Source: Cafeteria roenbergensis
Taxonomy: Eukaryota > Sar > Bigyra > Bicosoecida > Cafeteriaceae
NCBI GenBank assembly: GCA_008330645.1
Contig: VLTN01000084.1
Span: 1 to 64,000, forward strand
Length of the DNA stretch: 64,000 nt
Direction of reading: 5' to 3'
Program-made: the position numbers and the translations under genes
Part shown: piece after piece, positions 1-64,000 of the stretch
Position numbering within the stretch: position 1 is the stretch's first letter
How the letters are laid out: each line of letters starts with the position of its first letter
Notes under the pieces: model-generated
Told to the model about the DNA's origin: nothing
Database searches by the model: none
Seen by the model: only the letters and a program-made list of their open reading frames with translations

Positions 1-681
1 GTCGGTGGACCCGTACCCGAGCCTGCCATTGCGACCATCTCCAAAAGTTTTCACTGACCCGTCGAGCAGCAGCACAACGCTGTGAGTGTCGCCAGCTGCA
101 ACGGCCGCCGCCAGGCCACCCAAAGGCACAGCGCCCTGGTCCATCGGCAGCGTGTCTTGCGTGTTGCCTACACTCGATTTGGCGCCGTACCCCAGCTGGC
201 CGTATGAGCCCATGCCAAAAGCCCGGAGCGTGCCATCGGCGACAACAACGAGACTGTGGTAGCCTCCAGCAGCCACAATCGTTGCCAACGTCTGCAGCCG
301 CCTGCCCGCCTGCGCATGATGTGCCACCGTTGCAAGTACATCGAACGCAGGTGGCGGCAATGCATTCGAGGATCGGCGCGCGGGAGCATCGGGCGGACTT
401 GCTGAGCGAGTCGTGGCCGTGTCGTCACACCCCGCAGCCACGGCCGGCTGCCCGCCGTTTGCGCCGTGACAGGACGTCCCGTTCGTGCAGCCGAGCAGCG
501 ATGCCCCCTCGGAGCCGTGCGCTGCGGCGTTCCGCAGGCTGCCAGCAGCAGCGCAGGGCGAGGCATGGGCCAGGACGACGAGCAGCGCCGCCGACAAGGA
601 GAGCGGTGCCGATCTGCGGCGGTGCGGTGACGGCCGCACGTGGCGCGCGATGCGTGGGCGGGCGCAGTGTTTTTCGCTCAT
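1..681 (-). CDS. RCC1-repeat membrane protein, copy 1 (3' part outside window)
   Basis: The ATG is at 681 on the minus strand and the frame is open to base 1, giving 227 visible residues; the rest lies outside the window. The N-terminus has an Arg-rich stretch followed by a hydrophobic segment around residues 24-45 (signal peptide or anchor), then a Cys-containing spacer and the first RCC1-type repeats (AAGxxHS...LLDG...FGxGxxGxLGYGS). It is nearly identical to the intact neighbour at 1979-4027 through the first 140 or so residues and then diverges within the propeller repeats. The two genes are tandem duplicates on the same strand. RCC1 repeats form seven-bladed propellers that bind proteins or chromatin; the hydrophobic N-terminus argues for an extracytoplasmic location. 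The ligand is unknown. Confidence 0.75.
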   Translation of the reverse strand, partial: MSEKHCARPRIARHVRPSPHRRRSAPLSLSAALLVVLAHASPCAAAGSLRNAAAHGSEGASLLGCTNGTSCHGANGGQPAVAAGCDDTATTRSASPPDAPARRSSNALPPPAFDVLATVAHHAQAGRRLQTLATIVAAGGYHSLVVVADGTLRAFGMGSYGQLGYGAKSSVGNTQDTLPMDQGAVPLGGLAAAVAAGDTHSVVLLLDGSVKTFGDGRNGRLGYGSTD

Positions 682-1034
682 TCCGGGCCGTCAGGGCTTT
701 GAGTGAAGGCGCCAAAGGGCAATGCGGCTGCGGCGAAGTGCGTTGCGTGCCTAGAGGCCTGCGGCGTAAGCGGCTGGTCAATCGCAAAATCGCTGGCTAG
801 CGGTTTGAGACAGCAGTGGTGGGACTGCCAGCTGACGCTGCGATGCGCTGCCAATGCGCGCCAACATCGCTGCCGCAGTTCCGGGAAGCGAGATCGGCCC
901 GTCTGGGCGCGTGCGCTGGCGCTGCTGGCTGCGCTGGGAGCGGGAGCTGTGGCCATGCCGCGGCTTTCAGACGAGCACGAGGCGCCGGCTCCGCAGCAGC
1001 GACCGGCTCACGCTTGGCCAGACATCGGCCGGGC
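1..1034. repeat. Segmental duplication, left copy
   Basis: Collinear with 3347-4380 at a constant offset of 3346 bp. It covers the 5' half of the RCC1-type gene and about 350 bp upstream of its ATG. Similarity is almost perfect from about 270 to 1034 and weaker inside the propeller repeats. Homology stops abruptly at 1034, where this copy carries about 290 bp absent from the right copy, then resumes near 1324. Confidence 0.85.
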
Positions 1035-1400
1035 GGCTTGGACTGACTGTGCCGCTTGGCGCCCCGAGCGCAACGCGTGGGATCGCGCACGTGCGCCCCG
1101 GCGCGGCACGAGCCGGTCGGATCTGGGCTCCAACATTGCGCCCGCGTGTGCTCGCGAAGCGGGTGCGTACCCCGCCTGGCGGAGCTCGAGTAGGCGGACA
1201 AAACGCCGTGTGTGCGCAGCCCGCGAAGCGCGGGCGATTCAGGCCGGCCCGGCGACTGCGCAAAGCACCGGCTGAGCGACTCGCTCACAGCAAGTGCGGG
1301 GGATAGGGGCGGGAGAGGGGCATGTTTGTGATGTAAACCTTCTGCTGCTGTCCCTCGAGTTGAGCGGCCGCCGCCCTCAAGACAGGGCAACAACCCCAGG

Positions 1401-1500
1401 CCCGCTCTGCCCCACGGCAGCCGCGGGCCATCCGACCCGCTCCCAAGCCCGCCCCCTGGGCGGGCACACCGGTTCGAGCCCACGTGGGGGCTCGCCGGCC
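1401..1500. repeat. Hairpin-rich flank repeat, unit 1
   Basis: About 100 bp, repeated at 1564-1664 and 4474-4575. It holds two potential hairpins: a GC-rich one near 1448-1463, and a near-perfect palindrome at 1475-1494 centred on CACGTG. It also contains a B-box-like GGTTCGAGCC (1471-1480). No tRNA cloverleaf could be built because the T-stem does not pair fully. It lies upstream of the copy 1 RCC1-type gene. Confidence 0.6.
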
Positions 1501-1563
1501 GTACCCCGCACCCGCTGCACGCACGCGCCCTAAGCGGTGCGGGCGCGCTATCGATCGCAGGAC

Positions 1564-1664
1564 CCGGCTCTGCCTCACGGCAGCCGCGGGCCATCCGACC
1601 CGCTCGCAAGCTCGCCCTCTGGGCGGGCACACCGGTTCGAGCCCGCGTGGGGCTCACCGGCCGC
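1564..1664. repeat. Hairpin-rich flank repeat, unit 2
   Basis: Second tandem unit, about 163 bp downstream of unit 1. The B-box-like GGTTCGAGCC is kept, while the palindrome centre is changed to CCGCGTGG. It is followed by short runs of a CCGTAC-type repeat and a GT-rich stretch near 1708-1716. Confidence 0.6.
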
Positions 1665-1978
1665 ACCCGTACCCGTACCCGCCGCACGCGCGCGCCCCCG
1701 AGTGGCGTGTGTGTGCTCGATTCGATCGTTTGACGCTCCCTCCCGTCCCTCGGGCGACCCTGTGTGGTCCCCGCCGCGCCGAACTTTAGCCATTTAGGTC
1801 AACACCAGTCCTTCACCAACAAGCGGCCTCTCAACGCCCACACAGGTCAGCAGGAAGCTGCGAGCGCGATCGCCACGTCACACGGCCAAAGCGTGCGCAG
1901 CGCCGCTGTCATCGGTTTTTGCGATGCCGCTGCGGCCCGCAAGCCGCGCGGCGAAAACTGCGGGTTGCACGTGGGCAG

Positions 1979-4027
1979 TCACACACGGCTGCCACTCGCG
2001 GGCGACTGCACGCCAATGCTGCTCAGCCCGCTCGCGCCGCCAACGGCTAGTGCCTCGCCGCTGCCTGCCTGCTGGACAGCGGCCGCGCCCGCTGAGGCAG
2101 GTCCGGCAGCGCTGGGCGCACTCCTGCCAGACCGGCGGCCCAGCCCCACCTGCTTCATGGCCCACGCCGCCCCCCCCAGCAGGAGGGCTGCGCCTGCCAC
2201 GGCGCCGACCACGACGAAGGCCGACACGCCGCCGTCGTCGGCGGGCTGCGCGCCATCGTCGCTGGTGCCGATGTTGCCGGTCGCGGCGCCCGAGGCGGTT
2301 GGCGAGGCCGTGGGAGTGGGCGAGGTCGTGAGCGTTGGAGACGGGCTTGCCGTGACGGACGACGACGGCGTTGCTGATGGCGACTGCGTTGGCGATGGCG
2401 ATGGCGTTGGTGATGGGGCAACCAGAGGCACTGGGCCCTTCTTCGACGGCAGTGTCTCAGGCTTGTCGCCCACGTTTGAGGAGTCGCCGTAGCCGAGCTT
2501 GCCGTAACCACCATTTCCGAAGGCCCGAGCTGTTCCGTCCTCGAGCATCACCAGACTGTGCATTGGCGCAGCCGCAACGGCAACCGCCTTCCCGCCCAGC
2601 GGCACGGGATCTTGTGCTGATGGTGCCGTCTGGGGCGTGTCTCCCACATTGGAGATGCTACCGTACCCGAGACTGCCTGTGATACCTTCTCCGAACGCCA
2701 GCACGGAACCATCGTTAAGAACCACCAAGCTGTGAAAGGATCCAGCAGCCACGACCACAGCATTGCCGCCCAGCGGTACGGCACCTTGCGCCGACGGAAC
2801 AGTTTGGGGCTTATCTCCCACATTGGAGGTGCTACCGTACCCGAGCCTGCCTTGGCCACCTGCCCCGAACGCCAGCACGGAACCATCTTCAAGAAGCACC
2901 AAGCTGTGGGCGCCTCCAGCAGCCACGGCCACGGCATTGCCGCCCAGCGGTACGGCACCTTGCGCCGACGGAACAGTTTGGGGCGTATCTCCCACGTTGG
3001 AGGTGCTACCGTACCCGAGCCTGCCTTGGCCACCTGCCCCGAACGCCAGCACGGAACCATCTTCAAGAAGCACCAAGCTGTGGGCGCCTCCAGCAGCCAC
3101 GGCCACGGCATTGCCGCCCAGCGACACTGGACCCATCGAGAGGGGCAGCGTTTGAGGCGTGTTGCCAATGATGTCGGTGGACCCGGAGCCGAGCCTGCCG
3201 TCGGCACCGTAGCCAAACGCGAAGAGTTTGCCGTCTGCCATCGCCACCAGGGTGTGACTGGTTCCGGCTGCCACGGCCACCGCCTCGCCGCCCAGATTCA
3301 CTCCTCCTTGCAGCGACGGCAGCGTGGACGGCTTGTCGCCCACGTTGCCGCTGGCACCGTACCCAAGCCTGCCGTCGGATCCGTGTCCGAACGCTCGCAT
3401 AGAGCCGTCCACGAGCAGCACCACGCTGTGATATTGCCCGGCTGCGACAGCCGTTGCAGGGCCGCCCAGAGGCACTGCGCCCTGGTTCATCGGCAGCGTG
3501 CTCATCGTGTCGCCCACAGTCGAGGTGGAGCCATACCCGAGCTGGCCGTTGTTTCCATTCCCAAAGGCCCGGAGCGTGCCGTCGCCGACCACAACGAGGC
3601 TGTGGGACCCTCCAGCCGCAACGCTCGTTGCCAACGTCTGCAGCCGCCTGCCCGCCTGCGCATGATGTGCCACCGTTGCAAGTACATCGAACGCAGGTGG
3701 CGGCAATGCTTTCGAGACTCGGCGCGCGGGAGCATCGGGCGGACTTGCTGAGCGAGTCGTGTCGGCATCGTCACACCCCGCAGCCACGGCCGGCTGCCCG
3801 CCGTTTGCGCCGTGACAGGACGTCCCGTTCGTGCAGCCGAGCAGCGATGCCCCCTCGGAGCCGTGCGCTGCGGCGTTCCGCAGGCTGCCACCAGCAGCGC
3901 AGGGCGAGGCATGGGCCAGGACGACGAGCAGCGCCGCCGACAAGGAGAGCGGTGCCGATCTGCGGCGGTGCGGTGACGGCCGCACGTGGCGCGCGATGCG
4001 TGGGCGGGCGCAGTGTTTTTCGCTCAT
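1979..4027 (-). CDS. RCC1-repeat type I membrane protein, copy 2 (682 aa)
   Basis: Single-exon gene. Residues about 22-45 are a hydrophobic signal sequence after a basic N-terminus. From about residue 135 to 520 there are seven RCC1-like repeats of about 58 residues, each with an AAGxxHSLV...DG...AFGxGxxGxLGYGS core and a Pro/Thr spacer. A Ser/Pro/Thr stalk (SPSPTxSPS-type repeats, about 525-585) follows. A single membrane span rich in Val, Ala and Gly at about 592-615 precedes a basic cytoplasmic tail of about 65 residues. This layout (signal, propeller, stalk, span, tail) is that of a surface or endomembrane receptor-like protein, unlike the nuclear exchange factor RCC1. Two adjacent repeats are almost identical at DNA level (174-bp period, about 2756-3103), showing recent internal duplication. 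The start matches that of the duplicate gene. Function is unknown. Confidence 0.8.
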   Translation of the reverse strand: MSEKHCARPRIARHVRPSPHRRRSAPLSLSAALLVVLAHASPCAAGGSLRNAAAHGSEGASLLGCTNGTSCHGANGGQPAVAAGCDDADTTRSASPPDAPARRVSKALPPPAFDVLATVAHHAQAGRRLQTLATSVAAGGSHSLVVVGDGTLRAFGNGNNGQLGYGSTSTVGDTMSTLPMNQGAVPLGGPATAVAAGQYHSVVLLVDGSMRAFGHGSDGRLGYGASGNVGDKPSTLPSLQGGVNLGGEAVAVAAGTSHTLVAMADGKLFAFGYGADGRLGSGSTDIIGNTPQTLPLSMGPVSLGGNAVAVAAGGAHSLVLLEDGSVLAFGAGGQGRLGYGSTSNVGDTPQTVPSAQGAVPLGGNAVAVAAGGAHSLVLLEDGSVLAFGAGGQGRLGYGSTSNVGDKPQTVPSAQGAVPLGGNAVVVAAGSFHSLVVLNDGSVLAFGEGITGSLGYGSISNVGDTPQTAPSAQDPVPLGGKAVAVAAAPMHSLVMLEDGTARAFGNGGYGKLGYGDSSNVGDKPETLPSKKGPVPLVAPSPTPSPSPTQSPSATPSSSVTASPSPTLTTSPTPTASPTASGAATGNIGTSDDGAQPADDGGVSAFVVVGAVAGAALLLGGAAWAMKQVGLGRRSGRSAPSAAGPASAGAAAVQQAGSGEALAVGGASGLSSIGVQSPASGSRV

Positions 4028-4380
4028 TCCGGGCCGTCAGGGCTTTGAGTGAAGGCGCCAAAGGGCAATGCGGCTGCGGCGAAGTGCGTTGCGTGCCTAG
4101 AGGCCTGCGGCGTAAGCGGCTGGTCGATCGCAAAATCGCTGGCTAGCGGTTTGAGACAGCAGTGGTGGGACTGCCAGCTGACGCTGCGATGCGCTGCCAA
4201 TGCGCGCCAACATCGCTGCCGCAGTTCCGGGAAGCGAGATCGGCCCGTCTGGGCGCGTGCGCTGGCGCTGCTGGCTGCGCTGGGAGCGGGAGCTGTGGCC
4301 ATGCCGCGGCTTTCAGACGAGCACGAGGCGCTGGCTCCGCAGCAGCGACCGGCTCACGCTTGGCCAGACATCGGCCGGGC
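3347..4380. repeat. Segmental duplication, right copy
   Basis: Partner of 1-1034. It includes the start of the intact RCC1-type gene and its upstream flank. Downstream of 4380 the homology continues at about 4395-4640 with 1324-1720 of the other copy, after skipping the roughly 290 bp present only in the left copy. Confidence 0.85.
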
Positions 4381-5130
4381 AACATGGACAGAGAATTGTT
4401 GTGATGCAAACCTTCTGCTGCTGTCCCCTCGAGTTGAGCGGCCGCCGCCCTCAAGACACGGCAACATCCCCGGGCCCGCTCTGCCTCACGGCAAGCGCGG
4501 GCCATCCGACCCGCTCGCAAGCTCGCCCTCTGGGCGGGCACACCGGTTCGAGCCCGCGTGGGGCTCACCGGCCGCAACCGTACCCGCCGCACGCACGCGC
4601 CCTCGAGTGGTGTGTGTGTGTGTGCTCGATTCGGTCGTTTGGCCGCCCCATGGCCGCCCCGTTATCGCCCGTGTCTGCTTCACGCTCGTGCCCAGAGTGC
4701 TGCGAGTGAGCTCGACTCGATTGTCCGACCTTCAGCCCCGCACAGTGATCATGAGAACCTGATATTCAAGAGGCTTTGGAACACACACCCAATTCGGCAT
4801 GGCCTGCGTCGCTTCCTTGAGAATTTCATGTCCTTGGCTACATGATCTCGCCGTCGCTCTCACGGCGAAACGCTTCGGTGGCGGTGTTGCAACGTAGTTG
4901 GAGCCAGATGGGTCGTGTGCGGTGCTCATGCAAACTTGTGGCCGGTTTCCGCTTTGTGTGGCGGCAAGAGCGTCAGGCGCCGCTGTCACTGACGGAGCTT
5001 TCCACCCTGTCCCGCTGGGAGGCCTTGGCGTTCCGGGTCACTCGACTGCAGGACACGTGGCACACAGCGCTGCCACGCCCATACCCAACGGTGCGACTGC
5101 CGGGCTCAGAGAGTTGGTCGGGAAGACAGC
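4028..5130. other. Intergenic, upstream of RCC1-type gene copy 2
   Basis: Duplicated flank to 4380, one hairpin repeat (4474-4575), then 4640-5130, which looks unique and is less GC-rich around 4740-4850. No coding sequence recognised. It is also the 3' flank of the E2 gene. Confidence 0.6.
4474..4575. repeat. Hairpin-rich flank repeat, unit 3
   Basis: Single unit upstream of the intact RCC1-type gene, closer in sequence to unit 2 than to unit 1. It is followed by a short GT microsatellite at about 4611-4623. The left copy has two units, so unit number changed after or during the gene duplication. Confidence 0.6.
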
Positions 5131-6150
5131 TCAGGCGCGCTTGTCACCCGTGCGAGCCTTGGTCTCAAATGCGGCGAGGTCCTCTCCGAGCAGCTTGCCG
5201 GCGTCGGCATTGATGAAGTGGTCCTTGCTGGGCTGCGACAGCGCTTCCTGGACAAACTGTGCGATGTGCTTCAAGCCCTTGACGGGCTTCCAGTCCAGGC
5301 CGTCGCAGCACAGGGAGCCATCGGGCATCACGTTGGGATGGAACGGCACGTCGACAAACACAATGTCTCCCGTCTCGGGACCCTTGAACGGGTAGGACTC
5401 GTGAAGTTGGACCTTCACACGGAACGAGCGCCCTGCCCAAGGGCTGGGGCGCACGTCGCCACCAATGGAGTAAGTTTCCTGCGCATTCGGGGCAGCCAAC
5501 AAGCAGCCGGAGCGCTCGCAAGGGAGACATCAAGCTTGCCAGAGGAGGAGGAAGCGAGGCAGCCGTTGCAAGCGTCATCACACACTTTCGCTGGGGCTGC
5601 GGGGGGTGGGAGCGCTGCGACTGCGGGCGCCATGCGGGGCGACGACCGGCGGCTGAACCGCGCGGCGCCGAGTTTGCTTCGGCGAGCGCCACTGCCCCAA
5701 CGCCCTCTCGTGGCACGCGGGCCGGCAGGAAAGGCACGCTCATCGTGCAGGCCGGCCAGCGGGTCCACTCACGGCCCCGGGAACCAGCAGCGTCGGCTGC
5801 AGCACGTCAGGCTCGCCTGCGGCGTTGGTGCCGAGCTCAACCGTGCATCCGCCGGTGGCGCTTGCAAACGCAGGCTTTGACCACTGCTTGGGCTCCTGCG
5901 CGTCACCACGTCAAAGGAGTTGTGCGAGGCGGGTCGAAGCGTCGGGTGAGGCCAGTTTGGGGGAGAAGGGGACGGCGTGCCCCTGCTCGAGAGGAAGGGA
6001 AATTCTGGCACAGACGCATCGAGCCGCCTGCCGGACTTGGAACGGCGGCTGGCCTCCGCCCGCGTGCAGCCCACTGAGTGTCCTTACATTTGCCTGACGC
6101 CGCAGCGCGCCGGCGCGGTCAAACCCGGTTCCAGAGGTTGCGGCGGCCAT
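5131..6150 (-). CDS. Ubiquitin-conjugating enzyme E2-like protein (3 exons, 177 aa)
   Basis: Proposed exons on the minus strand: 6150-6088, 5895-5773 and 5478-5131. All junctions are phase 0, with donors GTAAGG and GTGAGT and GCAG acceptors. The product is 177 aa, normal for an E2. Exon 2 supplies the first core strand (GCTVEL), and exon 3 supplies PWAGRSFRV, the YPFKGPE turn and the active site. HPN is at residues 109-111, and the catalytic Cys should be Cys119, the tenth residue after the His as in canonical E2s; a second Cys follows directly. DWKPV after the active site resembles UBE2M-like enzymes, but the loop is two residues shorter than usual. The first exon is the least certain part. 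Expected role: accept ubiquitin or a ubiquitin-like protein as a thioester and pass it on with an E3. The specific modifier cannot be assigned. Confidence 0.75.
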
Positions 6151-6817
6151 ATTGCTCTGGCGAAATCCTTTCTCGGAGAGTGGGGCTGCTTCCCCCATTC
6201 CACTCGACCGAGTTTGCTCTGCAGCGTGCGGATTTTATGGCAGCCAACCGGCGTCATCGCTCGCCAGTCGGTTGCGAAGCACAGCCCCTCCTGCTCGCGG
6301 TGCCGCAAACCTTGCCCCTTGGCGCTGGGCTTCGCCTGCCGAGCTCCTCGGCCCAGGAGCGCTGGCGGGCGCGGCCTGTGACGCGCCGCTCCGCGATTAT
6401 GCATCATCAGCCCGAGCAGACTGTCAAGAACGAAACGCAGAGGGATCAGTCTTGTGCCAAGTCAGGCAGGTGTGTGAGGGCTCGTTCGGACCTCGTTCGG
6501 CTTGTGCGTGGAGGGGGGGAGAGGAAGCCAAGGGCGGTGCCTGTCCCGTTCACCGGGCATGTGAGTGACGATTGTGAACCCCACCCACCCCCCCTCCCGC
6601 TCTCCCTGCGACCCCTTGCGTCCTCTTCCCCGATTTGGCCGTTGATCTCAAGCGTGTGCGGCCGTGGATGTGGGCGAGGGGTCGCTGACTTGGGCGCCGC
6701 TTGCCACGGCCACACTTGTGCCGCGGCGGTCTGTCGCGGCAGAGCCGCACGGCGACGACAACAAATTTGGCGTTCGGGCAAAGAGAGGTCGCCACCGCGC
6801 GCTCTTGTCCTGCAGCA
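6151..6817. other. Divergent promoter region, E2 / SulP transporter
   Basis: About 670 bp between two divergent starts. A pyrimidine-rich tract ending in CCTGCAG directly precedes the transporter ATG and could be the end of a 5'-UTR intron. No further gene recognised. Confidence 0.45.
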
Positions 6818-8869
6818 ATGAGCGACAGGGCGCCTGCTGGTGGTGGGGACGTCGAGCTTACATCCCTCAGTGCGGCGCGAGGAGCCGCCACGCCCGCGGC
6901 CTCGCCCGCTGGAGCTGCCGCTCAGGCCGGCCCGGAGCCCGCGGTTGCTGCCCCGGCGCACGAGACTCTCAGCACGTATGAGCGGGCTCCTACGCTGTCG
7001 GTAATCCGGTCGACGCCGTACTTGTTGTACGAGTTTGCCGCCAAGGGAGCCGCGCTGTACTGGAGCAAGCCGGCGCTGCTGGGCAAGGAACTGCTTGCGG
7101 GGGTGATCGTGGCAATTATGCAGCTTCCCGAATCGGTGGCCTTCTCGTACGTGGCAGGCGTCCCGCCCGCGGTGGGGCTGCAGTCAACTGTGATTCTGGG
7201 CTTCATCACGGGACTCTTGGGTGGCAAGGCTGCGATGATTTCAGGGTGCGCGGGCGCGATGGCCGTCATCGCCAAGGAAATGACCTCCGACACTGGCCCG
7301 CTTGGCCACCTGGACCTGGACAACCGCATTTTGCACCTGTTCACGGCCATGACCGTGTGCGGTGTCATTCAGATCCTTGCCGGCCTTTTGCGTCTGGGAA
7401 ACCTGGCGCGTCTCATCCCCGCCACTGCCATGATCGGCTTCATGAACGGGCTGGCAATCGTCATCTTCATCGCCCAGCTCACCGCCTTCCAGACGTGCGA
7501 TGGGCACGCCCGCTTCTACGACTGCGACGCAAGCGAGAGGAAATGGCTCCAGCCTGACGAGGGGCGCACGTGGGCCACGGTGGGCATCGCGCTCGTGTCC
7601 ACGGCCATCATGTTCACTTGGCCGCTTCTGCCACGCGTTGGGCCGGTGGTACCCGCGCCCCTCGTTGCCATCATCGTCGGCTCGCTGTTCGAGCACTTTA
7701 TCAACAGGCCGTTCATCGGCGCGCCGACTCGGACCATCGACGAGACCGCCCCCATCAGCGGCGGCCTTGCATCTTTCCAAGTGCCGTGGGCCAACCTCGG
7801 CTCTGTCGAGCTCGGGGAGGTGTTCCGCTTCGGCGCCGTGTTCGCGGCCGTGGGGCTCATCGAGTCCGTCATGACCCTGCAGGCGGTGAACGAGCTCACC
7901 GGCACCGTTCCCACCATGTTCGCAGTCTCGCAGGAATGCGTCGCGCAGGGCCTGGGCAACCTCGTCAGCTCCTTCTTCGGGGCTATGGGTGGCGACACCA
8001 TGATCGGGCAGTCCACGATTAACATCAACAGCGGCGCCCGCGGCCGCATCTCTGGAATGACCGCGGCGATCGTCCTCCTCATCATCGTCGTCGTTGCATC
8101 ATCGGTGGTCAACTTGGTCCCCGTCGCAGCCCTCACTGGAGTGCTCTTCGCCATCGTTATCAAGACGTTCAACTGGAACACCTTCAGGGTCCTGTTCCGC
8201 ATTCCCCGCATTGAGGCCCTCACCATCGTCCTCGTCACCGTGCTTGCTGTTCTCATGGACCTCGCCATCGCTGTCTTCGCGGGAGTGGCGCTCACTGCCA
8301 TCGCCTCAAGTTGGAACACGGCACGCCTCGTCGAGGTGGAATCCCGCGACGTGGCCGCGGCCGCGTCCCACGACGGCAAGCCTAGCAAAGTGTACACCGT
8401 CAAGGGCGCGCTGTTCTTTGCCTCCACGCGCGCCCTCGTCGAGGAGTTTGACGTGGAGGGCGACCCAGACCACGTGTACCTAGACCTGCGCGCCTCCATC
8501 ATCAGCGACTTCTCCGCGATCGAGGCCGTCCACGCGGTGGCGCGCAAGTACAAGGAAGCGAAGAAGCACCTCCACGTCACCCGCCTCTGCCCGCGCAGTA
8601 TGCGCCGCCTGGAGCGGCTGCTCGGGGCAGACTCTGAGGTAGCCACGCTGTACGCTGACGGAACAACCAGCGCCGCTGGAGGGCCGCCCTCGCCCGACCC
8701 GGCGACTTCTGCGCGCCGCCTCAGCCAGCTTCACATGTTCGACGTTCCCGACATGGTCACGCAGGCGGACGCCGAGGCGGCGCTGGAGGACGACGAGGAC
8801 ATCGACGTTGTCGACAGGGCCACGGTCTCGGCCCTGCAGGATGAGACCACCGCTGCGGCGAGGGTGTGA
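6818..8869 (+). CDS. SulP/SLC26-family anion transporter with STAS domain (683 aa)
   Basis: Single exon. I start at 6818 (MSDRAPAGG) rather than at an in-frame ATG 117 bp upstream, because the extra residues look like untranslated sequence. Residues 1-70 are Ala/Pro-rich and probably cytosolic. The membrane domain follows, with the SulP signature region (QLPESVAFSYVAGVPPAVGL near residue 100) and the conserved block GGDTMIGQSTININSG near 390. It has a dozen or so hydrophobic segments to about residue 510. A C-terminal STAS domain spans about 520-610, followed by an acidic tail. SulP proteins move sulfate, bicarbonate, chloride or related anions across plasma or organelle membranes. The signature resembles the compact bacterial-type SulP branch, but the gene has the composition of its neighbours. 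Substrate cannot be assigned from sequence. Confidence 0.9.
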   Translation: MSDRAPAGGGDVELTSLSAARGAATPAASPAGAAAQAGPEPAVAAPAHETLSTYERAPTLSVIRSTPYLLYEFAAKGAALYWSKPALLGKELLAGVIVAIMQLPESVAFSYVAGVPPAVGLQSTVILGFITGLLGGKAAMISGCAGAMAVIAKEMTSDTGPLGHLDLDNRILHLFTAMTVCGVIQILAGLLRLGNLARLIPATAMIGFMNGLAIVIFIAQLTAFQTCDGHARFYDCDASERKWLQPDEGRTWATVGIALVSTAIMFTWPLLPRVGPVVPAPLVAIIVGSLFEHFINRPFIGAPTRTIDETAPISGGLASFQVPWANLGSVELGEVFRFGAVFAAVGLIESVMTLQAVNELTGTVPTMFAVSQECVAQGLGNLVSSFFGAMGGDTMIGQSTININSGARGRISGMTAAIVLLIIVVVASSVVNLVPVAALTGVLFAIVIKTFNWNTFRVLFRIPRIEALTIVLVTVLAVLMDLAIAVFAGVALTAIASSWNTARLVEVESRDVAAAASHDGKPSKVYTVKGALFFASTRALVEEFDVEGDPDHVYLDLRASIISDFSAIEAVHAVARKYKEAKKHLHVTRLCPRSMRRLERLLGADSEVATLYADGTTSAAGGPPSPDPATSARRLSQLHMFDVPDMVTQADAEAALEDDEDIDVVDRATVSALQDETTAAARV

Positions 8870-9560
8870 GCGCGCCAGCCGGCCAAGCAGCCCGCGACGC
8901 CGCCGCGGCCACCTGAGGAGCTGAGACCCCGGTGAAACATCCTCGGCGGCGACTTCGGAGAGGCCGGGCGGAGGATGCGGGCCCCGAGTGACACTGAGCC
9001 GCGGGTCCTGCTTGGAGGGGCTGCGGTTGCTTGTGTGAGTGGCGCAGTGGGGCGACTGGGGGCGTGGAGAGCTCCGATCCATGCGTGCGTGCGAGGCCAG
9101 AGTGTCATCGGCACGAAGCCGGGGGAAGGGGCCCCAACGCCCCCGCCCCCGCCTTGTCAGCGAGATCCTGCGTGTAGTGGAGATGCAAACCGAGCCAATG
9201 ACTCGCGACGCACCCGCCAAGCGCGGTGGTCGCGGCCGGCGACAGGACCAAGCAGTCGATTGGCGGCTTCTTTGCGGCAATCGGTGGCTTGTCGACCCGA
9301 ACTCTGCCTTTGCTCTGGATCAAAGTCGCTTGGGGTCTGACGGCGAGCGCACGTCCAGCCCGCAGCCCGAGGGTCGGCCAGCTCTCGCGAGCGCAACCTC
9401 GCTCACGAGCCTGAGCGGGAGTCGGTGTCGCTAGTGTAGTGCGACTGACGGGGGGTGGGTGCATTGGGGGCATCCCTTGGTGGAGACTGGGCATTGTTGC
9501 CTGCGAACGGCCACGCGTTGCGCGCGTGGCGAGGACTCGGTCCGCCGGCCTAAGCCAACC
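8870..9560. other. Intergenic region
   Basis: About 690 bp between the transporter stop and the coiled-coil gene start, both plus strand. No homology-bearing frame seen. It includes the transporter 3' flank and the promoter of the next gene. Confidence 0.5.
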
Positions 9561-12500
9561 ATGGCCGCCATTCGCCCGTCGGATCGAGTCAAGCTGGTCA
9601 CTGGTGTGCGCTTGGGAGTGCTTGACATCTCGCCGGTCGTCGGAGGGGCGTCGATCGCGGATGTGCAAGCGGGCACAAGCGCCATGTCAGTTGCATCCCC
9701 GCGCTCGCTCGAGGCTTGCCTTCGCGAGGGCGTGGAGCTCGAGGAGCTCGAGTTCAGGTGAGCATCGAGACTGGCGCCGAGGGTGCTGGAAGCGGCAGTG
9801 GCTGACTGCCGGGACAAGTGGTGGGCAGCAAAGTCGGCCGGGTGGGGGGGGGGGAGGGGGGGCGAGCAGCCAGGGACGAGTCGCGCGCCCTCCCCGCCAT
9901 ATGCGCCTTCCCCCTGCGCTCTCCTGCGATCCCCGCGGCAGCCACACCATGTTTCGATCCCGCCTTTGGTCTTGCTGTTCTCGAAGCGAGCGCAGGCCCT
10001 TGGAGGCGTTCGCAGCCGCTGGCTTGAGCGCAGAGGAGCAGGAGGAGCTGTTCGAGCAGGCCGAGGAACGGCGCCAACGTGAGCGGCGGCACGCCATGAC
10101 GTTGGGAACCGGCCCAGTCCTCACAGGGTACGGACCCGTTGTTGACCAGGGCAGCTTGAGCGCTGTGCTTTCCCCGGTTGAGCACGTGCTTTGGTCGCGC
10201 GTGCCGTCCACGGAGTCGCGTGCGCGCGCTCGTGGTCGCCCGCCCGAGCCGCGCGGCACTCCCTGTGCGGCTCCTGCTGCATCGCACCAATCAGTGGATT
10301 GCGGAACCGACTCTGCCCGCTGGCGCTCCTCCCGCGCCATCGCCCTTGGTTCGCTCGCAGGCCATCTGGCAGCAGTGGCTGCGCAACGAGCCAGCCTTGA
10401 AGAGGCTGCGGAGGACGACCTCGTCGTGGTACGGCTGGCCGAGCAGCGCCGCCAGTCGGGGGGCAGCTCGGCGGCTGCCAAGGCTGCCGAAGAGGAGGGC
10501 GCTGCAGCGCTGGCAAAGGGCCGCGCCGAGCTGCAAAAGCTACAGGAGCGGCAGCGCGCGGAGCTGGTCCGCATCCTCGAGGCCGAGGTGAAGGCGCAGG
10601 TCGTGCGGGAGCGAATCGAAGCACAAACGATGCGCACGGAGCAGCGGATCGCCGAGGCGCAGCGAGAGACGGAGCGGCGCCGCGAGGAGGCGCTCGAGAG
10701 GGAGCGCGCCCGGCAGGCGGCCAAGCGGGCGGAGGAGGAGGCGGCCGAGGCTAGAGGCGCCGCCCTCGCGCTGCAGGAGCGCCGCAAGCAGGAGGAAATT
10801 GCCCGGAAAGCGCTTGGCGAGGAGCGGCGCCGCCGGCGAGAGGCCGCAAAGCGTCACCGCGAGAAGCTGGCCAAGCAGGAGGAGTTCCGCCGGCAGACCG
10901 AGGCCCTGGCCGAGGCGCAGCGGCTCGCGGCTGAGGAGCGCAACGCGCGCGCGGCGGAGCGAGAGGCCGAGCTCGAGGCCCGCCGCCAGGCCCGGCTCGA
11001 GCAGGAGCGGGCGGAGGCGGCGCGGCAGCGGGAGCTTGCCGAAGAGCGAATTCGGGCGGCGCAGGCGGCGGCGGAGGCGGCAGCTCGCCGCAAGGAGCAG
11101 GAGCGGGCGCGACGGGAGGCCGAGGCGGAGGAGCGGCAGCGGGCCTGGAAGGAGCAGCAGGCGGCAGAGCTGGAGGCGCGAGCGAAGGAGGCTGCCGAGA
11201 GACAGGAGGCCACGCGAGCCAAGCTGGAGCAGCTCAAGCAGGAGCGCGAGCAGCGCGCCGCCGACCTGCTGGCGAAGGAGGAGGCCAAGGCGGCGGCGCT
11301 TGAGGAGTTCCTCGCGGCGAAGCGCGAGGAGCATGAGGCCAAGTTTGCCGGCGGGGGCGAGGCGGAGGAGCGGAGGAGGCGCGCGCTGCAGGCTGCCAAG
11401 GACGCCGAGGAGGCGCGTGCGGCGGAGCAGCGCGAGGCCATGCGGCTGGCGGCGGAGAAGGCTGCCAAGGCCCGGGAGCAGGCGCAGCTGGCGCTGGCAG
11501 GGCGCTCCGCCGCCGCCGCCGAGGCGGACAGGGCCAGGGCCGACGCGCTGCTGCGGAAGGCGCGCGCGCAGGGGTTTGCCAAGCTCCGCACGCTGATGCA
11601 GGTGGAGGAGGCGGCTGCCAGAGGCCGGGCCGTGGCAGAGGCGCAGGAGCGCGTGCGCCAGGAGCGCCTGGCCGCCATCGAGGCGGCCCGCCAGCAGAAG
11701 CTGCGCCTCTCCGAGGAGTTCGAAGCCGTTCGGTCTTCGGGCAGGTCGGACCGGCTCGAAGCCTTCGTGAAGAAGCTTGGAGTCGATCCCGAGGAGGTGA
11801 AGCGGCAGGCGCGGTCCACCTCGTCGGCGGCTACGCTGCCGCTCGCTGCCACGGCGCCTGGCCGCTCGCGCGCTCGCGCACCCGGCTCCCCAGGCGGCGC
11901 ACCGGGCGCGGTCGGCCGCCCCTCCGGCTCGGCGTCGTCCCCCGTGTCCAGACGCGGTCGGCGCTCGGCGCGAACCGCCGCCCGCGCGGCCACCGCCAGC
12001 CAGTCGCCGCTTGCGCGCGCGCCGCCGTCGGGGCTCTCTGCGACCAGCGCGAGGGCCACCGCGTCGCTCCCGTCACTCTCTGCCGCGTCCCGTGGCTCAG
12101 GCCCCTCCGCAAAGCAGCGCGCCGCCCCTGCCAGCAGAGGCAGCGCCGCAGCCGCGCGCGCTCTCGCGGCCAGCACCGCAGACGGCGACAGCGCGTCTCT
12201 CTCCCAGGGCCAGGCTTCCCCCTCGGCTGTGGCAGAGCCAGCGTCGAGCTCCCCGCTCGCCACGGCAGCCCTCCCCGCCCTCGGCCCGGCATCCCCTGCC
12301 TCGCCGCAGTCCGTCGCGTCCTCTGCAGCCGAGAGCAGCGCTGGCGCCAGGCCCTCGCCGAGCGCTGGCGCCAGGCCCTCGCCGAGCGCTGGCGCCAGGC
12401 CCGCTTCCGGCGTCGGCAGCGGGCCGGATTCCGGCCGCGCGTCCGCGAGGTCGTCGCTGCCCCGCCTTGCGTCCGACCCCGCCATCGCCGCCGGGGTGAG

Positions 12501-12747
12501 GGCGCTGCAGGCCCAGCAGAAGGAAGCCATGATGCATCTGCTAGCCCGCGAGCAGGCGGCCGAGGACGAGCGGGAGGACGCCCTGGCGGCCGCGCCCCCG
12601 CAGGAGCGACCCGGGCTCGAAGCCTCGTTTGAGAGGGAGCGGGCCGAAGCAGCTGCGAGGGTCGAGCGCATGGCGGCGCAGCACAGGGTTGCCATGGCGG
12701 ACGCGGTGTCGGCGGCGAGCCGGCGCGGAACCGTCTCCCCCGCTTGA
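9561..12747 (+). CDS. E/R/A-rich long coiled-coil protein (proposed 3 exons, 883 aa)
   Basis: Proposed exons: 9561-9757, 9996-10078 and 10376-12747. The first intron is well supported (donor GTGAGC, acceptor GCGCAG, frames join in phase 2). The second (10079-10375) is inferred because it removes a stretch with no coiled-coil character and joins EERRQ to LAAQRASLEEA in phase. The first 65 residues are a possible small folded domain. From about residue 75 to 550 the protein is an almost uninterrupted Ala/Glu/Arg coiled coil or single alpha-helix, ending with a LEAFVKKLGVDPEEVKRQ segment. The last 330 or so residues are Ser/Ala/Pro-rich and disordered, with a 24-bp tandem repeat (SAGARPSP, about 12336-12400). 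A short helical segment (about 12500-12700) closes it. Probably a structural or scaffold protein; no family recognised. Confidence 0.7.
12336..12400 (+). repeat. 24-bp coding tandem repeat
   Basis: Nearly three copies of a 24-bp unit encoding SAGARPSP in the disordered tail of the coiled-coil protein. Confidence 0.75.
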
Positions 12748-13086
12748 CGGGCTCCTTCGGCCGGCCCCAGCTGCGGCGCAACAAGCGCGTTTCCACGCCG
12801 GGAGGTCGCCGGTTCGCGTTGGTGCGTTTGCGTGGGGTGGCTTGTCTTCGTGATTCAGAGTAACAACGGGCTCGACACTTGGTCGCGTTTGCTCGGACCT
12901 TGCGCCCTCGCCGAGGTGACAACGCCGCGCGCACACGGAGCCACGCGCACACTCATGCCGGCACTGACATCGGTGGGAGCGACCGCGCGGGCGGCACGCC
13001 CAGGCGCAAGCAGGCGCGGGCAGGGCTCAGGCCAGCGTCGCGGGCGTCGAACGAGGGCGGCGTCGCTGTCGGCCACAGGACCCTTG
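12748..13086. other. Convergent 3' flanks
   Basis: About 340 bp between the stops of two converging genes. No canonical AATAAA and no small gene seen. Confidence 0.5.
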
Positions 13087-16000
13087 CTACCGCCGGGAGG
13101 CGAAGCCCCCCTGCGCGAAGGCGTTGCGACTGGCGGCGCCGCCTGCGCGCGAGTAGGCTCCCCCGCGGCGGCTGCCCCCAACGGACGAGGCAGCCGCCGC
13201 AGCCGCCGCAGCCGCCGCAGCCGCCGCAGCCGTGGCGGTGGCGCCTCGCCGCGAGAAGCTCGTAGCCTCACGCCACGCGCTGCTGCTGGTGAACCCGCCG
13301 CCGCCGCCGCCTCGGCGGTCCCTCCCCGGCTCAGGAGAGATGGCTCCTGGGTTGGCCTCAAACTCCGCCCACGCGGTCTGCAGCGCCGCAAACACCACCT
13401 CGGCCTCCACCCGTCGGGCGAGCGACGCCCCGGCCATCTTGTCGGGGTGGAGGGCGCGCAGGGACCTCAGGTAGGCCTTCTTCAGCGGGCCGGCCTCGCG
13501 CTGGCTGGCTGCCGCGGCCAGGTTGTCCGGCAGAGCCGCAGCGGCCCAGGGCACAAAGGCGGGAAGCGCTCGCAGCAGGCCCCGGATGCTCCGGCCCGCT
13601 GCCCAGGCCTTGACCCGGTGCTCTGCCCTGCGCTGCAGCGAGTCGCGCTGCTCCCCCTCGATGCGCCGCCTGTCCTCCTCCTCGGCGATCTCCCTCACGC
13701 GGCGCTCCTGCCGCTGCTGCACCTCCTCGCGCGCCGCCGCCACGCGGGCCTCCATCTGGCGCGCGACGTCGACGTCGGGCTTCTCCCAGCGGACGGCGCG
13801 CGTGTGCCGGTGGTAGTAGTACACCTGCCCGTCCTCGGTATACGCGGACAGCCAGTTGCGCAGCTCCTCGGGGGAGCGGGGGAGCGTAGCGGCCCCGCCG
13901 CCGCCGCCACCACCGCCGCCGCCACCGCCGCCGGGGGCGCCGCTGGCCCCGCCTGCAAACCCATTCGACGCTGCGGCGGCATCGCCACCGTCGGCGGCAT
14001 CACCACCGTCGGCGCCATCGCCACCGTCGGCGCCATCGGCTGCCCTCGCCAGCCTCGTCACCTGCACCCGCAGTGGCCTGCCCCGCTCACGGGACGGCTC
14101 ATCGCTGCCGCCGCTTGGCCCAGTGCCGCTGCCGCTGCCGCTGCCGCTGCCGCTGCCGCTGCCGCTGCCGCTGCCGCTGCCGCTGCCGCTGCCGCTGCCG
14201 CTGCCGCTGCCGCTGCCGCTGCCGCTGCCGCTGCCGCTGCCGCTGCTCTCTGCGTCAGCGGCGCCTGCTTCGGCTCTGGCCGGGGCAGCGGCTTGCGAGG
14301 CCGCGCCCCGCCGCACCGCCGTCACCAGCAGCTGTTGCAGCTCCTCCTTCTCCACGCATGCCGCGTGCGGGATGCGGGCTCGCGTGAGTAGCGATCGCAG
14401 CTGCGGCACAGTCATGCCGCGAATGCGACCCACAAGCCGAGACGACACGCCGGCAGAGCCGCTCCCGTCGGACTCGGCATCGCTGCCAGCCGGGCTGGCG
14501 CTGGATCCGGAGCCGCGATCCTGCCCCGCCGCGGTCTCAGGCGCCGACGGGCCAGCCGCTGCAAGGCCCGCCGATGCCGTTGCCCTCGCGGCCACGTCTG
14601 CCGCCGCCGCGGCCGCGGCCGCAACCGCGGGCGCGGAACTTGCTCCCGCCGCTGGAACCACTTTGACTCGTGCTCCCGCCGCCGCGAAGCCTGGGACGGG
14701 GCGCGAGCGGCCGCTGGCGGGCCCCTCTGCCCTGCCACTTGCGCCCCCTGACTCGGCAGCCTCTCCTGGCTCGGCGGCGCCCCGCGACGCAGCCGCTGCG
14801 GCCTCTGCGCGTGACTGGGCCGCAGCGGCCGCCGCAGTCGCCTTCGCCGCCAGCGCCGTCGCAGCCGCGGCCTCCTGCGCGCTCGCCTTGGCTCGCCGAG
14901 CCTCGCTGTCAAGCTTTGACCGAACCTCTGCCAGCTCTGCGCTCAGCTGGTCCACGCGCCGGCGCGCCGCGGCGGCCCGCGCATCAGCATCTCTGGCCCG
15001 CTGGTCGGCTGACGCCGCTCTCTCAGCCGACTCCGCGGCCTTTCGTCCGGCCGCTTCGGCCGCCGACCGCAGCTCGCTCACCTGCTCCGCGGCGGCCGCG
15101 GAGCCCGCCGCAGCCTTGGCGGAGGCAGCCTCCGCCGCCCGCTCCGCCTCCGCCCGCGCCCCCGCCGCCTCCGCCGTCGCCGCCTCCGCCGCGCGTAGGG
15201 CCGCCTCCGCCGCGCTGGCCCTCGCCGCCGACCGCTGTGCCTCCCTGACGGCCGCGTCGCGCGCCGACTCCGCCGCCTCCGCCGCCTCCGCCGAGCGCCT
15301 GGCCAGCTGCTCTGCCCTGGCCTGCGCTGCGGATGAGGCCGCGGCCTCTGCCCTGGCCTGCGCTGCGCTCTGCTTCGCCGCCTCCTCGCGCAAGCCCGCG
15401 TCGTGAAGGGCCTTACGCTGCAGAGCCGCGTCGCTCCCTGCAGCTGCCAGCTGCTCGGCCCTGGCCTGCGCCCGGGCGGCCGACTCCAGCGCCTCCTTGG
15501 CGCGGGCCTCAGCGGCTGCAACCTTGGCAGCAGCCTCCGCGGCCGCCTCCGCCTCTCGCCGCCCCGCCGCGGTGGCCTCAGCGGCCGCTGCCTCGGCGGC
15601 GCCCGTCGCCCGCGCCGCCTCCGCCTCCGCCTTGTCCGCGCGGGCCGTCGCTTCGGCGGCTCGGCGCCTCGCCTCCGCGGCCTCATTTTGCGCCTCGGCC
15701 AGGGACGGGTCGGCCCTGCCGGCCGCAGCCTCTGCCGTGGCCCTCGCCGCCTCTGCGGCCGCCTCTTCGGCCCGTCGCTCCGCCGCCTCGGCGCGCAGCC
15801 TGTCCTGGGCGCCCTCCTGCCGCGCCGCTGCCAGCTGCTTCCTGGCCTGGTCCAAGGACCGCTCGCAAGAGGCGATGGTGTCCTGGCGCCACTGCTCGGT
15901 GGCGGCCTCCCACTCGGACATGACGCGCTCATACTCCGCGCGAGCTGCCTCCACGCGCTCCGCCACCTCCTCCTCCGCCTCCGCCTCCGCCTCCGCACGA

Positions 16001-19000
16001 GCCTGGGCGGCGGCGCTCTCGGCCACGGCCCGTGCATCCGCCGCCGCGGCCTGGGCGGCGGCAAGCTCCTCCCGAACGCGCTCCAGCTCCGCCTGTGACT
16101 CGGCTGCAGCAGCGGCCCGCCCCTCGGCCCGCCCCTCGGCCAGCCCCTCGGCCCTCCCCTCGGCCCTCCCCTCGGCCAGCCCCTCGGCCCGCCCCTCGGC
16201 GCGGGCAGCCTCCCCTGCCGCCTCGGCCGCCGCCTTGACGCGCTCCTGATGCCCCGCCGTAGCGGCCGCCACCGCCGCTGCCACGGCCGCCTCTTGCCTC
16301 TCCTCTGCTGCCGCCTGGGCCGCCGCTGCCGCCCTCGCTGCGCCCAGCCGCTCCCCCTCGGCCCTGCCCGCGGCTGCTGCAGCCTCGGCCAGCCGCGCGG
16401 CTGACGACTCGGCCTCGACCCGGCGTCGCTTCTCCGCCTCCGCCTCCGCCTCGGCGCTGGCCAGTCGCTGCCGCAGCTGCGCCATACGCTCCGCGGCCGC
16501 AGCAGACTCCGCCGTCCGGGCCGCGCGCGACGATATGCCAGGCGGGATCGAGCGGTCAGGAGAGGCAGAGCCTGCCCCGCCGGCAGCGCCGGAGGCTGGG
16601 GCAGCGAGCCCAGTGGCAGCCGACGCAGCCGCCCGCGCCGCCGCCGCTTCGGCCATTCGCTTCGCCTCCTCCGCTCGCGCCGCCCGCGCCGCCGCCTGCT
16701 CTGCCCGGGCTCTGTACCGCGCCACGGCCTCCTCCGCCCGCGCCTCCGCCGCCGCCACCAGCCCCTCCACCTCACGCTCCCGGGCGGCCAAGGCAGCTCG
16801 TCGCGCCCGCAGCGTCGCTCTCTCTGCCTCGGGCGACACGGACGCGGGGGACGACCCGCCGGCAGAGGCGCGACGGCTGCCCGCTGCTGAGCCCGAGAGC
16901 TCCAGGGCCGGAGCCGGTGACGTGCCCCGCGACCCGTCTCGTTGTCGCTGCCGCTGCCGATGAGGTTGCCGCTGCTGGCCCGACGCCGCGCTGCCGCTTC
17001 CACTGCCGCTGCCGCTGCCACTGCCGATGAGGTTGCCGCTGCCGCTGCCTCTGCCTCTGCCTCCGCCACTGCCGTCGTCTGGCGTCCGCAGCATGGCTCC
17101 ACCGCCCCCGCCTCCCGGCGCCCAGCCGTCCTGTCCCGTCCCGTGGTCCGCTGGGCCTGCCGCCGATGGCGAGCGACTTGCTGAGCCGGGCCACGCACCG
17201 GCGCCGTGCCTGGCGCCGCCACGTCGACGAGTGTCACTTGAGGCGGCATGGGGGGCTGCAGAGGCCGCCGAGCCACCGGCTGTGGCTTGGCCGTCATGAC
17301 CCGCCGTAGCTCCGGCTACGGCTGCTGTGTGAGCGGCGCCGCCGCCAGTGCCCCCGCCGTCTTCGCCACCGCCACCACCACTGTTCTCCTCCTCATCATC
17401 ATCATCATCATCCTCGTCCGCCTGCCACAGGCTGCCCGGTGCGGCGGGGCGGAGAAGCCGTGCCTGCGTTCGCATCTCTGCTTCCCGCACCGCGTCTCTC
17501 AGCCTGTGCTGGAACTCCGCCTCTGCTCGCCGCAGAGCCCGCGAAACCGCGGTGCTGGAGTCGCTCGCGTCGTCGCTCGAGCCCGCGCGGCGCCCGCCCG
17601 ACGCCCGCCCTGGCCGCCCGGACTCAGCGGAACTGCCGGACGCTGGGCGAGGGTCGGGCGGGGCGGAGCTCGGCTCAGGCGGGAGCGGTCTTCGCAGGCG
17701 CGGCGGGCTGAGCGGCGGGGGGGACGGCAGGCCCACCGGGCGCACCATCTCGGAGCCATCAGCCCCCGCCGCTGATGGGGCGTTGATGGCCTCCAGCGAC
17801 AGCGGCGCGACGGCCCGTGGGCCCCGCGCGGTTTCGCCCGCCGGCGCGTCGCCCGCCGATCCAGCGCGTCGCTCCGCCCGCGCCTGCACGCGCTGCCAGC
17901 CTCCCCCCGAGGCGGGCCCCTGGTCGGTGCTCAGCGCGGGGGGCGGCAGCTCCGGCGGAGACGGCGGCCGCTCCTCGGGCGGGGGTGACGTCGACGCCGA
18001 CCTGCGACCGACCTTCGCTCCCGCGGGCCCTGACCGGCTCCTGACCGACCCTCTCGCTTGGCGGTGACCTCCTCGTGACGTGCCGGTGATTGGGTACTGA
18101 CTGCGTCCGATTGCCATCGACTGCGAGGCCGAAGGCGACGGGGGCGCGGTCGGGGGGGGCGAGCCTGGCGACGGCGGCAGGGACGGGGTTGGCCCGCCCG
18201 CCGACAATGACGCTGCCGCTGGCGGTGCCGCCGCCGCCGCTGACAATGACGCTGGCGCTGGCGCCGACGCCGCTTCTCCTGCTGATGCCGCCGCTATTGC
18301 TGCCGATGGTGTTGGCCGGCTGCTCGCCGCCGCCGGGCTCCGATGCGGACCTGACGGGGGCGTTGCCGGACGCTTCTGGCCCGGCTGCGGTGTCCGAGCC
18401 CCCCTCGGGCTCAGGAGCCGGATGAGAGACGCGGCGTCGCTCATTGCGCCATTCGTGGCTGGATGCAGAGCCGCCTCCGCCGCGCTGCCGGAATCTAGCT
18501 CCGTGGCCAAGAGGGCGCCGGCAGAGCCGTGGGCAGAGCCGTGGGCGGCAGCTGAGGAACCCGACGGGCTGGTGCCGCGGCTCGGGCGGGCGCTGCGCGC
18601 CGCGCGGCTGGAGGCGGGGGTGCCGCCTCGGCCTGACCAAGCCCCGGCCGGGGTGCTTGCAAGGGAGGCAGAGCCGTCCGAGGGCGGGGCGGCGGGCGCT
18701 CGCCGGCTGGGAGTGGAGGGCGCCACGGCGATCCAGGAGCTCGACCCGCCGCCAGCGGCCGCCCCCGCAGCGGCCACGGAGTCGGATACTGTCCCCGGAT
18801 GGGTCGCGAAACCGCCCCGCTGGCGCGACGGTGTCGCCGGCGGGGAAGGCGTGTCATCGTCGCGCCGCCCGCCAACCACTGCCTCCTTGTCTGGGGCGGC
18901 GCCCGTGGCGCCACGGTCGGAGCGGGCCCCGGCCCGCTCTGCTGCCGCTTCTGTCGCTGGGGCCGCTGCGAGCGAGCCGGCGTCAGAATCGCCGTGCGAG

Positions 19001-19101
19001 CGCCGTTGTTGGGCAATCGCCTCGCGAAGCGCAGCAAGCTCCGCGGCCACGTTTTCCGCATCCTCCAGGCGTGGGCGCACGGTAGTGGCTGCGCTGGCCA
19101 T
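13087..19101 (-). CDS. Giant coiled-coil protein with SAP-like, WW and auxilin-type J domains (2004 aa)
   Basis: One open frame. Residues 1-760 are low-complexity Ser/Pro/Ala/Gly with an acidic run near 570. Residues about 767-1420 are an Ala/Glu/Arg coiled coil with AEGRAEGLAEGRAEG-type repeats near 965-990. About 1560-1600 is a SAP-like motif (MTVPQLRSLLTRARI...CVEKEELQQLL). A Ser-Gly run follows (about 1620-1660, hexanucleotide repeat). A WW domain at about 1748-1785 has both Trp, the Tyr triplet and the final Pro. A J domain at about 1835-1930 has the HPDK motif and the C-terminal VFAALQTAWAEFE helix typical of auxilin/GAK. The tail is Gly/Ala-rich. J domains recruit and activate Hsp70; auxilins do this to uncoat clathrin. 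WW binds Pro-rich ligands. A role as a membrane-coat Hsp70 co-chaperone is inference. Hidden introns in the low-complexity half cannot be excluded. Confidence 0.8.
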   Translation of the reverse strand: MASAATTVRPRLEDAENVAAELAALREAIAQQRRSHGDSDAGSLAAAPATEAAAERAGARSDRGATGAAPDKEAVVGGRRDDDTPSPPATPSRQRGGFATHPGTVSDSVAAAGAAAGGGSSSWIAVAPSTPSRRAPAAPPSDGSASLASTPAGAWSGRGGTPASSRAARSARPSRGTSPSGSSAAAHGSAHGSAGALLATELDSGSAAEAALHPATNGAMSDAASLIRLLSPRGARTPQPGQKRPATPPSGPHRSPAAASSRPTPSAAIAAASAGEAASAPAPASLSAAAAAPPAAASLSAGGPTPSLPPSPGSPPPTAPPSPSASQSMAIGRSQYPITGTSRGGHRQARGSVRSRSGPAGAKVGRRSASTSPPPEERPPSPPELPPPALSTDQGPASGGGWQRVQARAERRAGSAGDAPAGETARGPRAVAPLSLEAINAPSAAGADGSEMVRPVGLPSPPPLSPPRLRRPLPPEPSSAPPDPRPASGSSAESGRPGRASGGRRAGSSDDASDSSTAVSRALRRAEAEFQHRLRDAVREAEMRTQARLLRPAAPGSLWQADEDDDDDDEEENSGGGGGEDGGGTGGGAAHTAAVAGATAGHDGQATAGGSAASAAPHAASSDTRRRGGARHGAGAWPGSASRSPSAAGPADHGTGQDGWAPGGGGGGAMLRTPDDGSGGGRGRGSGSGNLIGSGSGSGSGSGSAASGQQRQPHRQRQRQRDGSRGTSPAPALELSGSAAGSRRASAGGSSPASVSPEAERATLRARRAALAAREREVEGLVAAAEARAEEAVARYRARAEQAAARAARAEEAKRMAEAAAARAAASAATGLAAPASGAAGGAGSASPDRSIPPGISSRAARTAESAAAAERMAQLRQRLASAEAEAEAEKRRRVEAESSAARLAEAAAAAGRAEGERLGAARAAAAAQAAAEERQEAAVAAAVAAATAGHQERVKAAAEAAGEAARAEGRAEGLAEGRAEGRAEGLAEGRAEGRAAAAAESQAELERVREELAAAQAAAADARAVAESAAAQARAEAEAEAEEEVAERVEAARAEYERVMSEWEAATEQWRQDTIASCERSLDQARKQLAAARQEGAQDRLRAEAAERRAEEAAAEAARATAEAAAGRADPSLAEAQNEAAEARRRAAEATARADKAEAEAARATGAAEAAAAEATAAGRREAEAAAEAAAKVAAAEARAKEALESAARAQARAEQLAAAGSDAALQRKALHDAGLREEAAKQSAAQARAEAAASSAAQARAEQLARRSAEAAEAAESARDAAVREAQRSAARASAAEAALRAAEAATAEAAGARAEAERAAEAASAKAAAGSAAAAEQVSELRSAAEAAGRKAAESAERAASADQRARDADARAAAARRRVDQLSAELAEVRSKLDSEARRAKASAQEAAAATALAAKATAAAAAAQSRAEAAAAASRGAAEPGEAAESGGASGRAEGPASGRSRPVPGFAAAGARVKVVPAAGASSAPAVAAAAAAAADVAARATASAGLAAAGPSAPETAAGQDRGSGSSASPAGSDAESDGSGSAGVSSRLVGRIRGMTVPQLRSLLTRARIPHAACVEKEELQQLLVTAVRRGAASQAAAPARAEAGAADAESSGSGSGSGSGSGSGSGSGSGSGSGSGSGSGSGSGSGSGSGTGPSGGSDEPSRERGRPLRVQVTRLARAADGADGGDGADGGDAADGGDAAAASNGFAGGASGAPGGGGGGGGGGGGGAATLPRSPEELRNWLSAYTEDGQVYYYHRHTRAVRWEKPDVDVARQMEARVAAAREEVQQRQERRVREIAEEEDRRRIEGEQRDSLQRRAEHRVKAWAAGRSIRGLLRALPAFVPWAAAALPDNLAAAASQREAGPLKKAYLRSLRALHPDKMAGASLARRVEAEVVFAALQTAWAEFEANPGAISPEPGRDRRGGGGGGFTSSSAWREATSFSRRGATATAAAAAAAAAAAAAASSVGGSRRGGAYSRAGGAASRNAFAQGGFASRR
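14118..14244. repeat. GCCGCT hexanucleotide microsatellite
   Basis: About 21 tandem copies of a 6-bp unit coding for alternating Ser-Gly on the minus strand, between the SAP-like motif and the WW domain of the giant coiled-coil protein. Likely length-polymorphic. Confidence 0.9.
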
Positions 19102-20618
19102 TCACGGGGGCGCAGTACTTGCGCCGCAGGGGCGCAGTGAGCTCGTCCGCCTGCGAATGACAAACAGGGCGGGCTCCGCGGTCGGCGCAGTGAGGCGGCG
19201 CAGACCCCGGCGAGCGCGGTCTGCCGCGCGGGTTGACACGCGGGGACGGTCTGCGCCCCGCGGCCAGGCGGGACCGCAACGCGAGGCACCGGTGGGGCGC
19301 TGGTCGAGCGGCCACGTGACCGGCAGGCCAACCGTTTTGGCCGTCGGGAGCCGCGTGCCAGGCCCGCTCCCGCTGCGCACGGGATGGCTGTGGGCGGCTG
19401 CGCGAGGCGGGGGCTTCGGTGCCCTCGCCCGGCTCGGGGGCGGGGCGTCCTCCTCGTGCGCGGGCAAACCACGCCCGAGCGCAAGCAACGGGATTGATTA
19501 CCGGACCCAGTCGCGGGCTGCCGCAAGCGCGACCCCGGCCCCCCACCCACGGCCCAGTCGCGGCAACCAAGGCGCCCGCCTCTGTGCCTTGGGTTGGGCG
19601 GTGTCTCTGCTCGAGGCCACCTCTCTGGCTCCTCTGTCGGGGGCGGGCAGGCGCCCACGGCGCACGCTGAGCTCGGAACTCACTGATCGCCGACCTGCCG
19701 GCCTCGTCAATTCGCCAGCCGCAGGGCTTCGCGTCGGGCAGGGGGGCACAGCGCACAGGCGCCGCGGTTGTAACAGTGGTCGCCCGACTGGCCCGCCCGT
19801 GTCCGCGCCTTGCCGCGTGTGGGAGGGGCCGCGCAAGGCCCTGCAGCGACTGCCGTGGCATCGCCTGCCGGTAGAGCCGCAAAGCCCTGAGGCGCTGTTG
19901 CTGTTTGAGCCCTGCTCGCTGTGGGCGGAGGAGCCTGCCTGGCTGTGGCCGCGCATCGATAGCAGCCCGCTTGCACCTCGCTCAGCTCGCTTTGCTCGAG
20001 GAATTGGGGCGACACGGTCGCGCAGTGTTTCAAAGTTCGTTCGGGCGGATTATTCAGCCGGACTCTCTTCTCCGCTGCTCTCAATCCCCGGCCCCTCGCT
20101 TGTAGCTCGGCCTGGGTTTTTGTTGCTATCAGCAAGGAAAAAATCTGCGGATTCCTGTCTCCTCAATTAAGAGTGCAACATTTCACGCGGCGACGGTTGC
20201 AATTAGGAGTGCTGCACGACCCGAACTCAACCAGCTTCACACGAAAGCTCAGCCAAACGCACTCGCGCGCTAAAAGCCAGAGCGCACTGCACGCATTTGA
20301 AGACAACCTCGATTCATGTCTGCCTGGCGCCGTTCATGCCACATGCCCAGCAGGGCCGGGCCGCGTCTGAGAGAGGGAAAGTGCCTGGCTCACTGCTTCT
20401 CGTGCTCGCAATCCGCCCATGCATTTCAATCGATATTCGCTGGCCGGGCAAATATCGGCGATCGCGACCGACTTGCTGCGCGCCTGCGAGTCTGCACGAA
20501 GCGCACTGAGCGGCCAGCCTCACCAGCAGGCCGCCCCGCCTGCAGCCCGCTCGCCGCTTCTTCTGACCCACGCGCGTAGGCTGGCTGCCGCTGCTGCTGC
20601 GGCGCGATCCCGGAAGCT
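19102..20618. other. Long divergent intergenic region
   Basis: About 1.5 kb between the J-domain protein (-) and the golgin (+). It contains a CACGTG site near 19313 and an A/T-richer patch at about 20120-20220. Open frames on both strands show no recognisable domain. A non-coding RNA or 5'-UTR exons could be here, but nothing supports a specific call. Confidence 0.5.
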
Positions 20619-22610
20619 ATGGCAGCATCGCCTGAGCCAGTTGAGGCCGCCGCCTCGGCGCCAGCCCAAGCCGCGGTCGCCACCGCACGGGATGGGGCGG
20701 TGGCCCAGGCGGACGCTGCGCTGTGCGACCGTCTCAAGGCCATGCTTCGCAAGGCCAAGACCATCATTACGGACAAGGACGCGCGAATCAAGTCGCTGAG
20801 CGCCGAGAGCTGGAGCTCCGGCGCCTTCGGCCTGCGCACTCCAGTGCGCCTCGTCGCCTGCCTCGCGACCACGGACTCCGGTGAAGATGAAGACGTGCTG
20901 GTGCTGTCCGAGGCCTCGCCCGATGGCCGGATGGCCGCCGCGCGGCGCCACGAGGTTGCGTCCAGATTCAGCGACGAGTGGCTGGGCCACGACCGCGGCC
21001 AGGCCGAGTCTGTCTTCGACGCGTGGGCTGCCGCCGCAGAGCGCTTCGTGCCCGCATCCGCGGCCAGCCATGGCCACTCCTCGCCGCAGGACGCCCCCCT
21101 CTCCGCCCCCGGCGGCCCCGCAGCCCCGCATGGCGAGCAGGACGCGTCACAGCGGGAGCAGGAGGGGGACGGCCAGGGCCGGCCAGCGGACCGCGCGTCC
21201 ATCGATGCCGCCGAGAGCGCCGAGGAGTTCCGCCGGTACCGCGTGGCGGCGGAGAGTCGGCTTCGGCAGCTGGAGCAGGAGCTGCGGCAGGCGCGGCTGG
21301 CCGCGCAGCGCCCCGCAGCCGCTCTGCGCGGCTCTGAGTCGGACACCGGCAGCGACCTGAGCGACGGAAGCAGCGACGGCGAGTCCGTCCGGTCCCTCGG
21401 CGCGCCGGCGGGGAGCCCGGCCAGCCACAGGCCTCGCGCCCGCGACGGCAGCTCGGACGCGGCCGGGGAGGCCCTCGGCGCCGCCCGGCGGGAGGCGCGG
21501 CGCTTTCGTCTGGAGGCGAAGCGGCTGCGAGCGGCAGCTGCGCGGCAGAGGGCGGAGGAGGGCGGCCTGTCCGGCCTCCCGGGCTGGGGCGCGGACGGGG
21601 GCGCCGTGCTCAGCGGCGACGTCGGAGCTGGAGCCGGGGCGGTGCTGGCGGCCGGCGGTGGCGGCGGCGGCGGCGGCAGCGAGGAGGAGGCGGCGGCGGC
21701 GGCGGCGGCGGCTGCCGCTGTGGCGGAGGCGACGGGCGGGTTGCGCCGGAGGGCGGAGCAGGCGGAGGCGGAGGCGGCCGAAGCGCGGGCGGAGGCTCAG
21801 AGGGCCGCGGCCGAGTACGCGGCCTACCGGCGGCGGGCCACAGCGTCGCTGCAGGAGCAGCGGGCGGCGCGGGAGGCTGCGGAGGAGGAGGCGGCGTCGA
21901 TGCGCCTGGCCTGCGCGCGCGCCGAGGCCGCGGCCGACGAGCAGCGGGCGGCGGCGGCGGAGGCCACGGCTGCCCTCCGCCGCGCCAGGCACGAGGACCT
22001 GGTGTCTGCGGCGGCGGCGGATGCCGTCTCGGCAGGCGGCGGAGGCGGAGGCGGGGCGCGGGGGGCGCTCACTCCCGGAGGTCCCGACGGCGGGCCCGTT
22101 GGCATGGGCGGTGTTGGCGGGGACGGCTCGGAGCAAGCCTCGCCGGCGGAGGCGGAGGGCGGGACCGGCAGCAGGAGGGGACAGGGCACGGAGGTGCTCG
22201 GGGCGCGCGCCGTGGGAGGGCCAGGGGGCCGCCCGGGACTCGGAGGCCGGCCGGGGCGCAACTCAGGATCCGCTTCAGCCGGGGGCGCGGGCGCGTCGCC
22301 GGGGCCTGCCAGCCCCCCCGGGAGGAGGCTTGGGGCTTTCCGGGCGGGGCTGTCGCCTTCGGGCGAGGGCGAGGGCGAGGGCGAGGGCGAGGGCGCGCCC
22401 CTGGACGTGGCAAGAGCCCGCCTGGCGTACCTGCGGCACTCGCTGCTGCGCTACCTCGCCACCCCGTCCACTGACCACGCGGTCAGGAGGCAGCTGGAGG
22501 ACGCGCTCATCGTGATGCTGGGGGCGTCCTCCGCCGAGCAAAAGGCTGTGGAGCGCGCGCGCAAGGCATCGGGCGGCATCGGCGAGGCATTCGCGTCGCT
22601 CTTCGGATGA
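20619..22610 (+). CDS. GRIP-domain golgin-like coiled-coil protein (663 aa)
   Basis: Single exon. The N-terminal 55 residues contain a short helix (LKAMLRKAKTIITDKDARIKSL). After a variable region, coiled coil covers about 195-250, 285-320 and 350-465, separated by Gly/Ser-rich stretches. An EGEGEG run at about 583-593 precedes the C-terminal GRIP domain (about 596-645): ARLAYLRHSLLRYL, with the invariant Tyr at about 604, then LEDALIVMLGASSAEQKAV. GRIP domains bind Arl1-GTP through that Tyr and target golgins to the trans-Golgi network, where the coiled coil tethers vesicles. The order (coiled coil, then GRIP near the C-terminus) is standard, though the protein is short for a golgin. The GRIP match is by eye and moderately strong. 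Confidence 0.7.
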   Translation: MAASPEPVEAAASAPAQAAVATARDGAVAQADAALCDRLKAMLRKAKTIITDKDARIKSLSAESWSSGAFGLRTPVRLVACLATTDSGEDEDVLVLSEASPDGRMAAARRHEVASRFSDEWLGHDRGQAESVFDAWAAAAERFVPASAASHGHSSPQDAPLSAPGGPAAPHGEQDASQREQEGDGQGRPADRASIDAAESAEEFRRYRVAAESRLRQLEQELRQARLAAQRPAAALRGSESDTGSDLSDGSSDGESVRSLGAPAGSPASHRPRARDGSSDAAGEALGAARREARRFRLEAKRLRAAAARQRAEEGGLSGLPGWGADGGAVLSGDVGAGAGAVLAAGGGGGGGGSEEEAAAAAAAAAAVAEATGGLRRRAEQAEAEAAEARAEAQRAAAEYAAYRRRATASLQEQRAAREAAEEEAASMRLACARAEAAADEQRAAAAEATAALRRARHEDLVSAAAADAVSAGGGGGGGARGALTPGGPDGGPVGMGGVGGDGSEQASPAEAEGGTGSRRGQGTEVLGARAVGGPGGRPGLGGRPGRNSGSASAGGAGASPGPASPPGRRLGAFRAGLSPSGEGEGEGEGEGAPLDVARARLAYLRHSLLRYLATPSTDHAVRRQLEDALIVMLGASSAEQKAVERARKASGGIGEAFASLFG

Positions 22611-23102
22611 GTGCATGCCACCGCTTCGCTCGTTTTGTGCGTCTCTCCAATGCTCCCAGGGCGGCCGCGCAGGCAGGCGCCCGAATCACCGGCGAGCACG
22701 CCCCTCCGTGCGCCGCATGCACGCAGCTGAGCGCGCTGAGGGGCGTGCCTGCGCGAACCAGCCCCGAGCTCCGCAGCGAGTACACACGCTTGGGCCCGCT
22801 CAGCCCGCCACAATTTCTGTGCGAGATGCCCAAGCGTCGACCCAAGCAGTCCACACTGCGCTCTGTGCTTCCCGCACCGCGGGGCTCGCGCGCCGGTGCA
22901 ACCGTGCCTGCCACAGCGGCGGCCAGCTCGTGCAATGCGGAGCTGCAGTTGTTCATCCGCGGCCTCAACTCACAGCTCTGCTCGGCCGATATGCCGAAAT
23001 CGGTGCAAGATCGAGGGCAAAAGCCGCTGACGCCACCTTGCTGTCGAGCCTGCAGCTTGCCTCGCGGCGGGAGGCGCGGCCCAGACAGTTCGCCGCGGCA
23101 GG
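22611..23102. other. Intergenic region
   Basis: About 490 bp between the golgin stop and the proposed first exon of the PP2C gene. No recognisable coding domain. Confidence 0.4.
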
Positions 23103-24946
23103 ATGGAGGGGCCTGGCACGGCCTTGCTGCTCCTCGACTGGCTGGCGTCGGTGCCCGGGTGAGCCGAAACGCCTGCCGCAGTCCCGCTGCTGCAGCACCG
23201 TCCCGAAAAGGCCCGTCATTTTGCGCCTGGCCCCTCGAGGCTCCCCACCCCCGGCCCCTCGGGGGCGGGGGGCAGCGCCGTGCAGGGCGCGCGCTCGCGG
23301 CGCCAGGCAGCCTCGCGCGGCGGGGCGCCCCCACTGCGCGAAGTCGACGCGAGAGGGCCAGGCGCTGGCCGGCCCGGCGGCCTTGGCCGCAGGCAAGCCT
23401 GCTTCGCCGCGCTGCCGCGCTGCCGCGCTGCTGCGACGCGAGCGCGCGCCGCCGCCCCCGAGCGACGCACGGCCCAGGGCCAACGCCGCGGCGCCCCCCG
23501 CTTCCGGGTTCGACCCTTTGCCGAGCGTCGCAGGCACGTCTGGATGGCGGCGCTGACTCTGGTCGTGGTGCTCGTCCTCTACCGCTGTGCGACAACCGAC
23601 TCCGTCCACCCCCGGCGCCAGCAGCAGGTCCTGAACGCGCTGCTCCCGTACGGGATCGACTTTCACATCGGCCAGCGGCCGTATATGGAGGACAGGCACG
23701 TGGTGGCCGGGGAGGTGGGCGGGGACGCTTGCCAGTCCTTCTACGGAGTCTTCGACGGCCACGGCGGCTGGCGGGCCGCAGAGTACTGCCAGCTGCATTT
23801 GTCCACCCAGGTCGAGGAGATGCTTGTGCGAGACCCAGAGCCCAGCAAGGCGCTGGTGGCAGCGTTCGAGCAGACGGACAGGGAGGTGAGTGTCGCTCTC
23901 AGGCCGGCGCAAGCGCTCCAAGCCTGCCGCGCCGCTGCCAAGCCCTCTGCTCGCCCCGCCATCGCGCTTGCCATGCGCCCCCCTGTGCCGCTGGCTGCTG
24001 TTCGCGTGCCAAGGCGCTTTCCCCGAGCCGCGCCCCGCGACGCTCGTCCGCGCAGTTTCTTCGCTGCGCCAACGGGCGCCAGCTTCCCTGGGAGGACGGC
24101 ACCACGGCCGTGGCGGCGCTGGTGCGCGGATCGGACATCTGGGTGGCCAACGCGGGCGACTCGCGTGCCGTGCTTGTGCGGACGGACGGGTCGGTGAGGC
24201 CGCTGTCCCTGGACCATAAGCCCAACCGCCCCGACGAGCGAGACCGCATCCTCAGCACCGGCGGGTCCGTCATCCACCACGGCGTGTGGCGGGTGCAGGG
24301 CATGCTGGCGGTCAGCCGGGCTCTTGGCGACCGCGCTCTCAAGCCGTGGGTGCCGCCCACGCCGGAGATCTGCCGTCACACCATTGACGAAGCCGACGCG
24401 TTCCTGGTGCTGGCCACGGACGGGTTGTGGGACGTCATGTCCAATGAGGAGGTGGGGGGGGCTATCTACGCCGTGGCGGCGCCCCAGACGGTTGCCGAGC
24501 GGCTGGTTCGCGAGGCGCTGAGCAGAGGCAGCTCCGACAACGTCACTGCCCTCGTGGTCGACCTGCGGGCAGCCTCGGCGCGGGTCGCGCTGGCGCGCAG
24601 TCGGCAGCGAAAGGCCGACGCGGCGAGGTCCGGCGAAGCCGCGGCCGCGGCCGCAGCCAACGGCGCAGAAGCCCACGCGGCCAGCGGGGAGCACCGGGCA
24701 GGGTGGAAGGGGGGCGCATCGGGCGGGGCGGGGTCCGCCAGCGGGGGGGGGAGGGCGCGGCCGCGGCCGCACGGCGATGCGCCCGGCGCAGCCGCGTCGC
24801 GCTCGTCCAAGAGCCCGGTGCTGGAGCCGGGGCTCCCCAGCGCCCACGCCAACGCCGACGGCTCTGCGATCGCGCGCCGGGCAGTAGCGGCGGCCTCCAC
24901 CGGCGACGCCCCCGCGGTGGGTCGCCGCGGGTATGCGCACGCGTGA
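23103..24946 (+). CDS. Membrane-anchored PP2C-type Ser/Thr phosphatase (3 exons, about 432 aa)
   Basis: Exons 23534-23885 and 24056-24946 are certain: donor GTGAGT, acceptor GCGCAG, phase 0, and the PP2C motifs run straight through. A first exon at 23103-23158 is proposed because its donor (GTGAGC) joins in phase 2 and gives a Leu-rich N-terminus; otherwise the start is the ATG at 23544. Residue numbers use the longer model. A hydrophobic anchor is at about 23-35. Metal and catalytic motifs are RPYMED (67-72), FDGHGG (92-97), DGTTAV (149-154), ANAGDSR (167-173), VSRALGD (222-228), ATDGLWD (256-262) and SDNVTALV (296-303). All metal-binding Asp residues are present, so it should be active. The tail of about 110 residues is Ala/Gly/Ser-rich. 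Likely a phosphatase tethered to a membrane; which face cannot be told. Confidence 0.88.
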
Positions 24947-25426
24947 CGGGCAGCAGCTGCGCCGGCGCCGTCGCTATTTCCGGGGCGCGTTGTTGGCGCC
25001 CCTCTTGCGTGTGTGTCGCTGTTTCGAGAGAGCGAGCCGGTGAGTGCCGGGCGATGAACGCGTCGAACCTCGCTCCGGTTGCCTGACGGCGGCACATCCT
25101 GACCCAGCTCCACACCACCAGCCGATAGCCGGCGCCAACGCTGGGCGCTCACAGCAAAAGACGACACATCGCCGCTGTGGCTTCCCGCCGAGGGCAGGGC
25201 AGGACAGGAGGCGGGGGCTGCTGGCTGCGGGCTGCGGGGTGCGTGCGGGCTGCGGGGTGCGGGGTGCGGGGTGCGGGATTGGCAGGCGCACACTTGCGGG
25301 TCCCAGCGCACGCACCGCTGACACCAATCACCAACGGTCCCACGGCCGAGCGTCGACCCTGCGCGCGCTCGCCAGGCCCCGCTGCTGGTGCGCAGGGAGG
25401 CCGGGGAGGCTGGCCTTGGCTGCTGC
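24947..25426. other. Convergent 3' flanks with GC-rich minisatellite
   Basis: 480 bp between converging PP2C and methyltransferase stops. It holds a short tandem array of a GGGGTGC-type unit (about 25216-25284), G-rich on the plus strand and potentially able to form a G-quadruplex. No gene recognised. Confidence 0.55.
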
Positions 25427-26722
25427 TCACAGCATCCCAGCGGCGGCAGCTGCGATGGCCGCCACGCCGGCTTCGCCCACCCGGCAGCAGCCCCCAGCAC
25501 ACACCAAGCGGCCCCCAGCAAGGCGCGCCCAGTCGGCCACGAGCGCTCCCAGCTCGCGGGTCCCGGGCGTGGCCAGCGGCGAGCCCGCCGGCACGCTCAC
25601 CCACCCGCCACCGCTGACGTCCCAGGCCTCCCCGGCGTTGGGGCAGCACCAGAGGAACCGGCGCGGCGAGGCGCCTGTTGCGTGCTGCCGCAGCCACATC
25701 TGCAGAGGGCAGGTCCGGGCGTTGCGGTCACTGGCGGCAGGAGCCGCCGCCTCGGCGTTGCCGTCACTGGCGGCAGGAGCTGTTGCCGGGGCCGGTGCTG
25801 TTGCCGGGGCCGCGGCGGGACTGTCTGCCGCCGCTTCATCCGCCTCAAGGCTGGCTGCGATAACCTTGAGCGCTGGCGAAACCGCGGCTGGGTGGCAGCA
25901 GTTGACGCCAACGCCAGCCAGCACGCCGGCGCCGGCCCGCGCAGCGGCAAGCAGCAGTTGCACAGCCACTGCCAAGGGCTCCCCGCTGGCCAGGCGCCCG
26001 CCGCACGGCCGAACCGTGAACGAGACGACAAGCGGCGGGCCTGGCGGCCGCAGGCGGTGGGCCGCCGAGATGGCGGCCACCGCGTCAGCGATGCACGGCA
26101 GGGTCTCGGCGAGCAGCAGGTCGCAGCCGGCGGCCGCCAAAGCCGCAACGCGCGGCTCCTGGAAGGCCGAGAGCCAGGGAACCGCGCGAAGTGACCCCCC
26201 CTCCGCGGCTGCGCGCCAGGCAGCGCAGCCCACAAGCCCGGGGGGCAGGCGCTCCGCAGTGGGCGCCGGCTCGCAGGCCGCGCCGGCGGCTGCGTCTCGC
26301 GCCGCCTCCCCGGGCAGGCTGGGGCGCGCTGCCAGGCGCCGGTAGCAGCCCGAGTACTCGGAGCCGTCAGCCATGCATGCGCCGAATGGGCCCACGCTTC
26401 CGATCACGGTTGCGGGTCCCCGGCCCGCGGCCGCCGAGGCGTCCCTAGCCAGCCGCACGCTGAGCTGCACCAGTCCGTCAGCCTCCCCGTCGGTTGCTGC
26501 CAGCCCCGCAGCCACCAGGCCGGCGCGGGACGCCTGGTAGGACGCCGTGGTGCACGCGCACGCACCGGCAGCGAGGAATGCCCGATGGGCATCGCGGACC
26601 GCCGCGCGGCCCGTCGGTTCGCCCAGCAGCCTGGCCGACCACAGATGCCCTTGGCCCAAATCGTGGCCGTGGTCCTCGAGCCAGGTCGCCAACCCGCCGT
26701 CCAGCACCGCGACCGAGCTCAT
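25427..26722 (-). CDS. Homocysteine S-methyltransferase family protein (431 aa)
   Basis: The start at 26722 (MSSVAVLDGG) is chosen because the LDGGLATWLE motif should lie at the very N-terminus in this family; an upstream in-frame start adds 69 residues without similarity. The barrel contains TTASYQAS, VGPFG, the LLLAETLP strand, GVGVNCCHP (first zinc Cys) and the C-terminal VCAGGCCRVG (paired zinc Cys). All three ligands expected for the BHMT/MmuM/HMT family are therefore present. The enzyme would transfer a methyl group to homocysteine from S-methylmethionine or S-adenosylmethionine, giving methionine, in the cytosol. An Ala/Pro-rich insertion (about residues 290-335) lies between the first zinc Cys and the C-terminal part. 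It is divergent from the MDR-CDPK gene with 224 bp between starts. Confidence 0.9.
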   Translation of the reverse strand: MSSVAVLDGGLATWLEDHGHDLGQGHLWSARLLGEPTGRAAVRDAHRAFLAAGACACTTASYQASRAGLVAAGLAATDGEADGLVQLSVRLARDASAAAGRGPATVIGSVGPFGACMADGSEYSGCYRRLAARPSLPGEAARDAAAGAACEPAPTAERLPPGLVGCAAWRAAAEGGSLRAVPWLSAFQEPRVAALAAAGCDLLLAETLPCIADAVAAISAAHRLRPPGPPLVVSFTVRPCGGRLASGEPLAVAVQLLLAAARAGAGVLAGVGVNCCHPAAVSPALKVIAASLEADEAAADSPAAAPATAPAPATAPAASDGNAEAAAPAASDRNARTCPLQMWLRQHATGASPRRFLWCCPNAGEAWDVSGGGWVSVPAGSPLATPGTRELGALVADWARLAGGRLVCAGGCCRVGEAGVAAIAAAAAGML

Positions 26723-26946
26723 GCTCCTCGCGGCATCCTCGGAGCTGCAGGGTGACGGCAGCAGCCGCTTGCGCTCGGCAGCGCCTCGCAGCAGAGCTCC
26801 CGAATGCGAACGAAAATCGCAGCCGAGGAGAGAAAGAATAAAAACAATCGCGGAGTGGTCGCACGCCTCGAGACCGGGGTGCGCCGGCGGCGCGGACAGC
26901 CAGCCCCCAGCCGCGGCATCCTCAGCCACGGCCCCGGACGGACCCG
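26723..26946. promoter_or_regulatory. Bidirectional promoter, methyltransferase / MDR-CDPK
   Basis: 224 bp between divergent start codons, with the A-rich AAAGAATAAAAACAAT at about 26831-26846, unusual in this GC-rich sequence. The assignment as promoter rests on position. Confidence 0.4.
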
Positions 26947-29900
26947 ATGGCCCAGACGGTTCGTGGGTACGAGCTCGCGCTTTCGGCCACCGGAGGTGAG
27001 TGTGCGGCGTGCGTGCAAGTTTTTGTCACACCAGTCACGACCTCGACTTGCGTCCAACGGGCCTCCCAGCGCCGCCGCCGCGTGAGCGTGGCATGGGTGG
27101 CGCAGCCAGACTCGATGCGCGCCCCAACTACGCACGCCTCTGGGCTGCAATTGCCGGTGCGGTGGCGTGTTGCGTCGGTTCAGTCGCGTGCCGGCTTCGC
27201 CCTTCAGGCGGTCGGGTGTCAGTCGGCCGTCAACGATTCTGACTGGCGTTTCAAGCGCCTCCCCCGCCCCGCCTCGCCGCAGACCGACCGCGACTTGAGG
27301 AAAATGCAAAGGGCTTCCGATTCCCCGGGCCCGGGTGGGTTCGCGTCAAGGTGGCAGCGAGCGCAGTGACCGACGAAAACGTGGCCGCGATGAGCGAAGA
27401 GGCCGCTGCGCATTCCCACTGGCATGGCACCGTCTGCTCGGGCGTTGTGGAGGCTGCAACTTCGTGCGCCACCGCGGACGCGGACCCCGATGCGCTGGAG
27501 TGGGTTCCCAAGCGGGGGGACCGAGTTGCCGTCGTCGTGGGAGCTGGCGCCCACGCTTCCCACGTGGTTTGCCCGTGGCGCTGCGCGCTGCCCATACCCG
27601 ACTCCCTGCCCCTTGCCGAGGCGGCAGCCCTGCTCGCTTCCGTCGTCCCCGCTTACCTCGCTGTCTTCGGGGACGGCGGCATGGCCCCCGGGGCCAGAGT
27701 GGCGGTTCTGGGGGCCGAGACGCCGGCGGGCACCGCTGCCTGCCAGCTGCTGGCGTCCATGGCGAACACGACGGTGATGGCCGTGTGCAGCAACGGAGTG
27801 GCGCTGGGGGACATGATGCGGCAGGGCGTGGACGCGGCGGTCGCCGAGGCGGACCTGCCCGTACCCTGCTGGCGCTCGGGCCACGGTGGCGACCCGGGCG
27901 AGACGAGTGGCGCCGCCGCATGGGGAAGGGCGGTGCGGCGGGCGGTGTCCGCGGCCCTGCGAGACGAGCTTCGGTCGTCGGGGGCCAGCGGGGGGTCCAC
28001 GGGGTGGGATGCGCCGGACCTTGACGACGACCTGGCGGGTGACGCCGGCAGCGAGTCAAGCGACGCGGAGTCAGCCAGCGCCGCCGGCTCAGCGCCGGAC
28101 GACACTGCCGGGGGTCTGGCCGTGGACGAGCCCGCCGAGGCCGGGCAGGCGGCGCTGCGGCTCGGCGGGCTGGACGCCGACGTGTCTCGGGGGTTCGACC
28201 TCGTCGTCGACGCTCGCTCCGGGCTCGCGGGCGCAGCCAATGGCGACGAGGGGCTGCTGCTGGCGGCAGCGCTCGTGCGGCGGGGGGGCAGCTGCGCTGT
28301 CCTGCGCAGCTGCCCGCCCTGCCAGCGCGATCGGGTGTGGGCCTCGTGCGGGGCCGGAGCGGCGGCGGGAGCCTGCCCGGACGCCAGGCCTGCCCCGCCC
28401 CCGAGCTCCGTCTCGGAGACCAAGTCGCGCGCCAGCCGTGGCATGGGCTGGCTGCGCTTCCCGCGCGGCATCCTGGGCGGGGGGGCGGCCCGGCGCGCCA
28501 AGCAGGCCCGGGACGCCGCCGCCGAGCCTGGCGCCGCCGCTGCCGGCTCTGCATCGGGGCACGCGCCCGGCGGTGGCAGCGGCGCTGGCGGCACCGCCCT
28601 TCCCGCCGCCCCCGAGGCCTACGCCGACGAGGACCCGCCGCTGGAGCACGCCCTGTCGGGCCCGGACAGGGGGCGGATCGACAAGTCCGCCTCGGTGGAC
28701 TTCCTGCCTGCCATCCGCTCCGCCGCCTCCATGACGACGCGCCCCGCGGCGAGCGCTGCGGGGGGCATCGGCGGCCGTCCCGGCCTGCCCCGCCGCGCCA
28801 GCCAGGCGGCGGGCAGGGTCGGCCTCGGCATCGCCGCGGCGCCCAGCCCGCCTCGTCCGGCGCGCCCCGCCCGCCCGCCCGGCCGCCCCCCCGCCGTCGG
28901 CCGCTTCCCGTCCTTCGCCACCCTGCTGTGGGAGCGGCAGGCGGAGGTCAAGTTCATCGCGCCGGCTGGCTTCGCCCGCCGGGCCGCGCGCGCCGCACGG
29001 CAGCTCGCCGCCGCGGAGGAGGCCCACGGGCGGGGCGCGCCCGAACCAGACTGTCCCTCCCGCGGCCGCGCGTGGGTGGCGATGCGGCCCCTCTTCGCAG
29101 CCAGGCACGCCATCCGCCTCTGGGAGCTGGGCGCGCTGCGGCCCCAGATCGCCCACTGCGCCCTCTACAAGGACGCGCGCACCGCCGTCGCGCTCGCCGC
29201 CGCGGGGGGCTCCGGCACGAGCGCAGGCACCGTACTGCTGCTACCCCGCCCCCTCGGCCGCCGCGAAACCGCCAGGTCCACCGGCACAGCCCCCTCCGTG
29301 CCCCGCAACAGCCTGCCCTGGCCCGCCGTGGAGGCGGCTCAGCTGCGCTGCGGCTGGATCCGCCGCTCCTTCGCGCGCTCCATCCTCCTCACCGCGCCCA
29401 CCACCGGCCTCGCGGCCCTCATGCCGGAGGGCAGAGACGAGGCGGACGACGCCTCCGAGGGTGGCGGCGGCACCCCGCTGGGCGACTCGCCAAAGCGCCC
29501 GGAGTCGCTCCGCAGGCCGGACAGCCCGCCGGCGCGCCACCCCAGGCGCGCCTCCTCGACGGCCGCCTTGGACATCTTTGCGGGAAGCCACAGCGCGCGT
29601 CCGGGCCAGGGCGGCCGAGGAGCCGTCCACGCCGTCGGCGGCGAGCGCCACCGCTCTGAGCACCACGACCACGACGACGGCGGCGACGACGGCGGCGGCG
29701 GCGGCGACGACGACGACGACGACCTCTGGCCCCTCGCTTCCCAGCGCTCCGTTCCCCACTCCGCAGCGCCGACCGGCTCGGCAGCGGCCGCATCCGGCCC
29801 CGCCACAGGCCGGCGCCCCGATGCCGTGACCCCCCTGGCCACGACCTTCCGCCCCTCCAGCGCGGGGCCGCTCAGCGCGCGAGTGGGCCCCCTCCCGGAC

Positions 29901-32900
29901 CCCGCCGCCGGCATCCCCACCGACGTCCTGCTGGCGCTGGGCTCCCTGCCGGCTCGCCAGCAGATCGCCGCCCTCGCCTACATCAACAGCCTCAACGCCG
30001 CGCTGCTCGACGGGCTGCCCGAGCGTCACGACGCCCCACCCACCCACGGGGCAGGGCCGCGTGCAGCGAGCGCCCCGCAGCCGTTGGGAGGCGGAGGCGG
30101 AGGCGCAAGCGGAAGCGGAGGCGGAGGCGGAGGCGACCTCGTGGCGGCCCTCCTGGGAGTGCCGGGCTCCATGCCGGATGACGTCTTCGCCCGCAGCTGC
30201 TGGCCCGCCGTCCCGCCCGGCGCTCCGTTTCTCTTCCCCGGCGACGCAGCCCACTTCAGGCCCGCTGTCGGAGGAGCCACGGGCGAGGGCAGCGCTGCCG
30301 CGGCCTCGCCTGCGGCGTCCTCGCCGGCTCTTCGGGGCTCAGGCGGCGCCTCCCCCACCTCGGAGGCCGTCACGCCGCACCTCTCACCCTCGCGTGCCGC
30401 GAACCCGTCGCTCAAGCCTGCCATTCGCCACCTCAGGCTGCCCGCCCAGGACGCTGGGCTGCACGACCTGCCCGCGGGATCGGGGGCCCCGGCAGAGCCA
30501 CACGGGCTGCCGCCGAGCGGCTCTGCCGCCACCGCGTCGAGCTTCTTCGGCGGGTCGGCGGGCGGGCCGAGCGAGCCCGGGACGACGGTGGCGGGCAGCG
30601 CGCCGACGGCTCCCTCGCCCGACAGCACCGACCGAACGTTGGCAGCCGCCCAGGCGAGGGCCGCGGCTGCCGGCGGGACGCACCACCCGGCCGCCGTGAC
30701 CTTTGCCGCCTCTCCGGCCGCCTCGGACCGCACCCGCAGCGGCCTGTCGGTGCGGACTCCGGGGGTGAGGGGGGCCACCGGGTCCACGGGCCTCGGGGAG
30801 GTCGTTCCCGTCGGCGGGGCCGCCTCGGCCGGCGGGGGGCGAGCCGCTGCCCGGCCAGGATCCGCCTCCGCGGGGACCGCGGCAGCGCCCGCCGGTCCTG
30901 GCGCAGGTGCAGGCGCTGCGCCGACCGCCGCCACTGCGGCCCACCGGGCTGCGGGCAGCGCGAGCGCCCCCACTGCGGGGGTGGGCCGCGCCCACATGTC
31001 CCCGCGGGTGGTCGCTCTTCGCCAGGAGGCCGGCGTGCCGCACCACTCGGCCAGCGCGGGCGACCTCACCTCCGGCGACTGTGGCTGCCCCCCGCCCCTC
31101 GTCACGGACGTGTCGCATGGCGGCAGCGTGGGCGGTCCCGGCGGAGAGGGCGGCAGCGCCTCGAGCGAGAACGGCGACGCAGACAGAGCCCGCCGCAGAC
31201 GCGTGGCCACCCCCGGCCACATGCGCCGCCGCCTCATCAACCACCACATCAACACCCGCACCAGCGTGTGGGACGCCTACGAGAGCATGCGCGAGCTCGG
31301 CGTGGGCATGACCGGCCGCGTGCACCTGGCCCGCCACAGGCGCACCGGAGTCCTCTACGCCGTCAAGAGCATCGACCTCGACAAGATGGCCGCTGCCTAC
31401 CTGGAGGAGCTGCGCTCCGAAATCGCCTTCCTCACCCTCCTCGACCACCCCAACGTGATCACCCTGTACGAGACCTTCGAGGACGACACCGAGGGGCGGC
31501 TCTACCTCGTGCTCGAGTACTGCAGCGGCGGCGAGCTGTTCGAGCGCCTGCACGAGCAGAAGGGGTCGCACTTTGGGGAGGCGCACGCCGCCGCGCTCGT
31601 GTACCAGATGCTCTCCGCGGTCGCCTACTGCCACCGCATGGGAATCGCCCACCGCGACCTCAAGGTAAGCGTCGCTGTCGCTGTCGCCGTCGTTGCCGCT
31701 GCAGCCGGCGCCATCGCTGTCGCCGTCGTTGCCGCTGCCGCCGGCGCCATCGCCGTCGCGACGGCAGCGTGCGATGTTCCAGCCCGCTGCGGCAGCGCGC
31801 CAGCCTCAACCCCGCCCCGCCCTCCCCGCCTGCCGCCGCCCTCCGCCCTCGCCCTCCCTCGCAGCTGGAGAACTTCCTGCTGTCCAGCCGCGACCACGAC
31901 GCCCGCGTGGTCCTGATCGACTTCGGCCTGTCCAACCGCTACGCTGCCGGCAGCGGGGAGCACGAGCTCGCCGACTCGCTCACCAACTCGGCCGAGCAGC
32001 GCGGTGGCACTATCCGGAAGATGACCACAGTCCTCGGCACTGCCTACTATACGGCTCCCGAGATCTTGGCCAAGGCTCCCTCCTACTCGGAGGTGTGCGA
32101 CGTCTGGTCGCTGGGGGTCATCGGCTACATGCTGCTCTCCGGCTCGCCCCCGTTCCGCGGCCGCACCGACGCGGAGATCCTCGAGCGCGTGCGCCGCGGC
32201 CGCTACACGCTCTCCACGCCCGTCTGGCAGGGGGTCAGCGACGAGGCCAAGTCCTTCGTTCGCGCCTGCCTCAAGTACAACCCGGAGCGGCGCCCCACGG
32301 CGGTGGAGTGCAGGCGCATGGCCTGGTTCCAGCGGGTGGCGGAGCAGGCCGCATCCTCCCCGCCCGGCCGCCGGCCCGACCTGGACATCGTCCGCGCCGC
32401 CATGCCAGTGCCCGTGCGCGCCGCAGCCCTCCGCCGCTCCATCCGCCACGGCGCGCTTGGCATGCCGGGGTCGGGGTCGCCTGCCGGCGACGATGGCGCG
32501 GGCTCCGTCACCGACTCAGCGTCCAACACGCCCCGGGCGGGCGGCGACACGCCCCTTGGCGCCGAGGCCTCTGCCAGCAGCCCGGCAGCGATGGCCGCCG
32601 CAGGTGGGGCCAGCGGCGTGGCCGGCGCCGCCAGCGCGGGAACCGACGCGTCCGACCTCAGCGCATCCGGGGGCACGCTGACGGGGGCCGCGTCCGAGAC
32701 TGCCGCCGCGGCCCCCGCCTCGCCCACCGACGACGGCTTCAGCGCGCTTCTCGCCCGCCAGATCGACCCGCACGTGGCGGCGGGCCTCCAGGACTACGCG
32801 GAGTCGTCCAGGCTCAAGCGGGCGGCGCTGGCCGCCGTGGCCTTCTCCGCCGCGCCCGAGGAGGTGGCGTCTCTCCGTGACACCTTCTGCGCTCTCGACT

Positions 32901-33364
32901 CTGACGGCACGGGCATCCTGTCGCTGCGGCAGATCGCCGACGCGCTGGTGCGGGGCTCGCGCCCGCCCATCGCGCGCGAGGACGCAGACGCCATGGTCAC
33001 GCGGTTCTGCGCCGACGGACAGTCCGTCATGGGATACTCGGAGTTCCTGGCCGCAGCCATGCCCCGCTCGGTGCTGCTCTCTGAGCCGCGGCTGCGGGAG
33101 GCGTTCGGCCGCCTCGACGCGGACGGGACCGGCTTCATCACCGTTCCCACCCTCAGGGCCCTGATGGGGGACCTGTACACGGACGACGAGCTCGCGGGCA
33201 TGATCCGGGAGGCGGACAGCGACCAGGACGGGCGCCTCTCGTTCCAGGACTTCCAGGGCGTCGTGCTGGGCCGGCCGCCCGTCGTGCAGGCCGGGGAGGC
33301 CCCCGGCGAGGGCGAGCCTCTCGCCGCCGCCGCCGCCGCCGCCGCCGCCTCCGTGACAGCCTGA
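26947..33364 (+). CDS. MDR/quinone-oxidoreductase-like domain fused to a calcium-dependent protein kinase (3 exons, 1976 aa)
   Basis: Exons: 26947-26995, 27283-31664 and 31865-33364, with donors GTGAGT and GTAAGC, GCAG acceptors, and phases 1 and 0. Residues 1-680 follow the MDR fold: PGPGWVRVKVAASAVT near 31-46, GDRVAVVVG near 88, AEAAALLASVVPAYLAVF near 130, a dinucleotide loop (LGAETPAGTAA near 159) that has lost the usual GxGxxG, then FDLVVDARSG. Low-complexity sequence spans about 680-1340. The kinase (about 1345-1610) has the Gly loop GVGMTGRV, AVK lysine, HRDLK (1473-1477), DFG (about 1496) and APE. Four EF hands lie at about 1809-1949: first, third and fourth have DxDxTG/DxDQDG loops, the second is degenerate. 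The kinase part should be Ca2+-activated. The oxidoreductase part may not bind NADPH. Two separate genes remain possible. Confidence 0.75.
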
Positions 33365-33924
33365 CGCGCTCGCAGCGCCCGCCCCGGCAGCCAGCTGTCC
33401 GCGCGCCGGCGTGCCGCAGCGCGCGCTCTGGCCTCCCTCGGCACGCCCAGCGCTCGCGGATCGCCTCCGATTGATCGTGCACTGTGGTGCTTTCCAGTCC
33501 CGTGCGCAAAATATAGAAGTGTAGCATTCAGAGTGCTGCGTGGAGTGGGTGTTGTGAATTATTAGGGCCAGATTTGGGACGTTCCAAGCTCTGCACGGTC
33601 GCAAGTATGACGCCTCAGTTGACAGCAAATCACGGCCGCTGCAAGCCACCTTGGCGTGCGGCCAGCCCGCTGGTCAGCAGCCAGCATGTCCACGGTCCGC
33701 CGCTCTGGGTGAGGCCCGCCCCTGCCCAGCGAAAGTGACGGCTTGTTGAGGCGGCTTTGGCCCCCCACGCCGGCGCAGTGCGTGCTGCAGCGCTTGCGCC
33801 GCGGTCGCAACGGCCACGCTCCCGGGATGCCGTTGCCGCGCCGACTCGCCCTGGCCGCGGCCCCTGCGAGCGACTGCGCTTCCGCCCCTTTTTTGTGCTG
33901 CCTCTGTGCACGCATCGCAGACGA
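33365..33924. other. Intergenic region
   Basis: 560 bp between the kinase stop and the proposed first exon of the dynein intermediate chain gene, both plus strand. An A/T-richer patch at about 33500-33580 may hold the 3' end signals of the kinase gene. No gene recognised. Confidence 0.45.
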
Positions 33925-36900
33925 ATGTCCACGAGCCGGCGAGTCGGGACACAGAGCCGCGCTCGCAAGAGCAAGCCGGCGGCGGTGAGACCGCTTGGCC
34001 CGCAGTGCGCAGTTCGCTCCCCGCCTTGCCCTCCTCTCCCCCCCCCCGTCTTTCTCCCGCTCCGAATCCTCCCTTTGCCTCAACGAGCAGCCGCATCAAG
34101 CTAAGCGCCCCACCTCCCCGCCCCCGCCCCTTCCCAAGAGGGCACCGCGCTCGCCAAGGTCGAGCCTCGGCAGGTTGCTCCCAAGCCCGCCGCAACAGCT
34201 GCCGACACCAACATGCTGCTTGGTTGCTGGCGCCCTCGCTTGCCTTGCCCGCAGTCGGACCGGCCGGTGCTCCTGGACGAGTTCAGGAACGACGTGACGC
34301 CCCGCAGCCTGCTCATGGTGGGCCAGGAGATTGGCGTGTCAATCGCAGCGCCGCCCGGCGGCAAGGTCCACCCGCTGGACGTTGACGGCGGCATGGAGGA
34401 GAGCTTCGACGACGTGGCTTCTGTTGGCGGGTTCTCAACGGGCGCGCTGTCAGCGCGGTCCGGCGGGACGGACGATGGTCGCGGCGACGACGATGACTCG
34501 CGAGATGCCGGCTCGCGGGCAGCCGGCGCATCGGCGCCGACAGCAGCCTCCGCTGCCGCGGCCGAGGGCGACCGCTGGGACCGCCAGCGCGCCGTCGTTC
34601 ACGACGAGCTTTCCGCGCCCATCGCGCTGCCCCCCGGCGTGACGGGGCGGCCCGACCTGCCCACCGCGGCGCAGGCTTCGCAGGAGGGGCTCCTCTCCCA
34701 GTATGTGGACATCGTCCTCTCCGAGACCGAGACCACCACCGTGCTGGCTCTGCCGAGCCTGCTGGTGCCCTCGGGCCCGGCGGAGGACGCTGTGGTGGCG
34801 GAGTCGGAGGCGTACGCTGCGCTCGGGCAGAGCATCTCCAAGGGGGGCGACGCCTACGCCACGCGCCACGCGCAGACGTCTGCCCCGGCCAAGAAGAACA
34901 AGGGGGCCCTCGCGAGGCCCCCTCGCACGGCGGAGGCGGGGTGCCAGGTGACTGCGTGGGCCATGGCGGAGGAGGCACGACTCGGTGCCGAGGGCGAGGC
35001 CTGGGCGGATCGGGGCGGCGGGGACGTGGCGGCGGGCGGGGCGGCGGAGGCGGCGCTCCGGCTGGGCGGGGGGGGGCTCCACGGGAGCTTTGGCGGGGGC
35101 GGGGCGGGCGGCGCGGAGTCGCTCGAGGCCCAGGTACAGGGCGTGGTCGCCGCGTCGCTCACTGCGCCCGGCGCCACGCTGGAGGCGGAGGAGGCGGTGG
35201 TGATCGGCCCGGCGCTGGAGCGCGGCGCGGAGCTGGAGGGCAGCCGTGTGCCCGGCTCGCGCAAGCGGGTGGACGCGCGCCGCCTGGCGGTCCGGGTGTC
35301 CGTTGCGAGGGGCGCGGGGGCGGCGGGTGCCAGTGCCGGCGGGGGGGAGGAGGACGACGAGGAGAGCGTCACGGCGGGCGGCGGCGGCGGCGGCGGCGGT
35401 GGCATGGCCAGCGCCCGAGCCGGCGACGCTGGCGGCCGCCGGGCGGGTGCCGACCGCGGCGGCACGGGCAGGGCTAGCGGGTCCGGGCTGCAGAGCTCTT
35501 CGCAGTCGCTCAGCGAGTCCCGGCCAGTGGCCAGCACCACTGCCGGCGGGGCCGCCAAGCAAGCGGCCGCCGCGGCAATGGCCGCTGCGGCGGCTGGCCC
35601 GGCCGTTGAGGGGGAGGCCTTCGACGACGCGATCCGGAGGGACCCGAACCTGATGGACGCGGTCACTCGCAAGCAGGCCGAGGCGGTCATCAGGGGCAGC
35701 GAGTCTGGCCGGCTGCTGGCCAGCATGAGGGCAGTGGAGCGCGTGCTGGTGCAGGCCAAGAACCATGCCGCTCACCGGCTCTACCGGGCGCCGGCAGGGT
35801 CGGGGCAGGCAGCCGCGCTGGTTGAGGAGCTGGAGAAGGAGGAGGCAGCCGCTGCTGCTGCGGCGGCGGCTCTGACGGCTGCGACGGCCGCGGCGGCCAC
35901 AGCGGCGTCGGCGGGCGCGGCCTCTGCAGCCTCCGCGGGCCGCGGCCTGGCAGGCAGCGGGCTCGGTCACAGCGGGGGCGAGGATGACGACGACGACGAC
36001 GACGACGACGATGATGACGACGATCACGCAGTGGCGGCCACTGGAGCCGGCGCCGGATCCGGCAAGGGCACTGGGGCCGGCGCCGGTGCCGCTGGTGGCG
36101 GTGCCGAGTCATCTGGGCGCGGCAAGGGGTCCTCCAAGGAGGGCGGGGGGGAGCGCAGGGTGGGCTTCGCCAACGCCGAGGACGACGCGGCTGGCGCGGA
36201 GGCGGAGGGGCTGGTAGAGCTCTGGTCGTACGCGCACGCCGACATCACGGCTGCGGGGCTGGCCGTGACGGCGGTGGCGTGGTCGCCCGCGACGCCCAGC
36301 GTGCTAGCGGTGGCATACGGGCCCGCCCGCTTCGCGACGGAGACGAGAGGCTGCCTCTGCCTGTGGTCTATGAAGAACCCCTCCAACCCCGCCGTGGCCT
36401 GCTGGCTGCCGGTGGGCGTGACGGCCATCGCCTACTCGACGTCAGCGCCCACGCTGCTCGCCGCCGGCTTCTACGACGGCCGCGTCGCGGTGTTTGACAC
36501 GAAGCGGCTGCTCGACTCCGCGAGGACGGGCGGCAAGGGCAGCGGTGGCGTGCGGCCCGACGCCATGAGCGACGGCCTGCAGAGCGGGTGCCACTCGGAG
36601 CCGGTGTGGGAGGTGGTGTGGGCGGAGCGCGCCAACGGGCGGGGCGAGCGGCTGGTGTCGGTGTCGTCCGACGGGCGGGTGAATGAGTGGAGCACCGGCA
36701 AGGGGCTCGAGTGCCACACCATCATGCAGCTCAAGGCTGCGCGGCACGGGGCCGGCGAGGCCGGGGCCACCGGGGCGGGCGACGCAGCCGCTGGCGGGGG
36801 CAAGCAGACGGCTCTGCCGGCGGCGGCCGTGGAGCGCGGCGCGGGCCGCGGCATGTCCGAGACGGCCGGCGGGCAGACGCAGCGGGCGGTTTCGCGCGGG

Positions 36901-37734
36901 GCGAGCGGGCTCTGCTTTGCCTTCATGCCGCCGCCGCTGGACGTGAGCAAGTACCTGGTAGGCACGGAGGACGGCTTCCTTCACACCTGCTCGGTGAGCT
37001 ACGCGGCGCAGTACCTGGCCAGCAAGCGGGTCCACGACGGGCCCACGAACAAGGTGCGCCTCTCGCCCACCGACCCGATGGTCTGCCTCACCTGCGGGGC
37101 CGACTGGACGGTGAAGCTGTGGGTTCTCGGCGACGAGCTGGGCCTGGTCAAGACGTTTTCCGTGCCGGACAGCGAGTCGTCCGTGGTGGACGTGGCGTGG
37201 TCCCCGCAGCTGCCCACGCGCTTCGCCTCCGTCACGGAGGGGGGCCAGGTCATGGTGTGGGAGGCCGACGAGATCATGCCCGTGGTGCGTCGCTCCTTCA
37301 CGGAGGAGGTCACGGTGCCGGTGGAGCTGGCTGGGGCCGTCGCCGCGGGCGGGGGGGGCAGCGCGGGCGCGGTCTCAGAGCTGCTGGGCGGGAAGCTCAG
37401 CTCAAGGGCCGCGGCCGCCGCTGCCGCCGCGTCGGGCGCCATGGCCGATGGCGACGAGGAGGATGAGGAGGACGAGGAGGCCGCTGCCCTCTCGCGAGAG
37501 CGCGCCGCCGCCGCCGCCGCCGCCGCCGCCTGCCGCACGGTCACCCGCCCCCGCCGGTTCACCTGCCTGGCCATGGCGCCCACCGTGCCAGTGCTGGCCG
37601 CCGGCGACGCGTCGGGCAGGGTGAGCGTGTTCCGCCTCATCGGCTCGCCCGAGCCCCCGGCAACGGCTGCGGAGGCGCACCACCAGCTCGAGTCGCGAAT
37701 CTTCGGGGAGGAGGAGGAGGAGGAGGAGCGCTGA
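33925..37734 (+). CDS. Axonemal dynein intermediate chain, DNAI4/WDR78-like (2 exons, about 1179 aa)
   Basis: Proposed exons are 33925-33984 and 34255-37734 (donor GTGAGA, acceptor CCCGCAG, phase 0). An alternative start is the ATG at 34213. After the junction comes LDEFRNDVTPRSLL, resembling the DEEGNDVTPRPL block of WDR78. Residues about 30-660 are mostly disordered, with CQVTAWAMAEEA (near 248) matching the segment before the WD repeats in dynein intermediate chains, and a 14-residue Asp run near 600. WD repeats fill about 670-1155, including CLCLWSMKNPSNPA, LLAAGFYDGRVAVFD and DWTVKLWVL. DNAI4 is part of the inner-arm I1/f dynein intermediate-chain complex and is needed for its assembly or regulation in motile cilia. 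The tail is acidic (EEEEEER). The assignment rests on WD-block similarity and the N-terminal motif. Confidence 0.75.
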
Positions 37735-38031
37735 CGAGACGATGTGTGTGTGTGTGTGTGTGCGAGCGCGTGGCCGTCGAAACGCGGGTGCGGGCACTCT
37801 GCCGCGAGTGTCGAGATAGCGCGCCTGGCCGCGCCTCTCGTTGCGCAGTGTGGCGGGTCGGCGGGAGGCTTGCAAGTCCCCAACAGTAGTTGCTTGCGCC
37901 CTGCAAACCGCGCCATGCCCGCTGCCACACGGCCTCGCCATCGCGCCGGCAAGCAGCAATCGAATCGCGCGGCCATCCCAAGGGGCCGTCGCCCCCCACC
38001 CCCCCACCCCTCCCCTACTGCCGCCTCGGCC
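37735..38031. other. Convergent 3' flanks with GT microsatellite
   Basis: 297 bp between converging stops. A perfect GT run sits at about 37744-37762, just after the DNAI4-like stop. Confidence 0.6.
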
Positions 38032-40510
38032 TCATAGGCACGCCAGGAGCGTGGAACCCTTGAGCGCAGCCATCACGTCTTCTCGAGACGTCGTCACACG
38101 CACATGCCGCCGCCCTGGCGTGCCGCTTCGCGACCTCGCAGCTCTGCCGGCAGAGCCCGACACCGACACGAGCCCGGACCCCTGGAGGCGCTCGAGGAGG
38201 GGCAGGAAGTCGTCGGCCGCCACTCTCGCCAGCAGCTGCTGCCTGGCTAGCAGGGAGAAGGCCGTGCGGAGTGCGTCCAACGGCACGCTGCGGGCGGACC
38301 CCGCCTGCTTGGCCGTGGCGCGGAGCGCGGACACCAGCAGGGCCTGCGCCTGTGCAGGCAGAGCCGCGACCTCCTGGACGACGGATGACGTGGCAGCCGC
38401 CGAGCGCATCGCGCGGGCCATGTCCGTGAGAGACACCAGCGACGCAGCGGGCGCAGCGGGCGCGCAAGGGGTCGTCGGAGGCGAGAGGGCCGCGGGCGAG
38501 TCCTGAGGGCCGCGGGCAGAGCCAGCAACGCCGCACGCCAGGCGGGCGGCTGGGCGGCCGGCAAGCCGGGTTGGCGTGCTGGCCGACACGTCGGCCTGGC
38601 CGCGGCGGGGCGTCGATGGCGGGCCGTGCGCCTCAGTGCCGTCCGTCTCCTCGCCAGCGCGGGCGCCCTCCTCCACTGCGTCGACGTCCTCGTCTGCGTC
38701 GACGTCCTCGTCCAAGTCGACGTCCTCGTCCAAGTCGCTCTCTTCTGGCTCCACGGCCTCGTCGTCGTCGTTGTCGTCTTCCTCGTCGTCCCGGCGTCGC
38801 CGCGCCGCTCCAGCCCCCCGCTCGCCACTGCCTGCGCCTCGCCCCGCGACAGACCGAGACGGGGCCGCACCCGGCTCTGAGTCGCGCGCCCGGAACAGCC
38901 GACAGCGTAGCTTGGCCGGCGTCCCGCGATCGCCTCCCGGGCCCTCCTCACGGGGGCGCTTGGTCGATCGCGGGGCTGGCTGTGTTGCCGGCCGCGAGGA
39001 GGCGCGCTGCCCCACCGCGGGCTCGTCGGCGGCAGAGCTGGTGCGTGCCTGCCATCGCTCCACGGCGAGAGACTGCTCCGTCGCCCTCTCCACGTCCGCA
39101 ACGCCGCCGCCTGCCCGGGCCAGCGCCGCGAGCAGAGCCGCGCGCAACGAGGCCACAGCCCGCCTCAGGTCGCCGCTTGAGGCTGCCACGCGACGCCCGC
39201 ACAGCTCCAGCGCCCGGGGGTGAACCACGCACCGCACCGTCTCCGCGTCGGCCGCCGAGAGCCCGGCGCGAGTCGCCTCCGCGGACGCCGTGCCGGCGAC
39301 GGGGGTGGGGGGCGTCGGGGGCGCAACGGCCGCCTCTGGCGCGGCGTCGCCTGCGCTGCGCGACGGCGTCCTAGGCGGGCTCCCAGCGCGGCTGCGCTTG
39401 GGGGTTCCCGGGCGGTCAGCCGGGTGGCGCCGCCTGGCCACAGCTGCAGCCCGGAGCGCGTCCAGCGCCCGCTCCAGCCTGCTCGCTGGGCCGCTGCCCC
39501 CGGCGAGGGCGCCGCCGCCCGTGGCAGCGGTTGCGGGCGGCAGGCGCGCGGCAAGACGCGCCGCGGTGGAGGCGAGGCGCGCGATCCTGACCGCCCTGGC
39601 CACGCGCGAGGCCAGCACGGCGGCCAGCTGGTCTGAGCTGTAGGGCGCGAACGCCACGCGGGCGGGGCGCAGCTCGACCGGCAGAGCCGGGAGGTGCTTG
39701 TCGACGAGGCCGACGGCGTTGGCGACGCCGACGACGGCGCAGCCAGCCACGGCCCCCCTGCTCTGGGCGGCTCGGCTGGCGCTCTCCAGAAGCCGGTAGA
39801 CCGCGCCCGTCTTGCGCCAGGCAGCGGACGGGGCGGCGGCCGAGCGGCCGCTCCCCGCGCAGGTGGGCGCCGCCAGCATGGCATCCATCTCGTCCACGAT
39901 TGCCACGGTGGGGGTGCCGGCCCGGCAGCGGGCGGCCAAGGCAGCCACGAGCTTGCGCGCTGCGGCGGCCGTGCCGCCTTCCGCCGAAGCCGCCGCGGGG
40001 TCGTCGCGAGCGTCCATCGGCAGGGGGCTGGCCAAGCACGCGTCGTACTTGCCCGCGACCAGCTCGGCCAGGCGCACGAGCGTGGCTGCAGGCGTGGCGT
40101 GCATCATGGCGTTCACGTACACGACGCGGGCGCCGCGCCGCTCCAGCTCGCGCTGAAGCAGCGTCTGCGGTGCCCAAGGGGAGCGAGAGGGAACAGCGCA
40201 TCGAGTCGGATTCGGCTTCCGGGGCGCGTGCGCGCAGTCCGCAGCGCCTGGTCGGGCTCGGCGCGGGGCGCTGGGCGCCCAGGCTGCCACTCACGAGCGT
40301 TGCAGTCTTGCCCGTTCCAGGGCTGCCGCACACGAATGCCGTCGCGGCCTCGCGCCTCCCGTCCATGCACGGGGCCAGAGCGCGCTCGATGGCGCGCCAT
40401 TCTTCTTCGCGGCAGGCAAGCGGACCCGCAGTGGGATCCGCTCCCAGTCCAGCAATGGTGTGGGCAAGGAGCTCCCGGTCTGCCGCGGACCCGGCGCCGC
40501 ATCCGGACAT
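38032..40510 (-). CDS. CDC6: CDC6-like AAA+ replication-licensing protein (2 exons, 782 aa)
   Basis: Exons on the minus strand: 40510-40295 and 40164-38032 (donor GTGAGT, acceptor CCGCAG, phase 0, intron 130 bp). Exon 1 ends just after the Walker A motif GSPGTGKT (62-69). Exon 2 begins with the next helix, then VVYVNAM, Walker B VAIVDEMD (about 159-166), sensor-1 region GVANAVGLVDKHLP and AFAPYSSDQLAAVL. DEMD and the missing N-terminal BAH domain favour CDC6 over ORC1. The C-terminal 150 or so residues form the winged-helix part (LTDMARAMRSA to TTSREDVMAAL). Between AAA+ and winged helix lies a long disordered acidic insert with repeated DEDVD units. CDC6 binds ORC on chromatin and loads MCM2-7 in G1. 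It is divergent from RACK1 with 409 bp between starts. Confidence 0.82.
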
Positions 40511-40919
40511 GCTTGCTGGTGCTCGCGGCCTGTGCCCGCGGCGTGGGCGGCTGCGAGCGTGCGGGGCCGTCGAGTGCGCCACATTGAAACAAATTGAATC
40601 GCCCGCGCACTGGTCGCCCGGCGATGCAAGCATGGCAGAGCCGAAGCAGAGCCGGACGCAAAGGCTCGGGCGCGTCGCTCGCCGTGACGACTGGGCGCTG
40701 AGCGCGGCCTCGCGCCCACCCATCTGCCAGGTGAGAACGGACGGGCCCGGCTCCGTGCGTTGCTTGCGCCCCTGTCGTGGGGGGCGCTTTTCGGCGACCG
40801 CCTGGCGGCGCACCCGGCTGGCCGGGCCGCGCGGCGCCGCTGCGGTTTGGCCCGCAACCCCGCTGCCTTCGCCTTGCCGCGTGCTCTTTGCTGCGCAGAG
40901 GGAGCGCAGACCGAACATC
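40511..40919. promoter_or_regulatory. Divergent region, CDC6-like / RACK1
   Basis: 409 bp between starts. It contains an ATG at 40631 followed by an open stretch ending at a good donor (CAG/GTGAGA, about 40728) and a GCGCAG acceptor near 40895. RACK1 therefore probably has a 5'-UTR intron or an alternative N-terminal exon. Confidence 0.45.
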
Positions 40920-41915
40920 ATGGCCGCCGCCGCCGGAAGCTCGATGATCCTCCAGTCCACCCTTGAGGCCCACGGCGACTGGGTGACCGCCATCGCCGCC
41001 CCGGTGCACACCGAGGATGGCCTCCCGCACAACGACATCTTCATCTCCGCCTCCCGCGACGGCAAGGCCGTTGTGTGGCGCGTGACCGGCGATGCCGCCG
41101 TGTACGCCACCCCCGAGCGCTCGCTCGAGGGCCACGCGCACTTCGTGCAGGACGTGTGCCTCAGCGCCGACGCCAAGTACGCCCTGACCGCGTCTTGGGA
41201 CGGCACCATGCGCCTGTGGGACCTCAGCACCGGCAAGTCCGTGTACACCTTCAAGGGCCACACCAAGGACGTGCTGTCCGTGTCCTTCAACCCCGAGAAC
41301 ACCAAGATCCTCTCGGCGTCGCGCGACCGCTCGATCCGCCTCTGGAACGTGCTCGCCAAGCAGATGGCCGTCATCGAGGGCCCCGCCTCGCACGGCCACA
41401 CTGATTGGGTGTCCTGCGTGCGCTTCAGCCCCAAGACCGACGACAACATCGCCGTGTCCGCCGGCTGGGACAAGGTGGTCAAGGTCTGGCGCGGCGTGTC
41501 CGACCAGCAGTACGCCCTCCAGTCCAACCTCGTTGGCCACACCGGCTACCTCAACACCGTGACCGTCTCCCCCGACGGCTCCCTGTGCGCCTCGGGCGGC
41601 AAGGACGGCATCGCCATGCTGTGGGAGGTGAACGCCGGCCGCAACCTCTACTCCCTCGACGCCAAGAGCGTGATCCACGCCCTTGTGTTCAGCCCGACCC
41701 GCTACTGGCTCGTGGCCGCCACCACCAAGAACATCACCATCTGGGACCTCGAGACCAAGGCTGAGGTTGCCACTCTTGACGTGGAGTTCGAGGGCCTCGG
41801 CGACCGCGCCCTCCAGCCGTACTGCACCTCCCTGTGCTGGAACCACGACGGCACCGTGCTCTTCTCCGGCTACACCGACAACAAGGTGCGCGTCTGGAAG
41901 GTCGGCAGCGCCTGA
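40920..41915 (+). CDS. RACK1: RACK1, ribosomal seven-WD-repeat scaffold protein (331 aa)
   Basis: Start MAAAAGSSMILQSTLEAHGDWV. The N-terminal block is typical of RACK1 and leads straight into WD repeat 1 (SASRDGKAVVW). Seven repeats follow with GH and WD hallmarks: ALTASWDGTMRLWDL, KILSASRDRSIRLWN, HTDWVSCVRFSP, CASGGKDGIAMLWE, and the final FSGYTDNKVRVWKV. The length equals the family norm. RACK1 sits on the 40S head near the mRNA exit channel and docks kinases and other signalling proteins. The coding region is strongly biased to C-ending codons even compared with neighbours, as expected for a highly expressed gene. An upstream exon could add an N-terminal extension, but the canonical protein needs only this exon. 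Confidence 0.97.
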   Translation: MAAAAGSSMILQSTLEAHGDWVTAIAAPVHTEDGLPHNDIFISASRDGKAVVWRVTGDAAVYATPERSLEGHAHFVQDVCLSADAKYALTASWDGTMRLWDLSTGKSVYTFKGHTKDVLSVSFNPENTKILSASRDRSIRLWNVLAKQMAVIEGPASHGHTDWVSCVRFSPKTDDNIAVSAGWDKVVKVWRGVSDQQYALQSNLVGHTGYLNTVTVSPDGSLCASGGKDGIAMLWEVNAGRNLYSLDAKSVIHALVFSPTRYWLVAATTKNITIWDLETKAEVATLDVEFEGLGDRALQPYCTSLCWNHDGTVLFSGYTDNKVRVWKVGSA

Positions 41916-42399
41916 GCGCCCGCACGTCGTCGCGTCAGCTGTTCGGGCCGCTCGGCCGCGGCCTTGCGCCTCGCGGACGCGCGGCAACTTCCCGCGCTGG
42001 AACTGAGCAACGAGCCCTGCAGATCGCCGCACTGCTGTGCCCGCCACCCCGAGGCTTGCCTCCGGGTCGCGCGTGAGCTGTGCCGTCCTGTGCATGGGCC
42101 TCAGCCCAGTTGATGGCGCTGGTTGTTGGCCGCCACGTGAGCGCTCGGCCGAGTCCGAGCGACTCCGCGCATCGTTGTTCCGCCCGCTCCCCCTTCCCCC
42201 CCCCACCAACGAATCCCTCTGGCCCAATCGACCTGCCGCGGACGCAGTCCGCCCAGCCACACGCACTTCAAAGCCGCGGAAACTTGCCACGCGACCATTC
42301 CCTTGCACTGCCAGCAGAGCTGCGCAAACGGCGGCCGCGTCGCCGCCTGCTCACAGCTGCACGCGCGCACCGGTGCGGCCCCGGGCCAGGTCGGCAGCC
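41916..42399. other. Intergenic region
   Basis: 484 bp: RACK1 3' flank and promoter of the TMEM107-like gene, with a C-rich tract near 42185-42205. No gene recognised. Confidence 0.5.
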
Positions 42400-42978
42400 A
42401 TGATGCCGCCCAAGACCGCTGAGATCATCGTGCCGCTGCGCTTCATGCTCACGGTGGGCACCCTGATTGCCACACTGCTCGTGTACTTCCACAGAGTGAG
42501 AGCGCCGTTTTGTTCACCTGGCCAACAGCGCGCAAGCCGTGGTCCTGCGCCGGGCTGATGCCCCCGCTTGCATTGGCAAAGTGGGTCACCTGCTGCGCTC
42601 CGCTTCGTTGGGTGCGCTTCCGCGGTTCGCCGCCCCGCGCAGGCAGACAACGTCGCCGTTTCAGTTGCGGGCAACCCCACAACCGCCGAGCTGCAAGCAG
42701 CCGACGCGAGCGTGCTTGCCGCGTGGGCAGTGCAGCTCATCTGCCTCGCCATCTCCTTGACAGGCCTGCTGGGCGGGTTCAGCATGTTCATGCACGGCGT
42801 GGGGCTGCTGCAAATCGTCTGCCAGCTCGCGGCGGGAGTTCTTACCTGCCTCTTCATCCTCGGGTCTTGGCACATCGCGGCCCTTTGGTACATCACGGGC
42901 TTCCTTGGCATAGTGCCTGCAGTGGCCGAGACGGGCATCATCGCCACGGCCCTCGCCTGCAGGTCGCAGCGCCAGTGA
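42400..42978 (+). CDS. TMEM107: TMEM107-like ciliary transition-zone membrane protein (2 exons, 143 aa)
   Basis: Exons 42400-42495 and 42643-42978 (donor GTGAGA, acceptor GCGCAG, phase 0). The product is 143 aa, close to the 140 aa of human TMEM107. Exon 1 encodes span 1 (LTVGTLIATLLVYF). Exon 2 encodes a luminal loop and spans 2-4, with LLGGFSMFMHGVGLLQI, LFILGSWHIAALWYITGF and GIVPAVAETGII. These line up with TMEM107 blocks FLSGVSMFN, FERWECTTYWYIF and ALPAVTEMALF. TMEM107 sits in the MKS module of the ciliary transition zone and helps recruit other MKS proteins. A second ATG follows directly after the first, so the true start is either of two adjacent codons. The presence of this gene predicts that the organism builds a compartmentalised cilium. 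Confidence 0.82.
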
Positions 42979-43408
42979 GGCCGGCGGGAGGCGGCGCATG
43001 CAATTGTGCTGGCGCTGCTGGCGTGCCAAAGCGCGCGTGGATTGCGTCGGTGCGCGCTGGTGCGTGTGAGTGCGTGTCCAAGGCTGACTTTCGTAGCGGA
43101 ATCGGTGCCCGAAGATGAGCCGCCCGCGGAATAACATCTCGTTGCAGTGGTGCGGCGTGGAGCCGGTGCACTGCCTTAACACCCCGCCCCCCCCCTTCCC
43201 GCCCACGCACGCACTCGCACGAACACGCATACGCAGCCCACGCACGCGCACATCGACCCGGCACCGCTCCTCCCGGCGCTCCAGGCCAGGCGCAGGGGGG
43301 AGGGCGGCTCAGGCCTGCGCACGACGGCCCCGCGATCGCCTGGGGATGGCCTGGCGATTGTGCGAGCAGCGTCGCACGGGATCCCTCCCTGGGCCCGCCC
43401 CATTGCGC
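42979..43408. other. Convergent 3' flanks
   Basis: 430 bp between converging stops, with a CACGCA/CACACG-type simple-sequence stretch near 43200-43250. No gene recognised. Confidence 0.5.
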
Positions 43409-45111
43409 TCAGCCATCGTCAGAGCCGCGCCACAGGTGTCCCTGGCGCTGGGCGCCGACTAGCATGGGGTTGACGCCCTGGAACGCGTCGGGCGGGCGCG
43501 GGCCGGGCGGAAGCGGCCTGCGCAGCGCCGGGGACACGTGGTCTCGCCCCGCAGCCGCCGCGCCCCGCTCGTACTCTTGGTGGCGGTGTTGGTGTTGGTG
43601 TTGGAGGTGATGGTGGAGGGGGGCGGGTGGGTGGGGGTGCTGGTGCGCCACCACGGTGAACTTTGCGTCTGGGGGCGGAAGCTGCACGGCGTCGTGCCCG
43701 TGGCCGCCCCACACGCCCGACGGCGCGAAACCGCCGTGCCTATCCGCCATAGCGGGCATCGACTTGGCGGAGCGCAGCCCGTTGCGCTCGCCCGGGGTGT
43801 CGACGCGGCCCGGCAGGTCGAGGTTGCGGGCGGACCCGCCCGCGCCATCCTTGCTCCCCGTACGGAAGCGCGGCGGAAGGGCCTCCGGCTCCGCAGCAGC
43901 CGCGTCGGTGTTGTCGTGCTCGATGGTGTCTTTGAGGAGCTGGAGCTCCAGCAGGTTCCGGTGAATCAGCCGGCAGGTGAAGACGAGCGCGAGCCCCACG
44001 GCGCAGGCGCAGCCGTTGTACGCGTAGGGGGCGACCCACTCCTTCGGCTGGAGAACCCATGCGAGGAGGAGGCCAACGACTGCGACCACGAGCACGGCCC
44101 AGCGGTTGCAGGCCGTGGCAGACACGTCCATCGACTGCGCGGAGCCGTAGCGCCACAGGGACACGCCGATGACGAGCATGAAGCAGATGGACAACGCCTC
44201 TGGCACGATGTCCACGACGCGGGAGAGCGAGAAGGCTCGCCCTCCCGGCGGGCTGAAGGCCGCGGACTTGGACGAGAAGCGCGAGGTGTGCGTGTAGGCT
44301 TCGGACGAAGGGTCGAGGATGTACTCGGCGTTGGCCACGGTGGAGACGAACACGAGGACGAAGGCGAGGAACCAAACGGAGTAGCGGAGGAGGGAGGAGC
44401 AGGCGCCCTCCTTCTTGCGGTGGCCCTGGTCGAAGGTCATGCAGCAAAAGTTTGACGAACGCTTCTTCCGAATCACGTACGCCAGCTCGAACCCGGCGAG
44501 AAGCTGCAGCGGCACCGACAGCGCTGCGGCAACGGCGAGGGCAATGCGGGGCAGGAGTGCAGGGCAGTGAGCGTTGCACGGGGGGGGCACCGAGGCTCGC
44601 GCCGGAAGCGGCAACAAAGCGGGTGGCTTGTCGGCCATGGGCGCGGGGGCTGCGGGGGGACTCACACTGGAGGGCGTACCTGGCCGCCAGAAGTCCTGCC
44701 AAAGAGGCCCACGTCGACGCCTCGAGGGTGAGGGCGATTGAGATGTTGTCGAACGCAAACAGCGCCAGCAACGCCGGCTGCGGAACGTAAGTGCAGCGAA
44801 AACAACGCGAGACGGACGGCGCAAGTCGATGATGTGTCTCCTGGTGCGCCTGCACGACGGCAACTGGCTGCCTTTCGCCCGCATCTGGCCCTGCGAGCTG
44901 ACCGCCCAGAGCCGGGCAGGCGCAGCAGCGCTTGCACGGAGCAACCGCGTGCGGCCGAGCCCGCCACCTGGCTGGTCCCACTCACCACGAGCACGAAGCC
45001 TGGCATCGACGGGTGGTAGGCTGCCAGCCCAATGGATAGCCCAACGGCCACCACCATGACGCCAAAGTAGACGTAAAAGAGCCACGCTAGGCCGGCGGGG
45101 GGGGAGTTCAT
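43409..45111 (-). CDS. Orphan seven-transmembrane protein with His-rich tail (3 exons, 450 aa)
   Basis: Exons on the minus strand: 45111-44986, 44777-44666 and 44523-43409. Donors are GTGAGT, acceptors GCAG, phases 0 and 1, and the joined protein keeps membrane spans continuous across both junctions. Seven hydrophobic segments are visible: YVYFGVMVVAVGLSIGLA; GFVLVPALLALFAFDN; LAGLLAARYALQSLSVPLQL; VWFLAFVLVFVSTV; ALSICFMLVIGVSLW; AVLVVAVVGLLLAWVL; and ACAVGLALVFTC. The loop between spans 3 and 4 is basic and Cys-containing (IRKKRSSNFCC). The C-terminal tail of about 185 residues is disordered with a His-rich cluster (HxH repeats, about 43560-43640). The topology is compatible with a GPCR-like or THH1/TOM1-like protein, but no family motif could be fixed. 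Function unknown. Confidence 0.72.
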
Positions 45112-45557
45112 CTCGGCTGCCGTCTCCGCGCCAGCTGCAGCCGCCCCCTCTGCGCGTCGGCAGGGCGCACCCCGCGGCGCTGGCTCAAGGCGACAGCAAG
45201 CAGTGACGAGGCGGCGCGGGGGAGGTCCGGCTGGCCGTCTCCGGGCGCGGGTGGGCAGTCCGGCGCTTTCAGGCCCGCAGGTCTTTGCCGGAAAATAGAG
45301 CCTCTGCGATCGTCGACGGTCGGAGTCGGAGAGCGTCGCAGCCCTGCCGAGGAGCGCGATCGGACCGACAACGACACGCTGTGCGAGCTCCCACGCCGCC
45401 GGGCCTTCGTCTCCGGAGGCGGACCTCGCCCAAATACTTCCCCCTCGGCAAGGGCTTGCGGGTAGCGAGGAGGGCCGGCCAGCGCAGCGCCCGTCATTGG
45501 TGCATCACGCACTCTCCCACCGGTTCGCTTTGTGTCGTTGCGACCCGAGGGCTTTGA
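45112..45557. promoter_or_regulatory. Divergent region, 7TM protein / giant repeat protein
   Basis: 446 bp between divergent starts. No motif of note beyond GC-rich sequence; the promoter role rests on position. Confidence 0.4.
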
Positions 45558-48500
45558 ATGCCTCGCTCCGCCTCCAAGAAGCGCAAGCCCACCGGCTCCG
45601 ACGGAGGCAATGGTGCTTGGCAGGCCTGGTCCTCTGACAAGTCGCAGCAGCGCACGGCGGCGGAGCACCTCGCGGCGAAACGTCGGCTTGCAGCCGTCGG
45701 CCGCGCGAAGCGCGAGCGAGAGGAGGCCGAACGGCGCCACCGCGAGCTCCGGCGCGAGCTAGACCGCAAGTACGCAGCAGAAGCCAAGCGAGAAGCCCGC
45801 ATCCGGCGGCTCTTCGAGCGCAGCGCCTCGCGGCCACGGCATGCCAGGTCCCGGACAGCAAGCCCGGCAAACTTGGGCGCCGTGTCCGTGTCCACGACCG
45901 AGTCGGCCGCCAACCGGGAAAGCGCACCTTCTGGCGGTGGCTCACCCTCTGGCGCTCGCCGCTCTCCGGCCAAGCGCCGCAAGCGGGGCGGCAGGTCCGC
46001 GACTGCGCTCCGCCGCAAGCGAATTGACCGCCTGATGGAGTCGCCCCTGAACCAAGGCCTGCGCGACGAGTACTCCACAGCGGTCGCAATGGAGTCTCAG
46101 GCGCATTGGCAGACCACCGTGCCGCCGCGGGCGTCCGGGCCGGCCGGCCAGTTCAGCGCCCCTGCGCTGCCCGTGATTCGCCGCACTGCTGCCCCGGGCG
46201 CACGCCCATCCGACGCCGAGGGCAAGTGGGACGACGACCACCGACTCGGATACACTGCCCCTGTCGGCTCTGGGGCGCATGCTGGGGGGCACCCGCGCGG
46301 GCGTGCTGGCCCCGTGGAGGCCTGGCCATTCAGCGGGCCCGACGCCGACGACGACGGTGCCACCCCCGACGCGGCAGCAGTGGGAGGCACGGCCCGCGCG
46401 CGAGTGCCGCACAGCGCCACTTCAGCGGACGAGGAGCCCCTCCGCCGCACGCTGAGCAAGCACGCCGCCTCGGAGACCGCCCTCCCCCGCCGCTCCGGCA
46501 GGCAGGGCGCCGCTCTGGACGACTGGGGGGCGGACGCCGCTCTCGCTGCGACCATTGCGTCACTCCCACGGAACAAGGCCGGCCACCACGTCCTCATGGA
46601 TCCCCGGCGGGTCGTCAAGCCCACCCCAGGCGAGGCCCGCCGGGCGCGACGCCGGCAGCGGGACGGGCTCGCGGCCGTGGACGCGCAGGCCGCCGGTCAC
46701 CCCGAATCCCCGCCGCTCTTCACGCCTGTGTGGACGGGGGACCTTCCTGCCCTGCGCAGGGCCAAGGCTGCTGCTGCGCGAGACCGCGAGCTGCGGCTGG
46801 CCGAAGCGCAGGCCAGGCGCCACGCAGTGCAGGAGGCGCGGCTCAGAGCCGAGCTGGAGGAGCGATTGCGCGTCTCTCAAGAGCGCGAGGAGCGCCTCAG
46901 GAGGAGGGAGGCAGGGCTTCGAGCCCAGCTGGCCGCCGTTGCAGACTCGCGACGCAAGCCAACGTCCCGTGGCGCCAATGCCGCGAGCCCCCAGCTGTCA
47001 GGCTCCAGCGGCACGGAACTGAGTCCCGGCATCGGCCCCAGGAACCAGCACGACGCTCGCACGCGCGGTGGGGCCCTGGAGGCGGGTCCGCGCGGCGAGT
47101 CGCCCGTCAGTGACGGCGGGGGCCTGCCGCCACACTCCGGGGTCGGCCCTGAGGCATCGGTGCGCTCAACTGCTGCCGTGGCGCCCATCTCTGGCTGGGA
47201 CGCCACGCGCACAGTCTCTGGCCCCAGTGGAGTTGTGCCGCTGGGCGCATTGAACGGGTCGATGTCTGTTGCCAGTGGCAGGCGCGGCAGCGTGGCCAGC
47301 TCCCGGCACCGCGTGAGACGGGATGCCCGACCCCTTTCCTCCGCCAGCTCATCTCGCAGCGGGTCTGTTATCCCCACACGGTCCGGAAGCCGTGCGAGCA
47401 GCAGGTGTTCCAGCCCGCAGCTGCAGGATCCTGAGCCACAAACAGCACGCGATTCCGGTTTCGCTGACCAGCACGTCAGGGCCTCGGACCAGGACAGGCA
47501 AGAGTCGCAGCCCGATGGTCAGCCGAGGCCCGGCTCCATTGCAACGCCAACACCTTCGTCTGGGCCAAAGCCTGCGTCGGCTTCGGGCAGCGCGGCCGGG
47601 TCCAAGGCGGGCTCCGTGGCGGGCGATGCTGGTGCGTCGGAGGAGGCCGATGCTGCGGCTGAGGATGTGGCCGGGTCCAAGGCAGGCTCAGTGCAGGGCA
47701 GCGCGGCCGGGTCCAAGGCGGGCTCCGTGGCGGGCGACGCTGGTGCGACGGAGGAGGCCGATGCTGCGGCTGAGGATGTGGCCGGGTCGAAGGCGGGCTC
47801 AGTGCAGGGCAGCGCGGCCGGGTCCAAGGCGGGCTCCGTGGCGGGCGATGCTGGTGCGACGGAGGAGGCCGATGCTGCGGCTGAGGATGTGGCCGGGTCC
47901 AAGGCGGCCTCAGTGCAGGGCAGCGCGGCCGGGTCCAAGGCGGGCTCCGTGGCGGGCGACGCTGGTGCGACGGAGGAGGCCGATGCTGCGGCTGAGGATG
48001 TGGCCGGGTCCAAGGCGGGCTCAGTGCAGGGCAGCGCGGCCGGGTCCAAGGCGGGCTCAGTGCAGGGCAGCGCGGCCGGGTCCAAGGCGGGCTCAGTGCA
48101 GGGCAGCGCGGCCGGGTCCAAGGCGGCCTCAGTGCAGGGCAGCGCGGCCGGGTCCAAGGCGGGCTCCGTGGCGGGCGATGCTGGTGCGACGGAGGAGGCC
48201 GATGCTGCGGCTGAGGACGTGGCCGGGTCCAAGGCGGGCTCAGTGCAGGGCAGCGCGGCCGGGTCCAAGGCGGGCTCAGTGCAGGGCAGCGCGGCTGGGT
48301 CCAAGGCGGGCTCCGTGGCGGGCAGCGCGGCCGGGTCCAAGGCGGGCTCCGTGGCGGGCGATGCTGGTACGACGGAGGAGGCCGATGCTGCGGCTGAGGA
48401 CGTGGCCGGGTCGAAGGCGGGCTCAGTGCAGGGCAGCGCGGCCGGGTCCAAGGCGGGCTCCGTGGCGGGCGATGCTGGTGCGACGGAGGAGGCCGATGCT

Positions 48501-51500
48501 GCGGCTGAGGACGTGGCCGGGTCCAAGGCAGGCTCAGTGCAGGGCAGCGCGGCCGGGTCCAAGGCGGGCTCAGTGCAGGGCAGCGCGGCCGGGTCCAAGG
48601 CGGGCTCCGTGGCGGGCGATGCTGGTGCGTCGGAGGAGGCCGTTGCTGCGGCTGAGGATGTGGCCGGGTCCAAGGCAGGCTCAGTGCAGGGCAGCGCGGC
48701 CGGGTCCAAGGCGGGCTCCGTGGCGGGCGATGCTGGTGCGTCGGAGGAGGCCGTTGCTGCGGCTGAGGATGTGGCCGGGTCCAAGGCAGGCTCAGTGCAG
48801 GGCAGCGCGGCCGGGTCCAAGGCGGGCTCCGTGGCGGGCGATGCTGGTGCGACGGAGGAGGCCGATGCTGCGGCTGAGGACGTGGCCGGGTCGAAGGCGG
48901 GCTCAGTGCAGGGCAGCGCGGCCGGGTCCAAGGCGGCCTCAGTGCAGGGCAGCGCGGCCGGGTCCAAGGCGGGCTCCGTGGCGGGCGATGCTGGTACGAC
49001 AGAGGAGGCCGATGCTGCGGCTGAGGACGTGGCCGGGTCCAAGGCGGGCTCAGTGCAGGGCAGCGCGGCCGGGTCCAAGGCGGGCTCCGTGGCGGGCGAT
49101 GCTGGTGCGACGGAGGAGGCCGATGCTGCGGCTGAGGACGTGGCCGGGTCCAAGGCGGGCTCAGTGCAGGGCAGCGCGGCCGGGTCCAAGGCGGGCTCAG
49201 TGCAGGGCAGCGCGGCCGGGTCCAAGGCGGGCTCCGTGGCGGGCGATGCTGGTGCGACGGAGGAGGCCGATGCTGCGGCTGAGGACGTGGCCAGGTCCAA
49301 GGCAGGCTCAGTGCAGGGCAGCGCGGCCGGGTCCAAGGCGGGCTCAGTGCAGGGCAGCGCGGCCGGGTCCAAGGCGGGCTCCGTGGCGGGCGATGCTGGT
49401 ACGACGGAGGAGGCCGATGCTGCGGCTGAGGACGTGGCCGGGTCCAAGGCAGGCTCAGTGCAGGGCAGCGCGGCCGGGTCCAAGGCGGGCTCCGTGGCGG
49501 GCGATGCTGGTACGACGGAGGAGGCCGATGCTGCGGCTGAGGACGTGGCCGGGTCCAAGGCAGGCTCAGTGCAGGGCAGCGCGGCCGGGTCCAAGGCGGG
49601 CTCAGTGCAGGGCAGCGCGGCCGGGTCCAAGGCGGGCTCCGTGGCGGGCGATGCTGGTGCGACGGAGGAGGCCGATGCTGTGGCTGAGGACGTGGCCGGG
49701 TCCAAGGCGGGCTCAGTGCAGGGCAGCGCGGCCGGGTCCAAGGCGGGCTCCGTGGCGGGCGATGCTGGTGCGACGGAGGAGGCCGATGCTGCGGCTGAGG
49801 ATGTGGCCGGGTCCAAGGCGGCCTCAGTGCAGGGCAGCGCGGCCGGGTCCAAGGCGGGCTCCGTGGCGGGCGACGCTGGTGCGACGGAGGAGGCCGATGC
49901 TGCGGCTGAGGATGTGGCCGGGTCGAAGGCGGGCTCAGTGCAGGGCAGCGCGGCCGGGTCCAAGGCGGGCTCCGTGGCGGGCGATGCTGGTGCGACGGAG
50001 GAGGCCGATGCTGCGGCTGAGGATGTGGCCGGGTCCAAGGCGGCCTCAGTGCAGGGCAGCGCGGCCGGGTCCAAGGCGGGCTCCGTGGCGGGCGACGCTG
50101 GTGCGACGGAGGAGGCCGATGCTGCGGCTGAGGATGTGGCCGGGTCCAAGGCGGGCTCAGTGCAGGTCAGCGCGGCCGGGTCCAAGGCGGGCTCAGTGCA
50201 GGGCAGCGCGGCCGGGTCCAAGGCGGGCTCAGTGCAGGGCAGCGCGGCCGGGTCCAAGGCGGCCTCAGTGCAGGGCAGCGCGGCCGGGTCCAAGGCGGGC
50301 TCCGTGGCGGGCGATGCTGGTGCGACGGAGGAGGCCGATGCTGCGGCTGAGGACGTGGCCGGGTCCAAGGCGGGCTCAGTGCAGGGCAGCGCGGCCGGGT
50401 CCAAGGCGGGCTCAGTGCAGGGCAGCGCGGCCGGGTCCAAGGCGGGCTCCGTGGCGGGCGATGCTGGTGCGACGGAGGAGGCCGATGCTGCGGCTGAGGA
50501 CGTGGCCGGGTCCAAGGCGGGCTCAGTGCAGGGCAGCGCGGCCGGGTCCAAGGCGGGCTCCGTGGCGGGCGATGCTGGTGCGACGGAGGAGGCCGATGCT
50601 GCGGCTGAGGACGTGGCCGGGTCCAAGGCGGGCTCAGTGCAGGGCAGCGCGGCCGGGTCCAAGGCGGGCTCCGTGGCGGGCGACGCTGGTGCGACGGAGG
50701 AGGCCGATGCTGCGGCTGAGGACGTGGCCGGGTCCAAGGCAGGCTCAGTGCAGGGCAGCGCGGCCGGGTCCAAGGCGGGCTCAGTGCAGAGCAGCGCGGC
50801 CGGGTCCAAGGCGGGCTCCGTGGCGGGCGACGCTGGTGCGACTGAAGAGGCCGATGCTGCGGCTGAGGATGTGGCCAGGTCCAAGGCGGCCTCAGTGCAG
50901 GGCAGCGCGGCCGGGTCCAAGGCGGGCTCCGTGGCGGGCGATGCTGGTGCGACGGAGCAGGCCGATGCTGCGGCTGAGGACGTGGCCGGGTCCAAGGCGG
51001 CCTCAGTGCAGGGCAGCGCGGCCGGGTCCAAGGCGGGCTCCGTGGCGGGCGATGCTGGTGCGTCGGAGGAGGCCGTTGCTGCGGCTGAGGATGTGGCCGG
51101 GTCGAAGGCGGGCTCAGTGCAGGGCAGCGCGGCCGGGTCCAAGGCGGGCTCCGTGGCGGGCGATGCTGGTGCGACGGAGGAGGCCGATGCTGCGGCTGAG
51201 GACGTGGCCAGGTCCAAGGCAGGCTCAGTGCAGGGCAGCGCGGCCGGGTCCAAGGCGGGCTCAGTGCAGGGCAGTGCGGCCGGGTCCAAGGCGGGCTCAG
51301 TGCAGGGCAGCGCGTCCGGGTCCAAGGCGGGCTCAGTGCAGGGCAGCGCGGCCGGGTCCAAGGCGGGCTCCGTGGCGGGCGATGCTGGTGCGACGGAGCA
51401 GGCCGATTCGGGTGCCAGTGAGCTTGCTTCGGCCATCAAGGACGCTTCTTCACAGCAGACCTCTGCCGTTTCGGATGGCAAGCGCGACATCGGGCGTGTT

Positions 51501-54500
51501 AGCCCAAGGTCCATTGTCTCGCATGCCTCGCAAGGGTCGATTCACCATCCACCGCCTCCGCCACGGGGTGCAAGCAGGCCTCCAAGCGCTCGCCCCGCGC
51601 GCCCAGCTGGCATGCCCCCAGCATCATCCGCCAACCGGGTGTCTCCGCTCGACCAGTCCGTGGCTTTGAGCTCCTTCTTCAGCCGTGTTGTGCTCGCTGA
51701 CGAGCCTCGCGAGGTCGCGAACCAGGAAGGGCCAGTTCGTGCGAACAAGGCTTGGACTCGGTATGGTGAGGGCGTATGGGACCAGCTTGAGGCTCGCTAT
51801 CCTGGCCAGACGGCTGCGTTCCGCCCTGTCCAGCGATCCTCTGCTGCTGCGGAGCACGACCCGGGTTCCATCGCTGGACCAGAAGCATCCATTCCCGTGG
51901 ATCGGAGTGATCAACCTGCTAGGAGCCAAGGTCAGGTTGAGGAGGAGCGAGAGAGGCCCGTCAGCCAGCAAGAAGCCTCGCCAGCGTTGGCCGCAGAATC
52001 CCAGCCTCCTATCGATCCGCCAGCTACCGTTAGCCAAGAGGCGGAGGACTCGGCTGATGCTGCCTGCGACGATGCCGGTGTGGCGAGCTCTCCCGGCGCC
52101 GCAGCCGTGGAGGAGGCACCCGGCGCCGCAGCCGTGGAGGAGGCACCCGGCGCCGCAGCCGTGGAGGAGGCACCCGGCGCCGCAGCCGTGGAAGAGGCAC
52201 CCGGCGCCACAGCCGTGGAGGAGGCACCCGGCGTCGCAGCCGTGGAGGCGGCACCCGGCGCTGCAGCCGCGGAGGAGGCACCCGGCCAGCAAGAGGCTGC
52301 GGCGCCCGAGCCAGCCGTGGAGGGTGCGCAGCCGGTCACGGTGTCGCAGCACATCGAGGGTCTCGGTCGGTTCTTCGCGGACGTGGTGCTCGCCAGCAAG
52401 CCTCGCGAGGAGGCGGTCGCGGAGGGTCCGGTGCGCGCGAACAAGGCGTGGGCGCGGTACGGCGAGGGGGTGTGGGATCAGCTGGAGTCCCGGTTCGCGG
52501 GCGAGACGGCAGGGTATCGGCCGATGCCGCGGGCGGAGGAGGTCCGCCAGGCAGCCCCCGGCCCGGCAGCGGAGGAGGGCGATGCCGGTGTGGCAAGCCC
52601 TCCCGGCGCCGCAGCCGCGGAGGAGGCTCCCGACCAGCAAGAGGCTGCGGCGCCCGAGCCAGCCGCGGAGGGTGCGCAGCCGGTCACGGTGTCGCAGCAC
52701 ATCGAGGGTCTCGGTCGGTTCTTCGCGGACGTGGTGCTCGCTAGCAAGCCTCGCGAGGAGGCGGTCGCGGAGGGTCCGGTGCGCGCGAACAAGGCGTGGG
52801 CGCGGTACGGCGAGGGGGTGTGGGATCAGCTGGAGTCCCGGTTCGCGGGCGAGACGGCAGGGTATCGGCCGATGCCGCGGGCGGAGGAGGTCCCCCAGGC
52901 AGCCCCCGGCCCGGCAGCGGAGGAGGGCGATGCCGGTGTGGCGAGCCCTTCCGGCGCCGCAGCCGCGGAGGAGGCGCCCGGCCAGCAAGAGGCTGCGGCG
53001 CCCGAGCCAGCCGTGGAGGGTGCGCAGCCGGTCACGGTGTCGCAGCACATCGAGGGTCTCGGTCGGTTCTTCGCGGACGTGGTGCTCGCTAGCAAGCCTC
53101 GCGAGGAGGCGGTCGCGGAGGGTCCGGTGCGCGCGAACAAGGCGTGGGCGCGGTACGGCGAGGGGGTGTGGGATCAGCTGGAGTCCCGGTTCGCGGGCGA
53201 GACGGCGGGGTATCGGCCGATGCCGCGGGCGGAGGAGGTCCCCCAGGCAGCCCCCGGCCCGGCAGCGGAGGAGGGCGATGCCGGTGTGGCGAGCCCTTCC
53301 GGCGCCGCAGCCGCGGAGGAGGCGCCCGGCCAGCAAGAGGCTGCGGCGCCCGAGCCAGCCGCGGAGGGTGCGCAGCCGGTCACGGTGTCGCAGCACATCG
53401 AGGGTCTCGGTCGGTTCTTCGCGGACGTGGTGCTCGCTAGCAAGCCTCGCGAGGAGGCGGTCGCGGAGGGTCCGGTGCGCGCGAACAAGGCGTGGGCGCG
53501 GTACGGCGAGGGGGTGTGGGATCAGCTGGAGTCCCGGTTCGCGGGCGAGACGGCGGGGTATCGGCCGATGCCGCGGGCGGAGGAGGTCCCCCAGGCAGCC
53601 CCCGGCCCGGCAGCGGAGGAGGGCGATGCCGGTGTGGCGAGCCCTTCCGGCGCCGCAGCCGAGGAGGAGGCACCCGGCCAGCAAGAGGCTGCGGCGCCCG
53701 AGCCAGCCGTGGAGGGTGCGCAGCCGGTCACGGTGTCGCAGCACATCGAGGGTCTCGGTCGGTTCTTCGCGGACGTGGTGCTCGCTAGCAAGCCTCGCGA
53801 GGAGGCGGTCGCGGAGGGTCCGGTGCGCGCGAACAAGGCGTGGGCGCGGTACGGCGAGGGGGTGTGGGATCAGCTGGAGTCCCGGTTCGCGGGCGAGACG
53901 GCGGGGTATCGGCCGATGCCGCGGGCCGAGGAGCCTAACCCAGTGACTATTGAAATCCACGAGTCAAGTTCTCAAGCTCCAGCTGCCGATTCAGTCGCGT
54001 CGCCCCAGTCTGTGGCGTCTGCCGGGGGCGCGGACGCAACTACGCCGATGATGAAGTCGCCTGGGTCCAGCCTTCGGATCGAGGCTGAAGCGTCTAAAAT
54101 AGGCGAGGACGGACCTGCAAAGGACTCGGCCAGCCGCCAATCGCCTTCGCCGCAACCCAAGCCCGTTGCTCTGAGGGTGCCAGCATCGCCAAGTACGCAC
54201 GTGGACGCCCTGGCTCGCTTCTTCGCTGACGTCGTGCTGGAGGATTCTGTGCCGGAGGTCGCCTCTGCGGAGGGCAAACTGCGCGCCCAGAAGGCATGGG
54301 ATCGCTTCGGAGCGAAGGTGTGGGATCAGCTGGCCGCCCGTTTCCCGGGACGCACTGAGCCATATCGGCCATCGACAACCCCTGTTCCTTCCCTGCGTGT
54401 GGGAAAGTCTACCGACAGAGCCACACCGCTTGCTGAGCAGGCCGCGCATGAGCGCAGCCTTGCCTCGTTCTTCGAGCGCGAAGTCTTGGGCTCCGACGGG

Positions 54501-55139
54501 TCTGACCCGGACATTGCGGCAGAGGCAAGGCGCAGGGCAACCTTGGCATTGACCAAGTACGGCCTGAGCATTTGGGGGTCGCTGGAGCGCAAGCTCCCCG
54601 GAAAAGCGAGGCCGTATCGCGACCAGGCGGAGGCGGCCATTGCAGCCGCCAAGCACCCGACAGCTGGCGCCACGCCCCAAGCGGCTCTGGGGCCTAAGCC
54701 GGGCAGCTCTGCATCGGTGCCTGGGGCCGGGCTTCCGCCGGCCGAGCGACTCGCCGCTGCCCAGCTCCACCTTCGCGACGTTGTCGATGCAGAGGCGCGT
54801 CGACAGGGGGACCCATCGCCGTTCAGGCGACTGGCCGAGCTGAAGCAGCCGGCTCGTCATGTGCTGCTCACGCTCGGGGGCATCTGCGTGTGTCTGGGCC
54901 ACTCGACACGCTGGGGCGCAGCCCAGGAGCTTCTCAAGCGCCCTGACACAGTCTCGCGCACTCTGGCTGTGTCAGCCAAAGCCATCGCGGCGGACGACGC
55001 CAAGAGGGATCTGCTGAACCGCATTTCCAACGGGGGCGAGCTGGTTTCCTCAGTGTTTGCCGGCACGGCGGACGAAATGGTTCGCGCCGTGGCCTCGTGG
55101 CTGACTGCTCTCACGGAGGCTGCCAACGCCATTGCGTAG
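45558..55139 (+). CDS. Giant repeat protein with eight copies of an unrecognised domain and a dynein-MTBD-like C-terminus (3193 aa)
   Basis: One continuous frame. Residues 1-90 are basic and helical, about 390-470 are coiled coil, and the rest to 675 is disordered. Residues about 676-1950 are a tandem array of two units (25 and 12 residues, both beginning GSKAGSV). Residues about 2030-3030 hold eight copies of a domain of about 60 residues with consensus FF..VVL..., EG.(V/L)RA.KAW.RYG..VWDQLE.R(F/Y)PG.T..(Y/F)RP. Copies 2-6 sit in near-identical 348-bp repeats; copies 1, 7 and 8 are diverged. A PGAAAVEEA linker repeat precedes copy 2. The C-terminal 130 residues (from about 3062) have helices and spaced Pro/Trp residues (LKQPARHVLLTLGGICV, then RWGAAQELL, later VASWLTAL), recalling the dynein stalk microtubule-binding domain. 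I infer a large microtubule-associated or cytoskeletal scaffold; no known family was recognised. Confidence 0.7.
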   Translation: MPRSASKKRKPTGSDGGNGAWQAWSSDKSQQRTAAEHLAAKRRLAAVGRAKREREEAERRHRELRRELDRKYAAEAKREARIRRLFERSASRPRHARSRTASPANLGAVSVSTTESAANRESAPSGGGSPSGARRSPAKRRKRGGRSATALRRKRIDRLMESPLNQGLRDEYSTAVAMESQAHWQTTVPPRASGPAGQFSAPALPVIRRTAAPGARPSDAEGKWDDDHRLGYTAPVGSGAHAGGHPRGRAGPVEAWPFSGPDADDDGATPDAAAVGGTARARVPHSATSADEEPLRRTLSKHAASETALPRRSGRQGAALDDWGADAALAATIASLPRNKAGHHVLMDPRRVVKPTPGEARRARRRQRDGLAAVDAQAAGHPESPPLFTPVWTGDLPALRRAKAAAARDRELRLAEAQARRHAVQEARLRAELEERLRVSQEREERLRRREAGLRAQLAAVADSRRKPTSRGANAASPQLSGSSGTELSPGIGPRNQHDARTRGGALEAGPRGESPVSDGGGLPPHSGVGPEASVRSTAAVAPISGWDATRTVSGPSGVVPLGALNGSMSVASGRRGSVASSRHRVRRDARPLSSASSSRSGSVIPTRSGSRASSRCSSPQLQDPEPQTARDSGFADQHVRASDQDRQESQPDGQPRPGSIATPTPSSGPKPASASGSAAGSKAGSVAGDAGASEEADAAAEDVAGSKAGSVQGSAAGSKAGSVAGDAGATEEADAAAEDVAGSKAGSVQGSAAGSKAGSVAGDAGATEEADAAAEDVAGSKAASVQGSAAGSKAGSVAGDAGATEEADAAAEDVAGSKAGSVQGSAAGSKAGSVQGSAAGSKAGSVQGSAAGSKAASVQGSAAGSKAGSVAGDAGATEEADAAAEDVAGSKAGSVQGSAAGSKAGSVQGSAAGSKAGSVAGSAAGSKAGSVAGDAGTTEEADAAAEDVAGSKAGSVQGSAAGSKAGSVAGDAGATEEADAAAEDVAGSKAGSVQGSAAGSKAGSVQGSAAGSKAGSVAGDAGASEEAVAAAEDVAGSKAGSVQGSAAGSKAGSVAGDAGASEEAVAAAEDVAGSKAGSVQGSAAGSKAGSVAGDAGATEEADAAAEDVAGSKAGSVQGSAAGSKAASVQGSAAGSKAGSVAGDAGTTEEADAAAEDVAGSKAGSVQGSAAGSKAGSVAGDAGATEEADAAAEDVAGSKAGSVQGSAAGSKAGSVQGSAAGSKAGSVAGDAGATEEADAAAEDVARSKAGSVQGSAAGSKAGSVQGSAAGSKAGSVAGDAGTTEEADAAAEDVAGSKAGSVQGSAAGSKAGSVAGDAGTTEEADAAAEDVAGSKAGSVQGSAAGSKAGSVQGSAAGSKAGSVAGDAGATEEADAVAEDVAGSKAGSVQGSAAGSKAGSVAGDAGATEEADAAAEDVAGSKAASVQGSAAGSKAGSVAGDAGATEEADAAAEDVAGSKAGSVQGSAAGSKAGSVAGDAGATEEADAAAEDVAGSKAASVQGSAAGSKAGSVAGDAGATEEADAAAEDVAGSKAGSVQVSAAGSKAGSVQGSAAGSKAGSVQGSAAGSKAASVQGSAAGSKAGSVAGDAGATEEADAAAEDVAGSKAGSVQGSAAGSKAGSVQGSAAGSKAGSVAGDAGATEEADAAAEDVAGSKAGSVQGSAAGSKAGSVAGDAGATEEADAAAEDVAGSKAGSVQGSAAGSKAGSVAGDAGATEEADAAAEDVAGSKAGSVQGSAAGSKAGSVQSSAAGSKAGSVAGDAGATEEADAAAEDVARSKAASVQGSAAGSKAGSVAGDAGATEQADAAAEDVAGSKAASVQGSAAGSKAGSVAGDAGASEEAVAAAEDVAGSKAGSVQGSAAGSKAGSVAGDAGATEEADAAAEDVARSKAGSVQGSAAGSKAGSVQGSAAGSKAGSVQGSASGSKAGSVQGSAAGSKAGSVAGDAGATEQADSGASELASAIKDASSQQTSAVSDGKRDIGRVSPRSIVSHASQGSIHHPPPPPRGASRPPSARPARPAGMPPASSANRVSPLDQSVALSSFFSRVVLADEPREVANQEGPVRANKAWTRYGEGVWDQLEARYPGQTAAFRPVQRSSAAAEHDPGSIAGPEASIPVDRSDQPARSQGQVEEERERPVSQQEASPALAAESQPPIDPPATVSQEAEDSADAACDDAGVASSPGAAAVEEAPGAAAVEEAPGAAAVEEAPGAAAVEEAPGATAVEEAPGVAAVEAAPGAAAAEEAPGQQEAAAPEPAVEGAQPVTVSQHIEGLGRFFADVVLASKPREEAVAEGPVRANKAWARYGEGVWDQLESRFAGETAGYRPMPRAEEVRQAAPGPAAEEGDAGVASPPGAAAAEEAPDQQEAAAPEPAAEGAQPVTVSQHIEGLGRFFADVVLASKPREEAVAEGPVRANKAWARYGEGVWDQLESRFAGETAGYRPMPRAEEVPQAAPGPAAEEGDAGVASPSGAAAAEEAPGQQEAAAPEPAVEGAQPVTVSQHIEGLGRFFADVVLASKPREEAVAEGPVRANKAWARYGEGVWDQLESRFAGETAGYRPMPRAEEVPQAAPGPAAEEGDAGVASPSGAAAAEEAPGQQEAAAPEPAAEGAQPVTVSQHIEGLGRFFADVVLASKPREEAVAEGPVRANKAWARYGEGVWDQLESRFAGETAGYRPMPRAEEVPQAAPGPAAEEGDAGVASPSGAAAEEEAPGQQEAAAPEPAVEGAQPVTVSQHIEGLGRFFADVVLASKPREEAVAEGPVRANKAWARYGEGVWDQLESRFAGETAGYRPMPRAEEPNPVTIEIHESSSQAPAADSVASPQSVASAGGADATTPMMKSPGSSLRIEAEASKIGEDGPAKDSASRQSPSPQPKPVALRVPASPSTHVDALARFFADVVLEDSVPEVASAEGKLRAQKAWDRFGAKVWDQLAARFPGRTEPYRPSTTPVPSLRVGKSTDRATPLAEQAAHERSLASFFEREVLGSDGSDPDIAAEARRRATLALTKYGLSIWGSLERKLPGKARPYRDQAEAAIAAAKHPTAGATPQAALGPKPGSSASVPGAGLPPAERLAAAQLHLRDVVDAEARRQGDPSPFRRLAELKQPARHVLLTLGGICVCLGHSTRWGAAQELLKRPDTVSRTLAVSAKAIAADDAKRDLLNRISNGGELVSSVFAGTADEMVRAVASWLTALTEAANAIA
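47583..51405 (+). repeat. Two-unit coding minisatellite (75 bp and 36 bp)
   Basis: About 3.8 kb made almost only of a 75-bp unit (GSKAGSVAGDAG + ATEEADAAAEDVA) and a 36-bp unit (GSKAGSVQGSAA). The long unit is always followed by one to four short units. Both units share their first 21 bp. Variation is limited to a few positions (Gly/Ala in SKAGS/SKAAS, ATEE/ASEE/TTEE, ADAA/AVAA, VAG/VAR). All indels keep the frame. Confidence 0.95.
52088..52280 (+). repeat. 27-bp coding repeat (PGAAAVEEA)
   Basis: About seven imperfect copies of a 27-bp unit encoding PGAAAVEEA, forming the linker before the second copy of the unrecognised domain. Confidence 0.85.
52281..53935 (+). repeat. Five near-identical 348-bp repeats
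   Basis: The block starting at the codons for VTVSQHIEGLGRFF recurs at 52336, 52684, 53032, 53380 and 53728, exactly 348 bp apart (116 codons). Each unit carries one copy of the unrecognised domain plus an Ala/Glu/Pro linker. Units differ at only a handful of bases, pointing to recent expansion or gene conversion. Confidence 0.95.
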
Positions 55140-55661
55140 CCCAATGAGCGACGGAGTTTACAGTTAGCGAGCCACCAAGGATCGAAGACGCTTGCGCGCG
55201 AGGGTTGGAAAATCTGTCAGCGCTGCATTTGTTGTTGTTTGTTTTGTGCGCTGCGTACGTTTTGCTTCAGCGGGTGTAGATGCTGTGCGCGTGCTGGCCG
55301 CTTGAGCGCGATTGCCAAATTCCTTAAGCGCTGCTTGCGGGCCGGGTTCGCGTGGAGAGTGCGCGCAAGTCAGACGGCAACGCGGGACTGGGGCGCGACG
55401 GAACCGAGTCCAGCTGGAATTTTGTCACACTGAACCCGCGCTGGCCAGAGCCCAAAAGACAGGATCCGGGGAGCACTCATCAGCGCGGGGAGGGGGCGGT
55501 TGCACATCGACACAGAAACTTGAGAGTCGGGCTGGCCCGAGCCACGCGCATCGCGGGGCAACGAGCCGCCTCATGAGCCAGCCCGACATGCAGAGCAGCG
55601 CTCCGCGCTGGAGGGCAGACTCCAAGCAGCGTCGGGAAGGTGAGAGGGAGTCAACGGCTGT
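55140..55661. other. Convergent 3' flanks
   Basis: 522 bp between converging stops of the giant protein and the MFSD1-like gene. The first 150 bp are T-rich (about 55210-55270), the most AT-rich stretch nearby and a likely 3'-UTR. No gene recognised. Confidence 0.55.
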
Positions 55662-57809
55662 TCAGTCGTCGCGAGGCCGGGGGTGGCCGCGGCGCGCTGC
55701 TGCGCCGTCGAGGCGGGGAGAGTCTCCGCTGATGGGCGTGCCCGCACCCACCATCAGTCCGGACGCGTCGGCGATGGAGGCACGGCTGGCCATGGCAGCT
55801 GCAGGGAGGCTGAGGCCGGTGACCGACTCTCCGTCCACGCGGCCGGGGCCGTCGAGGAGCGGCGTCGTGGGCGTGCCGAGGAGCGATGGCGAGCTGATGA
55901 GGAGGCCTCCGTCCTTGGCGCTTGCGGCAGCGGCGGCGTCCTCGGCGGCAGCCCTGTCCTTGAGCTGACGAATCATCGCCTCTGGGAGGTTCAGGATGGG
56001 GAGCCTCGCCCTTGCGTTGACGATGAGGAGGACGATGCCAGACACGATTCCGCACCCCGCGAAAGCCGCAAAGGTGAGGCTGACACACTCAAAGTCCTCG
56101 GGGCAGATGACCTGCATGCGGCTGATGACGAGGGGCACGACGGCGAGGCCAAGGTTTTGCGCAGCGGTGGTGAGGCCGTACGCCGTTCCGACGATCTCCT
56201 CGTCGACCACCAACGCGATGGAGGGCCAGAGGGCGGCCGCGTAAAAGGAGTAGGCGAGCCCCATGAAGACGAGGCCCACCAGCGGCGTGATGGAGGAGAG
56301 GCCGAGCAGGAGGTGGACGCCGGTGATGACGAGGGCGGAGGCCAGGCAGAACACTGCGCGCATGCCGATGCAGTCGATGAAGGCTCCGAGGAAGGGCGAG
56401 ACGAGGCCGGCGGTGGTGTAGGTGACGGCCATGTAATAGTTTGCGGTGCCGGCGGTGATGGTGGGCCAGCGAGTCACGATGAAGTCGGAGGCGATGTTGT
56501 TGAAGGGCAGGATCGCGCAGTAGGTGGTCACGCAGGAGATGGTGAGGATCCAGAGGGAGAGGGGGAGGCGCAGCACGGCGCGGAGGTCCACCTGCTCGTC
56601 GTCGCCGGCGCCGTCGTCGTCCTCGACTGCTGCCACTGCAGCCAGCTCGGTGGGGTTGACGCCGTCGGTGGCGGCGTACGTCGGAGCGGCAGAGCCGAGG
56701 AGCGCGCCCGCCTCGGCCTGGTCGCCCCCCGTGAGCATGAGGCGCGAGGCGCACCCAGGGTCGTCCTCGGGCGTCGCCGCGGCCTCGTCGGCGGCGCGCT
56801 TGCCCTCTGCCAGGGTCCGGCGCGCGGTGCGGCGGTTATCCTTGAGCACGACGGAGGCGCGCCGGTCGATGATGAGAACGGCGATGGCGCAGGCGAAGCT
56901 CGCCAGGCAGATGAGCGCCCCGGACCAGAGGGAGAAGGCCAGGCTGGTGCCCTCGGCGATGGCAGGCGAAGCGGCGTCGTTGAACACGGAGCCGAGGCGG
57001 GCAAGCGCGAGGTTCAGCCCCAGCGCCAGCGCCAGCTCCTTGCCGCCGAACCACTTGGCGATGAGGCCAGACATGGTCACGCTGAGGGACTCGCCACCCA
57101 GGCCGAAGATCACGCGGCCCGTGATCATGACTGCCCATTTCGTGTGGGTGCCCGGCAGGGTCATGCCCAGCGCGAACACGCACTGCCCGATTGTGACGAG
57201 GAACGCAAAGATGGCGTTGCCCAGCCGCAGCCCCATGCGGTCAGAAAAAATGCCGCCCAGCAGCGGGAGGATCACGTTGGGCCACGAATAGGCGCTGTAC
57301 AGCCACGAAAAGAGGTTCTGGTACTCCTGGTAGGAGATGCGCTCCTCAACGGGAAGCACCGGCCCGGGCGGGGAGGCGCCGGGCTTGAGGTACCCCGTGA
57401 AGTAGTATTGCATCTGCGACGGGAACAGGGCCAGCGCGGGGCATGCTGGCTTCGAGCGTATTGCAGCGATGGGGGCAAGGCTCGCCGCGGGACCGCCGCA
57501 GTTGCCTGGTTGAAGAGCGCACTCACCCGAAGGTTCAGCGCCGCCGGCTCATCATACACAAAGTAGCTGCGGCAAGGCAGTCAGCAAAATGACACGCACA
57601 GGGCAGCGGGCAGGCGCGTGAACGGGCGCGAGCCCGGCGCCGCGCGCTGCGCGAGACAAGCTGGCACAGGCGTTGGCGAGAAAGCTGGGCGACTGGTTTT
57701 TGCGGCGAGGAGCTCACGAACCGACCAGCCCGATGCACAGGAGCGCAAGCACCAGCCACCGGATGAGAAGCTCGGGCCTCCGCAGAGGGAGGGCGGCGGG
57801 CTTGCCCAT
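55662..57809 (-). CDS. MFSD1-like major facilitator transporter (3 exons, 627 aa)
   Basis: Exons on the minus strand: 57809-57718, 57566-57527 and 57413-55662 (donors GTGAGC and GTGAGT, acceptors GCAG, phases 2 and 0). The 40-bp middle exon completes a conserved block, GLVGSYFVYDEPAALNLR, which recalls GNYFCYDNPAAL after span 1 of MFSD1. Exon 3 carries YSWPNVILPLLGGIFSDRMGLR (motif A-like loop), GRVIFGLGGESLSV and WFGGKELALALGL, all MFSD1 hallmarks. A central cytosolic loop of about 100 residues is acidic. The second six-span half follows and ends near residue 535. The C-terminal tail of about 90 residues is disordered. MFSD1 exports dipeptides from lysosomes with GLMP as partner; the same role here is inference. 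Divergent from the CSA-like gene with only 149 bp between starts. Confidence 0.87.
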
Positions 57810-57958
57810 CGGCCCGGAAGCAGCGGTGCTGTCCACGCGCTTCGGCAGGAGCTCGCGACGCTGCAGAGCGGCTGGGCGGCGACAGCGGCAACACTCGCGC
57901 CTTCGCCCAAGCCTTCGAGAGTCCGGCGGCCGACGAGCGCGCTGCCACCCCGTCCGCC
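57810..57958. promoter_or_regulatory. Compact bidirectional promoter, MFSD1-like / CSA-like
   Basis: 149 bp between the two proposed start codons, the shortest divergent spacer in the window. The call rests on position and on both first exons being right. Confidence 0.4.
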
Positions 57959-60412
57959 ATGGCGGTGGCCAGCGGGCTCCTTGCTCGGGAGACGGGAGAC
58001 CTGCGCGCTTCATCGTGAGTCGGCAGGGCAAGCGCGTCGGCAAGTTGCCCCCTCTCCTCCTACTCCGGCCGCTCACACACCCGCCCCCGCACAGGGCTGG
58101 CGCGACCTGCTCAGGCGCTCGCATGCGGCAGCCGCATGTGTGACGGAGCCACCCTGCAGGGCCGTCCACAATGTTGCTTTGGCTGCAGAGTCTGTCGCCG
58201 ATTCGCCGGAGCCAGGACTCAGGCGCTCGCGCGCGGCAACGCGTCCCCAGTGGTGAGAGCGAGGCAGGGGCGGACAGTGATGGCGGTTCCTGCCCCCGGG
58301 GAGGCACGTGTGCAGGAGGTCAGACTGCAGCGAGCATCGCGCCTGGTTCTGAAGCTGTGCGCAGGTGCTTGACCGCCTCTCGAGCGGCATCACATCGCTA
58401 GAGTTCGATTCGGTGCAGCAGCGATTGTGAGCCAGCGCCGCGTGCGCGTTGGCATTGGCCAGCCAGCGCCCGGCCGCGCCCCGCTGCGGCTGCCGCCGCC
58501 AGTGAGAGGCCGCCCACGTCGGCGCGCGACGCCTCGTCTGGTGTGTGCGACGACGCCCCAAACCCGCCCCACACACAACCGCCCCCGTCTCTGTTCGCCA
58601 TTGCTACGCGCCTCTCGCTTGCGATGTCGGGTGTATGGCTGCAGCCTGCTGGCTACGACCGGCCGCGGGGAGCTGGCGCTGTACGACGTGGAGGCCGGGG
58701 CTTCGACGCGCGAGCGGCTCGCCGCTGGAGGCGGCACGCAGGCGCGCAGGCAGGCGCGCGAGCGCGACGTGGAGGTGCTGGGGCTGCGAGGAGGGCAGCT
58801 GCCAGCGGCCAGGGGGGCCCTGCGGCGGCGAGCGGCCGCGCGAGAGGAGGAGCGCGGGGCGATGGAGGAGGCGGAGCGGAGGCTGGACTCCGCTGGCCGG
58901 GGCGGGGGGCACGCCGGTGCGACGGTGCCCCGGGATGCGTGGGCAGCTGCGCCGACTGCGTGGCGCCGCGACGAGGACCGAGCGGTTGCGGAGCGGCGGC
59001 GGCTCAAGGCGATGGCCCGTGCAACGGCGCCCTGGGCGGGGCACGAGGGCAGCGGCCGCCTGCGGTCAGCAGGCCAGGCCCCAGCCGTCCTCTGCGCGGC
59101 GTGGTACGGCGTCGACTCTGGTCTCGTCGTGACTGGCTCGGCCGACGGCAACATTCTCGCGTGGGACGTGGCGGCTGGGCTGACGCTGGGCGGCAGTCTG
59201 GGCGTCGCAGTGGCGTCAGCATGGGCGCCTGGGCCCGCGGAGCAGCCTGCGGTGTTCAGCCTGTCCATGCACGCGCCGCACAGCGCGGGGCCGCTGCGTG
59301 CAAGCGTTGCCATGGGGCGCGCCGAGCGGGCGGTGCGGCTGCTCGACCTGCGGAGTGGCGCGGCCACGCACTCGCTGGACGGGCACAGCGGGGACGTGCT
59401 GGCAACGGCCTGGCACCCGCAGCGAGAGCACGAGCTTGCGAGCGGGTCAGCGGACGGGGGGGTGCTCGTTTGGGACGTGCGGCTGGGCGGGACGAGAGCC
59501 TGCTTGGCGCAGATGGACCTGCTGACGCGGCGGCCCACGCTCGGCGGAGGCGGGGGCGGTGGCGGGGGCGCGTTTGGGGCGCCAGGTCAGCCCGGGGTTT
59601 CGAAGCGGGCTCACAGTGGTCCGGTCACTGCGGTTTCCTGGGGCCTCGCCGACGGGGCCGGCGTGTTTTTGCTTTCCGCCGGCGGCGACAGCTGCGTGAG
59701 GCGCTGGCGCGCTGAGGCGGGTTGGATCGAGGGCGGCAGCTTTGAGGGGCTCGACAACGGGCTGCAGCGTGGGACGCGGCTGGCCGTGGTCCCCACGGCG
59801 TCGGGCGCTTCCGGTTCCGGAGCCTGCGTGTTGCACGGCTGCACGGCCGGTGACATTCGCGCCAGGACCGGCCGCGGCCTGGCCGACCTTGTTGGGGGCT
59901 CGGCCGCCGACGCAGGGGCGGCTCACGGGGCCAGCGGCGGTGTTGTGTGCTGGGACGAGTCGACCGGAGCGCGCCTGGGCAGGCTGGAAGGCGCGCATGT
60001 CGGTGGCGTTACGGCGCTTGCGGCGAGGGGCGGCGGCGGCCGAGAGCTGGTTTCTGGCGGCGAGGATGGCGCGGTCGTGATGTGGCGGCCGGGCTTTTTG
60101 TTGGCGGGGCGCGGGCCCGCGCCCTGGGAAGCGGGGGCGGCGGCAGCGGTCCCGGTGCGCGCTGCTTCCCAACGGCACGGCAGCTCCGGCCGCCCTGGCA
60201 TTCCGCCCTCGCAAAATCCCGCTCCCGCTGCGGTGCGCGGCGCCGAGGAACCAAGGCCTGGCCACCCCCGCGAGCCGATGGCGAGTGAACATCCTCTGGA
60301 GGACGACTGGGAGGGGATGCCGCAGGGCGCTTCCGTGCAAGACGCAGCTGACGCCGCGGCAGCCGCCATCGCGAGCGCGCGCCAGAGGCGACTGGGCCAT
60401 CGGCGCGGCTGA
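57959..60412 (+). CDS. ERCC8: CSA/ERCC8-like WD40 protein (multi-exon, N-terminus partly unresolved)
   Basis: The main exon 58645-60412 is certain. Upstream, exon 58365-58426 encodes VLDRLSSGITSLEFDSVQQR and joins in phase 2 (donor GTGAGC, acceptor GCTGCAG) to give QQRFLLATTGRGELALYDVEAG. This aligns with the first WD block of human CSA ([21 protein letters not shown]...VLYDLE). A probable first exon 57959-58014 encodes MAVASGLLARETGDL, like MLGFLSARQTGLEDP. The piece linking these two exons is unresolved. Diagnostic CSA features include VRLLDLRSGAATHSLDGHSGDVLATAWHP, LASGSADGGVLVWDVR and a final ELVSGGEDGAVVMW. A charged insertion of about 110 residues splits the first two blades. CSA is the DDB1-CUL4 substrate receptor in transcription-coupled repair. 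The 70-residue tail is disordered. Confidence 0.78.
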
Positions 60413-60693
60413 CCGGCGCTGCCCCCTCGCCGCCGCCCGGGCGGCTGCCGCCCCGCGCGCGCAGCCCACCGCCGGATCGGGGCCTCGGGCCCTTCTCTTT
60501 TCTTGTCAGCTGGGCTGCTTGCGGGGCCAGACGCTGATGTGACGCTGACAGCAAGGCGAAACGCTTGCGCTGGACTCCCAATCCGCCCAGAACACACCGC
60601 ACTCGTCACTCGAAACTCAGTCAGCGGACCAGCGGCGATCACCCGCTCGCCGACTCCCTCGCAGCTCGGCGGCCAGGAGCCCCCCCGGGCGCG
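60413..60693. other. Intergenic region
   Basis: 281 bp between the CSA-like stop and the proposed first exon of the PP2A B''-like gene. Nothing recognised. Confidence 0.45.
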
Positions 60694-63650
60694 ATGCTGG
60701 CGGCGCAAGCCGGGTCAGCCCCGTCGCTGCACGCCCGGGACCGACCAGCTCTGCGCACGCCGAACCGGCGCACGGCAGCTGGCTCGCCCCACAGCAGCGC
60801 CTCTAGCGGGGCCGCCGCCCAGGCCCGCCAGTCCGGACGGCGCCTCGCGGTGCACGTCCCCGGAACGGTGAGGTCCGCCGTGGCTGCGCTGCCCAGGGGC
60901 GGCCCGTGCACGCGCCGGCCGCTCCGACGGAGCCTTGCCCCCGTCCCGGCGCCTTGTCGGGGCGCGGGGGAGCCCGCCCGGCGCCACGCGCACCCCGGAG
61001 CCAGGGCCCGGGCGCCCCGTGCCCTGGCTCCGGGAGCCGCGAAGCCCCCGCGGCCCGAGCCGCCGCGCCGGGCCGGCCCGGCTTGCCGCGCAACTGGCGT
61101 TGCACTGCTGGCGGCTACGTTTGCCACGGGAGTGACTTCAGCGCTGCCGCCCTGCTTTTTTGCCCCGCGTCGGTCGGACCCGCCCCGCAGACACTCGGCC
61201 CCATGGCCCTCCAGGCGGCCCGGCACGCGGCCTACCGCGAGCTGGATGCCCTCCTCCCGCGCGACGGGTGGAATTTGGCGGCCGTGGGCGGCTCGGCGCA
61301 CGTCAGTGCCGAGTTGCCGGCGGACGTCGCCGTCCCGCCCGGCCAGTCCGGCTCTCGGCGGTTCCCCAGGGAGCTCTCCGACGTGCTGTGCGAGGCATTC
61401 GCCCTCACAGACCGGAAGATCATCGTTCCCACGCCGGACAGCAGCCCGGACCGGGCTTGGACGGCGCAAGAAGCGGGGCAGCTTGTTCGCTGTGTCGCGC
61501 TGAGTTCTGAAGTTGCCCCGTTTGACACGTCGGCTTTTCGCGCCGCTGACGCAACCTCCAGGGTGCTGGTCCCGGGCCTGCACGCCTCCAGCAGGTCTTG
61601 GAGGGGGATGGTGAGGGCGCGCACCCCGTTGCCCGCGTACCTGGCGCTGGCGGCTCACCAAAGAATCGTCTCGATGGCCCGGAGAGACTCCGAAAACCGA
61701 GAGCTCGCGGTGGCCGCGGCGCTCGAGGCCTGGAGCGCCGAGTACACCAGGCAAATGCGTCTTGTGCGCTCGACATCGTCGAGCGTGGCCCCGACGCCAG
61801 CGGCATCGGAAAGCGGAGTTGATGCGGCAACTTCCACTTCTCGGAGTGCCCTCAGCCGCGCCGGCAGCGACATCATCTCCATGGGCTCAGCCATGGTGTC
61901 CAGCCAAGGCGGCTTTGCTGCGGCAAGGGGCCACGTCTCGCCGACCACGGCCAGCGAGGCCGGCTCGCAGTCGGGCGTGTCGCTGCTGCGCAGCAGACTT
62001 TCTGTGGACACGGACGCCCAGCCTGCCGCCGCTTCGGCCGTGGCCGCGCGCGAGCTCCGCACGGTCCTGCGGTGCTTCTCGCCGATTCGCTTGGGCGATT
62101 CCCTGACCCTGTTCGTGGGAGGAGACCCGACGCTGCCGGCCGCGTTCCGGTCCAGCAACAGCGCGAAGCGCTTCCGCGCTGCCATGTCCGCCGGCCGCGC
62201 CGAAGCGGTCCCGTCGAGCCCCCTGTCCAGCTCGAGCCCCGCGCGCGGCCGGAGCCACGTCGTTTCGCTCCCGGCCAGGGCCGAGCCGGGTCTCAGGCCC
62301 GAGCCCGAGGCCATCACCATGCTGCAGCTCCTGCGCTGGTGGACGCCCGCTCGAAAAATGAGCGACATGCACAGCGCCGTCTGCGCCATTCTCGAGGACC
62401 CGATGGACCTCCCCAGGCCCGTCAGCCCCTCGGGCTGCGGCAGATCGCCCGCCAGCTCGGCCAGGTTCAGCTGGGCGACGGGGTCGCTCGCGCTGCAATC
62501 TCCGCTCGGCCCGTCCCCCTCGGCGATTTCTGCCGCGCGGCCGTCCTTCATGTCCAGCCGCGCCAGCAGCCTCGCGCGCAGCATCTCCAGCGTCACGGGC
62601 GCGACGGACGGACCGGCCTGCTCGAGCGCGGCGTCCTCGGTTGGCTCGGCCAGGTCCTCGATGACCCGGACGCCGGCGCGCTCCGGGCCCGTCGGGCCCC
62701 AGAAGTACGCCGTGTCGTCGGTGCAGCACCTCTTTGACGCGCTGTGCAGGCGCCACCCGGACCTCGCCACCATCGCCGCGGACGAGCGGCGCCGTCCCCG
62801 CTACACTCACTTTGTCGCTGCCTTCTGCATCGGGGCGCTGCGAGGCCACACCGCCACCTTTGTCACGGAGCGCGACCTGCGCCAGTCCAACCTCGTCGAG
62901 GCCCTGGCTGCCTGCGCCACCCACAGCCTCGAAAAGCTCGTGCCCTTCGCGCCCGACGCGTTTGCTCGCTGCGAGAGCAGGTTCAACGGCGCCGTTAAGG
63001 CTGCGCTGGAGTCGGGCGTGGCCGGCGCGGTGCTGCCCTGCACCGGCGACCGGTCTTCGGAGCCGTCGGTGAGCGTGGACGCCTTCCTGGCGTTTCGCTC
63101 CAGCCTCTCGCTCGCTGCGGCGGAGGCAGAGACGGCGAACGCGCCCTTTGCCGCCGAGTGGGCCGTTCGCCGCGTGGCGTCAGGCCTCGCCCGCCCCCTG
63201 GCGAGCGGCCGCCCCGGATACCTTGCGTTCGACGACTTCGTCTGGCTCGCTCTGGCCGAGGAGGACCGCATGGCCGGCGCCTCCATCGGCTTCTGGTGCC
63301 GCGTGCTCGACACCGACGACGACGGCTTCATCGGCGCCCTGGACGTCGCGGCGGCAATGCGCCACCGCAAGCTGGAGGGGGGCCTCGCCGCGGCATGCGC
63401 GACGTCGGCCCTAGGCGCAGGCTCCCTCGCAGGCGAGGCCGCTGCAGAGGAGGCGGCCGAGTCCCAGGCCGACTGCGGCTGCTCCGCCCTCGAGCAGAGC
63501 ACGGCCGCGCTCCTCCTGCGCGACTGCTTCGGCCCTGCCGGGTGCATCACCCCCTTCAGGGTGACCGCGGCACTGGTCCGTCGCCGGCGCTGCGGCGCCA
63601 TTCTCTACAGGATGCTCATCGAGGGCGTCGCCGCCGGTGGCGCCGACTAG
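60694..63650 (+). CDS. PP2A regulatory subunit B''-like EF-hand protein (2 exons, 877 aa)
   Basis: Proposed exons are 60694-60867 and 61191-63650 (donor GTGAGG, acceptor CCCGCAG, phase 0). An alternative start is the ATG at 61203. The N-terminal 550 or so residues are mostly disordered, with a helical part at about 65-220. The C-terminal third follows the PPP2R3 pattern: FVTERDLRQSNLVEAL (like ITRSELRRSNL), then LAFDDFVWLALAEEDRMAGASIGFWCRVLDTDDDGFIG (like YADFVWFLISEEDK...SIEYWFRCMDVDGDGVLS), and a final ITPFRVTAALVRRRRCG block. The DTDDDGFIG EF-hand loop is intact; other EF hands are degenerate. PP2A B'' subunits join the A and C subunits and give Ca2+-sensitive substrate choice. Length is within the range of PR130-type members. 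Confidence 0.78.
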
Positions 63651-64000
63651 GAGTCCTGGCGCGGTGGCAAAGCTGCAGCAGTTGCAGCCGCATTCCACGC
63701 GTCCTCGCCGTGTGAGGCGGGCGGCTAGGGCGGCTCCTCGCTCCCCTCCTCTCTTCGTCGCGCGCGCGCGCTCTCTGTATCTCTGTTCGTGGCTAGGCCT
63801 GGCCGCGCGGTGCATGTGTTCGCTAAGTGTTTGGGCACGTCTCTACACGCACCTGGTCTGCGTGTCGGCGTGCTTGGGGGAAGGAGGAGCTCCTCAGACC
63901 CCGCGCATGCCCTCGCCCCCTCTGGTCCCCGGTCCCGCCTCGCTGGGCGCGGCGGCGGGAGGCACCATCTGCTCCCATCAGCCAGGTTTGCCCGGCGGCG
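63651..64000. other. 3' flank at window end
   Basis: 350 bp after the PP2A B''-like stop, with a CGCG repeat near 63760-63770. No gene recognised. Confidence 0.45.

Follow-up and report, generated by a model that had tools for sequence, protein, structure and literature searches.

The host gene and its surroundings

The window, a stretch of 64,000 nucleotides from Cafeteria roenbergensis with a GC content of 72.4%, contains at positions 45558-55139 of the forward strand a single frame of 3193 residues that is open throughout and whose ATG lies immediately 3' of an in-frame stop. The host protein encoded there runs from a basic N-terminus with two Arg/Glu-rich stretches through acidic repeats and eight predicted helical hairpins to a dynein-like tail. 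Net charge over the N-terminal 676 residues is +45. The two stretches, both delimited by eye on the forward strand, lie at 45678-45821 (coiled coil- or single helix-like) and 46743-46958 (rich in Arg, Glu, Ala and Leu, coiled-coil-like), and Pfam reported no match up to E 0.1 for this N-terminal part (45558-47590). An acidic low-complexity array of GSKAGSVQGSAA / GDAGATEEADAAAEDVA units follows at 47585-51388 (+), as delineated by reading and tandem-repeat analysis; it comprises approximately 1270 residues of acidic Ala/Gly/Ser repeats and is probably disordered. Tandem arrays of many periods (12, 27, 111, 258 and 348 bp among others) occur in the gene, and a 27-bp tandem repeat at 52092-52286 (+) makes up linker sequence between copies 1 and 2 of the repeat domain described below.

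Two other long open frames, 47323-51669 (+) and 47519-51514 (-), encoding 1448 and 1331 aa, respectively, overlap the low-complexity array; they are probably not genes but products of the GC richness and of repeat periods that are multiples of three. Two Pfam scans, of 2 and 9 window frames besides the host frame, gave matches to WD40, RCC1, PP2C, sulfate permease and MFS. The adjoining frames at 55662-57413 (-), which matches a major facilitator superfamily transporter, and 58427-60412 (+), in which WD40 repeats were matched, offer no clue to the function of the host protein.

A repeated, predicted helical-hairpin domain

The sequence-only reading had placed eight copies of an unrecognised domain at about 51650-54640, and a profile built from those copies recovered eight places in the host frame, at domain E-values between 1.8e-33 and 2.2e-45. 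All are on the forward strand: copy 1 at 51630-51857; copies 2 to 6, supported by tandem-repeat analysis as well as by the profile, at 52326-52550, 52674-52898, 53022-53246, 53370-53594 and 53718-53942; copy 7 at 54174-54398; and copy 8, the most divergent and carrying one inserted residue, at 54423-54653. Because the eight-copy profile was made from these same copies, the fair test is to leave each out. Copies 1, 2, 7 and 8 scored 96.8, 95.0, 87.9 and 36.2 bits, respectively, against a profile of the others (near-identical sister copies being excluded from the profile used for copy 2), far above the highest score among 2000 shuffled versions of the respective copy (10.1, 9.8, 15.4 and 8.3 bits). 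The copies are thus real, and their relatedness is a direct observation. No ninth copy was accepted within the host frame, where a stretch in 46791-46862 at -1.2 bits was the only candidate; the tail of the protein was likewise rejected as a ninth hairpin, its score being equalled or exceeded by 260 of the 1658 shuffles listed (2000 made).

Copies 2-6 lie in a single tandem array with a 348-bp period (4.8 units, 98% matches) and are identical in protein sequence over the domain; the eight places therefore hold four independent sequences, not eight. This array is recent, and copies 1, 7 and 8 are old. The hairpins sit on acidic linkers, which are 50 residues each in the young array. When the four distinct copies were aligned over 66 columns, omitting the inserted residue of copy 8, 14 columns were invariant, as compared with a mean of 0.04 and a maximum of 1 for shuffled copies (5000 trials). 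The earlier statement that copies 1, 7 and 8 retain the same Phe, Trp, Tyr and Gly positions holds for the FF pair, the second Trp and two Gly residues but fails elsewhere: copy 8 has Leu in place of the first Trp and YRD instead of YRP, copy 7 has Phe for the Tyr preceding Gly, and in copy 1 Phe replaces the Tyr of YRP.

Variation within the young array differed between domain and linker. Only 2 of 198 bases varied in the domain (five copies), neither changing a residue, versus 7 of 150 in the four linkers, where 5 changed a residue (Fisher p 0.043 for variable bases). Nei-Gojobori dN/dS was 0.24 for copies 1 and 2, 0.38 for copies 2 and 7, 0.59 for copies 7 and 8, and 0.70 for copies 2 and 8, ratios that are rough because synonymous distances exceed 1 for these four pairs and are saturated for pairs 1-7 and 1-8. 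Taken as the modest statistics they are, these comparisons suggest that the repeat copies are under constraint. In its AlphaFold2 model, copy 7 forms a two-helix hairpin (mean pLDDT 81.4, pTM 0.64) whose helices span residues 6-21 and 27-56 of the copy, and the repeat domain is accordingly likely to be a folded unit, predicted to be no more than a helical hairpin. The proposal that the repeats reflect selection on a fold instead of mere duplication is partly supported, by the predicted hairpin and the suggested constraint, and weakened by the fact that five of the eight copies are plain recent duplicates of a unit that is only a hairpin; such selection is plausible, not proven.

Family searches returned no described relative. 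No strong Pfam match of the kind that would contradict an unrecognised domain was obtained: the best Pfam-A score in 51600-53000 was 12.1 bits, where the cut-off is 25, and no family was listed for 53940-55136 up to E 10. Among PDB sequences, the repeat-domain profile had two matches at E 10 or below, neither significant (the better at E 0.9), and a fold search with the hairpin model gave a best E of 4.2. In the organism's own genome (36,303,456 bases in 167 contigs; best candidates alone scored), copy 7 as query retrieved only the eight known copies at E up to 0.001, and copies 8 and 1, searched up to E 10, retrieved the eight copies plus three and one other places, respectively, at E 0.41-2.4. 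Viral and prokaryotic contigs held 84 and 43 stretches fitting the peptide pattern, and tblastn found no relative there at E 1e-3. As far as searched (Pfam, PDB, viral and prokaryotic contigs, own genome), the repeat domain is thus confined to the host gene. The absence of a described family noted earlier stands for Pfam-A, the PDB and the own genome and is not established beyond them; since these three constitute the entire eukaryotic comparison, we do not call the domain a new family or categorically new. By eye, the N-terminal helices of the CLU domain (PF13236) resemble the repeat in having an F..VL helix, a long helix and LP..R.FRP. This link was rejected, given that 358 of the 1887 shuffles listed (2000 made) matched or beat the CLU segment and that a place in a CLU-domain frame returned by the genome search at E 0.436 aligned over a different, low-complexity stretch and not over the CLU N-terminal segment.

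The dynein-like tail and related frames in the genome

The last ~100 residues of the host protein (54816-55121, +) resemble, by sequence comparison, the microtubule-binding domain (MTBD) of dynein and probably represent such a domain without a motor, lacking both stalk and AAA+ ring. This tail lies outside the repeat finding of the sequence-only reading and is the more surprising part of the protein; sequence support for it is uneven. Against 177,635 distinct PDB sequences, three matches were obtained up to E 10 (best E 0.15), all of them short constructs of the cytoplasmic dynein 1 heavy chain. A six-frame search of the own genome yielded three scored candidates, namely the tail itself, a dynein-like frame on contig C9 (E 0.008) and another frame on contig C63 (E 0.0125); by reading, the C9 match falls on the MTBD of that frame, between stalk-like helices, at which PF12777 scores E 1.1e-41. 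A profile of dynein MTBDs alone did not match the tail significantly. With non-motor relatives added, some of them recruited through the tail itself, the profile gave 23.1 bits, a score reached by 0 of 3000 shuffles (best 8.8). The tail fell short of the cut-off of PF12777 (MT), being absent from the Pfam scan and from the 20 genome places listed for this model.

In the tail segment of 135 residues that was compared, residues 29-130 align to the dynein MTBD and contain the core P..V.L.L..IC..LG..W..A..LL. Unlike dynein, the host frame was found to have neither an AAA+ ring nor a second stalk helix, stops right after the last helix (5 residues past the MTBD-matched stretch), and joins the tail to hairpin repeats and low-complexity arrays. 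Pfam reported no AAA+ ring, linker or stalk in 45558-47590 (E 0.1) or in 51600-53000 and 53940-55136 (E 10), and the stretches in between consist, by reading, of low-complexity sequence and copies of the young array. Conserved prolines are described as delimiting the dynein MTBD (PMC6629372). On our own reading of the alignment, the first of these prolines is present in the tail (KQPARHV) and the second is absent. The dynein MTBD is a six-helix fold, and the single-sequence structure model of the tail has seven helices at pLDDT 58.2; fold searches with this model placed no dynein among the best 50 of 285 rows or the best 50 of 997 chains, results that say little because of the pLDDT of 58.

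The genome encodes 19 dynein-heavy-chain-like frames, consisting of C9 and 18 others that were called dynein-like because PF12777 was matched from positions 1-5 to 310-344 in open frames of at least 4299 aa. Together with the family matches in the window frames, these 19 indicate a flagellated eukaryote. Outside them, at least four frames bear MTBD-like domains: the host frame in the window (C84), C63, C7 and C75. The C63 frame (L051:2450-8356, 1969 aa) carries eight IQ stretches followed by three MTBD-profile domains, which score 52, 65 and 56 bits with a profile that includes these same domains. An in-house dynein profile made without them also finds the frame, whereas the Pfam stalk model does not report it; Pfam reports no motor domain in C63 up to E 0.1. 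The C7 frame (L052:2768-8296, 1843 aa) has the MTBD head alone (PF12777 positions 101-206, 27.4 bits against a cut-off of 24). Its end is a long EPAGDA repeat, and it also has a stretch that is alpha/beta-hydrolase-like by eye; Pfam reported no hydrolase in this frame. C75, a frame of 2436 aa of which L077:3689-9898 (-) is a part, contains one divergent MTBD-like domain at 19.4 and 17.9 bits; it was the only one of seven weak genome places to match the MTBD profiles, the other six giving nothing up to E 1. Near the end of this frame lies a stretch that is PH-like by eye.

C63, C7 and C75 resemble the host frame in being large and largely low-complexity and in having an MTBD-like domain, and C63 and C7 resemble it further in that no motor domain was reported by the Pfam scans of these two frames. 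The hairpin repeat is not among the shared features: its best domain score was below 0 bits in each of the three (for C75, over 2070 of its 2436 residues). Among the papers listed from one open-licence library, none described, by its title or the beginning of its abstract, a non-motor protein with a dynein MTBD, which is weak evidence of absence.

A putative motor-free scaffold

Because the host protein ends in a piece resembling the dynein tip, it is, judging from its sequence, probably a non-motor cytoskeletal scaffold. Our working interpretation, to which we give even chances, is that a small helical-hairpin domain, seen in no other gene within the range searched, has been multiplied in a large non-motor protein, mostly of low complexity, with a probably MTBD-homologous end, the whole acting as a multivalent, mostly disordered, tail-anchored docking scaffold. 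Given the probable domain homology, the tail would anchor the protein to microtubules, and the Arg/Glu-rich N-terminus could join chains or supply a second contact. The architecture suggests that the hairpins, strung along flexible acidic linkers, would offer repeated docking sites for one partner, with hairpin copy number, which unequal exchange of the 348-bp unit would alter, tuning avidity. We infer a cytoskeletal or flagellar location for such a protein.

Other explanations differ in what they make of the hairpins. Two-helix hairpins with invariant aromatics often need a partner for core burial, and the repeat model is merely a hairpin with a pTM of 0.64; hairpins might therefore self-associate, pairs forming four-helix bundles within a higher-order filament or matrix whose length or stiffness is set by copy number. 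The 50-residue linkers of copies 2-6, rich in Ala, Glu and Pro, disfavour an ordered filament, and we regard self-association as unlikely. It is less likely still that the repeats have little function and arose as a by-product of a GC-rich, recombinogenic locus, their growth by slippage and unequal exchange being tolerated in a disordered region. The abundance of tandem arrays of different periods in the gene and the fact that five of the eight copies are recent duplicates would fit such an origin, yet this explanation leaves unaccounted for the 14 invariant columns in four distinct copies, the helix prediction at pLDDT 81, and the zero residue changes in the young domains as opposed to five in their linkers.

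Somewhat unlikely, in our estimate, is that the repeat domain belongs, in diverged form, to an already described eukaryotic family that the collections searched do not reveal. Eukaryotic coverage consisted of Pfam, the PDB and the own genome, and profiles can miss members, as the Pfam stalk model did with C63, which the in-house dynein profile found; against this, no Pfam match came near the cut-off and nothing clear emerged from the PDB by sequence or by fold.

The docking-scaffold reading has a genome-wide extension, to which we give slightly less than even credence: a dynein-tip module may have become detached from its motor and been reused in at least four unlike large proteins (one with IQ stretches, one with hairpin repeats and two others), where, together with a domain of the lineage's own invention in the host protein, it would provide motor-free microtubule linkers. 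If the repeat is lineage-restricted, the host gene would be a clean example in which a young folded domain has multiplied within a single gene that holds its old and new copies together. Should the tail bind microtubules, the dynein tip would work without motor and stalk, and in several architectures of one genome, and how the tip grips the microtubule without a controlling ATPase could then be tested directly.
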